A stretch of 40,614 bases of DNA from Myxococcales bacterium (GTDB taxonomy: Bacteria > Myxococcota_A > Polyangia > Fen-1088). A program made the position numbers and the translations under genes. Below are positions 1 through 40,614 of the stretch, piece after piece. The stretch is from positions 1 through 40,614 of the forward strand of contig PMIX01000281.1 of NCBI GenBank assembly GCA_003158395.1, read 5' to 3'. How positions within the stretch are numbered: the stretch's first letter is position 1; every line of letters begins with the position of its first letter. A model generated the notes under the pieces. It was not told where the DNA came from. It saw only the letters and a list, made by a program, of their open reading frames with translations, and made no database searches.

Positions 1-1
1 C

Positions 2-1318
2 GCGGGAAGGCATGGAAACCCTTCCAGGGTTTCCATATCCGTGCTCGCGCTCGGGCTCCTGGCGGCCTGCGAAGGAGTCAGCTCCAAAACGATCGAGCAG
101 TGGAAGGGGACTCAGAAGGGGCCGCCAAAGATCGAGGATGTCCTACGCAACTCTAGCGCAGCGCCCCGGCTGCGCGCCGAGGCAGCGGCCGCCCTTGTCG
201 ACTTGGGCACGCCCGAGAAGGTGGACGAGGCGATGGCGGCTCTGCCGGCCAACCAGCGCTGGGAGATCGTCAAGTCGCTCGTTCCCCTCTACGTCAGGAC
301 CTTGGAGAGTGCGCCTGTGCCCAAGGCCCGCGATGCCCGCGATGGGCTGTTCAGTGTCCGTCCCTACGCGCAGCCTGACGACCAAAAGCAGATCGACGCC
401 GCGATTTTGACGTCGCTGGAGAAGGACCTGAGGGAAGGCCGTTTTGCGGGGGGCCGGCATTCGATCGATAAGATGTTGACCGCTGTCGGTACGCCGGCGG
501 GACCCATGCTGGTCAGGCTGCTCCAGGAACCCAGGGCGCCCTACAAGGGGCTGGCCGATCTCTTGGCCAGGGTGGGTGACGAGTCGGCGCGCGAAAAGGG
601 TGGCACGGCCCTAGTACGCCGGGCGGTGGCCGAAAACGAAATCCCCAACGACATGTGGATTGCCCTGGGCACCTTGGGCGGACAAAGCGTGACGGACTTT
701 CTGACCCAGAAGCTCCTGAAGGGCCCGCCGGCAGAGGCGGCGTTGGCTGCCAAAGCGCTACAACAGTCGCGCTACCCCGGTGTGCTCCCGCTGGCGCTCA
801 AGATTGCTGCCGACCCGAAGGCCAACAACTTGGTGCGAGATGAGATCTTCGGCGTGGTAGAAAAGATCGGCGGCCCGGCGGCACAGAAAGGCCTCGTGGA
901 AATCATAGCCAATGACAGAAAGGATCTGGTGCGCTATCGGGCGTATGAGGCCGCTTTGGAGGCGGGCAAGGTCGAGGCCATACTTCCCGCGCTGCAGGCC
1001 TTCTCGGACAAGCTCAGTTTCAAAAAGGAAGATGTGGTCGATTTTCTGGTCAAGGACATCACTAGGCTCGGTATGTCGGCCAAACCCGTGGTACTGAGCG
1101 CCCTGTCGTCACCGTCAGCCCTGGCGCGCATCACGGCCGTCTGGGCGCTGGAATCCCCTCTGGCCAACCCCAAGCAGTCGCTCGGCGCAGCGAGCGATGC
1201 CGTCGCGCTGTTGAAGCTGGCGGACGACAAGGCCAGCCTCAAGGGTTTCCCAGCCGGCGTGACCGTCGGCCTTGAGGCCAAGCGCGTGGCGGTGGTGTTG
1301 CAGAAAAGGGGTCGCTAG
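2..1318 (+). CDS. HEAT-repeat-like lipoprotein, 5' end probably truncated by the window edge
   Basis: ORF 41..1318; the frame stays open to the window start (reads ...GRHGNPSRVSISVLALGLLAACEG), giving a lipobox-like LLAAC and then helical repeats with alternating A/L/V. The GTG at 41 lacks an N-terminal positively charged region, so the true start may lie upstream. Confidence 0.6.
   Translation, partial: AGRHGNPSRVSISVLALGLLAACEGVSSKTIEQWKGTQKGPPKIEDVLRNSSAAPRLRAEAAAALVDLGTPEKVDEAMAALPANQRWEIVKSLVPLYVRTLESAPVPKARDARDGLFSVRPYAQPDDQKQIDAAILTSLEKDLREGRFAGGRHSIDKMLTAVGTPAGPMLVRLLQEPRAPYKGLADLLARVGDESAREKGGTALVRRAVAENEIPNDMWIALGTLGGQSVTDFLTQKLLKGPPAEAALAAKALQQSRYPGVLPLALKIAADPKANNLVRDEIFGVVEKIGGPAAQKGLVEIIANDRKDLVRYRAYEAALEAGKVEAILPALQAFSDKLSFKKEDVVDFLVKDITRLGMSAKPVVLSALSSPSALARITAVWALESPLANPKQSLGAASDAVALLKLADDKASLKGFPAGVTVGLEAKRVAVVLQKRGR
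12..36. repeat. Perfect 11-bp inverted repeat (ATGGAAACCCT-TCC-AGGGTTTCCAT)
   Basis: Read directly: ATGGAAACCCT at 12-22, loop TCC, AGGGTTTCCAT at 26-36. Confidence 0.85.
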
Positions 1319-1343
1319 CAGCGAGACGAGGTAAGAAGCAGTC

Positions 1344-2042
1344 ATGGCCAATGATCCCACCAGGAAGACTCTCCGGCACTTCTACTGCCGCGATTTACTC
1401 TGGCAGAGCTTCGAGCGCATGTCTGAGGCGCTGGACCGGGGCGTCGACGAGCTGGTGAACGAGGCGATGCGGGCCCTTGCCCAGCAGCAGGGTTTTCTGC
1501 CATCGGACTTCGTCGCATCGCCGGGCAGTGGGCTCTCGCAGCCCGAGCGAGTGTTGCCGCGTCCTGACGAGCGCACGGGGAGCGTGCCGTCGCGGCCTGA
1601 TGTGCAGGTCGAGACTGGGAAGTCCCCGACCGGCCTTCGCCGGGCCGTGCCCCCACCGCTGCCCCCGGCCTACGCCACGGCCGAGCAGTCCGCGAGCCAT
1701 CAGCCCCTTCCGCCTGCCGCCGCCACTCTCTCGGTCCCGGCGCCCAGTGGAGGCGGAGTCGCGCCACCCTTGTATCTAGTCTTCGGGAACCAGAGATACG
1801 TCATCGACAAGGATCAGTTCATCATCGGTCGTGGAACCAAGTCGTCTGACCTGCCCATACGTGACGGCAACATTTCGCGCAAACATGCGGTGGTGATTCG
1901 GCGTAACGGCGAGTACTACATCAAGGACCTGGGCTCTACCAACGGCATTGACCACAACGGCGAGCGCATCGAGGGTAAGAAGATCGAGGAAGGGGACATC
2001 TTCTCGATTTGCGACTACCAGTTGAAATTCACGTACAAGTAG
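1344..2042 (+). CDS. FHA domain protein with N-terminal ribbon-helix-helix-like segment
   Basis: C-terminus IIGRGTKSSDLPIRDGNISRKHAVVIRRNGEYYIKDLGSTNGIDHNGERIEGKKI is a canonical FHA (GR..., SRKHA, LGSTNG). N-terminal LLWQSFERMSEALDRGVDELVNEAMRALA, then a Pro-rich linker. Confidence 0.88.
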   Translation: MANDPTRKTLRHFYCRDLLWQSFERMSEALDRGVDELVNEAMRALAQQQGFLPSDFVASPGSGLSQPERVLPRPDERTGSVPSRPDVQVETGKSPTGLRRAVPPPLPPAYATAEQSASHQPLPPAAATLSVPAPSGGGVAPPLYLVFGNQRYVIDKDQFIIGRGTKSSDLPIRDGNISRKHAVVIRRNGEYYIKDLGSTNGIDHNGERIEGKKIEEGDIFSICDYQLKFTYK

Positions 2043-2063
2043 GAGCCGACGAGTGCGCGGAAC

Positions 2064-4226
2064 ATGGCCGGCGCCCTTGACCCGTCGCTACTCGACCAGC
2101 CCGTGACCGCACTGCCCGGGGCCGGGCCAGTGACGGCGGCGCGATTGGCCGAGCGGGGGCTGGAAAGCGTCCGTGACCTGCTGGCCTTTCTGCCGCTCGG
2201 ATATGAGGACTTTCGCACACTCTTCCCGCTATCGGCGCTCGCCGGTTTGCCTGAGGGCCAAGCTGTGGTGGTGCGGGCTCCGGTCCGGCGGGTTCGTCCA
2301 TTCTTCCGGCGCTTGCTCGATGTGTACCTGGAGCAGGATGGGGTGCCGATGCGGGCACGCTGGTTTCGGCCCAATGCCGGCATGCTCAAAACCTACGCCA
2401 AGGGGAACTTCGTGGCGCTAGCCGGAAGCTTGCGGCGGGCGAAGGACGGAAGCGTCGAGCTCATTCATCCCCGCAACGTAACGACGCTCATGGCGGCGCA
2501 GGAGGCGTCGGGCACGCCGTCCGGCTTGGGGCTGCAGCCGCGCTATCCGACAGTGGAGAAGGTTCCCGGCCGGGTCGTCGAGAAGCTCGTCGCGGCGGCT
2601 GTCGACCGGGCGGCGGGGCTGGTGCCGGATGTACTGCCCCAGGGCGTGGCAAGACGTTTCGGCTTTCCTTCGATCGCCGAGTCGCTTCGCCGGGTCCATC
2701 AACCGGAGGCCTCGCTTTCCGACGACAAGCTTGCCGAGCTGGTGGCGGGGCAAGCACCGGCGCAAAGGCGCCTGGTGTTCGAGGACCTGTTCGTCGTCCA
2801 GGTCGGGCTGGCCTTGGAACGCGGCCGCGTCCGCCGCGCGGCGGGTTGGCGCTGCGATGTCGATGGCGAACAGGTGTTGGCATCGGCTCGAGCCGCGCTG
2901 CCTTTTGTGCTCACCCCTGGCCAGGAACGCGCTATTCGAATTCTGTTCGCAGATCTGACCGGGGCGACGCCCATGCAGCGGCTGCTTCACGGTGACGTGG
3001 GGAGCGGCAAGACCGCGGTGGCCTTTGCCGCGGCCTTGCTGATCGCACGTGCCGGCAGACAGAGTCTGCTGATGGCCCCCACAGAGGTGCTGGCTGAGCA
3101 ACACGGGCGCACCTTGGCGGTCTGGGGCGGCAAGGCAGGCTTGCGGGTAGGGGTCCTGCATGCGGGATTGGCTGCGCAGGAGCGGCGTCGAGTACTGGCG
3201 GCGGCTGCGAGCGGCGCGACCAATCTGCTGGTCGGTACGCATGCATTGTTGGAAGGCGGATTGCGAGTTCCGCGACTGGCCTTGGCCATCGTGGACGAGC
3301 AGCACCGCTTCGGGGTACGCCAGCGGGCAGCCCTGCGTCGAGCCGGGGGGTGGATTCCCGACAAGAAAACCGACATGGTTCCCCACCTTCTGGTGTTGTC
3401 TGCCACGCCCATCCCGCGCTCTTTGGCGCTAACCGCCTACGGCGATCTTGACCTGGTCACCCTCGACGAGTCTCCGCCGGGCCGTCAGGTCGTGGCGACC
3501 AGTCTGTGCGTGGGCGAGGCTACGCGGGGCGAGGCTCTGGCCGCGGTCAAGGCAGCCGTCGCAGCCGGCGGCCAGGGTTTCGTGGTTTGTCCGGCCATCG
3601 TCGAGCAGAAGCAGGGCCGGCGCGCTTCGGTGCTGTCCCGCTTTCGCGAGCTGCGTCTGCTGCTGGCGCCCGCGCGCGTAGGCCTTCTGCACGGACAGAT
3701 GCCGAGCAATGAGCAACAGGAGGTGGTCGCGGCGTTTCGTACCGGAAAGCTCGATGTCCTGATCGCCACCACCGTGCTGGAGGTTGGCGTGGATGTGCCG
3801 CACGCTTCGATCATCCTCATCGAGGATGCCGAGCGCTTTGGCCTGGCGCAGTTGCACCAGCTGCGCGGTCGCGTGGGACGGGCGGGGCAGGCGTCGAGTT
3901 GCTATTTGCTCACCGGCGCGCAGGATCCTGAGACCCTAGAGCGATTGGAGTTCGTGGCCGCCACCAGCGACGGGTTCCGCATTGCCGAGGAAGACTTGCG
4001 CCGGCGCGGCCCGGGCGAGATCTACGGCGAGCGCCAGACTGGCGTTGTGGGCCTGTGGATGCGCGATCCGGCCGGCGTTGCGAGCTTGGTCGAGCGGGCG
4101 CGCCAGGAAGCCGAAGCGCTGCTGGCTGAGGATCCGGCGCTTGCGTCGCCTGAGCACGCGGCCTTGGGCCAAGCGGTCGAGACACGTTGGCTGCGCCGGC
4201 GCCCCATTGCCGAGGAAGCAGGATGA
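2064..4226 (+). CDS. recG: ATP-dependent DNA helicase RecG
   Basis: Walker A GDVGSGKTAVA, IVDEQHRFGVRQR, LVLSATPIPRSLALT, TTVLEVGVDVPHASIILIEDAERFGLAQLHQLRGRVGR; N-terminal wedge-like region. Confidence 0.96.
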   Translation: MAGALDPSLLDQPVTALPGAGPVTAARLAERGLESVRDLLAFLPLGYEDFRTLFPLSALAGLPEGQAVVVRAPVRRVRPFFRRLLDVYLEQDGVPMRARWFRPNAGMLKTYAKGNFVALAGSLRRAKDGSVELIHPRNVTTLMAAQEASGTPSGLGLQPRYPTVEKVPGRVVEKLVAAAVDRAAGLVPDVLPQGVARRFGFPSIAESLRRVHQPEASLSDDKLAELVAGQAPAQRRLVFEDLFVVQVGLALERGRVRRAAGWRCDVDGEQVLASARAALPFVLTPGQERAIRILFADLTGATPMQRLLHGDVGSGKTAVAFAAALLIARAGRQSLLMAPTEVLAEQHGRTLAVWGGKAGLRVGVLHAGLAAQERRRVLAAAASGATNLLVGTHALLEGGLRVPRLALAIVDEQHRFGVRQRAALRRAGGWIPDKKTDMVPHLLVLSATPIPRSLALTAYGDLDLVTLDESPPGRQVVATSLCVGEATRGEALAAVKAAVAAGGQGFVVCPAIVEQKQGRRASVLSRFRELRLLLAPARVGLLHGQMPSNEQQEVVAAFRTGKLDVLIATTVLEVGVDVPHASIILIEDAERFGLAQLHQLRGRVGRAGQASSCYLLTGAQDPETLERLEFVAATSDGFRIAEEDLRRRGPGEIYGERQTGVVGLWMRDPAGVASLVERARQEAEALLAEDPALASPEHAALGQAVETRWLRRRPIAEEAG

Positions 4227-6898
4227 GCAACCGGCTCCAGCGTGCCTTGTGGGCGGGGCTTGTCGGCGGCGTATTGGCCGGCAGCGGCGATGCGCTGGCT
4301 ACTCTGGCGGCTGCCCTGACCCGGCCGTCGGTGTTGAATGCGGCACTGCTGGGCGGCGTTGCAGGTGCTCTGCTGGGCGTAGGGCTGGCTCTGCTGGCCA
4401 CTCTCCTCTATGGGGTCGCGGTGCCGGTAGCGGCGCGTGTACCGCGGCTCTCGCCGGCGGCCCTGGTCGCGATGGGCATGGCTGCGCCACTTCTGGTCAC
4501 CGACGCCTTTGCCCTGTTCGCCGGGGCCAAGGCCTCGCGGGTGCCGGGACATCAGGCGATCTCCGTGGTGCTGGTGTTGATGATGCTCGTGCTTGTGGCG
4601 CTGGCCGGCAGCCTGTGGCAGCGACTGCTCGTCTATCTGGAAGGTGTGCCGGGACGAGTTTCCACAACCGTGACCACGGGGATCGGCCTGCTGGTCGTGG
4701 CGGCCGTCGCAGAGCAGGCCAATCGCGTGGTCTTGCCACGGCTCTATCCGTGGTTTCATGTCTCGCTGGGATTGCTCTCCGTCGTGGCCTGCGTGCTGGC
4801 GGCGCGGGCCGTGTTGCGCGGTCGGGCGTGGGGGCGCAGGGGGACGGTGGCTCTTGCGGCAAGCGTGCTGGTTGTGGCTGGGCTAGGCGCGCACGAGCTT
4901 TCTGTCATGGGCGAAAGCCAGAACCTGCGTTTTTTCGTTTACGAAAAGACCCAGGTGACCAGCCTGGTGCTGCGCCTGCTGCCGAAGCGCCGGCCTCCTC
5001 CACCTGTCCACCCGGGCGTTGTCCCGCAAGCGGCGGCCAGCCCCTTGCCCGAGGGACCCCACCGGCCTGATGCCGATGTCGTGCTCATCACCGTAGACGC
5101 CACACGGGCCGATCACGTGGGCGCCTATGGCTATGGTCGTCCGACCACGCCCAACATCGATGCGCTGGCCAGACGCGGGGTGCGCTTCGAGCGCGCCTAC
5201 GCCCAGGCTCCGCACACGTCGTTCTCCATAGCCTCGCTTCTGACCGGCAAGTATTACCCCACGCTGGCGCGGCTGTCCCCGCAAAGCCAGCATGAAACCT
5301 TGCCCCTGACCCTGCGCCGCTACGGCTGGAAGACCGCGGCTTTCTTTCCGCCTGCGGTGTTCTTCATCGATGCGCAGAAAATGAAGACCTTCGAAACCAC
5401 CAACTTCGACTTCGAGTACGTGAAATACGAGTACCTGGACGCCGACGGGCGGGTTGGGCAGATCGAAGACTTCTTTCGCAGTGAGAATCCACGCAGGCTC
5501 TTCCTCTGGCTGCACCTTTTCGAGCCCCACGAGCCCTATGAGGCGCACAAGGGCCATGACTTCGGCAGCCGCGACATCGATCGCTACGACAGCGAGATCG
5601 CGTATTGCGACGCCGTGGTAGGCCGGGTGATCGAGTATCTGCACAAAGAGCGGCCCAATGCCATCATTGTGGTGGCTGCGGATCACGGCGAGGAATTCGA
5701 CGAGCACGGCGGGCGCTACCACGGAACCACGCTCTATGACGAACAGGTGCGCGTGCCGCTTGTCATCTACGTTCCCGGGGTGCCGCCGCATGTGGTGGCA
5801 GGTCCCGTCCAGTTGATCGACATCGCGCCCACCATCCTGGGGCTGCTCGACCTGCTGGCGCCGGCGCGCATGCGGGGGACCGACCTGGGGCCGTGGCTGG
5901 CTGCGCCGCCCGCGTCTGACGACCGCCTGCCTCCGGTGTTCGCCGAGGTGGAGGACAAGCGCATGGTGGTCAAGGGTCAGGAAAAGCTGATCTGCGACCT
6001 GGCCAAGGACTACTGTGCATACCACGACTTGGCGACTGATCCGCGCGAAGAGCACGACCTGGCTGAGGCGCGACCGGAACGAGTGGCGGCGCTGCACCAG
6101 CTGATCGACACGTGGCTCGACCAGCAGGCGCGCTTTGAGTCTGAACGTCTGGCCGGCGTGGACAGCCCCGCGGTGCCCCAGGCCATCGAGCGCGGCCGCA
6201 TGGGCGATCCAGACACGGCGCCCGCGCTGGCGGCTATGCTGCAATCGCGGGCGCCGGTGGAACTGCGGCGCGAGGCGGCCCGATTGCTGGTCGAGGCGCT
6301 GCCAGCCCGGCAAGACACGCGGCCGATGATCGTGGCGGCGATAGACACAGCCGATGACGAGGAAGTCCGTGATTGGGCGGCCGTGGCGGCAGTAAGGTTA
6401 GGCGAGGCGGCGGGCCGTTCGCGCTTGCAAGCCATTGTCGGGCGTTCAGGCAGCGAACCCCACCGGGCGCTGCGACTCCACGCAGCGCTGGCTCTGGCCC
6501 AAGCCGGTGACGGTACGGGCATGATGGTATTGGGCGAGGCACTGGATACGTGTTCGGCCAATGAGGCGTTGTGTAAGTCGATCATCACAGCTTTGGGAAA
6601 ACTGCGCGACCCACGCGCCGTGCCGGTCCTGATCGGGCACCTGTCTGATGTGTTGACCCGGGTGGAAGTCGTGCAGGCCCTGGGAGAGATCGGCGACGCC
6701 TCGGCCGAGCCCGCGCTGGTGGAACGCCTGAAGACCGACGAATATGTGCCCGTGCGCTTGGCAGCGGTACGCGCACTGGCCGGCATCGGCGGCGCACGCG
6801 CCGTGCTGGCCCTTCGCTGGTCCGTCAGCCACGAGAAAGAGCCGCGCGTGGCTGAGGCTGCACGAGCGGTCCTGGCGGAATTGCGGCGAGGACAGTAG
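4223..6898 (+). CDS. Alkaline phosphatase superfamily ('sulfatase-like') membrane protein with N-terminal TM helices and C-terminal HEAT-like repeats
   Basis: ORF 4187..6898; ATG at 4223 overlaps the recG stop (ATGA). Motifs VVLITVDATRADHVGAYGYGRPTTPNIDALARRGVRFERAYAQAPHTSFSIASLLTGKYYP, ADHGEEFDEHGGRYHGTTLYDEQVRVPLVIY; C-terminal repeats RDPRAVPVLIGHLSDVLTRVEVVQALGEIGD etc. Confidence 0.85.
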   Translation: MSNRLQRALWAGLVGGVLAGSGDALATLAAALTRPSVLNAALLGGVAGALLGVGLALLATLLYGVAVPVAARVPRLSPAALVAMGMAAPLLVTDAFALFAGAKASRVPGHQAISVVLVLMMLVLVALAGSLWQRLLVYLEGVPGRVSTTVTTGIGLLVVAAVAEQANRVVLPRLYPWFHVSLGLLSVVACVLAARAVLRGRAWGRRGTVALAASVLVVAGLGAHELSVMGESQNLRFFVYEKTQVTSLVLRLLPKRRPPPPVHPGVVPQAAASPLPEGPHRPDADVVLITVDATRADHVGAYGYGRPTTPNIDALARRGVRFERAYAQAPHTSFSIASLLTGKYYPTLARLSPQSQHETLPLTLRRYGWKTAAFFPPAVFFIDAQKMKTFETTNFDFEYVKYEYLDADGRVGQIEDFFRSENPRRLFLWLHLFEPHEPYEAHKGHDFGSRDIDRYDSEIAYCDAVVGRVIEYLHKERPNAIIVVAADHGEEFDEHGGRYHGTTLYDEQVRVPLVIYVPGVPPHVVAGPVQLIDIAPTILGLLDLLAPARMRGTDLGPWLAAPPASDDRLPPVFAEVEDKRMVVKGQEKLICDLAKDYCAYHDLATDPREEHDLAEARPERVAALHQLIDTWLDQQARFESERLAGVDSPAVPQAIERGRMGDPDTAPALAAMLQSRAPVELRREAARLLVEALPARQDTRPMIVAAIDTADDEEVRDWAAVAAVRLGEAAGRSRLQAIVGRSGSEPHRALRLHAALALAQAGDGTGMMVLGEALDTCSANEALCKSIITALGKLRDPRAVPVLIGHLSDVLTRVEVVQALGEIGDASAEPALVERLKTDEYVPVRLAAVRALAGIGGARAVLALRWSVSHEKEPRVAEAARAVLAELRRGQ

Positions 6899-6930
6899 TG
6901 TTGCAGTCCCTAGCAAACGAGGGTCATCCC

Positions 6931-8745
6931 ATGATGCGGGTCCCGATCGCGTTTCTGACGCTGCTGCTGGTCGTCGGCCAAGGGTGTCGCTGCAGAGACG
7001 AGCGCACTGTCAGGCTGCCGATCGAGTTCGCCTCCCTGCCGGGCGGCCCTGAACCTCGGGTCTGGGTCGCAAGTGATGGCGAGTCGGCTGCTGCTGCGCA
7101 ACTACGATCGATCCGAGGCCGTGGCGGGAGCGAGAGGCGTCCCCACGAACCCATCGAGTTGTTCGCCTTGCGTGGAGAGACTGTCGCCTTCCAGATTGGA
7201 GCACAGGCGGGCAAGGATGCGCTCCGGGAGGTGACGGTTGACCTCGATCGGTTCGCGCACGCGGACGCGGGCAAGCTACAGGTCGAGGCGGGGGTGCCCG
7301 TGCAGGTCGATCGCTTCGTGGTCTACGCGCTCCCCATGGCTAGGCGCTCGGGGAGCAAGGCTCCGGGGGAGTCACTTGGCTGGGAGGCAGGCGCTGTCCC
7401 TCCCGGGCCTGCACCGGGGGGCACGCTCGACGATCCGCTGATCCCGGTGCAAGTGGCTCCGCCGTGGGCAAGCTATCCGATGCATCTTCAGTCCGGGCAG
7501 CGTTGCGCTGTTTGGATCGACGTCAGCGTTCCGCTGGACGGAATCGAACCCGGAACCTATCGCAGCCGAGTTGCGGTTCGCCACCGCGGCGCCAATGGCG
7601 CCACCGATTTGCTGGCCGAGATTCCGCTCACGATCGAGATCGGTCACGCGAAACTCCCCTATGCATCGCTGCGCACGATGGTCTTCTTCGTGCCCGATTC
7701 GATCGCGGCCACCATCGGTTCGAAAACCGTCGTGCGCCAGTACCAGCAACTCATGCACGCGCACCACCTGAGCACGATCTTTCCCATCAATAGGGCCGCG
7801 GACGTGGAAGCCAACGCGGCGGCGCTGACCGGAGAACTGTTCACCGCCAGCCACGGCTATCGGGGCCCGGGGCTCGGGATGGGTTCGAGCGTCGTCGCCC
7901 TAGGCGCCTATGGTTCGCTCGGGGACCCGAACCCCACCAGCATCGCAGGAGTGGCAGCCATCTTGACCGCCCTCGAACGACTCGGAATCCAGGATCGCCC
8001 TGGGGAACTCGACGTCTTCCTCTATGCAGTCGACGAGCAGTGCGAGAGCCCCCGGGGACAGCTTTGGAAACGGGCTTTGGCCGATTCCGAAGTGCCGGCG
8101 CTGCGGCGCCTGCGGGTTGCCCACACGTGCTCGGAGCCTCCTGCCGCGCAAGCCGTCGACCTGATCATGGTGTCGGCGTCCAAGTATTCGTCGCGGTGGG
8201 CCGAACAAGCCAGGGAGCGGGGAAAACACGTGTGGATCTACAACGGTCAGCTGCCCCAAACCGGGCAATTTCTCAGCGATGGGTGGCGCGTGGCCCTGCG
8301 AGCCAACGCTTGGATCCAGTCTGCCTTCCAGATCGAGCGTTGGTTCTACTGGGAGTCAGCATTCTGGGATGACGACAACCGGGGAGGGCTGGGTCCGCAT
8401 GATCTATTTGCCGGGGCCGAGACCTTCCACAATCGTGAGGGCGACTTCTGCAATGGCGACGGCGTACTCGTCTACCCAGGCAGACAACCCGCGTTCCCGG
8501 CTCATTCGGCGGACTATGACGGGGTCTTCCCGTCCATCCGGCTCAAACAGTGGCGGCGGGGTGTGAGCGACGCTGGCTATCTGGAGCTCGGCCGGGCCAT
8601 CGACCGCGCCCGCGTCGAGCGCATCGTTCGGACGCTGGTGCCCAAGGCGCTCGATCAGGCGCGACCCGGAGCCTCACCTCCATGGTCCACCTCGGTGCAG
8701 GCGTACGAGGCTGCACGTCGGGAACTGTTTGGTCTGGTGCGATGA
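6931..8745 (+). CDS. DUF4091-type secreted lipoprotein
   Basis: ORF 6898..8745; likely start at 6931 (MMRVPIAFLTLLLVVGQGCRCRD, lipoprotein-like). C-terminal QIERWFYWESAFWDDDNRGG...DGVLVYPGRQ is typical of DUF4091 proteins. Confidence 0.7.
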   Translation: MMRVPIAFLTLLLVVGQGCRCRDERTVRLPIEFASLPGGPEPRVWVASDGESAAAAQLRSIRGRGGSERRPHEPIELFALRGETVAFQIGAQAGKDALREVTVDLDRFAHADAGKLQVEAGVPVQVDRFVVYALPMARRSGSKAPGESLGWEAGAVPPGPAPGGTLDDPLIPVQVAPPWASYPMHLQSGQRCAVWIDVSVPLDGIEPGTYRSRVAVRHRGANGATDLLAEIPLTIEIGHAKLPYASLRTMVFFVPDSIAATIGSKTVVRQYQQLMHAHHLSTIFPINRAADVEANAAALTGELFTASHGYRGPGLGMGSSVVALGAYGSLGDPNPTSIAGVAAILTALERLGIQDRPGELDVFLYAVDEQCESPRGQLWKRALADSEVPALRRLRVAHTCSEPPAAQAVDLIMVSASKYSSRWAEQARERGKHVWIYNGQLPQTGQFLSDGWRVALRANAWIQSAFQIERWFYWESAFWDDDNRGGLGPHDLFAGAETFHNREGDFCNGDGVLVYPGRQPAFPAHSADYDGVFPSIRLKQWRRGVSDAGYLELGRAIDRARVERIVRTLVPKALDQARPGASPPWSTSVQAYEAARRELFGLVR

Positions 8746-8760
8746 ACCTCACTTGTCTGC

Positions 8761-8789
8761 TTGACAGTTGGGCGCAGGTCGGGCGTTAT
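8761..8789 (+). promoter_or_regulatory. Candidate promoter for the pyrR operon (TTGACA-N17-CGTTAT)
   Basis: Perfect -35 TTGACA at 8761-8766, 17-nt spacer, weak -10 (CGTTAT, 3/6) at 8784-8789, about 50 nt before the pyrR ATG. Confidence 0.35.
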
Positions 8790-8838
8790 CGGCGGTCAAG
8801 GCCGCGCCTGGCCTGCCACCCAAGCAAGGGAATCGGAC

Positions 8839-9411
8839 ATGAAGCTTCGCCCAGCACCTCCGGACACGAACCTGGTCGAACGAGGGGAGATTCTCGATGC
8901 CGTGGGGATCTCTCGGGTCTTGCGCCGCATAGCCTTCGAAATCATCGAGCGCAACGGCCCTGCGCCCTATTTGGTCGGTATCCGCACCGGCGGCGCGGTG
9001 CTGGCCGAACGCATGGTCGAGATGCTGGCTGCAAGTGGCGAGAGCCGGCCTGTCCTAGGCGCCATCGACATCACGCTCTATCGTGACGATGTGTTCTTGG
9101 GCCTGCCCAAGCCCGAAATCGGGGCCACCGAGTTGCCCGAGAGTATCGAAGGTCGCCATGTCGTGTTGGTCGACGACGTTCTGTTCACCGGCCGCACGGT
9201 GCGCGCGGCCATGGACGTGCTGGCCGACTATGGCCGGCCTCGCGCTGTCCAGTTGGCCGTGCTGGTCGACCGCGGCCGGCGCGAGTTACCCATCCAGCCG
9301 GACTACGTGGGCGTACGCCTGCAGACCACCGCCGACCAGTCGGTGCGCGTGATGCTCGCCGATCGCGGGGAGGCCGACCGGGTCGTCCTACGGGAGAGGA
9401 TCGTTCAATGA
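8839..9411 (+). CDS. pyrR: Bifunctional pyr operon regulator / uracil phosphoribosyltransferase PyrR
   Basis: ORF 8761..9411 with likely ATG at 8839; PRPP motif [37 protein letters not shown]; next to pyrB. Confidence 0.93.
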
Positions 9412-10355
9412 CGAAAGGCTTCACGCAGCGGCATTTGCTGGGGATGGAGAGGCTGACTCGGGAGGAGATCACGACCGTCCTCGATTTGGGCGAGCGGTTC
9501 TTGGAGATCGCGGATCGTCCCATAAAGAAGGTGCCCACCCTGCGCGGCAAGACTGTCATCAACCTGTTTCTGGAACCATCCACGCGCACCCGCACGTCCT
9601 TCGAAATTGCGGCCAAGCGCTTGTCAGCCGATGGGATCAATTTCACCGCCGCCTCTTCCTCCACGGTCAAGGGCGAGACGCTCATCGACACGGCGCTGAA
9701 CTTGGATGCCATGAATCCAGACATCGTGGTCATTCGCCACGCCCAAGCCGGGTCGGCGTTGCTGCTCAGCCAGCGCATCCGCGCCGCGATTGTCAATGCG
9801 GGCGACGGCGCGCACGAGCACCCGACCCAGGCGCTGCTCGATGCCTCGACCATCCGTGCCCACAAGAAGAAGATTGAGGGACTGACCGTGGTGATTTGCG
9901 GCGACATCGACCACAGCCGCGTGGCCCGTTCCAACATCTTTGCCCTGCGCACCCTGGGCGCGCACGTGCGCGTGGCCGGGCCGCGGTCGTTTCTGCCTAT
10001 GGGTGTGGAAAGCCTGGGCTGCGAGGCGTACGACCGGATCGAGCCCGCGCTGGAAGGCGCTGACGTGGTCATGATGTTGCGGATTCAGATGGAGCGGAAG
10101 GCGGGCAGTCGTTTCCCTGACACGCGCGAGTACGCGCGCTACTTCGGCCTCAACCCACGCCGCCTGGCTCTGGCCAAGCCCGACGCCATCGTCATGCACC
10201 CCGGGCCCATGAATCGAGGCGTGGAGATCGATCCCGGGGTGGCCGACGGCCCACGCTCCGTGATCCTGGACCAGGTCAGCCGGGGCGTAGCCATCCGCAT
10301 GGCCGTCCTGTACCTTCTGGGCGGCGGCAGCGGTGAGGAATGGAGCAAGTCTTGA
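9408..10355 (+). CDS. pyrB: Aspartate carbamoyltransferase catalytic subunit
   Basis: [47 protein letters not shown]. Confidence 0.97.
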
Positions 10356-10394
10356 TGGCCCCCACGCGCAACCCCAATCTGAGGAGCTGGTTTC

Positions 10395-11690
10395 ATGCCT
10401 GACATTCTTCTACGCGGCGGGCGGGTGCTCGATCCCATGCGCGAATTCGACGCCCAGACCGATGTGTTGTTGCGGGATGGGAGGATCGCACGTATCGAGG
10501 GCGGCCTGGCGGCGCCGGGCAAGGACGGCAAGGTCATCAACGTCAAAGACTGCTGGGTCGTTCCGGGCCTGATAGACCTGCATGTGCACCTGCGCGAGCC
10601 AGGCCAGGAGTACAAAGAGAACATCGAGACCGGAACGGCCGCGGCGGCAGCAGGCGGCTTTTCCGCCGTGTGCTGCATGCCCAACACCAGCCCGCCCAAC
10701 GACACGCGTGCGGTGACTGAACTCATCGTCCAGCGGGCGCGCGACAAGGGCGCTGTGCGCGTCTATCCCATTGGGTGCATCACGCAAGGCCAGAAGGGCG
10801 AGAGCCTGGCCGACATGGGCGAGCTGCAAGAGGCCGGCTGCGTGGCGGTGTCCGACGACGGCCACGGCGTGATGAACAGCGAGGTCATGCGCCGAGCCTT
10901 GGAGTACGCGCGTAGCTTCGGCATCCCTCTCATCCAGCACTGCGAGGACAATGCGCTCTCGGCCGGCGGCGCCATGCACGAAGGGTTGGCCTCCACGCGC
11001 TTCGGGATTCGCGCGCAGCCGGCAGCAGCAGAATCCGCCATGTTGGCCCGGGACCTGGAACTGGTGGCTTTGACCGGCGGTCGCTACCACATGGCCCACA
11101 TCAGTTGCGCCGCCTCGGTGCGCCTGATCCGCGAGGCCAAGCAGCGCGGCCTGCCCGTCACCTGTGAGGTGACGCCGCACAACCTGATGCTGACTGACGA
11201 GGCCTGCGCGGGCTACGACACCTTCTTCAAGATGAACCCGCCCCTGCGTTCGTCGAGCGATCAGGCGGCGCTGCGCGAGGCCCTGGCAGACGGAACCATC
11301 GACGCCATCGCCACCGACCACGCGCCCCATTCGCCGGTTGAGAAAGAAGTCGAGTTCGAGCAGGCGGCCAATGGTGTCATCGGTTTGGAAACCGCGCTGG
11401 CCTTGGCGGTTGAACTGGTCGATGCGGGCGTGTTGACGCCAGCCAAGCTGGTCGTGCGCATGTCCGCCGGCCCGGCCAGGGTGCTGGGCTTGCCGGGCGG
11501 CAGTCTCGCGCTCGGTGCTCCGGCCGACGTGACCGTCATCGATCCCCAGGCAACCTGGACCTGTGATGCCGCCCGCTTTCGTTCCAAGGCGCGCAATACC
11601 CCCTTTGGGGGGCGCGCCATGCGTGGCCGGTCTGTGCTGACTGTGGTAGGTGGAGCGATCGTATTCTCCGAGGAGAGATTCGTTGTCTGA
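10395..11690 (+). CDS. pyrC: Dihydroorotase
   Basis: [75 protein letters not shown]. Confidence 0.97.
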
Positions 11691-12828
11691 GAACGAGAGC
11701 GCATTGACCCCGGCCCTGCTGGCCCTGGAGGACGGTACCGTGTACCGGGGCCTCGCCTTTGGCGCTGCCGCCGACATGACTGGTGAGTTGGTCTTCAACA
11801 CCGCGATGAGCGGCTATCAGGAGGTGCTGACCGACCCGTCGTACCGCGGTCAGATCGTGCTCATGACCGCGCCCGAGATCGGCAACGTGGGCGTGAACCC
11901 CGAGGATTTCGAGTCGGACCGGCCCTACTGCGCCGGCTTCGTCGTGCGCAACCTATCACCGCGCGCGTCCAACTGGCGCGCACGGGGCACGCTGGCCGAC
12001 CTGATGGAGAAGACGGGCGTGGCCGGAATCACGGGGATCGACACGCGCGCCATCACGCGCCGCTTGCGCATCGGTGGCGCCCAACGCGCCGTGATCACAC
12101 GCAAGGTTGACGACCCGAACGCCGCCGTCGCCCTGGCCCGGCGCTCGCCCTCTATGGAAGGGCAGGACCTGGCCAAGGAAGTGACCTGCGCCCAGCCTTA
12201 CCAGTGGGACGAGGGGCTTTGGCAGGCGCCTGCCACCCGCACCCCGGCGCCGCCCGCGCGCCATCGCGTGGTGGCCTACGATTTCGGCATCAAGCGCGGG
12301 ATCCTGCGCCGCTTGCGGCAGAGCGCTTGCGCCGTCACGGTGGTACCGGCGACCACGCGGGCGCGCGACGTTTTGGGCATGAAGCCCGACGGCATCTTTC
12401 TTTCCAACGGGCCGGGCGATCCTGCGGCCGTCTCCTACGCCGTTGAGGCCGCGGCCGAGTTGTGCGAGAGCGGCAAGCCCATCTTCGGCATTTGCCTGGG
12501 GCACCAGATCTTGGGGCTCGCCCTAGGCGGCAAGACCTACAAGCTGAAGTTTGGTCATCACGGCGCCAACCACCCGGTGATGGACCTTTCTACGCGCAGG
12601 GTGGAGATCACCTCGCAGAACCATGGCTTCGCGGTGGACGTGGCCTCATTGCAGGGCAGGGCCGTGCTGTCGCACATCAACTTGAACGACCAGACGGTCG
12701 AGGGCATGCGCCACGACCGGTTGCCCGTGTTCAGCGTGCAATACCACCCCGAGGCGTCGCCGGGTCCCAACGATCCGAGCTACCTCTTCGGGCGTTTTGT
12801 CAAGATGATGGACGAGCAGGCGCGGTGA
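11683..12828 (+). CDS. carA: Carbamoyl-phosphate synthase small subunit
   Basis: [78 protein letters not shown] at 11683 overlaps the pyrC stop, with GAGGAG a few nt upstream; ORF track begins at 11650. Confidence 0.95.
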
Positions 12829-13526
12829 GGGACGACGAGACCAGCGGACTGCGCCAGGATGCCGGCCTGATCCACGCGTTGCTCGACCAGTTGGCGAGCG
12901 ATTTCGCTGCGCCGCCGTTTCGCGAGCAGATTGCGGCTGCGCGCGAAGAGTATTTCGCGCGCGCGGGCAAGGTCTTCGAGGACGATGCGGAGGTGTACGA
13001 GGCGCGCCTCGTGGCGTTTCTCGAATGGTACGTGATTGAGCGGCCGCTGCCCGAGGGCCAGCCACCAGTGCTGATCGCGTTGGCGCGCACGCCGGCTGAT
13101 GCGGCCAACGCCGAGCGGCGTATGGCCCTGGCGCGCATGGCGACCAGCCACCGGAGCCTGTTCGACATTGCCGACGTGAAGGGCAATCGGTTGGAGCTGG
13201 AAGACATTCTGGGCGGTGCCCGCTTCTCGGTGGTCGAGCGGCGCAGCACCATCGGTTTCGAGGTCGGTGCGATCGTGGAAGCGCGCGTGGTGTGGGACGG
13301 CGCGGATCCGCTTTTTGCCAAGACCTTTCTCTGTCATCCGCGTGACGCCCGCACCGAGATCCTGAATCTGGTCGACGACTCGCTGATGGCGGGCGCCAAT
13401 CGCGACGATATCATGGGCAAGCTTTCCCAGCTCTACCTGCGCTGGCATCGCCACGGCCATCTGAACGCAGGCCGCATATACAAAGGCGGGTACACCGGCA
13501 ACACCGCCGGGCCGGTTGTGATCTAG
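12825..13526 (+). CDS. Conserved hypothetical protein coupled to carA
   Basis: GTG at 12825 overlaps the carA TGA (GTGA); translation [75 protein letters not shown]. The upstream part of ORF 12462..13526 is out-of-frame carA. Confidence 0.7.
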
Positions 13527-13583
13527 CGGGGATCGCCATGCCTCTCCCCACTCGGTCCATTCCTGCGCTAAACTGGCACCTAC

Positions 13584-14951
13584 ATGACTGCCTCTCTGCA
13601 GGACAAGACCGTGGTGCTCGGCGTGACCGGCGGCATATCGGCGTACAAGGCAGCCGAACTGTGCCGGCTGCTGCGCAAGGCCGGGGCGCGCGTTGAGGTC
13701 GTCATGACGCCTGCCGCTTGCGCGTTCATCACGCCTCTCACCATGCAGGCCTTGTCAGGAAACCCAGTGGCCACCGAGATGTTCGAGGCCACCACGAACT
13801 CGCACATCGGACACATTGAACTGGCCTCGCGCGCCGACATCATCGTGGTGGCGCCGGCGACCGCGGATGCCATTGCACGCTTCGCCGCGGGCATGGCCAA
13901 CGACCTGTTGGCCGCGGTGGTACTCGCTGCGCGCGCACCCGTGCTGCTGGCGCCGGCCATGAACACCAACATGTGGGAGAACCCCATCACCCAGGCGAAC
14001 CTGGCTCGGCTGACCGAGACGGGCCGCTTTTCTTCGGTGGGCCCTGATGCGGGTGAGCTGGCCTGTGGCTGGGTGGGCGCCGGTCGGCTGGTCGCGCCCG
14101 CCGAGATCGTCGCCGCCATCGAGTCGCGCCTTAGCGGTGTGCCCGAGGCGGACGGCCCCGAGGGCGCGCTGGCCGGCCGTCGCATCGTGGTTACCGCGGG
14201 CCCCACCTGGGAGGCGGTGGACGATGTGCGCTTTCTGGGCAACCGTTCATCGGGAAGGATGGGTTTCTCCCTGGCACAAACCGCGGCCGCGCAGGGTGCC
14301 GACGTGACGCTCATTGCAGGGCCAGTGGCCTTGGCCACCCCAGCTCGTGTTGCCCGTCGCATTGACGTGGAATCGGCGCAAGAGATGCGCGAGGCCTTGC
14401 GTCGCGTGGCCTTGCAGGCCGACGTGGTCGTGATGGCGGCGGCGGTGGCCGATTTCCGTCCAGGCGTGCGTGTCCTGGGCAAGCTCTCGCGCCGTGATGC
14501 CCGCCCGGCTGCCGCCCGCTCGGCGCGCACGCTATCACTGGTCGCCAACCCGGACTTGTTGGCCGAGTTGGGACGCGGTCGCAAAGGACGGACGCCCTTC
14601 CTGGTGGGGTTCGCGGCCGAGGTGGGGGTGTCTGGAGAGGCGCTGGTCGCGCGCGCGCGGCAGAAGCTAACCGAGAAGGGGTGTGACGTCGTGGTGGCCA
14701 ACGAGGTGGGCAAGGCTGGTCTGGGCCTGGGCGCGGAGTACAACGCGGTTACCATGGTCTTTGCCGACGGCCGGGTCGTCGACCTGCCAGCCGATCGCAA
14801 GGAAGCTATCGCCACTGAGATCTGGAACACCATCAAGACCTTCTATCTGGCGCCCGGGTTGAGCAAGTCCGGGCCGCCGCCTGAAGCGCTTTCCTCGATT
14901 TCCCCCGGCAGGCGCCGCGCCCGCCGTGGCGGGAAGGGCAACGATGTCTAG
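13584..14951 (+). CDS. coaBC: Bifunctional phosphopantothenoylcysteine decarboxylase/phosphopantothenate-cysteine ligase
   Basis: VVLGVTGGISAYKAAELCRLLRKAGARVEVVMTPAACAFITPLT, APAMNTNMWENP, VTAGPTWEAVDDVRFLGNRSSGRMGFSLA. Confidence 0.96.
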   Translation: MTASLQDKTVVLGVTGGISAYKAAELCRLLRKAGARVEVVMTPAACAFITPLTMQALSGNPVATEMFEATTNSHIGHIELASRADIIVVAPATADAIARFAAGMANDLLAAVVLAARAPVLLAPAMNTNMWENPITQANLARLTETGRFSSVGPDAGELACGWVGAGRLVAPAEIVAAIESRLSGVPEADGPEGALAGRRIVVTAGPTWEAVDDVRFLGNRSSGRMGFSLAQTAAAQGADVTLIAGPVALATPARVARRIDVESAQEMREALRRVALQADVVVMAAAVADFRPGVRVLGKLSRRDARPAAARSARTLSLVANPDLLAELGRGRKGRTPFLVGFAAEVGVSGEALVARARQKLTEKGCDVVVANEVGKAGLGLGAEYNAVTMVFADGRVVDLPADRKEAIATEIWNTIKTFYLAPGLSKSGPPPEALSSISPGRRRARRGGKGNDV

Positions 14952-15930
14952 CGCTTCACGCGAAGAAGAACTACGCGCCTACGCGGGCGAGGCCAGCACG
15001 CGGCTGGTCGGGGCCGGCCAGGTTCTGGCTGGGCGGCAGATCATGGGCGGGCCGGCACGTGGAAATGTGCCGCCCTGGCCGGGGTCCGAAGATAGGGACT
15101 TTCATGGGACCTTGTCGGCCATCTGGGTGTGGTCGCGCGCGCAGGCACTCTCGGCCAATGATCACTTCTCGCTCAACATAGCGGCGGCCTGGGATTTCGT
15201 GAACAACAGCTGGGACCATTTCATACCCGTGGCGCTCGGTCCCGCGGCCAGCGATGAGGCGGCCTACGACTGCGCCATGGTGCTGCGGGCCGTGCTGGCC
15301 GATCCGAACATCTTGGGCTTTGACGCCGAGGACGACCGGCGGCGCGATCGCGCGTCGTCGGCGGCTCGTCTCTTGGGGGCGTATGTCAATGACCTGGAGA
15401 GTCCCGGCGGGCGTGAGTTTCGCGATCCCGGCTTTCTGGCGTGGAGCCTGGGCGAGTACGCTCGCCAGGCCGGCGACCGAGGTCTCAGCTCGATGGTTCG
15501 TCGCTTCGTTGAGGCGGCTTACGGCATGAAGAGTCCACCGCCTTTCGCTTCGGAGACGGTGGCGCAGGACGGCCTATTCGACTTTTCGTGCACGACCGCC
15601 ACGCGTGTTTTGGCGGTGTTGGGCGCCGAAGGCCCCACGCCCTTCATCGGTGCCTGGCTGCGCGAGCGGGTCGCCTCCGCAATCGCGCGGACGTTCGTGG
15701 CTCGACCCATGGACGAGAACACCTGGAACGCGTGCGCCGCGGTCGGCGTGGGCCGGGCCTATGCGGTGTCGACCGACCCCCGGTTTCTCGCAGCTCATGG
15801 CGCGATCTTGTCCGAGCTGGATCGACGGGCAGAGCTGGGGGCGCTGGGCCGCCAACCGGGTTTCTCGGCGGAAACTGCGGCGACCTTCTACTACGCCATG
15901 GCGGTCGATGCGCCGCTGGCGAAGGGCTGA
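14944..15930 (+). CDS. Conserved hypothetical protein (helical)
   Basis: ATG at 14944 overlaps the coaBC 3' end; no recognised motif; tightly packed with the next gene (TGA|GTG). Confidence 0.65.
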   Translation: MSSASREEELRAYAGEASTRLVGAGQVLAGRQIMGGPARGNVPPWPGSEDRDFHGTLSAIWVWSRAQALSANDHFSLNIAAAWDFVNNSWDHFIPVALGPAASDEAAYDCAMVLRAVLADPNILGFDAEDDRRRDRASSAARLLGAYVNDLESPGGREFRDPGFLAWSLGEYARQAGDRGLSSMVRRFVEAAYGMKSPPPFASETVAQDGLFDFSCTTATRVLAVLGAEGPTPFIGAWLRERVASAIARTFVARPMDENTWNACAAVGVGRAYAVSTDPRFLAAHGAILSELDRRAELGALGRQPGFSAETAATFYYAMAVDAPLAKG

Positions 15931-16725
15931 GTGGACGATCTGCAAGGCGAGCTGCGCGCGCTTGTCGCGGGCGTCCGGACCCACCTGGAGGCGCGGGCAC
16001 GTGCCGGCCTGGTCGGCGTTTCCAAGGCGCCTTGCCCGCGCGGCAAGGGCACTGTCCAGGTGGACGCCCCGGCGGCCCCAGCCGCGGCTGCCCATCCGCT
16101 CACCGAACCGGCCGACTTGGAGACGGCCTTTGCGGCGGACAGTGAGCCACCGTTCCCCCACGCGGGGCACGGCCTGACCCTGGTGCGTGCCGAGTTGGGT
16201 GACTGCCAGCGCTGCAAGCTGGCCCAAGGCCGTCGCCACATCGTGTTCGGCACCGGCAACCCAGAGGCGCATTTGATGTTCGTGGGCGAAGCGCCGGGCG
16301 CCGATGAGGATGAACAGGGCGAGCCCTTCGTGGGCGCAGCCGGGCAACTTCTCACCAAGATGATCCAGGCCATGCAACGGACGCGTGACGACGTCTACAT
16401 CTGCAACGTGATCAAGTGCCGTCCCCCAGGCAACCGCGACCCTGAGCCCGACGAGGTGGCGGCTTGTGAGCCTTTCCTCAAGAAGCAGATCGCAGTTGTC
16501 CAGCCGCGCGTGATCGTGGCCTTGGGCAAGTTCGCCGCCCACCTGCTGACCGGCGAGCACACGCCCATCACGCGCCTACGCGGCAATCTCAAGCACTATC
16601 AGGGAATCCCAGTGATGCCGACCTACCACCCCGCGTACCTCCTGCGCGACGAGAGCCGCAAGCGCGAGGCCTGGCACGACTTGAAAGAAGTCATGGCGTT
16701 GTTGAGACACATGGGGTTGACCTGA
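15931..16725 (+). CDS. Uracil-DNA glycosylase, family 4 (Fe-S type)
   Basis: [95 protein letters not shown]. Confidence 0.93.
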
Positions 16726-16739
16726 CGCTCATCGCTGTT

Positions 16740-17174
16740 TCAACGTGAGTCGCCGCCGTCGGGCTCGGGCCTGCGCGGCGGCGGAGGCGCAGGCGAGCCA
16801 TAGTCTTCACGCAGTCTGGCGGCGAGTTTGTCAACCAGAAGTTGCTCAAAATGGCGCGGCAAGTCGGGCAGCGATGCCACGACCCGGGTGATGTCGCGAC
16901 CGCTGCTTTCGCTGGCTCGGATGAGTTCGAGAGATCCTTTGTGGAGCTTCTGGCCCTCCGGGTAGTCGAACAGGATATAGCCGGCAACCTCGTCTTTCTC
17001 GCGAATGACACAATTGCGGTCAATGCGCAGAAAACGCACGGCACTGGGCCACACATCGGCGATCGGATAGGGGACCGTGCCCACGCTGCGCGCCTCTGCG
17101 GTGGACAGTCCCAAGGACGGCCATAAGGGGATCAGGGCGAGCAGGGAAACCCAGCGTGGCCGGGCTCGTGTCAC
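16740..17174 (-). CDS. Secreted hypothetical protein
   Basis: Signal-peptide-like N-terminus MTRARPRWVSLLALIPLWPSLGLSTAEA; start overlaps the upstream flippase-like gene stop by 4 nt. Confidence 0.6.
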   Translation of the reverse strand: MTRARPRWVSLLALIPLWPSLGLSTAEARSVGTVPYPIADVWPSAVRFLRIDRNCVIREKDEVAGYILFDYPEGQKLHKGSLELIRASESSGRDITRVVASLPDLPRHFEQLLVDKLAARLREDYGSPAPPPPRRPEPDGGDSR

Positions 17175-18250
17175 GAGGCCTCTCCTTCCTCAGCGGCGCG
17201 TTTGGATTCGACAACCATGGTGCGCAGCGAGCGGGAACCTTCGCCCACGGCCAGGAGGGCAAGACAACCCAACCCCACGTACCACACGAACTGGATTCCA
17301 TGAAGAGCAATGGCGTAGGCGCCGCCGAAGGAGCTGACCATGGCCGCAGGTAGGTAGGCGCCCAAAGCAATGAGAATGCCCGCATGAAACTGGCCCACCA
17401 GGCCTGGGGAATTGGGCAGGGAGATGAGCACGCCAGTAAAAGCCATGGCTGCAAACGCGCCGGTGAGCGGGATGGCAAGCTGCATGTCGCGGGCGAGCAG
17501 CCACATTCCGAATCCATTGCTGAACCAGTAGAGGATCGTCTGGGCCAAGAACGGAATCATGTTGCGCGGCTCACGCAGGGCTCGAAAACCATGGATCAAG
17601 GCACGCAGCTTGTCGGCCAGGCGTTCGGCCGTTGCAGGCGCAAGACGTCGCAGAAGGGTTGCTACCAGGACGAGCTGGATCGTCTTCTCGGTCCAGCGTA
17701 GGGCGCAGGCCAGAAAGATCGTCAGAGAGAGAAAGCCAATCAGGGATAGCCAGGCTGCGCCCGCCAGAACCGACGAGTAGCCCGGCCCGCCCGCCCGAAA
17801 AGCCAACACGTACGTCACGAAGAAAAGGATGGAGATCACCAGTCCGTCGACGATGCGCTCCACCGCCACAGTACCCAACAGGGCGCTCATGCGTGATTGC
17901 CCGCCGCGTACCACGTAGTACGGCCGCGCGAATTCGCCCAGGCGGAAGGGCAAGGCCAGGATGGCCATGAACCCCACGGTTGAGATGGTCATCAGGCGGC
18001 CGAAACTCAGAGAGACGCCGACAGGACGCAGAAGGTACTTCCAGCGCCACGCGCGGAAAAGATGCGTGGGAACCATAGTGGCCGCGTAGACCAGAACCGC
18101 CGAAAGGGGCAAGCCGCGCAGCACCGAGGCGGTGGCCGAAAGGTCCATCCTGCGAAGGGCTAGCCACAAACACAAAGCCCCCACGAGCAAGGACATGAGG
18201 ATTTTGACAAGCAGCTTCAATGAGGGTGGCCTTTTCGGCGCAGAGCGCAT
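17171..18250 (-). CDS. Lysylphosphatidylglycerol synthase TM / flippase-like (UPF0104) membrane protein
   Basis: Polytopic protein: LKLLVKILMSLLVGALCLWLALRRMDLSATASVLRGLPLSAVL ... RAWRWKYLLRPVGVSLSFGRLMTISTVGFMAILALPFRLGEFARPYYVVR, characteristic of this family. Confidence 0.85.
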   Translation of the reverse strand: MRSAPKRPPSLKLLVKILMSLLVGALCLWLALRRMDLSATASVLRGLPLSAVLVYAATMVPTHLFRAWRWKYLLRPVGVSLSFGRLMTISTVGFMAILALPFRLGEFARPYYVVRGGQSRMSALLGTVAVERIVDGLVISILFFVTYVLAFRAGGPGYSSVLAGAAWLSLIGFLSLTIFLACALRWTEKTIQLVLVATLLRRLAPATAERLADKLRALIHGFRALREPRNMIPFLAQTILYWFSNGFGMWLLARDMQLAIPLTGAFAAMAFTGVLISLPNSPGLVGQFHAGILIALGAYLPAAMVSSFGGAYAIALHGIQFVWYVGLGCLALLAVGEGSRSLRTMVVESKRAAEEGEAS

Positions 18251-18969
18251 CAGGGGAGTTGGCCTATCAAGATACGGCGCGGATTATCGCTGAGCAATCG
18301 CTTGACCCCTTCGGCGCCGAGACGTTTCTCGATCCAGGCCAGTCCCGAGGCTATAGCCGGGCTGTCGTCAGGGTCGTGAATGTCAGAAGCCGCGGCATGG
18401 GCCAGGCCTTCCTCGACCAGTCGTCGGGCTGTCTTGACCTGTGCGCGGTCGCCGATTCCGGACAGCGCGGCCAGGTCCACCAACAACGCGGCTTGGCGGC
18501 TCAAGCTTTCGGCCACACCAAGATCGCGTTGCACCGCCGAATACCGTTCAGGGTGGGCCAGGACCGGAAGACGCCCGGCAACCCGCATGTCAAAAAGGGC
18601 GGCCTCGAGACGAGGCGGCATGACCGCCGGACTGATCTCAAAGAGGAAGGCCTTGCCGCCGTCGTAGCAGGGTGGTTCTCCTTGGCGGATTCGGCTGGCA
18701 AGGACGTCGTCCCAGTAGTTCTCAGCGCCGAGCAGCAGGCGCACATCAGGCAGCATGGTCGCAATCTCGCAGCTCACCTGATCGAAGGTGAGCCTGACCT
18801 GGTCGAGCGGGGGCTGAAACATTCCAGCGAACTGGTGAGGCGTGGCGCACAGATCAGAGAAGCCCATTCCGGCCAAAGCACGCACCATGCCGACACACGT
18901 GTCAAGGTTGTCGGCTCCGTCGTCAAGGCCGGGAAGGAAGTGAGAATGCAGATCAACGTAATGCGCCAC
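18250..18969 (-). CDS. CpsB/CapC-type PHP-domain tyrosine-protein phosphatase-like protein
   Basis: YVDLHSHFLPGLDDGADNLDTCVGMVRALAGMGFSDLCATPHQ, AHPERYSAV, ASDIHDPDD. GTG at 18969 is the likely start within ORF 18250..19254. Confidence 0.82.
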   Translation of the reverse strand: MAHYVDLHSHFLPGLDDGADNLDTCVGMVRALAGMGFSDLCATPHQFAGMFQPPLDQVRLTFDQVSCEIATMLPDVRLLLGAENYWDDVLASRIRQGEPPCYDGGKAFLFEISPAVMPPRLEAALFDMRVAGRLPVLAHPERYSAVQRDLGVAESLSRQAALLVDLAALSGIGDRAQVKTARRLVEEGLAHAAASDIHDPDDSPAIASGLAWIEKRLGAEGVKRLLSDNPRRILIGQLP

Positions 18970-19125
18970 GGGGCTTGCCGTCAAACAATAGCGAATCCGG
19001 CGCTGATTTGAGGGTTTCTTTTCGGGCCGGCTGGTAGGAGAGAGAAAACGCCACCGACGTACGCTTGGGGCTTGCGCAAAGGCGAAAAGCGATCGCAGAG
19101 TAATTGCTCTGGAGGCACAAGTTTG

Positions 19126-19629
19126 ATGAGCGATAAGGTCGCGCTGCCACGTCTCGACTTGCCGGGTCAGAAGACCCACTGGGCTGTTGTTGCCGTCATC
19201 GGCGGCGGTGTTCTGGTGTTGTTGATGGCTGCGATCTTTCTCATTGTCGTGCACAAGGAGCAGGCCGCGCAGGAGGCAGCGGCTCGATCAGTAGAAGCCC
19301 GCGCTAGGGAGGCTGCCTCCCAGGTCGAGAAGATGAAGCTTGAAGCAGCCGCCGCGGTCGAAAAGGCCAAGGCAGCGGCCGCGGCAGCTGCAGCCGAAAA
19401 GGCGAGGCCGGCGGGTAATGCAGTGGCCGGCGACGACGCCAGGAAGGTTGGGTCTGCCGGGTCGGCGGCGGCCAATGGGGATTCGGGCAAGACCGGACAG
19501 AAGAAAAAAGGGAACAAATTGGGGCGCAAGACAGGAAGGGTGACGGCAGCCAAGGGCGGCGGACCGCCTTCTGAAGCGACCAAGAAGACTGACGCGTCTC
19601 TTGATGCGTTGCTGCGCGGTTTGAAGTAG
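19126..19629 (+). CDS. Single-pass membrane protein with Ala/Glu/Lys-rich coiled coil
   Basis: ATG at 19126 preceded by GGAGG; TM WAVVAVIGGGVLVLLMAAIFLIVV followed by AARSVEARAREAASQVEKMKLEAAAAVEKAKAAAAAAAAEKA. Confidence 0.65.
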   Translation: MSDKVALPRLDLPGQKTHWAVVAVIGGGVLVLLMAAIFLIVVHKEQAAQEAAARSVEARAREAASQVEKMKLEAAAAVEKAKAAAAAAAAEKARPAGNAVAGDDARKVGSAGSAAANGDSGKTGQKKKGNKLGRKTGRVTAAKGGGPPSEATKKTDASLDALLRGLK

Positions 19630-19637
19630 CTTCGCTG

Positions 19638-19656
19638 GCTCGCGCAGGGCGCGAGC
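19638..19656 (+). terminator. Hairpin downstream of the 19126-19629 gene (no clear U tract)
   Basis: GCTCGCGC-AGG-GCGCGAGC, perfect 8-bp stem starting 9 nt after the stop codon. Confidence 0.35.
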
Positions 19657-19786
19657 GCCCAGGGGTCGGCCTATTCAGGACGGCAGCGAACGGGCGTGTT
19701 CGCGCTGCGCGCGCGGGAATTTGTGTTAGATACTAAGTGCATGGGGTACCTTTCCCCGGTGAACGCAGAACAGCGCAAGGAGTTAC

Positions 19787-20542
19787 ATGGCTGAGGCACA
19801 AGAGAACTCGGTCCTGACGTCTCTCAAGGAACTGCGCAGGCAGGAAGAGGAACGGGTCAAAGAGGAGAAGGCAAAAGCCGAGGCCGAGCGGCGGGCGAAG
19901 GAGGAGAATGAGCGGCGGGCGAAGGAGGAGAATGAGCGGCGGGCGAAGGAGGAGGCTGAGCGGGCTCGCCGAGAGGAGGAAAACCGCAAGAAGCGCGCCG
20001 AAGAAGAGAAGCTGGCGCGCGAGCGCGAGGAGAGGCTGCGCGTCGAGGAGGCGGAGCGCCGGGCGCGCATTGAGGCGGAAACGAGTCTGCAGCGCGAGCG
20101 CATGCGTCTCGAGGTAGAGGCCAAAGCGGCGGTACAGACCAAACCTGCGCCCAAGGGGCTCATCGTAGGAATCGTGATCGGCGTGCTGCTAATCGGAGCG
20201 GGCGTCGTGGCCAAGATCAAATCGGACCATGCCGCCGCCGAGGCCCAGGCCAGGGTCGTGGCGCAGAGGGAACGCGACGAACTGCTTCGCAAGCAACAGG
20301 AGCAGGAGCTGGCCTTCCAGGCCCAGATTGCCAAGCTAACCCGGCAGCTCAGCGAGGCCAAGAGCGAGGCTGACCGCGAGGCGCTGAAGCGACAAATCGA
20401 CGAAGCCAACTCGCGCCGTGCTGCCAGCAGCGCCGCGAATCGCGTGCGGCCTCCGAAGGAAACGACCGCGAAGTCCGAAGCGCCGCAGAAACTGATCAAG
20501 GACAAGAGACAGGTCGTGATGGACCCGCTCGACGGGCTCTAG
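19787..20542 (+). CDS. Highly charged coiled-coil single-pass membrane protein
   Basis: Repetitive RRAKEENERRAKEENERRAKEEAERARREEENRKKRAEEEK, TM GLIVGIVIGVLLIGAGVVAKIKS, then a second coil. Confidence 0.75.
   Translation: MAEAQENSVLTSLKELRRQEEERVKEEKAKAEAERRAKEENERRAKEENERRAKEEAERARREEENRKKRAEEEKLAREREERLRVEEAERRARIEAETSLQRERMRLEVEAKAAVQTKPAPKGLIVGIVIGVLLIGAGVVAKIKSDHAAAEAQARVVAQRERDELLRKQQEQELAFQAQIAKLTRQLSEAKSEADREALKRQIDEANSRRAASSAANRVRPPKETTAKSEAPQKLIKDKRQVVMDPLDGL
19886..19957 (+). repeat. 24-bp tandem repeat x3 (third copy slightly diverged) inside the coiled-coil CDS
   Basis: GAGCGGCGGGCGAAGGAGGAGAAT at 19886-19909 and 19910-19933; GAGCGGCGGGCGAAGGAGGAGGCT at 19934-19957. Confidence 0.92.
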
Positions 20543-20599
20543 ATCGGTTGGCCTGCGATCGGCCTCTCTTGCGGGCCGCGCCGTGGTAAAAACGCTGCC

Positions 20600-21166
20600 A
20601 TGCGCGGCCGTGAGCTTTTCGAACGCAACCGGGTTCGACTCCTCGATCTCCTCAAGCAGCTCGCCTACGAAGAGCGCGAGGTCATCCTCTCGTCGGGCCA
20701 GAAGAGCAATTTCTACATCGACTGCAAGCAGGCCGTGTTGAGCGCTGAGGGCCACTTCCTAGTGGGTTGGCTCTTCAACCGGGTGATTGCCGAGAACGCC
20801 CCGGAGGTAGAGGCCGTGGGGGGCTTGACCATGGGGGCCGATCCGTTGGCCTCGGCGGTGGCCACGGTTAGCTATTTGGGCGGCCGGCCGCTCGACGCTT
20901 TCTACGTGCGCAAGGAGGCCAAGGGCCATGGCACCGCGCAGTGGTTGGAGGGGCGCAAGCTGCTTCGCCCCGGGATGCCGGTCGCGATCCTTGAGGACGT
21001 GGTGACCACGGGCGGCTCCGCGCTCAAGGCGATCGCACGCGCGCGCGAGTTTGGCCTCAAGGTCAGCCTGATCGTCGGTCTGGTAGACCGCGAGGAAGGC
21101 GGCCGCGGGGTCCTGGAGCGGGAGGCACCGCTTCAGACTCTCTTCCGACGGTCGGAGTTCGTCTGA
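20600..21166 (+). CDS. pyrE: Orotate phosphoribosyltransferase
   Basis: SSGQKSNFYIDCKQAVLSAEGHFLVG, GLTMGADPLASAVA, VAILEDVVTTGGSALKAIARAREFGLKV. Confidence 0.95.
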   Translation: MRGRELFERNRVRLLDLLKQLAYEEREVILSSGQKSNFYIDCKQAVLSAEGHFLVGWLFNRVIAENAPEVEAVGGLTMGADPLASAVATVSYLGGRPLDAFYVRKEAKGHGTAQWLEGRKLLRPGMPVAILEDVVTTGGSALKAIARAREFGLKVSLIVGLVDREEGGRGVLEREAPLQTLFRRSEFV

Positions 21167-21819
21167 TGCTGTCCCTGCCTCTTCGCCGGGAGGTGCTGGG
21201 GCCGGCCTTGGCCTGTGCTGCGGTGCTTGTCGGGTGCGCCCAGGCGGTTCCCAAGCCCGTCGATTTCTCCGACGTTGCGCGGAAGTATAAGCCGACCGAC
21301 TACCCGTCAGTCTACGAGAGATGGACGCGACACGCGAAGCTGTGGCAAGTGGACGTGGGTACCGTTGTCGAAGCGTGGGCGACCTACGAGAGCTGGGATT
21401 TCCGCCAGGCCTATGTGGCGTACTACGCGAGCATCTATGACCTGTCGGACACTGATCGCGCCACCCTCATGCGTTCGCAACTTGATGAGTCAAGGACCAG
21501 CTACGAATTCCACGTGGCGGTGCAGATGACAACCGACAGATGGAACGATCTCGAGCGCAAGAACTCGCCCTGGCGGGTGACTCTTCTTGACGCCGCAGGG
21601 AACGAACTGGGGCCCACGTCGATCCAAGTCGTGAAATTGCCTGAGCTGTACGAGAGCCAGTTTTTCCCCAGCCGTACCGAATTCACCCGCACCTATGAGA
21701 TCGGCTTTGCCCGCGCGGGCAATGGCGGGCAGTCCATTGCTGGTCCGGCAAGGGGGCGCCTCGTCCTGCGTCTTGCCAGCCCAATGGGCCGAATCGAGCT
21801 CGTCTGGGACGGCAAGTAG
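21166..21819 (+). CDS. Hypothetical lipoprotein
   Basis: Overlaps the pyrE stop (TGATG); signal ...LACAAVLVGCAQA, lipobox-like VGC. Confidence 0.65.
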   Translation: MLSLPLRREVLGPALACAAVLVGCAQAVPKPVDFSDVARKYKPTDYPSVYERWTRHAKLWQVDVGTVVEAWATYESWDFRQAYVAYYASIYDLSDTDRATLMRSQLDESRTSYEFHVAVQMTTDRWNDLERKNSPWRVTLLDAAGNELGPTSIQVVKLPELYESQFFPSRTEFTRTYEIGFARAGNGGQSIAGPARGRLVLRLASPMGRIELVWDGK

Positions 21820-21866
21820 GGGTCTCTGCTGGCCGTCCGAGAGCCAGTGCCGGAGCGAGGTCGGCC

Positions 21867-24413
21867 CTATCTCTTGGATGACCTGCGGCCGGACGAGGTC
21901 TTTCCGTTTGCCTGCCTGGCCGGGTCCTCCAGGTCAGCGAAAGTGTCCTCGGCCTCGTGCTTGTAGAGATCCGCCTCGCGGGCGAAGAAATCGCGCTCGA
22001 CGGCATTGAACGCACTGCTGATGCGGCCCGTTTGCTTGCCGGGCTGCGACGCCCCGCGATCGGCATCATCTGATGAGTGGGCTGCCGGCTTGGCCGCGGC
22101 CGGCGCGGTCCGGTCGCCGCCCGTGCCGCGGGCCTGGCCCTTGCCCGAGGCTGCACCCGGGGAACCAGTTCTGGGCTCAGCCGCGCGGGCCGGCCCGTGC
22201 GTCGTGCTGGCCGCGGCCTGAGGCTTGGGCGCATCGAGCCTCTGGGCTTCCGCTATGAGGGCCGGATCGAGCGAAACTGAGAGGCCACGGGATGGGGTCT
22301 TGAGGGCGTTTACCGACGAACGCAGAGAAGACGAAACCGAAAGTGTGCCGGCTATCCTGGCGGCGTGGCCTGACTTCGGCGGGGACGAGGCGGGGGGACC
22401 CGCGGTGGGAGCAGCGTCCGTGGGGTCAGGCTGTGCAGGCATAGGGACCGACCGCGGCCCGGCACGGTGCGGCTCCGCTGACTCCGCGGGGCCAATGGGT
22501 GTGGTGGCCTTTTCCAGTCGGCCGAGCTCAGCCATCAATACAGGATCGAGCTCGACGGATACGCCTTTGCTCGGGGTCTTGGCCGCGGCCGATCGCTGCG
22601 ACGGAGCAACAGAAAGGGTGCCTGTCACCCTGGCAGGGCGGGCTCCATCGTCTTGGGTCGCAGCGGGCGATGCCGATTCGCTGGCGGCAGGACTAGCCCC
22701 AGCGGCAGGCGCGGAGACTGGGGTGGACGCCACTCCAGCAGAGGCCGCGACTTCTTGCGAGGCGGTCACGGAAACGACCGGCGCAGGGGTGACGTCGGTC
22801 CCAGTGGACCCTGCTTTCGCAGTCCCGGAGGATGCAGGGGTGCCCGGCCGTCGGAGTGGAACGGTAGGCGAATCTGTCGCAATCGAGTCTGGTCCGGACG
22901 GGAGTCCCGGATCGATCTCGATTGAAATGCCGCCGCCCGGACTGTGCGCGACAGCGGCTGTGCGCCGGTGCCCCCCCGAGGGCCCGACCTGAAGCGTACC
23001 CGCCGAACGCCCCGCGCGTTCCGGAGACCCGACGGACGCGACCGTGGTCTCGACCGGAGTGGCTGCCGACGTCGCCGCTTCCACGAGAGACACGTCGATG
23101 GTAACCGAGGGCCGGTTTCGCCGGTCGGGCTTGGCTTGACGCCGGTCATCTGCCACACGAAGATCGATGGTGCCGGAAGCCCGGGCCTTACTCGCACCGG
23201 TGGGTGGCGCAACCGGCGCTGCAACAGAAGTGTCAGAGCCACCAGCCGAGGGCGCCGTCGCCAGCTCCATGCTGATGATGGGAGCGCCACGGACAGGCGT
23301 CTCGACCTCTGCGCGCCGTTCGCTCTTCCGGCGATTCGGCTCTCCGATTCGCATGTCTACTTCGCCGACACGCGCGAGCGTCGGCCGTTGCGCCGAAGCA
23401 GGTGCGGCGTCGTCCTCAGGGCTCGCGATGCGGGCCGTCTCCCAGAATCTCTGCAAGGGCGGGATAGGCGCGGAGGTTCCGTCCTGTGGCCTCAGCCGAG
23501 CCAAAGCACCGAGATCGACCAGGCGGGTGAGGATGCGTACGGTGTCGAAGACGGGAAAGGGGCTCTCGTCGATGATGTCGGTCAGCGCGCGCCGCCCGTC
23601 GCACAGACGGAGCACCGGTCTGATCTCGGAAGGCACCGTGGTCCCTCCGAATTTGTCGTCGTTTCTCCCGTACACCGACGAAGGTGGCCCGATGCCCTGG
23701 ATGGCGTGGGCGTAGTCGCGCATGAAGCGTTCCGCGTCGTCCATCAGCTGGTCAAATCGCCGGTTGAACTGTCCCCGTCGGACGACGGCGCGCAGGCGAA
23801 GCTCGATCTTGGCGTCTTCCCAAAGCAGGAGATGGTGTATGGCGGACGGGCCTTGCAGCGAGCCCACTTGGGCTCCAACTATGTCGCCTTCCGAAAAGAG
23901 AATCTCGCCCCGGCGATTCGCGCGTTCGACTTGCAGCATACCCGAGCGCAGCAGTCCACTCATCACTCGGATGATCGAGAACAATCCGAACTCGGCTAGC
24001 GTGCCGTCGATTCTTGCGTCGCTGCCCTGCGCGTGGGCAGGGTGAGTGCCTAGCGACACAAGAATCCGGCTGGCCGTGATCACGTCACGCACGAAGATCG
24101 GCGTGGGCAGAAAGTCGACCGAACCGCAATCGAGCACGGCAGGGCGTAGGCTGGCAGGGCCCATGACCAACAAAGGCAGGGTGCGACTTTCTTCACAGGA
24201 ACGAAGCTGGCGAAGCAGAGTCAAGGTCCTGTCGTACGGATCGCGTGCAGCAACGACCAGGATGTCCGCAGCCGACGGCTTGACCAGGAAAGCCGCGGTT
24301 TCTGGGGCAGGGCAGGCCGTGCTGCGCCAATCAACGCCCTGGAAGCCGTAGATTAGAGATTCAAGCCCATGCAGGTCTGAGTCAACGAGTAGTGCTGCGT
24401 ATGTGCGGGCCAT
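21867..24413 (-). CDS. REC-like/DUF4388 (PATAN-type) domain protein with long repeat-bearing C-terminal tail
   Basis: N-term receiver-like MARTYAALLVDSDLHGLESL...; DGTLAEFGLFSIIRVMSGLLRSGMLQVERANRRGEILFSEGDIVGAQVGSLQGPSAIHHLLLWEDAKIELR matches DUF4388; Pro/Ala/Thr-rich tail. Confidence 0.75.
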   Translation of the reverse strand: MARTYAALLVDSDLHGLESLIYGFQGVDWRSTACPAPETAAFLVKPSAADILVVAARDPYDRTLTLLRQLRSCEESRTLPLLVMGPASLRPAVLDCGSVDFLPTPIFVRDVITASRILVSLGTHPAHAQGSDARIDGTLAEFGLFSIIRVMSGLLRSGMLQVERANRRGEILFSEGDIVGAQVGSLQGPSAIHHLLLWEDAKIELRLRAVVRRGQFNRRFDQLMDDAERFMRDYAHAIQGIGPPSSVYGRNDDKFGGTTVPSEIRPVLRLCDGRRALTDIIDESPFPVFDTVRILTRLVDLGALARLRPQDGTSAPIPPLQRFWETARIASPEDDAAPASAQRPTLARVGEVDMRIGEPNRRKSERRAEVETPVRGAPIISMELATAPSAGGSDTSVAAPVAPPTGASKARASGTIDLRVADDRRQAKPDRRNRPSVTIDVSLVEAATSAATPVETTVASVGSPERAGRSAGTLQVGPSGGHRRTAAVAHSPGGGISIEIDPGLPSGPDSIATDSPTVPLRRPGTPASSGTAKAGSTGTDVTPAPVVSVTASQEVAASAGVASTPVSAPAAGASPAASESASPAATQDDGARPARVTGTLSVAPSQRSAAAKTPSKGVSVELDPVLMAELGRLEKATTPIGPAESAEPHRAGPRSVPMPAQPDPTDAAPTAGPPASSPPKSGHAARIAGTLSVSSSLRSSVNALKTPSRGLSVSLDPALIAEAQRLDAPKPQAAASTTHGPARAAEPRTGSPGAASGKGQARGTGGDRTAPAAAKPAAHSSDDADRGASQPGKQTGRISSAFNAVERDFFAREADLYKHEAEDTFADLEDPARQANGKTSSGRRSSKR

Positions 24414-24542
24414 TTTTTCTGCGAAGCGAGGACCGGAGAACCGGCTACTCCATTATACCCGCGGAGCGACGCCAGCACACTACGATTAGGTCGTGAAAGA
24501 CTCCTGGAGGGTGCGGAAGTGTGCGCACGATCACTTCTTCTG

Positions 24543-24614
24543 AGGTGCCGCCCGGATTTGAACCGGGGAATAAGGGTTTTGCAGACCCTTGCCTTACCAC
24601 TTGGCCACGGCACC
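24543..24614 (-). tRNA. tRNA-Cys (anticodon GCA)
   Basis: Minus strand GGTGCCG TGGCCAAGTGGTAAGGCA AGGGT CTGCAAA ACCCT TATTC CCCGG TTCAAAT CCGGG CGGCACC T; perfect acceptor, anticodon and T stems; CCA not encoded. Confidence 0.96.
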
Positions 24615-24778
24615 GGACTTCTTCGCCCGGGTATCTAGCACAAACTCGGCAGAAAGCGGCAACCGTATCGGGGACACGCGGCAAATCGCGCACGGTCCGC
24701 AGGAGTGATTGGGATCACGTTCTGGTGCTGAACATTTGGATAGTCATGGTCCGCCGGACGGGACTATGATGAAAAACT

Positions 24779-26608
24779 GTGTCTTCCTTGTCCCGCCTCG
24801 GGAAGTACAAACTGGACGGACTGCTCGGGTCCCCCGGAGTCGTCGAAAGCTACCGCGCCTGCCGGGCGGACGGTGGTTTACCTGCGGCGAGCGAGGCTGA
24901 GCGGTTCGTGGTCAAGCTGCTGCGTGCTGACCGCGTGCAGCCGCAGGCCTATGCGCCGCTGGCTTCACGCTTCCTTGCAGCGGGTCGGCGGTTGCTTGCC
25001 GCTGTGTCTTCGTCTGCGGGTGGGGTCGTCGAAGTCGGCGAGGAGCCGGCAGGCGCTGTCGTCGTTTCTCGCTGGGTGGCCGGCGTCGATCTGGTTGGGC
25101 TGCTCCAAGCGGCTCAGCAGCAGGCCATGCCTGGACGCGCGGGGTTGGACCCAGCGGTGGTTGGCGTGGTCGGCGGTCAGATGGCGCGGGTGCTCTCAGC
25201 CGCTCACGCAGTCGAGCCGCCGCTTGTCCACCTGGGTCTCTGTCCGGGCAACGTCTTGGTCACGCCGACAGGCACGGTCGTGGTGCGGGATTTCGGTTTG
25301 TTTGCCTCCGTGCGCGGACTGGTGGACCACTCCATCGGAAAGTGGCTCTTTGTCGCGCCGGAACTCCTGGGCGCGACGATCGGCCCGGAAACGCTCGTCC
25401 GTGGCGTGCAGGCGGATCTCTATTCGCTGGGGGCCCTCTTGCACTTCCTCCTCCTCGGCAGGCCCCCCTTCGAGGCTCGATCGCTGGCGGAGCTAGGGCT
25501 CGCTATGAGAGAGCCCTTGCGCGACATCGCGGGCGTGCCAGGCGCTCTCAACGCTGCCATCCGCGGCCTGACCGCGCCCGATCCCGAGGACCGACCTCGG
25601 GCCGCCAGTTGGTTGAGCGAATGGCTGGCGGGCCATGCAGCAGCGGCCGAGAGCAAGCCACCCGCAACAGAGAACGATCTCAAGCCCGACGGGGCGAGGA
25701 ACGAAATCCCTATATCGGGGCCTGCAGGTGGCGACCCCGTGGCAACGCGGCCCCGGCCAGCGGCTGTTGTTCCCCGTGGTGCGGTGGCTGCGGTCAGAGA
25801 CGGCCGTTCGGCGCGTTCGGGCTGGTTGGTCGCACTGGTGGCATTGGTCGGCCTTCTTCTTGTCACGGTGTTTGGCTTGCTTGCCTTTCGGCTGGCCCGA
25901 ACCGTCGCTGCGAGGCGCGCCGCCCAGGGCGTTGCCATTGCCCAGCACCGATCCGGCGAGACTCCGGCGGTCGAACCCCAACTCAAGTTGCCCTCGCGTC
26001 GGCGCTCCCCGGAGTCGTGGATGCCCGCCGTTCCCACCCCCTTGCCGGACGCGGGTACGAAACGAGCCGCAAACATTGCTCCGCTGCGCGCACCCGAGGG
26101 CGATTCCATACCGATGTCTCCGGCCGGGCGCTTTGTCGTCGAGGATTCTGACGCGCCGCCGCCCAAGCGCGTGCCGAATCACCTGTTTGTCGACACCCAG
26201 CCCCACGGCGCGAATGTCTGGGTCGACGGCGTTTGGAGAGGCAACACGCCCGTCGACGTGCTAGCCGGCCCGGGCAACAAGGGACTGGTGCTGGTGGCGG
26301 CCGGGCACCACATGTTCCGCACCAGCGTCGATGCACGCGAGGGCGCCATCATCCGCGTTGCGCTTGAGCGCGCGGCAGATCCGGTACGCGGCGACGCCTT
26401 TCTCAACGTCGTCTGTCACACGACGGGAAGATACCCAGTGTTCATCGACGAAGTCGAGACCGGGCTGCTCTGTCCTGCCAGGCTGGTGCCCGTGTCGGCC
26501 GGCCCACACCGCGTTGGCGTGTTCGTGCCGTCCGAGCGCAAGCTGATGGCCGTGGAGATCACGGCGCCGGCTGGGCCCAAACCGGTCGAGGTCAGTCTTG
26601 CGCAGTGA
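24779..26608 (+). CDS. Serine/threonine kinase-like protein (probable pseudokinase) with TM and PEGA domains
   Basis: Kinase fold signatures RFVVKLLRAD, HLGLCPGNVLV, VVVRDFGLFA, FVAPELLG, ADLYSLGALLHFLLLGRPPF; TM WLVALVALVGLLLVTVFGLLAF; PEGA-like FVDTQPHGANVWVDGVWRGNTPVDVLAGPGNKGLVLVAAGH. Confidence 0.87.
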   Translation: MSSLSRLGKYKLDGLLGSPGVVESYRACRADGGLPAASEAERFVVKLLRADRVQPQAYAPLASRFLAAGRRLLAAVSSSAGGVVEVGEEPAGAVVVSRWVAGVDLVGLLQAAQQQAMPGRAGLDPAVVGVVGGQMARVLSAAHAVEPPLVHLGLCPGNVLVTPTGTVVVRDFGLFASVRGLVDHSIGKWLFVAPELLGATIGPETLVRGVQADLYSLGALLHFLLLGRPPFEARSLAELGLAMREPLRDIAGVPGALNAAIRGLTAPDPEDRPRAASWLSEWLAGHAAAAESKPPATENDLKPDGARNEIPISGPAGGDPVATRPRPAAVVPRGAVAAVRDGRSARSGWLVALVALVGLLLVTVFGLLAFRLARTVAARRAAQGVAIAQHRSGETPAVEPQLKLPSRRRSPESWMPAVPTPLPDAGTKRAANIAPLRAPEGDSIPMSPAGRFVVEDSDAPPPKRVPNHLFVDTQPHGANVWVDGVWRGNTPVDVLAGPGNKGLVLVAAGHHMFRTSVDAREGAIIRVALERAADPVRGDAFLNVVCHTTGRYPVFIDEVETGLLCPARLVPVSAGPHRVGVFVPSERKLMAVEITAPAGPKPVEVSLAQ

Positions 26609-29600
26609 CTACTCGAGAACCTCCGTCCAATTGAAACGCGCAAACTGACCCGAATAGGGCGATGCCTGCACGGCACTGCCTGCAGCGATTGTATCCGGGA
26701 GGAACGGCGTGACGTCCGTGGATCCGCCGGCACCGCCGAACACGTAGACGTGGCCACCTATGATCACGGGCGAGGTGGCCGGGTTCTTGAGTAGTTTGGG
26801 AATCGTGTAGCCGAGCCGCTGGGTGACGGCGTTGGACGCCATTTGGTGGATGGTGAGAAAGGTCTGTCCGTCGTCGCAGACATTCGACGGGGGGGCGTAC
26901 CACATGGTTACCACCTGGAAGCCATTCCCGTCAGCCTTCAGTATGCCGAGAGGCGTCGATGTGGGCCGCGCGTTGGCGGGCAGGATCGTGTCGCAGATCA
27001 CGGTGCCATTGCTCACGTGGGTTGCGCCGCAGATTTGATTGGTGCCGGTGGTGAGTGCGATTTGGCCACCGCTACCCCAGGAGGTGTCTTTGACGACGCC
27101 GGTGATGTTTCCATTGCTGTCGGCTTGCGCCAACTCCTTGGCAAAGATCATCTGCGAAGCAGGGAAGTTCACCGTGTCTAGGTCGAAATTCGAGTTGGTC
27201 ACCTGGACCAAATAGATTTCATGAGCGTGGCTGGAGGACACGCTGTCGCGGTCGAGTTGCACCACCGTGGGAGAGAAGTGCAGCGGCTGGTTGCAGGTGA
27301 AGCTGTAGGCCAGGCTGAGGCCGCTGGCCAAGGTGTAGCGCCAGAGCTGTCCCGCAGTGTCGCCGAAGTAGGCTGCGATGAGCTTGTCATTCTGGCCTTT
27401 GGCAAAATCGCGTGCGGTTGCCACGTCAGTCAGAGCCGTGTAGTCCTGTGCGCAGGTGGCACCGGGCGACACGCTGTTGGTCGCGATCACGGTTCCGGTG
27501 ATGGCCGAGGCTGTGACCAGCGTACGTCCCTGCGTGGTGCTCCCGTCGGTGACGGCGTAGCCGGAGCTGAAGATGATACGGTAGTCGTTGAGACTGGTGG
27601 TTTTGTTCAACAGGAACGCGGGCAAGGAAATCGTGTCGCCCAGCACGTTGGTGTACGTGTTGGCACTGGCGCCATACCCGGTGTGCCATTGCACGGTGAA
27701 GGGCGGGTCGTTCAGCCCATTGCTGCCGAAGGGGTTGGTGATGTCGAGCATGAAGGTGTCACTGCCGCCGTAGCCCTCGGGCATGATGAGCAAAGTCTTC
27801 CATACCGCCGTGCTGTCGTCCGTACAACCCGAGACACACAGGCTCTTGACCTTGGGCGAATCCGCCAATCCGAAGATATGGTTGTAGGGATTGAGATCCT
27901 GACCGCCTTGCGCATACAGCTTGCGCAAATTGGCCAGAAAGTCGGGCGGAATGAAGGCAAAGGCTTCGCTACCAGCGGGATACGTGGTGGTGCCCACCTT
28001 GGTAGTTTCCAAGAAGAAGGCGTGCAGCATCATGTCCGAAGAGCCTACGTAGATGAGGTGGGGCCGGTTCATGTACTTGACGAAGAAGTTGTGCCCACCC
28101 GGCAGGGCGACATCGCCCGGGCTGGCCACGTCGATCGGTGTCGAGTTCACGATGGCTCCCAACACCGCAGGGTTGCCGGAGGCAGGACTTCCCAGGGCCC
28201 ATTGCGCCACGTCCTCGGCCTCGTCCGGGGTGGCGCCCATGCCCAGCGCAGCCAATGCGGCCTTGTTGGTAATGGCGCCGGTGGAGGTGTTGACCTGGAC
28301 CTTCACCATGTTGGTGCCGTCCCAGGTGTAGACCCTGCGGTTCATCCAGTTGCTGGTATTCGAGAGTTGGGTGCCGGCGTCCCAGGCCGGCACGGGTGTG
28401 GCGCCAGTGACGTCATAGGCGTACAGGTGCCCTTTCCAGGAAGGGAACTCCATGCGCGAGTCGAGCGCATACTTGCCTTCCACAACCGTGACGGCTTGCT
28501 GGGTGCCCGCCGAGGTGCTGCCCGCCGACGTGGAGTAGTTGCCCTGAATCGCAGTGTAGATTGCCAATTGCAGGGCGTCCTCCAACTGGTCTTCACTGGT
28601 AGCCAAGAAAGCAGAACCGGAACCACCCGCCTTGGCCACGTTGTTGTTCGCCACCGCGGTCGGACCAGCGCTCGCGTCGCCCGAGAATCCCACCACAAAG
28701 ACCGTCACGCCCAGGTTCTGCTTGAGGTCGTAGGCGGCAAGCACCGTCTTGCATCTGCAACCGGCGGTTACCGGGTTGTCCTTGGAGCAGGGCGTGTCGT
28801 CGCAGACGTTGTTGCCTTGGTTGTCCACGTCGCCCGGCCCGTTGGCTTGGCCGTCGGTAATCAGCAGCACGAAGTTGCTACGACAGTCAGAGCGAATCTT
28901 GTAGAGTGGATCGGCCTTTATTACCGTATCCATGTAGGCGTACGCGCTGGTTTGCGGGGTCTTGGCTACGTCGTTCTCCAGGGTGCAGCCCGTGGGTGTA
29001 CCCCAGTAGGTGATCAACCCGCCGTCAGCGGCGTAGGCCATCTGGGCGGTGATGGCTTGGGCTGCGGCCAGCGCGTTGCTGGGGTTGTCGGAGGTATCCA
29101 GGAACGGCGCGAGCTGGGTGTCCCAGCGCCCGCCACAGGTGGCGCTGCAGGCAGAGCCACAATTGGCCACGCTGATGGGCGGGGCCTGGCCACCGTTGTA
29201 GTAGTTGGAAAGCGGCGTGTAGTAGGTGTAGTTGATGCCGTTGACCGTGATGTCATGGCCGTCATAGGTGTCGCGGACGAGCAGGGTCGACGTCTGAGGC
29301 TGGATTGTCCGGTCGTACTGGTAGTAGCTTCCTTGGTAGGTGCCCCAGCCGAGGTTGTTGGGCATGTTGCACGAGTCGCCACAGAAGTCCACGTCGTACC
29401 GGGTCCAGGAAGACCAGCCGGTGCGCACGCGGTAGCGACTGTCGGCGTTGGCTTGCAAGGTCATCTGATGCCCGGAAATCGTACACGTGGCCGATGGGCC
29501 CCCTGTGTGCGTCTGGCGGTTCCAGGTGTAGCAGCCCAACCTGCGCAGTTGCTGCTCGTTCTGGTACATGGTGATGGTTTGGGTCGTACCCCCGCTGGGA

Positions 29601-30901
29601 ACCTGGTAGTAGGGGTAGTAGTTGTCCTGCCAGAAGGTCATGAGGCCGAAATTGACCAACGGGTAGTTGTCCATCACGACCTTGCTGATGGCGCGTTTGG
29701 CGATCACCGTGCGCGAGGTAGCGGCCCCGCATAGGTCGCCGCTGCCGCAGTCAGAGTCCTTGGCGCACACGACCTGCGACGTCGCACACATGCGGATCGG
29801 CCCGGGTGTTCCCAGCGGGCTGGGCACGCAGGTGTCGGTCATACTGGCCGGCTGCTGGCAGGTGTTGGCCGGCGGGATGACACACGTATTGGGCGGGGCT
29901 GAGCATGTGTTCGTGGTCGCTGTACACTTGTTGTCCGTGTGCCAATTGCACGTGCCGGGGGGCAGGTTGCACACGGTGGGGGTGCCGGTACAGGGATTGG
30001 CCGGCGGGGGTATGCAGGTGCCGCCGCCCGTACAGTCACCGTTGAGTTGACACGAATGGCCGTCGCGCCACCCCCCATCGCAGATCTTGTTGGTGTACAC
30101 CGGACAGTCGCTGGTCGATCGGCAGCTGTCGCCGCTATACTGGCAATGCATATACGTCGAGCAGTCATTGCTCGTGCTGCAGCCGTGCCATGGCGTGTCA
30201 CCGCGCGAGCAAGTCCCGCCGCTTGTGGCACTGGGACAATCGGCGTCCTGTTGGCAGGTCTGGCTGCTTTGGGTGGAGCAAGTGCCGATGTTGGGGCAGT
30301 TGCCGCCGGGATTGGTGCACAGGACGTTTGTCCCGTACTTGCAATAGCCGACCGACGTGCAGGCGTGCTGGGCGTCGCATGATGCATTCGTGGCGGAGCA
30401 CACACCGGTTTGAGATTGACAGGGGGAGCTGGCCGAGCATGTCGCGCCGGTATACGAGCAGGTGCCTGGGTCTTGCGCGCAATCAGGGTCGGTGGTGGCG
30501 CAGATGGTGACGTTGTCCTTCGAACAGTAGCCGTGCCGGCAGTCGTAGTCCGACAGGCAGTTGCGCCTCCAGGTGTTGCAGATCCCTTGCACACCGCCCT
30601 GCCGGCAGTTCGCCCCATTGTCGCAGTCGACGCCGCATTCGCTGCTGTTCTGAAACTGGCCGCCCGGCACGCCGTTCATCGAGCCCGAGGTGTCGAGCAC
30701 GATGAGCATGTTGGCCTTGCGGATCTGGCGCTCGATGACCACCAGTGGGTTCACGCGCGCATCGGCCAGGTGAGGCGCCATGGTCCCGGTCACTGTCGCG
30801 GCCACGGCCGCCAGGACAAAGAACTTCGTCCTTGGCCTGGTGGCGACCTGGCCTGCGAACAATCTCACGCGGCGAACCATCGGCAGAAAGGCGAGCGTCA
30901 T
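26609..30901 (-). CDS. PilY1-like type IV pilus-associated protein with VWA MIDAS motif and Cys-rich insertion
   Basis: KANMLIVLDTSGSMNG (MIDAS DxSGS), 43 Cys in a ~360-aa insertion, C-terminal PilY1-type propeller PAVLGAIVNSTPIDV, RPHLIYVGSSDMMLHAFFLET, GSEAFAFIPPDFLANLRKLYAQGG, LIAAYFGDTAGQLWRY. Confidence 0.88.
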   Translation of the reverse strand: MTLAFLPMVRRVRLFAGQVATRPRTKFFVLAAVAATVTGTMAPHLADARVNPLVVIERQIRKANMLIVLDTSGSMNGVPGGQFQNSSECGVDCDNGANCRQGGVQGICNTWRRNCLSDYDCRHGYCSKDNVTICATTDPDCAQDPGTCSYTGATCSASSPCQSQTGVCSATNASCDAQHACTSVGYCKYGTNVLCTNPGGNCPNIGTCSTQSSQTCQQDADCPSATSGGTCSRGDTPWHGCSTSNDCSTYMHCQYSGDSCRSTSDCPVYTNKICDGGWRDGHSCQLNGDCTGGGTCIPPPANPCTGTPTVCNLPPGTCNWHTDNKCTATTNTCSAPPNTCVIPPANTCQQPASMTDTCVPSPLGTPGPIRMCATSQVVCAKDSDCGSGDLCGAATSRTVIAKRAISKVVMDNYPLVNFGLMTFWQDNYYPYYQVPSGGTTQTITMYQNEQQLRRLGCYTWNRQTHTGGPSATCTISGHQMTLQANADSRYRVRTGWSSWTRYDVDFCGDSCNMPNNLGWGTYQGSYYQYDRTIQPQTSTLLVRDTYDGHDITVNGINYTYYTPLSNYYNGGQAPPISVANCGSACSATCGGRWDTQLAPFLDTSDNPSNALAAAQAITAQMAYAADGGLITYWGTPTGCTLENDVAKTPQTSAYAYMDTVIKADPLYKIRSDCRSNFVLLITDGQANGPGDVDNQGNNVCDDTPCSKDNPVTAGCRCKTVLAAYDLKQNLGVTVFVVGFSGDASAGPTAVANNNVAKAGGSGSAFLATSEDQLEDALQLAIYTAIQGNYSTSAGSTSAGTQQAVTVVEGKYALDSRMEFPSWKGHLYAYDVTGATPVPAWDAGTQLSNTSNWMNRRVYTWDGTNMVKVQVNTSTGAITNKAALAALGMGATPDEAEDVAQWALGSPASGNPAVLGAIVNSTPIDVASPGDVALPGGHNFFVKYMNRPHLIYVGSSDMMLHAFFLETTKVGTTTYPAGSEAFAFIPPDFLANLRKLYAQGGQDLNPYNHIFGLADSPKVKSLCVSGCTDDSTAVWKTLLIMPEGYGGSDTFMLDITNPFGSNGLNDPPFTVQWHTGYGASANTYTNVLGDTISLPAFLLNKTTSLNDYRIIFSSGYAVTDGSTTQGRTLVTASAITGTVIATNSVSPGATCAQDYTALTDVATARDFAKGQNDKLIAAYFGDTAGQLWRYTLASGLSLAYSFTCNQPLHFSPTVVQLDRDSVSSSHAHEIYLVQVTNSNFDLDTVNFPASQMIFAKELAQADSNGNITGVVKDTSWGSGGQIALTTGTNQICGATHVSNGTVICDTILPANARPTSTPLGILKADGNGFQVVTMWYAPPSNVCDDGQTFLTIHQMASNAVTQRLGYTIPKLLKNPATSPVIIGGHVYVFGGAGGSTDVTPFLPDTIAAGSAVQASPYSGQFARFNWTEVLE

Positions 30902-31085
30902 TGAGAAGAACCGCAGAACGGGTTGGCACCCTAGTGCGATGCTCTCGAATGTTCTGTGTGATATAAAATGTACTCTAGCTCACTTAACGTGGCTTTGCAA
31001 ATAATTTCTGTTGGCCTCGTGGCAGTCCCGGCCCGGTGTCGGGGCAGGTGACACCTCTTGCCGCGCGAGCCCGCAGGCCCACACG

Positions 31086-31637
31086 CTATCGGGCGGGGCC
31101 CTTGGTCTCGAACGCGGTCTCCACCAACTTGATTTCGACCATCAGGTCGCTGGCCATGCGCTCCAGCCCGGCGCGCAGGCGGGCTACGTCGGCGTGGGGA
31201 GGCAGCCGGACGCGCGTTCTGGCCGAGAAGAGCATCTCGCCCGACATGGGCGCGCTCGACCGGTTGGTTGATAGCTCCTCCACGTTGGCGCCACTGCGGG
31301 CCAGGATCTGCGAGATCTCACGTACGATCCCGGGCCGGTCGAGCCCGACCAGTTCCAGGTCCATAGTGCGCGCCTCGTCCGGCGCGGGTTGCTCGCTGCC
31401 GTCGCTCGGCTCCGCGACTACGCGCAGGCCCCGCTCCTGCAACGCGACCAGCGCGACAGAAAGGGGAGCCACCTGGGCCCCCGGGACTTCGACGCGCAGG
31501 ATGCCGGCAAATTGCCCAGCCAGATGGGCCATCCGGCTTTCCAACCAGTTGCCGCCATGGCCAGCGATCACCTCGGCCACCGCCTCGACCAGGCCGGGTC
31601 GATCAGGCCCGATGAGTGTGAGAACCAGATCCGGCAT
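31086..31637 (-). CDS. Double ACT domain protein, GcvR-like
   Basis: LVLTLIGPDRPGLVEAVAEVIAGHGGNWLESRMAHLAGQFAGILRVEVP ... LELVGLDRPGIVREISQILARSGANVEELST. Confidence 0.85.
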   Translation of the reverse strand: MPDLVLTLIGPDRPGLVEAVAEVIAGHGGNWLESRMAHLAGQFAGILRVEVPGAQVAPLSVALVALQERGLRVVAEPSDGSEQPAPDEARTMDLELVGLDRPGIVREISQILARSGANVEELSTNRSSAPMSGEMLFSARTRVRLPPHADVARLRAGLERMASDLMVEIKLVETAFETKGPAR

Positions 31638-31638
31638 C

Positions 31639-32115
31639 TCAGACCTTCAGGTGAAGGACCATACTTTTTTCCAGCGACTCGCTACAGGCATCGACCACGA
31701 GTTGCCAGATGTTGCGGAGCTGGGCTTCGATGACTGTGCCATCGGCCTCCTCCTCTTCCTCGTCGTCCTCCTCGTCGTCCTCATCCTCGTACTCGTCATC
31801 CTCGATAGCCAGCTCTTCCTTCATTTCCTCCAGCGTCTCGGAGAGCAAAACCGCTGAGGCCACCCGCAAGTCGCCCACATGGAGACGCCCGTCGAACTCC
31901 ACCGGCAAGTAGATGTCCGCCGCCATGTCATGGGCTTCCAGGCGATCGAGAAACTCGGTCATCGCATCCTCGGACAGGCGCTTGGCGATGGTGTGGGTCG
32001 TGTGGTCGTCACCCGTCGGCAAGCGGGCACCTGCCTGATCCAACAGCTTGTGAAGCGACTTCATCTCGTCATCGTCAAGGCGATCGGAGAGGGGACCGAG
32101 CTCGATTTCAGCCAT
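31639..32115 (-). CDS. Hypothetical protein with Asp/Glu-rich tract
   Basis: Likely ATG at 32115 (MAEIELGPLSDRLDDDEMKSLHKLLDQ); internal IEDDEYEDEDDEEDDEEEEEADG. Confidence 0.65.
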   Translation of the reverse strand: MAEIELGPLSDRLDDDEMKSLHKLLDQAGARLPTGDDHTTHTIAKRLSEDAMTEFLDRLEAHDMAADIYLPVEFDGRLHVGDLRVASAVLLSETLEEMKEELAIEDDEYEDEDDEEDDEEEEEADGTVIEAQLRNIWQLVVDACSESLEKSMVLHLKV

Positions 32116-32194
32116 GGGCCATACCGTGCCGCAGGCAAAGCCATCCGTCAACGTCCGGTGCTTCATCCGGTCGACATTCTGCCGGCGAGCGGGT

Positions 32195-34918
32195 ATGGAT
32201 TCGTCACTTGCCATGACCGAGCCGCTCGAACCCACGGCCAGGTGGATCTCTCAACGCATGAACGCCGCGCGCGACCAGGCCGCGGCGGGCCTGCGCGCTG
32301 GCCAGCCTGGCGTGGTGCTGGCTGAGCAACTGTCTCATGATGTCGAGGCCATCATCGCCGAGCTGCTTGCCTTTCACTTGGCCCGCGCGCGCAAGGGGAG
32401 CTCTTCCGAGATCGCTGTCCTGGCCACCGGCGGGTTCGGCCGGCACGAACTGGCGCCCTATTCGGACCTGGACCTGCTCTTCTTGTGCGCGAAGTCGCCT
32501 GATGCTGCGGTGGAAGACCTGGCCCGCGCGATCCTGGTTCCCCTTTGGGACGCCAAGGTGGACGCAGGACATGCGGTGCGTTCGGTCTCCGATGCCTTGG
32601 CCCTGCCGGCCACCGATCTGGCCGCGGCCACGGCCCTGCTTGATGCGCGGTTCTTGACCGGTTCCCGCGGCTTGGCTGATCGGTTCTTGTCGAGCTACCA
32701 GACACGGGTGGCCAAGGCCTCGCCGGATGGCTTTGTGGCACGCCTGCGTGCGGAGCAATACGGGCGCCATTCGCGTTTCGGAGACACGATATTCATGCTT
32801 GAGCCTGACCTGAAGAACGGCCCGGGCGGGCTTCGCGATCTGTGTGTGGGGCGTTGGGCGGCCCAGGTCGGCTTCAAGACCGCTGATCCGCAGAAACTTC
32901 ATGAGATGGGGGAGATGTCGGCCCGTCAGGCTGCGGCCATGGAAGCGGCCCGGGACTGGTTGTTGCGGGTGCGCGCAGCGGTGCACCTGACCGCTGGCCG
33001 GCGCCAGGAGCAGCTTCGTTTCGATCTCCAGGAGAGCATCGCGCCGCTCTTCCACCCGGCGGCCACATCCGCTCCCGGCGAAGTGAGACCCGCGGTAGCC
33101 CCAGCCGTGGAGGCCCTCATGCACGATTTTCAGAAGCACGCGCGCGTGGTCAGCCAGCAGACCACGCGCTTGCTACTGCGGGTGAGTACAGACCGCAGCC
33201 ACCGGCCGACCGTGCAGAGCATGCGCATACACAAGAGCGGCGAGGCGGACCCTAGCTTCGAGATACCGGACGGCGTGATCGAGGTAAAGAAGCACATCAT
33301 CTTCGAGAACAAACCATCTGAGATGATTAGACTTTTTTCGCTTTCGATTGAATCGAATCTGGCTGTTGGTCGGCGCACGGCCGACCTGGTCGCCGAGAAC
33401 GCGGCCAGCCGAGCAGTAGCCCTTCGTGAGGATCCGGAGGCGGCCGCGCGCTTTTTGCAGGTCTTGGCGGACACCCGCGATGCCGGCACGCCTTCGCGCT
33501 TGGAACAGATGCACGACCTGGGACTCATCAGCGCGCTGATCCCGGAGTGGGAACCTGTGGTGGGCCGGGTGCAGCACGACCTCTATCACGTGTACACGGT
33601 GGACCAGCACTCTCTGTACGCGGTGGCCACCTTGAAGGCCATCGCCCGGGGTGAGATGGCGGCGGAGTACCCGCAGGTGTCGGCCGAGTTCCCCGCGGTC
33701 ACGCGGCGGCTGGCCCTGTTCGTAGCCGTGCTCTTGCACGACGTGGGCAAGCCACTCGGATCGCCTCATGACGAGAAGGGCGCCGTGCTGTCCGAGCGCA
33801 TTGCCGCGCGCCTGGGTCTCATCCCGGCCGACGTGCGGCTGGTGGAGTTCTTGGTGCGCGAGCACCTCTTCATGAGCCACACCTCGCAACGTCGCGATCT
33901 CGAAGACGTCAGCCTGATCGCGCACTTTGCCAAGGGTTGTGAGAACGAAGAGAAACTGCGCCAGCTCTTCCTGTTGACGTTCTGTGACCTGGCCTCCACG
34001 GGTCCCAAGACCATGACCCACTGGAAGAGCGAGCTGATGGCTGAATTGTTCGAGCGCACGCTTAAGTTCATGCGGCGGGGTGCGGACCTGTTGCAGGCCG
34101 AGCAGGCCGAACTGGTGCAGGAGAGGCAGAGGCAGGCGGCGCAGCTTCTGGCTGGGGAGGTGGATGGGCCCGCGCTGGCCGACCTCTTCGCCGGTCTGCC
34201 TGACCGCTACTTCACCGAGAACGAAGCCGACCGGATCGCCGCGCACATGCGTCTGGCGTTGGGCCGCAGGGGGCCGTGCGCCATCGAAGTGAACCACTCC
34301 CCACGGGGGACATTCTCCGAGCTGGTGCTGGTCGCTCAGGATGTGCCCGGCCTGCTGGCCCGGGTCGCGGGCGTGTTCTTCGCCAACCGCATCGACATTC
34401 TGGATGCGGCCATCTACTCGCGTGAGGCGGTGACCGGCCGCGACCAGGGCGAGGCTTTGGACGTGTTTCGCATCCGCAAGGAGCCTGACGGCGCGGTGAC
34501 CGACAAACACCGCATCGCCAGCATCCAAGCCGACCTGGAAGCCGTGCTGGCTGGGCGCGCGACCGTCGACGCGTTGCTGGCGCGGCGGCCGCGCACGCTG
34601 TCCATCATCGACCGGGCCAAGCCCGAGGTGCCACCCACCGAGGTGCGCGTGGACAATGAGATCAGTCCAGTCTTCACCGTGCTCGACGTCTTCACCGAGG
34701 ACAAGCCGGGCGTGCTCTACACCATCACGCGAACCCTGGCCGAACACGGCCTGGACATCCACCGCTCCCGGGTGGGCGTGGCAGGCGATCGGGTGGCCGA
34801 CATCTTCTACCTGCGGGACATTGCCACCGGCGGGAAGTTGACCGATCCGGCGCGACTGAACGCGCTGGCTGATGGGCTGAAGAAAGCGCTGCCGGCATCG
34901 GCGGGACGAAAAGGGTAG
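32195..34918 (+). CDS. glnD: [Protein-PII] uridylyltransferase/uridylyl-removing enzyme
   Basis: NT motif LATGGFGRHELAPYSDLDLLFLC, HD motif VAVLLHDVGKPLGSPHDEKG, two C-terminal ACT domains (LVAQDVPGLLARVAGVFFANRIDILDA; FTEDKPGVLYTITRTLAEHGLDIHRSRV). Start uncertain (32195 or 32213). Confidence 0.95.
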   Translation: MDSSLAMTEPLEPTARWISQRMNAARDQAAAGLRAGQPGVVLAEQLSHDVEAIIAELLAFHLARARKGSSSEIAVLATGGFGRHELAPYSDLDLLFLCAKSPDAAVEDLARAILVPLWDAKVDAGHAVRSVSDALALPATDLAAATALLDARFLTGSRGLADRFLSSYQTRVAKASPDGFVARLRAEQYGRHSRFGDTIFMLEPDLKNGPGGLRDLCVGRWAAQVGFKTADPQKLHEMGEMSARQAAAMEAARDWLLRVRAAVHLTAGRRQEQLRFDLQESIAPLFHPAATSAPGEVRPAVAPAVEALMHDFQKHARVVSQQTTRLLLRVSTDRSHRPTVQSMRIHKSGEADPSFEIPDGVIEVKKHIIFENKPSEMIRLFSLSIESNLAVGRRTADLVAENAASRAVALREDPEAAARFLQVLADTRDAGTPSRLEQMHDLGLISALIPEWEPVVGRVQHDLYHVYTVDQHSLYAVATLKAIARGEMAAEYPQVSAEFPAVTRRLALFVAVLLHDVGKPLGSPHDEKGAVLSERIAARLGLIPADVRLVEFLVREHLFMSHTSQRRDLEDVSLIAHFAKGCENEEKLRQLFLLTFCDLASTGPKTMTHWKSELMAELFERTLKFMRRGADLLQAEQAELVQERQRQAAQLLAGEVDGPALADLFAGLPDRYFTENEADRIAAHMRLALGRRGPCAIEVNHSPRGTFSELVLVAQDVPGLLARVAGVFFANRIDILDAAIYSREAVTGRDQGEALDVFRIRKEPDGAVTDKHRIASIQADLEAVLAGRATVDALLARRPRTLSIIDRAKPEVPPTEVRVDNEISPVFTVLDVFTEDKPGVLYTITRTLAEHGLDIHRSRVGVAGDRVADIFYLRDIATGGKLTDPARLNALADGLKKALPASAGRKG

Positions 34919-34922
34919 CGGC

Positions 34923-36047
34923 GTGGAGACCGCAAACCCGTTGACACGGCCTCGCGCCGGCGCTGAACTTCAGCCCATGCTCAACCTCGCTGGCGTTGCC
35001 GTGGTCATCATGATTGCTCAAGGCGGGCCGCCGCAGGGACTGCAGAAGGCGAATCCCGCGACGGCCTACCTGGAACGAGGGCAGAAGCTTATTCAGTCGG
35101 GCGACCTGGCCGGCGCGCTGGCGGCCTTCGATGCGGCGGCCAAGGCCGACCCCAAAGACCCGCGTGCCTACTACCTCCGGGGCGTAGTGTTGGAAAAGAG
35201 GCACGACCTGGCTGGGGCCGAGAGGTCGTACCGTGAGGCTGCCGACCGCGACGGCCGGTTTGCGCCCGCGCGCAACAACCTAGGTGCCATGTTGCTCGGC
35301 AAGGGCGAGACAGCCGCCGCCGAGAAGGAGCTCCAGGCCGCCCTCAGGGGCGACCCCAAGTACGCCGACGCCCACTTCAACTTGGGGCTCGTGCGCGATG
35401 CACAGGGCAAGCCAGGCGAGGCGGTGCGATCGTACCGAGAGGCCGTGCGCCTGCGGCCCGACGACGCCAGCTTTCACGTCAACTTGGGCGCGGCGTTGCG
35501 CAAGATCCGTGACATCGACGGCGCGGTGACCGAGCTGCGTCAGGCGGCGCGCCTGGCGCCGCAAGATCCGACGGTGTTGACCAACCTGGGACTTCTGCTC
35601 TCCGACGGAAAGGCGCTCGATGAGGCGCGCGACATGCTGGCAAGAGCCGCCCGACTCGACCCCAAGCTGGCCGCAGCGTGGACCGGCCTGGGACGGGTGG
35701 AGATGCGGCGCAAACAGCCAGCCGCGGCTGCCGACGCGTTGGCGTGGGCACGCAAGCTGGAACCAAAGAACGCGACCATCGCCGCTGACTACTGTCGCGC
35801 GCTAGCTGACAATGACATCAAGGCCAAAGCAGCCCGGGAAGAATGCCGGGCCGCCGTCGCGCTCGACGGCAGCAGTGCGCTGGCCCGCTACGAGCTGGGC
35901 AAGGTTCTGGTGGCCCACGGTGACTGCGCAGGCGCCAAGAGCGAGTTCGATAAGTTCGCCGGCCTCGCCGGGATCAAGCCCGAGGCCAAGGCCAAGGCGC
36001 AGGAGATCCTGAAGACCTGCACGCCGGCCAAGCCAGGGAAGAAGTAG
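34923..36047 (+). CDS. TPR repeat protein
   Basis: TPR signatures DPRAYYLRGVVLEKRHDLAGAERSYREAADRDGRFAPARNNLGAMLLGKGETAAAEKELQAALRGDPKYADAHFNLGLVRDAQGKPGEAVRSYREA. ATG at 34977 is an alternative start. Confidence 0.9.
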   Translation: METANPLTRPRAGAELQPMLNLAGVAVVIMIAQGGPPQGLQKANPATAYLERGQKLIQSGDLAGALAAFDAAAKADPKDPRAYYLRGVVLEKRHDLAGAERSYREAADRDGRFAPARNNLGAMLLGKGETAAAEKELQAALRGDPKYADAHFNLGLVRDAQGKPGEAVRSYREAVRLRPDDASFHVNLGAALRKIRDIDGAVTELRQAARLAPQDPTVLTNLGLLLSDGKALDEARDMLARAARLDPKLAAAWTGLGRVEMRRKQPAAAADALAWARKLEPKNATIAADYCRALADNDIKAKAAREECRAAVALDGSSALARYELGKVLVAHGDCAGAKSEFDKFAGLAGIKPEAKAKAQEILKTCTPAKPGKK

Positions 36048-36102
36048 CCCGAGCAGAGAGACAGAGCTGGGAGTAGACGGTGTGGGTGACAGATGCGGTG
36101 GC

Positions 36103-36138
36103 GGTGACGGTGACAGAGGCGGTGACGGTGACAGAGGC
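36103..36138. repeat. 18-bp tandem repeat GGTGACGGTGACAGAGGC x2 with degenerate flanking GGTGAC/GGTGGC units
   Basis: Identical copies at 36103-36120 and 36121-36138; a related unit at 36085-36102. Confidence 0.85.
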
Positions 36139-36173
36139 GGTGGGCTCGGGGGCATTGACCGGCTCTTGTGTAG

Positions 36174-36224
36174 GGGCGACCTGCGGTCGCCCGTGTGGGC
36201 CCGGGCCTTTTGGCGGCCCGGGCC
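36174..36224. repeat. Paired hairpins at the distal end of the left arm
   Basis: GGGCGACC-TGC-GGTCGCCC (36174-36192) and GGCCCGGGCC-TTTTGGC-GGCCCGGGCC (36198-36224). Confidence 0.9.
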
Positions 36225-36233
36225 AGGACGGAA

Positions 36234-36563
36234 TCAGGAATGGGTCAGGCGCCAGAGAATCGCGAGGATGGAATCGAGGAGGGACAGTGCAGGTGTGACA
36301 GTGCCTTGGTCCACGTCACCCCAAGCCATCGCGACGGCCAGATGGGAACGCACTTCCCCGGCGGAGCCGGCAGCGATCCGGTAGTGATGAAGTCGATCCT
36401 GGCCCGCGCGTCGAGCCCCTTCGGCGATGTTGCCCGGCACGGAGGAGCCAGCGCGTTTGAGCTGCAGGGCCAGATCCCTGTCGTGAAGGCGAATACGCTC
36501 GACCGCCGGCCGGAGCGCGTGAACCATCTGCAGAGCCATTTCGTAGACCTCGAAGCGTTTCAT
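36234..36563 (-). CDS. Four-helix bundle protein (S23/IVS family, Avd-like fold), left copy
   Basis: MKRFEVYEMALQMVHALRPAVERIRLHDRDLALQLKRAGSSVPGNIAEGARRAGQDRLHHYRIAAGSAGEVRSHLAVAMAWGDVDQGTVTPALSLLDSILAILWRLTHS; ATG preceded by AAAGGAGGTCCTG. Confidence 0.88.
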   Translation of the reverse strand: MKRFEVYEMALQMVHALRPAVERIRLHDRDLALQLKRAGSSVPGNIAEGARRAGQDRLHHYRIAAGSAGEVRSHLAVAMAWGDVDQGTVTPALSLLDSILAILWRLTHS

Positions 36564-36723
36564 CAGGACCTCCTTTGTCGCGGCCTCAAGCAGGCCGTCG
36601 CGCAGCGATGACGGTCCCCTGTCCCGGCGCAAGGACGAAACGACAAGGTCAGCGCGAAACCATCGCGTCCGGTGGTTCCTCCTACCGGCCGAACGCCGAG
36701 CGTGACACGAGCGTCTCGTTTGG

Positions 36724-36742
36724 GTAGTGTATGCGACACTAC
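36724..36742. promoter_or_regulatory. Perfect 7-bp inverted repeat upstream of the likely AAA ATPase start (candidate operator)
   Basis: GTAGTGT-ATGCG-ACACTAC; the better start is GTG 36758 with GGGAG upstream. Confidence 0.45.
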
Positions 36743-36757
36743 TGCGGGAGAAAGTAC

Positions 36758-37978
36758 GTGGCGCTTATCGAAGGGTTCCGCATCAAGAACTACCGCGTAC
36801 TGCGGGACGTAACCTTGGGTCGCTTGCGTACAGGCCAGAACCAGCCCGAAGCACTCACGCCCTTGGTGGCCGTGATCGGAAAGAACGGCACGGGCAAGAG
36901 CACACTCTTCGATGCTTTCGGCTTCCTAGCAGATGCCTTGCGGGTGGGAGTCGAGGAGGCGTGCGATCTCAAGCAGCGCGGTGGGTTTGACAGACTGGTG
37001 TCGGCTGGCACATCTGAACCTGTTGAGTTCGAACTCTACTATCGTGAGAGCGGCGAGGCGCGCCCGATCAGCTACGAGCTCAAGATTGGTAAGGAAAAGA
37101 AGGGGCGACCGTATGTTCTTTCGGAGCGTCTGAGCGGCACTCGGCCCAGGGCAAAGCGAGGGCGGCTCTACGACTACCTTCGCGTGGAGAACGGTACGGG
37201 ATCGGCGTGGCGGGGTGAACAGCCCGGGGTGAACGAACAGGATCGTGTTGAAGTCAATTTGGCAGACCCACGCCATTTGGGAATTGCGACATTTGGCGCC
37301 CTGAAGGAACATCCGCCGATTGTGCGTTTCCGCGAGTTTCTGAGCGGTTGGTATCTCTCCTACTTTACGCCAGATGCGGCACGTTCGTTGCCGATGGCCG
37401 GACCCCAGAAACACCTCAACGTGCACGGTGACAACCTCGGCAACGTGGTCCAGTTCATGGAAAGGGAGCACCCGGAGCGCTTCAAGGCGATCCTGGACCG
37501 GATCGCGGCCAAGATTCCGGGCATCGATAAGATCGACACGAGCAAGACCGATGATGGACGTCTTCTGCTGCGCTTCAACGACAAGGGATTCAAGGATCCC
37601 TTTTTCGCGCAGCAGATGTCCGATGGCACGCTCAAGCTCTTTGCATACCTGCTTCTTCTCGAGGATCCAGAGCCGCCCCCATTCGTCTGCATAGAGGAGC
37701 CGGAAAACGGGCTCTACCATCGGCTACTGGATACGCTCGCGGAGGAGTTTCGCAAGCACGCCACTGGACGGCGCGGAGCGGCTCAAGTATTCGTGACGAC
37801 ACACCAGCCGTATTTCGTCGATGCCCTCCGTCCCGAAGAGACGTGGATCCTCGACAAGGAATCCGATGGATTCTCCGGCATTCGTCGCGCGAGTGACGAC
37901 CGGATCGTGAAGGCGATGGTCCAAGAGAGCCTGCCTCTTGGCGGGCTTTGGTACAGTGAGTACCTTGACAAGAAATGA
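36758..37978 (+). CDS. AAA family ATPase (AAA_21/OLD-like ATPase subunit)
   Basis: ORF 36731..37978; MALIEGFRIKNYRVLRDVTLG; Walker A VIGKNGTGKSTLFDAFGFL; signature-like QMSDGTLKLFAYLLLL; Walker B PPFVCIEEPENGL; H-loop VFVTTHQPYFVDAL. Confidence 0.9.
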   Translation: MALIEGFRIKNYRVLRDVTLGRLRTGQNQPEALTPLVAVIGKNGTGKSTLFDAFGFLADALRVGVEEACDLKQRGGFDRLVSAGTSEPVEFELYYRESGEARPISYELKIGKEKKGRPYVLSERLSGTRPRAKRGRLYDYLRVENGTGSAWRGEQPGVNEQDRVEVNLADPRHLGIATFGALKEHPPIVRFREFLSGWYLSYFTPDAARSLPMAGPQKHLNVHGDNLGNVVQFMEREHPERFKAILDRIAAKIPGIDKIDTSKTDDGRLLLRFNDKGFKDPFFAQQMSDGTLKLFAYLLLLEDPEPPPFVCIEEPENGLYHRLLDTLAEEFRKHATGRRGAAQVFVTTHQPYFVDALRPEETWILDKESDGFSGIRRASDDRIVKAMVQESLPLGGLWYSEYLDKK

Positions 37979-38646
37979 AGGCGATGCACTTCGAGATTCT
38001 GGTTGAGGATCTGTCCGGCAAGTACGCCCTTGAACATCTCGTGCCAGCAATCCTTGGTCCGCAGGGCGTGCCGCATACCTGGCGGATCTTTTCCTACAGA
38101 GGGGTAGGTCGCATTCCGCAGAGACTGAAACCGACAAAGGAATTGTCCCGTCGGATTCTGCTCGACACTCTTCCGCGTCTGTTGCGCGGCTACGGCAGAT
38201 CTCTCGCATCCACAAATGCCGCGGTAGTCGTCGTGGTGGACGCCGACGACAGGGATTGCGGCGAGTTCCTTCGAGATCTCCGGAACCTGCTGGCAAGCCT
38301 TTCGCCTCGACCGAACAACACTCTCTTTCGTTTGGCTATCGAGGAAATGGAGGCTTGGTATCTAGGTGACCGCGCGGCGATCTTGAAAGCATATCCGAGA
38401 GCCAAGAAGGTCGAACTCGGCCGCTACCAACAGGACGCCGCATGCGGGACGTGGGAACGACTTGCGGATGCCATTCACCCCGATGGGTCCAAGACTCTTG
38501 TCAAACAGGGGTATCCGCTCGTGGGCCAGAAGAAATGCGAATGGGCGCAACGCATCGCGCCCCACATGGATCCCGAGCGCAACGTGTCCACGAGTTTCGC
38601 CAAGTTCCGCGACGGCTTGCGCCGTGTGGCTTCGTCGCTGCCGTAG
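37975..38646 (+). CDS. DUF4276 family (TOPRIM-like) protein
   Basis: ATGA overlap with the ATPase stop; FEILVEDLSGKYALEHLVPAILG, AVVVVVDADDRDCGEFLRDL, FRLAIEEMEAWYLGDRAAILKAYPRAKK. Confidence 0.8.
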   Translation: MKAMHFEILVEDLSGKYALEHLVPAILGPQGVPHTWRIFSYRGVGRIPQRLKPTKELSRRILLDTLPRLLRGYGRSLASTNAAVVVVVDADDRDCGEFLRDLRNLLASLSPRPNNTLFRLAIEEMEAWYLGDRAAILKAYPRAKKVELGRYQQDAACGTWERLADAIHPDGSKTLVKQGYPLVGQKKCEWAQRIAPHMDPERNVSTSFAKFRDGLRRVASSLP

Positions 38647-38882
38647 CTGCTGCAGCTGACGGCGTCCGAGGACATGAGGCCGAAGTGGCGGGTCTCTACA
38701 AAGCGTTGGGGCAGATGTGTTCCTCAGTCCGCGCAGCCCGCCAGTAGGCGCGCAGCGCCTCGAGACCATGCCACCGGCCGCGATGGTTTCGCTCTGATCT
38801 TGTCGTTTCGTCCTTGCGCCGGGACAGGGGACCGTCACACGCGCACGGCGGCCTGCTTGAGGCCGCGACAGAGGAGGTCCTG

Positions 38883-39212
38883 ATGAAACGCTTCGAGGTC
38901 TACGAAATGGCTCTGCAGATGGTTCACGCGCTCCGGCCGGCGGTCGAGCGGATTCGCCTTCACGACCGGGATTTGGCCCTGCAACTCAAACGCGCTGGCT
39001 CCTCCGTGCCGGGCAACATCGCCGAAGGGGCTCGACGCGCGGGCCAGGATCGACTTCATCACTACCGGATCGCTGCCGGCTCCGCCGGGGAAGTGCGTTC
39101 CCATCTGGCCGTCGCGATGGCTTGGGGCGACGTGGACCAAGCCACCGTCACACCTGCACTGGCGCTGCTCGATTCCATCCTCGCGATTCTCTGGCGGCTG
39201 ACCCATCCCTGA
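38883..39212 (+). CDS. Four-helix bundle protein (S23/IVS family, Avd-like fold), right copy
   Basis: MKRFEVYEMALQMVHALRPAVERIRLHDRDLALQLKRAGSSVPGNIAEGARRAGQDRLHHYRIAAGSAGEVRSHLAVAMAWGDVDQATVTPALALLDSILAILWRLTHP; GAGGAGGTCCTG before the ATG. Confidence 0.88.
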   Translation: MKRFEVYEMALQMVHALRPAVERIRLHDRDLALQLKRAGSSVPGNIAEGARRAGQDRLHHYRIAAGSAGEVRSHLAVAMAWGDVDQATVTPALALLDSILAILWRLTHP

Positions 39213-39221
39213 TTCCGTCCT

Positions 39222-39271
39222 GGCCCGGGCCGCCAAAGGCCCGGGCCCACACGGGCGACCGCAGGTCCCCC
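39222..39271. repeat. Paired hairpins at the distal end of the right arm
   Basis: GGCCCGGGCC-GCCAAA-GGCCCGGGCC (39222-39247) and GGGCGACC-GCA-GGTCCCCC (39254-39271, one stem mismatch). Confidence 0.85.
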
Positions 39272-39430
39272 CTACAAACGAGGTGCCGGTCAATGCCCCC
39301 GAGCCCACCGCCACCGTGTCTGTCACCGTCACAGTTTCGGTCACCGTCGCCGCCTCTGTCACCGTCACCGCCACCGCCGCCGCCTCTGTCACCCACACCG
39401 CACCCCGCATCCCAGGAGAGAAAACCGCAC

Positions 39431-39460
39431 TTGAATAGCCGCCCTGCGCTCGGCTAATCT
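39431..39460 (+). promoter_or_regulatory. Candidate guaB promoter (TTGAAT-N18-TAATCT)
   Basis: -35-like TTGAAT at 39431-39436 and -10-like TAATCT at 39455-39460, immediately before ATG 39467. Confidence 0.4.
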
Positions 39461-39466
39461 CCCGAG

Positions 39467-40614
39467 ATGCTGCCCGACGGTTCCCTGCGCGAAGCGCTCA
39501 CCTTCGATGACGTGCTGCTGGTTCCCGCGGAAAGCGATGTCCTGCCCAAGGATGTTGATGTCCGTACCGAACTGACCCCCACCATCCCGTTGGCCAACCC
39601 GATCATCTCGGCGGCCATGGACACTGTGACCGAGGCGCGCACCGCCATCAGCATGGCGCGCGACGGGGGGCTGGGCATCATTCACAAGAATCTGGGCATC
39701 GACGAGCAGGCCTTGGAGGTCAGCAAGGTGAAGAAGGCTGAGACCGGGGTGGTGTTGGATCCGGTCACCATCGGCCCTGATCAGAAGCTCTTTGCGGCGC
39801 TCGAGCTCATGAAGCGCTACGAGATCTCGGGCCTACCGGTGGTGGCGGAAGATGGTCGTCTGGTCGGCATCCTGACCAATCGTGACTTGCGCTTTGAACG
39901 GCACCTCGACCAGCCGGTGCGGAATCTCATGACCACCAAGCTCATCACCGCGCACGAGGGCCTGAGCCTGGAGGAGTCCAAGGAGCTGCTGCACAAGAAT
40001 CGCATCGAGAAGCTCCTGGTGGTGGACGAGGCGGGCCGGCTGCGCGGACTGATCACCATCAAAGACATCGAGAAGGCTCAGCAGCATCCGGATGCAGTCA
40101 AGGATGATCTGGGCCGCTTGCGCGTGGGTGCTGCGGTGGGAACCGGGGTCGACCGGGTGGCGCGCGCCTCCGCCCTCCTGCAGGCGGGCGCGGATGTCAT
40201 CTGTATAGACACCGCCCATGGCCACTCCCGCTCGGTGCTGGAGGCGGTGGCCGACATTCGCAAGACCTTCCCCAAGGCGCAGATCATTGCTGGCAATGTC
40301 GCGACCGCCGAGGGCGCGCTGGCCCTTGCCAAGGCGGGCGTGAATGCGGTCAAGGTGGGCATCGGCGCGGGTTCGATCTGCACTACCCGCGTGATTGCCG
40401 GCATCGGTGTCCCTCAGATGACGGCGGTGACCGATGCCGCACGCGCTCTGGCCAAGCTGGACGTGCGCATCGTTTCCGATGGCGGCGTGAAGTACTCGGG
40501 CGACATCACCAAGGCCATTGCAGCGGGCGCTCACACGGTGATGATCGGCAGTCTGTTCGCCGGCACCGACGAGGCGCCGGGCGAGATCATCCTTTACCAA
40601 GGCCGCAGCTACAA
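39467..40614 (+). CDS. guaB: IMP dehydrogenase, truncated at the window end
   Basis: [38 protein letters not shown]...[13 protein letters not shown]...two CBS domains...[26 protein letters not shown]...[37 protein letters not shown]. Absent from the ORF track because there is no in-window stop. Confidence 0.97.

Follow-up and report, generated by a model that had tools for sequence, protein, structure and literature searches.

The gap between a TPR protein gene and guaB in the 40,614-nt stretch of Myxococcales DNA analysed here (contig PMIX01000281.1; 'the window') is occupied by an inserted cassette of ~3.35 kb, in which two inverted arms, each with a gene of the four-helix S23p/IVP family (23S rRNA intervening-sequence protein), enclose a candidate two-gene defence system. 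Our preferred reading, to which we give a probability of roughly 60%, is that of a transposase-less composite cassette that is moved by a transposase acting in trans and then swaps its cargo through recombination in the arms. The features of the locus are as follows:

34923–36047, plus strand: TPR protein gene, host, left flank
about 36067–39415 (about 36048–39418 as compared to empty sites), unstranded: whole inserted composite element, CTGGGA to TCCCAG
36076–36142, unstranded: left outer minisatellite, 18–24-bp units
36078–36675, minus strand: left inverted arm, type A (IVP gene pointing outward)
36170–36192, unstranded: REP-like palindrome GTAGGGGCGACCTGCGGTCGCCC
36234–36563, minus strand: left-arm IVP gene, 109 aa from ATG (longer ORF 36234–36632); PF05635 1.9e-14, TIGR02436 1.4e-14
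36731–37978, plus strand: cargo gene 1, AAA_21 ATPase, HEC-01A; PF13304 5.5e-39, PADLOC PDLC04182 1.7e-183
37975–38646, plus strand: cargo gene 2, DUF4276 protein, HEC-01B; PF14103 8.3e-13, PADLOC PDLC04205 5.9e-89
38771–39400, plus strand: right inverted arm, type A
38848–38866, plus strand: hairpin (RNA fold) directly 5' of the IVP ribosome-binding site, with a mirror copy in the left arm
38883–39212, plus strand: right-arm IVP gene, 109 aa from ATG (longer ORF 38814–39212); PF05635 1.1e-14, TIGR02436 1.1e-14
39306–39408, unstranded: right outer minisatellite, 6/18/30-bp units
39467–40612, plus strand: guaB, host, running off the window end

That the locus is an insertion, as the initial annotation had proposed from the host-like neighbours, is borne out by the congeneric genomes G006 (L017) and G002 (L022), where the TPR–guaB gap contains no element and only 4–6 bp remain unaligned; these empty sites also rule out a vertically conserved locus. 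The extent first given, 36078–39400, was roughly right, the insertion being slightly longer. The two inverted copies surround the cargo and the entire unit is missing from the empty sites, as in a composite structure. Neither the ORF list nor Pfam profiles revealed a transposase, integrase or Y1 ORF in the insert, in agreement with the earlier reading of the sequence, and an Rfam search of 35900–39600 returned no match. There is no clean target-site duplication for the window element at the guaB site, nor for any other element of its type, type A.

The inverted arms of about 600 bp, each with its own conserved ORF, were likewise correctly described: 36198–36675 and 38771–39248 are 94% complementary over 478 nt with a spacer of 2,095 nt, and further homology on their outer sides, in blocks of 59 nt at 86% and 86 nt at 81%, reaches 36078 and 39400; a blastn alignment spans 632 columns at 90.7% identity. 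Such pairing exceeds chance, since a control set of 352 kb of further sequence, drawn largely from this genus, contained no inverted repeat that reached both 150 nt and 80%. The inner end of the arm (...CGAAACCATCGCGGCCGGTGGCG) is common to essentially all type A arms and bears no evident inverted-repeat relation to the outer end, while the REP-like palindrome is found in only some type A arms and is dispersed elsewhere in the genome. The ORF of each arm belongs to PF05635/TIGR02436 (54–55 bits, against curated cut-offs of 33.8 and 24), with likely starts (ATGAAACGCTTC...) at 36563 on the minus and 38883 on the plus strand. The right and left gene copies are 96.4% identical at the DNA level, and strong purifying selection acts on the genes of both arms (dN/dS about 0.08, with ranges of 0.07–0.10 for IVP arm genes and 0.08–0.10 for type A arms). 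While the hairpin preceding the right-arm gene is by itself not significant (RNA fold z −1.4), hairpins 5' of the IVP start recur in the arms of the second subfamily, type B. To our knowledge this family, although widespread, has been without an assigned function for decades. In our preferred reading, the IVP protein would bind the nucleic acid of its own arm, with the hairpins at its translation start, and would help to maintain or exchange the element.

Members of the same protein family are encoded by the intervening sequences (IVS) of 23S rRNA, small modules with terminal hairpins whose selfish nature has long been suspected (PMC4990558). The elements described here differ from these in lying between protein genes (in the window, between the TPR gene and guaB and thus outside 23S rRNA), in forming inverted pairs and in bearing cargo. 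Nor is this a diversity-generating retroelement of the kind that Avd belongs to, as Pfam profiles revealed no reverse transcriptase in the insert.

The follow-up proposed with the initial annotation, a search for empty sites and for other cargo between paired arms, yielded both. We surveyed seven congeneric genomes from this group of soil myxobacteria, all draft MAGs in hundreds of contigs with repeats often at contig ends. All 11 complete copies of the two IVP subfamilies, type A with outward-pointing and type B with inward-pointing genes, are inverted pairs around unrelated cargo; solitary, direct-repeat or cargo-free intact copies were not seen in these genomes, and the remaining copies are decayed or at contig edges, which rules out arms as random stand-alone repeats. 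Six further testable insertion sites are empty in congeners. The elements total 2–4.5 kb, and the arm–cargo junctions are sharp, with fixed inner boundaries and a lower GC content in the cargo (0.58–0.62) than in the arms (0.67–0.71). The cargoes include type II R-M, PDC-S18/TIR, Mrr, GmrSD-like, Shedu, HNH and Schlafen/AlbA genes: about 10 of 15 are defence- or nuclease-like, and four or five are not recognisably so. Tn7-like transposons are similarly small mobile elements with diverse anti-phage systems (PMC8649781), but no transposase gene was found in the window element, and the overall size here is only that of the few kilobases given above.

Exchange of cargo is most apparent at a site shared by G005 and G003 (L072 versus L075), where homology of ~92% runs across both flanks and the arms and ends at the inner arm ends, so that two species share junctions and orthologous arms around wholly different cargo. 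Two further sites retain a remnant arm at the same junction; there the swap is partial, and it is complete at one site. A 15.7-kb difference at the L072 site in G006 (L110), with core-like genes in it, was treated as a rearrangement and left out. The same observations could be read as an old resident IVP pair at each site into which cargo enters by unrelated means, the arms not travelling with it: the arms are kept and the inner boundaries fixed while the cargo differs, and cargo-free inverted pairs do exist in other families. The genus, however, offers no cargo-free pair of either type, and at the congeneric empty sites neither arms nor cargo are present; therefore the arms arrived too, and we regard resident arms as improbable. 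Much less credible still are chimeric joins. The genomes are drafts and their repeats often lie at contig ends, but the same layout, with exact flanking genes and corresponding empty sites, recurs around different cargo in separately binned MAGs, and an orthologous element with the same cargo is found in two species (L073/L074, 96%), making an assembly or binning artefact exceedingly unlikely.

In the composite cassette reading, a DDE-type transposase supplied in trans would move the element to a new site by way of its outermost ends; after insertion, the long arms would offer homology for cargo exchange by double crossover. The evidence for the first step comes from type B. The type B element L079 reads CTAG|NACCGCCTCTCG...CGAGAGGCGGTN|CTAG, and two relatives in which the site is empty have a single CTAG. 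L082 has the 4-bp CTAG duplication as well; L079 and L082, both with MITE-like ends, are the only elements with target-site duplications. The type B end is dispersed in all seven genomes (from 5 up to at least 24 matches per genome, against 0 for the reversed-pattern control), is usually preceded by CTAG, and occurs on short two-ended copies of about 130–240 bp. Type B thus has TIRs, a target duplication, no transposase and dispersed short copies, as MITEs do, and the TIRs, the duplicated CTAG and the MITE family that shares this end lead us to infer movement by a DDE enzyme in trans; for type A, the type of the window element, the same would apply by analogy. No transposase with matching ends was found. 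IS701-type DDE_5 transposases, known for a CTAG target, are candidates for the helper, but the single broken copy (two matches) in one of the seven genomes led us to reject them as the obvious partner. A 4.5-kb stretch with two type B ends (G000:C267) was considered as an autonomous element and turned out to hold host-like genes between separate short repeats.

A precedent for such an arrangement is known from Acinetobacter, where two MITE copies flank class 1 integrons (PMC6382973). As here, the ends are transposase-less TIRs, the cargo lies between two copies and mobilisation is presumed to occur in trans; type B is alike also in having TIRs, a duplicated CTAG and a short dispersed repeat that shares its end. 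What sets the present elements apart is arms of ~0.6 kb with a conserved protein gene, mostly defence cargo and, in type A, the lack of demonstrable duplications. Composite transposons bracketed by insertion sequences also have near-identical inverted copies around exchangeable cargo and leave empty sites, but the only product recognised in the arms here is IVP rather than a transposase.

Could the IVP protein itself drive mobility? It might be the working part of a distinct hairpin- or RNA-based system, possibly binding RNA in the manner of Avd and relying on a helper in trans, the paired hairpin arms being the substrate and the MITE-like ends of type B secondary. Consistent with this, several other families of the class (G036, G033, G128, G109 and G102) have multicopy inverted IVP pairs that enclose no cargo, strong purifying selection acts on the genes of either arm and type A shows no visible target duplications. 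Six copies of the ~950-bp element fetched from G036 are mutually 86–88% identical, with longer, near-perfect hairpins overlapping each IVP start and hexamer minisatellites outside. On the other hand, the type B junctions resemble ordinary DDE transposition with CTAG duplication, neither a reverse transcriptase nor a nuclease accompanies the arms, and two elements that have lost the IVP gene (L250 and L252) keep the outer ends and cargo, although these may be dead copies. On balance we find IVP-driven movement doubtful. The broader proposition, that paired inverted IVP modules rather than a transposase form a capture-and-exchange platform for anti-phage genes and hence an undescribed class of mobile element, is similarly one we entertain only tentatively; if it were true, the platform would be integron-like for short defence cassettes, with the IVP protein as its working part. 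We found no prior description of such elements in the open-licence literature. IVP relatives were absent from viral contigs and phage records, and plasmids gave one weak match, from Nostoc. The arms bring within experimental reach two questions, the function of IVP and the movement and turnover of very small defence cassettes devoid of a recombinase.

The cargo of the window element is, by gene content, HEC-01: HEC-01A and HEC-01B are adjacent and co-directional, and both PADLOC matches are full-length, the window copy differing from the PADLOC system by its IVP arms. The two-gene core was recognised at the outset, with the ATPase ahead of the DUF4276 gene; the two ORFs overlap by 4 nt on the same strand, and the ATPase start is at 36731 and not, as then given, at 36758. 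The EDLSGK, VDADD and IEEMEAW motifs pointed out earlier are present, and E11, S14, D89, D91, E124, E126, D132 and A135 are invariant in 19 DUF4276 homologues. This motif pattern, together with one weak GajA profile match (7e-5) from a single distant DUF4276 member, suggests a possible relationship to the TOPRIM domains of OLD/GajA; in such a fold, E11 and D89/D91 would stand for the catalytic Glu and the DxD. The DUF4276 profile had no match in the PDB, and the single-sequence AlphaFold model (pLDDT 37) was left out of the fold search. The pair resembles OLD, Gabija GajA and PARIS in combining an ABC-type ATPase with a partner bearing TOPRIM-like acidic motifs, and the AriA domain profile PDLC02980 matches the ATPase (9.1e-36). 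It is distinct from Gabija and class 2 OLD, as ATPase and DUF4276 protein are encoded by two ORFs and the insert has no recognisable GajB helicase gene, and from PARIS, as the partner is DUF4276 and not AriB (DUF4435). HEC-01 is a candidate defence system whose anti-phage role is predicted from its genes; the ATPase may control a nuclease-like DUF4276 partner, resulting in phage restriction.

Of 138 genomes of the class, 28 encode the HEC-01 ATPase, usually with DUF4276 adjoining, and the window's copy is the only one bracketed by IVP arms among the loci examined. The initial annotation had named two outcomes that would speak against its reading, and neither is seen in full. One, a vertically conserved locus, is contradicted by the empty sites. 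The other combined an ATPase/DUF4276 pair without arms and cargo-free arms in random arrangements; the pair does stand without arms in other families, but arms of the latter kind are not what the genus shows. Could the flanking four-helix proteins nevertheless regulate or guard the cargo, or addict the cell to it in an antitoxin-like manner? Every cassette has two conserved copies under purifying selection regardless of its cargo, as such a role would have it. However, the closest HEC-01 relatives elsewhere have no IVP gene within ~1.5 kb on either side (the extent of the fetched loci), the same IVP type accompanies unrelated cargo and one type II R-M cassette is maintained with no IVP gene, and we consider a part in defence very unlikely. 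The arms can serve as a search handle for defence genes: as inter-arm DNA is enriched in known ones, the uncharacterised cargo of L072, L082 and L252 provides candidates for new defence systems.

The element between the TPR gene and guaB is bounded by an inverted pair (36198-36675 versus 38771-39248, 94% identical over 478 nt); outside it the homology crosses a short palindrome and reaches as far as minisatellites, at 36078 on the left and at 39400 on the right. Arm against arm, blastn gives 90.7% over 632 columns. Each arm carries one gene for a 23S rRNA intervening-sequence protein (IVP; PF05635/TIGR02436), bearing out the inverted modules with a conserved ORF of their own described in the initial annotation, and the core between them measures 2.1 kb. 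Other than these arms, 352 kb of other sequence, mostly from this genus, contained no inverted repeats of ≥150 nt and ≥80% identity. Using guaB, found in 39 genomes, to compare the TPR-guaB gap, we observed that congeners G006 (L017) and G002 (L022) have only 4-6 unaligned bases between the TPR stop codon and the conserved guaB upstream sequence, at the point where the window's genome (G000) has ~3.35 kb. By this comparison the locus is an insertion, as had been proposed.

A PF05635 search of G000 returned a second inverted pair, on contig C457, with cargo unrelated to the window's. Every complete copy of two IVP subfamilies across seven congeneric genomes (named congeners are Myxococcales bacterium 'fen' MAGs; all genomes compared are drafts, with some contigs breaking off within elements) belongs to one of 11 inverted pairs, none standing alone or in direct orientation; the other matches are decayed or at contig edges. 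IVP genes point outward in type A, the window included, and inward in type B.

Cargo of paired-arm cassettes and decayed relatives in the genus
Window: HEC-01 (candidate defence pair)
L014: PDC-S18 + TIR-like
L073/L074 (one site, two species): HNH endonuclease
L075: Schlafen/AlbA_2 + dCTP deaminase-like
L076: HNH_2
L077: Mrr_N-GmrSD-HEPN
L078: CapH-like HTH
L079: Mrr
L080: Shedu
L072 and L082: no recognised family
L084 (one arm decayed): methyltransferase
L250 (decayed; G000:C341:16500-22543), about 1779-5716: type II restriction enzyme (2e-77), methyltransferase (1.8e-51), PDC-S63-like gene
L252 (decayed, with an internal deletion in its IVP gene): uncharacterised
L108 (decayed): DUF4365 nuclease-like gene

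Defence- or nuclease-like cargoes make up about 10 of the 15; among ten ordinary window genes taken as a control, two matched, to generic helicase and HEAT only. Cargo GC is 0.58-0.62 versus 0.67-0.71 for the arms. The outer ends of L250 are of type A (91 bp, 93%), IVP genes are missing from it, and its restriction-modification system is complete. In L108 (G002:C84, 1899-4161) an IVP-less inner arm sequence (~80 bp, 93% inverted pair) surrounds the DUF4365 gene, and a similar stretch lies within the decayed arm of L252 (G006:C384, 3180-3290), which suggests a third module type.

Joint flank searches and comparison of site sequences showed that the sites of L072/L075, L073/L074, L078, L079, L082 and L084 are empty in congeners, while that of L076 lacks the element and holds ~190 bp of other sequence instead. 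The type B element L079 is flanked by a perfect 4-bp duplication, CTAG-AACCGCCTCTCG...GAGGCGGTT-CTAG, two relatives having one CTAG only, and the L082 junctions agree with this duplication; no clean target duplication was found for type A elements. In all seven genomes the type B end also recurs as a dispersed repeat (from 5 to 24 or more matches per genome, against 0 for a reversed-pattern control), preceded by CTAG in most copies and borne by short two-ended MITE-like copies. The genus-wide MITE-like repeat reads CTAGT-ACCGCCTCTCGNARRTTCGTAGCTGGTTGAGCGGCCGG, with short copies of about 130-240 bp (G000 contigs C24, C45, C73 and others; L122-L151); no autonomous partner for it was found.

L072 (G005) and L075 (G003) occupy the same junctions and show ~92% identity across both flanks and both arms; they differ only in cargo, homology breaking off where each arm ends on its inner side. 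G002 (L108) has other cargo at the L076 site and retains a type A outer end at the junction used there, and an arm remnant persists in G003 (L111) at the L084 site. Essentially all type A arms share one inner end. The best-supported reading is that the cassettes are transposase-less composites: a putative transposase acting in trans would move them, for which the evidence concerns type B only, and recombination in the arms would then swap cargo, a process suggested by the exchange pattern.

The main rival gives the IVP itself a putative active role, which, if true, would be the more novel result. Comparisons across type A and B arms give an IVP dN/dS of 0.09-0.10, and those between both arms of one element give 0.07-0.08; both copies are therefore maintained as proteins. 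Among solved structures XCC0516 (2gsc, 5.5e-8) comes closest; it is a pentamer of four-helix bundles (PMC4990558). In both arm types the IVP start is preceded by a hairpin, and in another family of the class by a longer one.

The two genes of the window core, for an AAA_21 ATPase (415 aa) and a DUF4276 protein (223 aa), overlap by 4 nt, and PADLOC assigns them to HEC-01A (PDLC04182, 1.7e-183) and HEC-01B (PDLC04205, 5.9e-89). The HEC-01 ATPase turns up in 28 of the 138 class genomes, usually adjoined by DUF4276, and within the genus only in G000 (E ≤ 1e-20); no IVP genes lay beside HEC-01 homologues elsewhere in the class within the loci examined. Because these class-wide loci are without IVP genes, the cargo is a known candidate system living armless elsewhere. 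Empty sites, and other cargo between paired arms, for which the initial annotation had proposed a search, were both found. The DUF4276 residues E11, D89, D91, E124 and E126, invariant among 19 proteins, resemble the Glu...DxD pattern of TOPRIM nucleases, and one distant member matched a GajA profile (7e-5). G000 also has a second, armless HEC-01-like pair (L109, G000:C140:1500-6000, 1074-3022; 517-aa ATPase, PDLC04184, 4.4e-88, and 132-aa DUF4276-like protein) at the intergenic site where type B cassette L078 sits in G005.

Cargo-free inverted IVP pairs are common across the class, so the genus cassettes look like a version, equipped with cargo, of a more widespread element built on IVP pairs. 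In G036 (L152-L157) two convergent IVP genes make up a multicopy element of ~950 bp without cargo (copies 86-88% identical), with a near-perfect hairpin (~33 bp) beside each IVP start codon and hexamer minisatellites at its borders. G015, of the same family, has 13 PF05635 matches, many sharing an in-frame TAG, as if from a pseudogenised or recoded multicopy family. G081, of the same class, with 156 first-look candidates and at least 30 IVP matches (30/30 scored), many at contig ends, is by these counts a large IVP repeat expansion. Single IVP genes between short inverted repeats in L182 (Legionellaceae; 1588-2093, 43 bp at 100%) and L190 (5903-6484, 38 bp at 95%) are possibly a one-gene form of the module.
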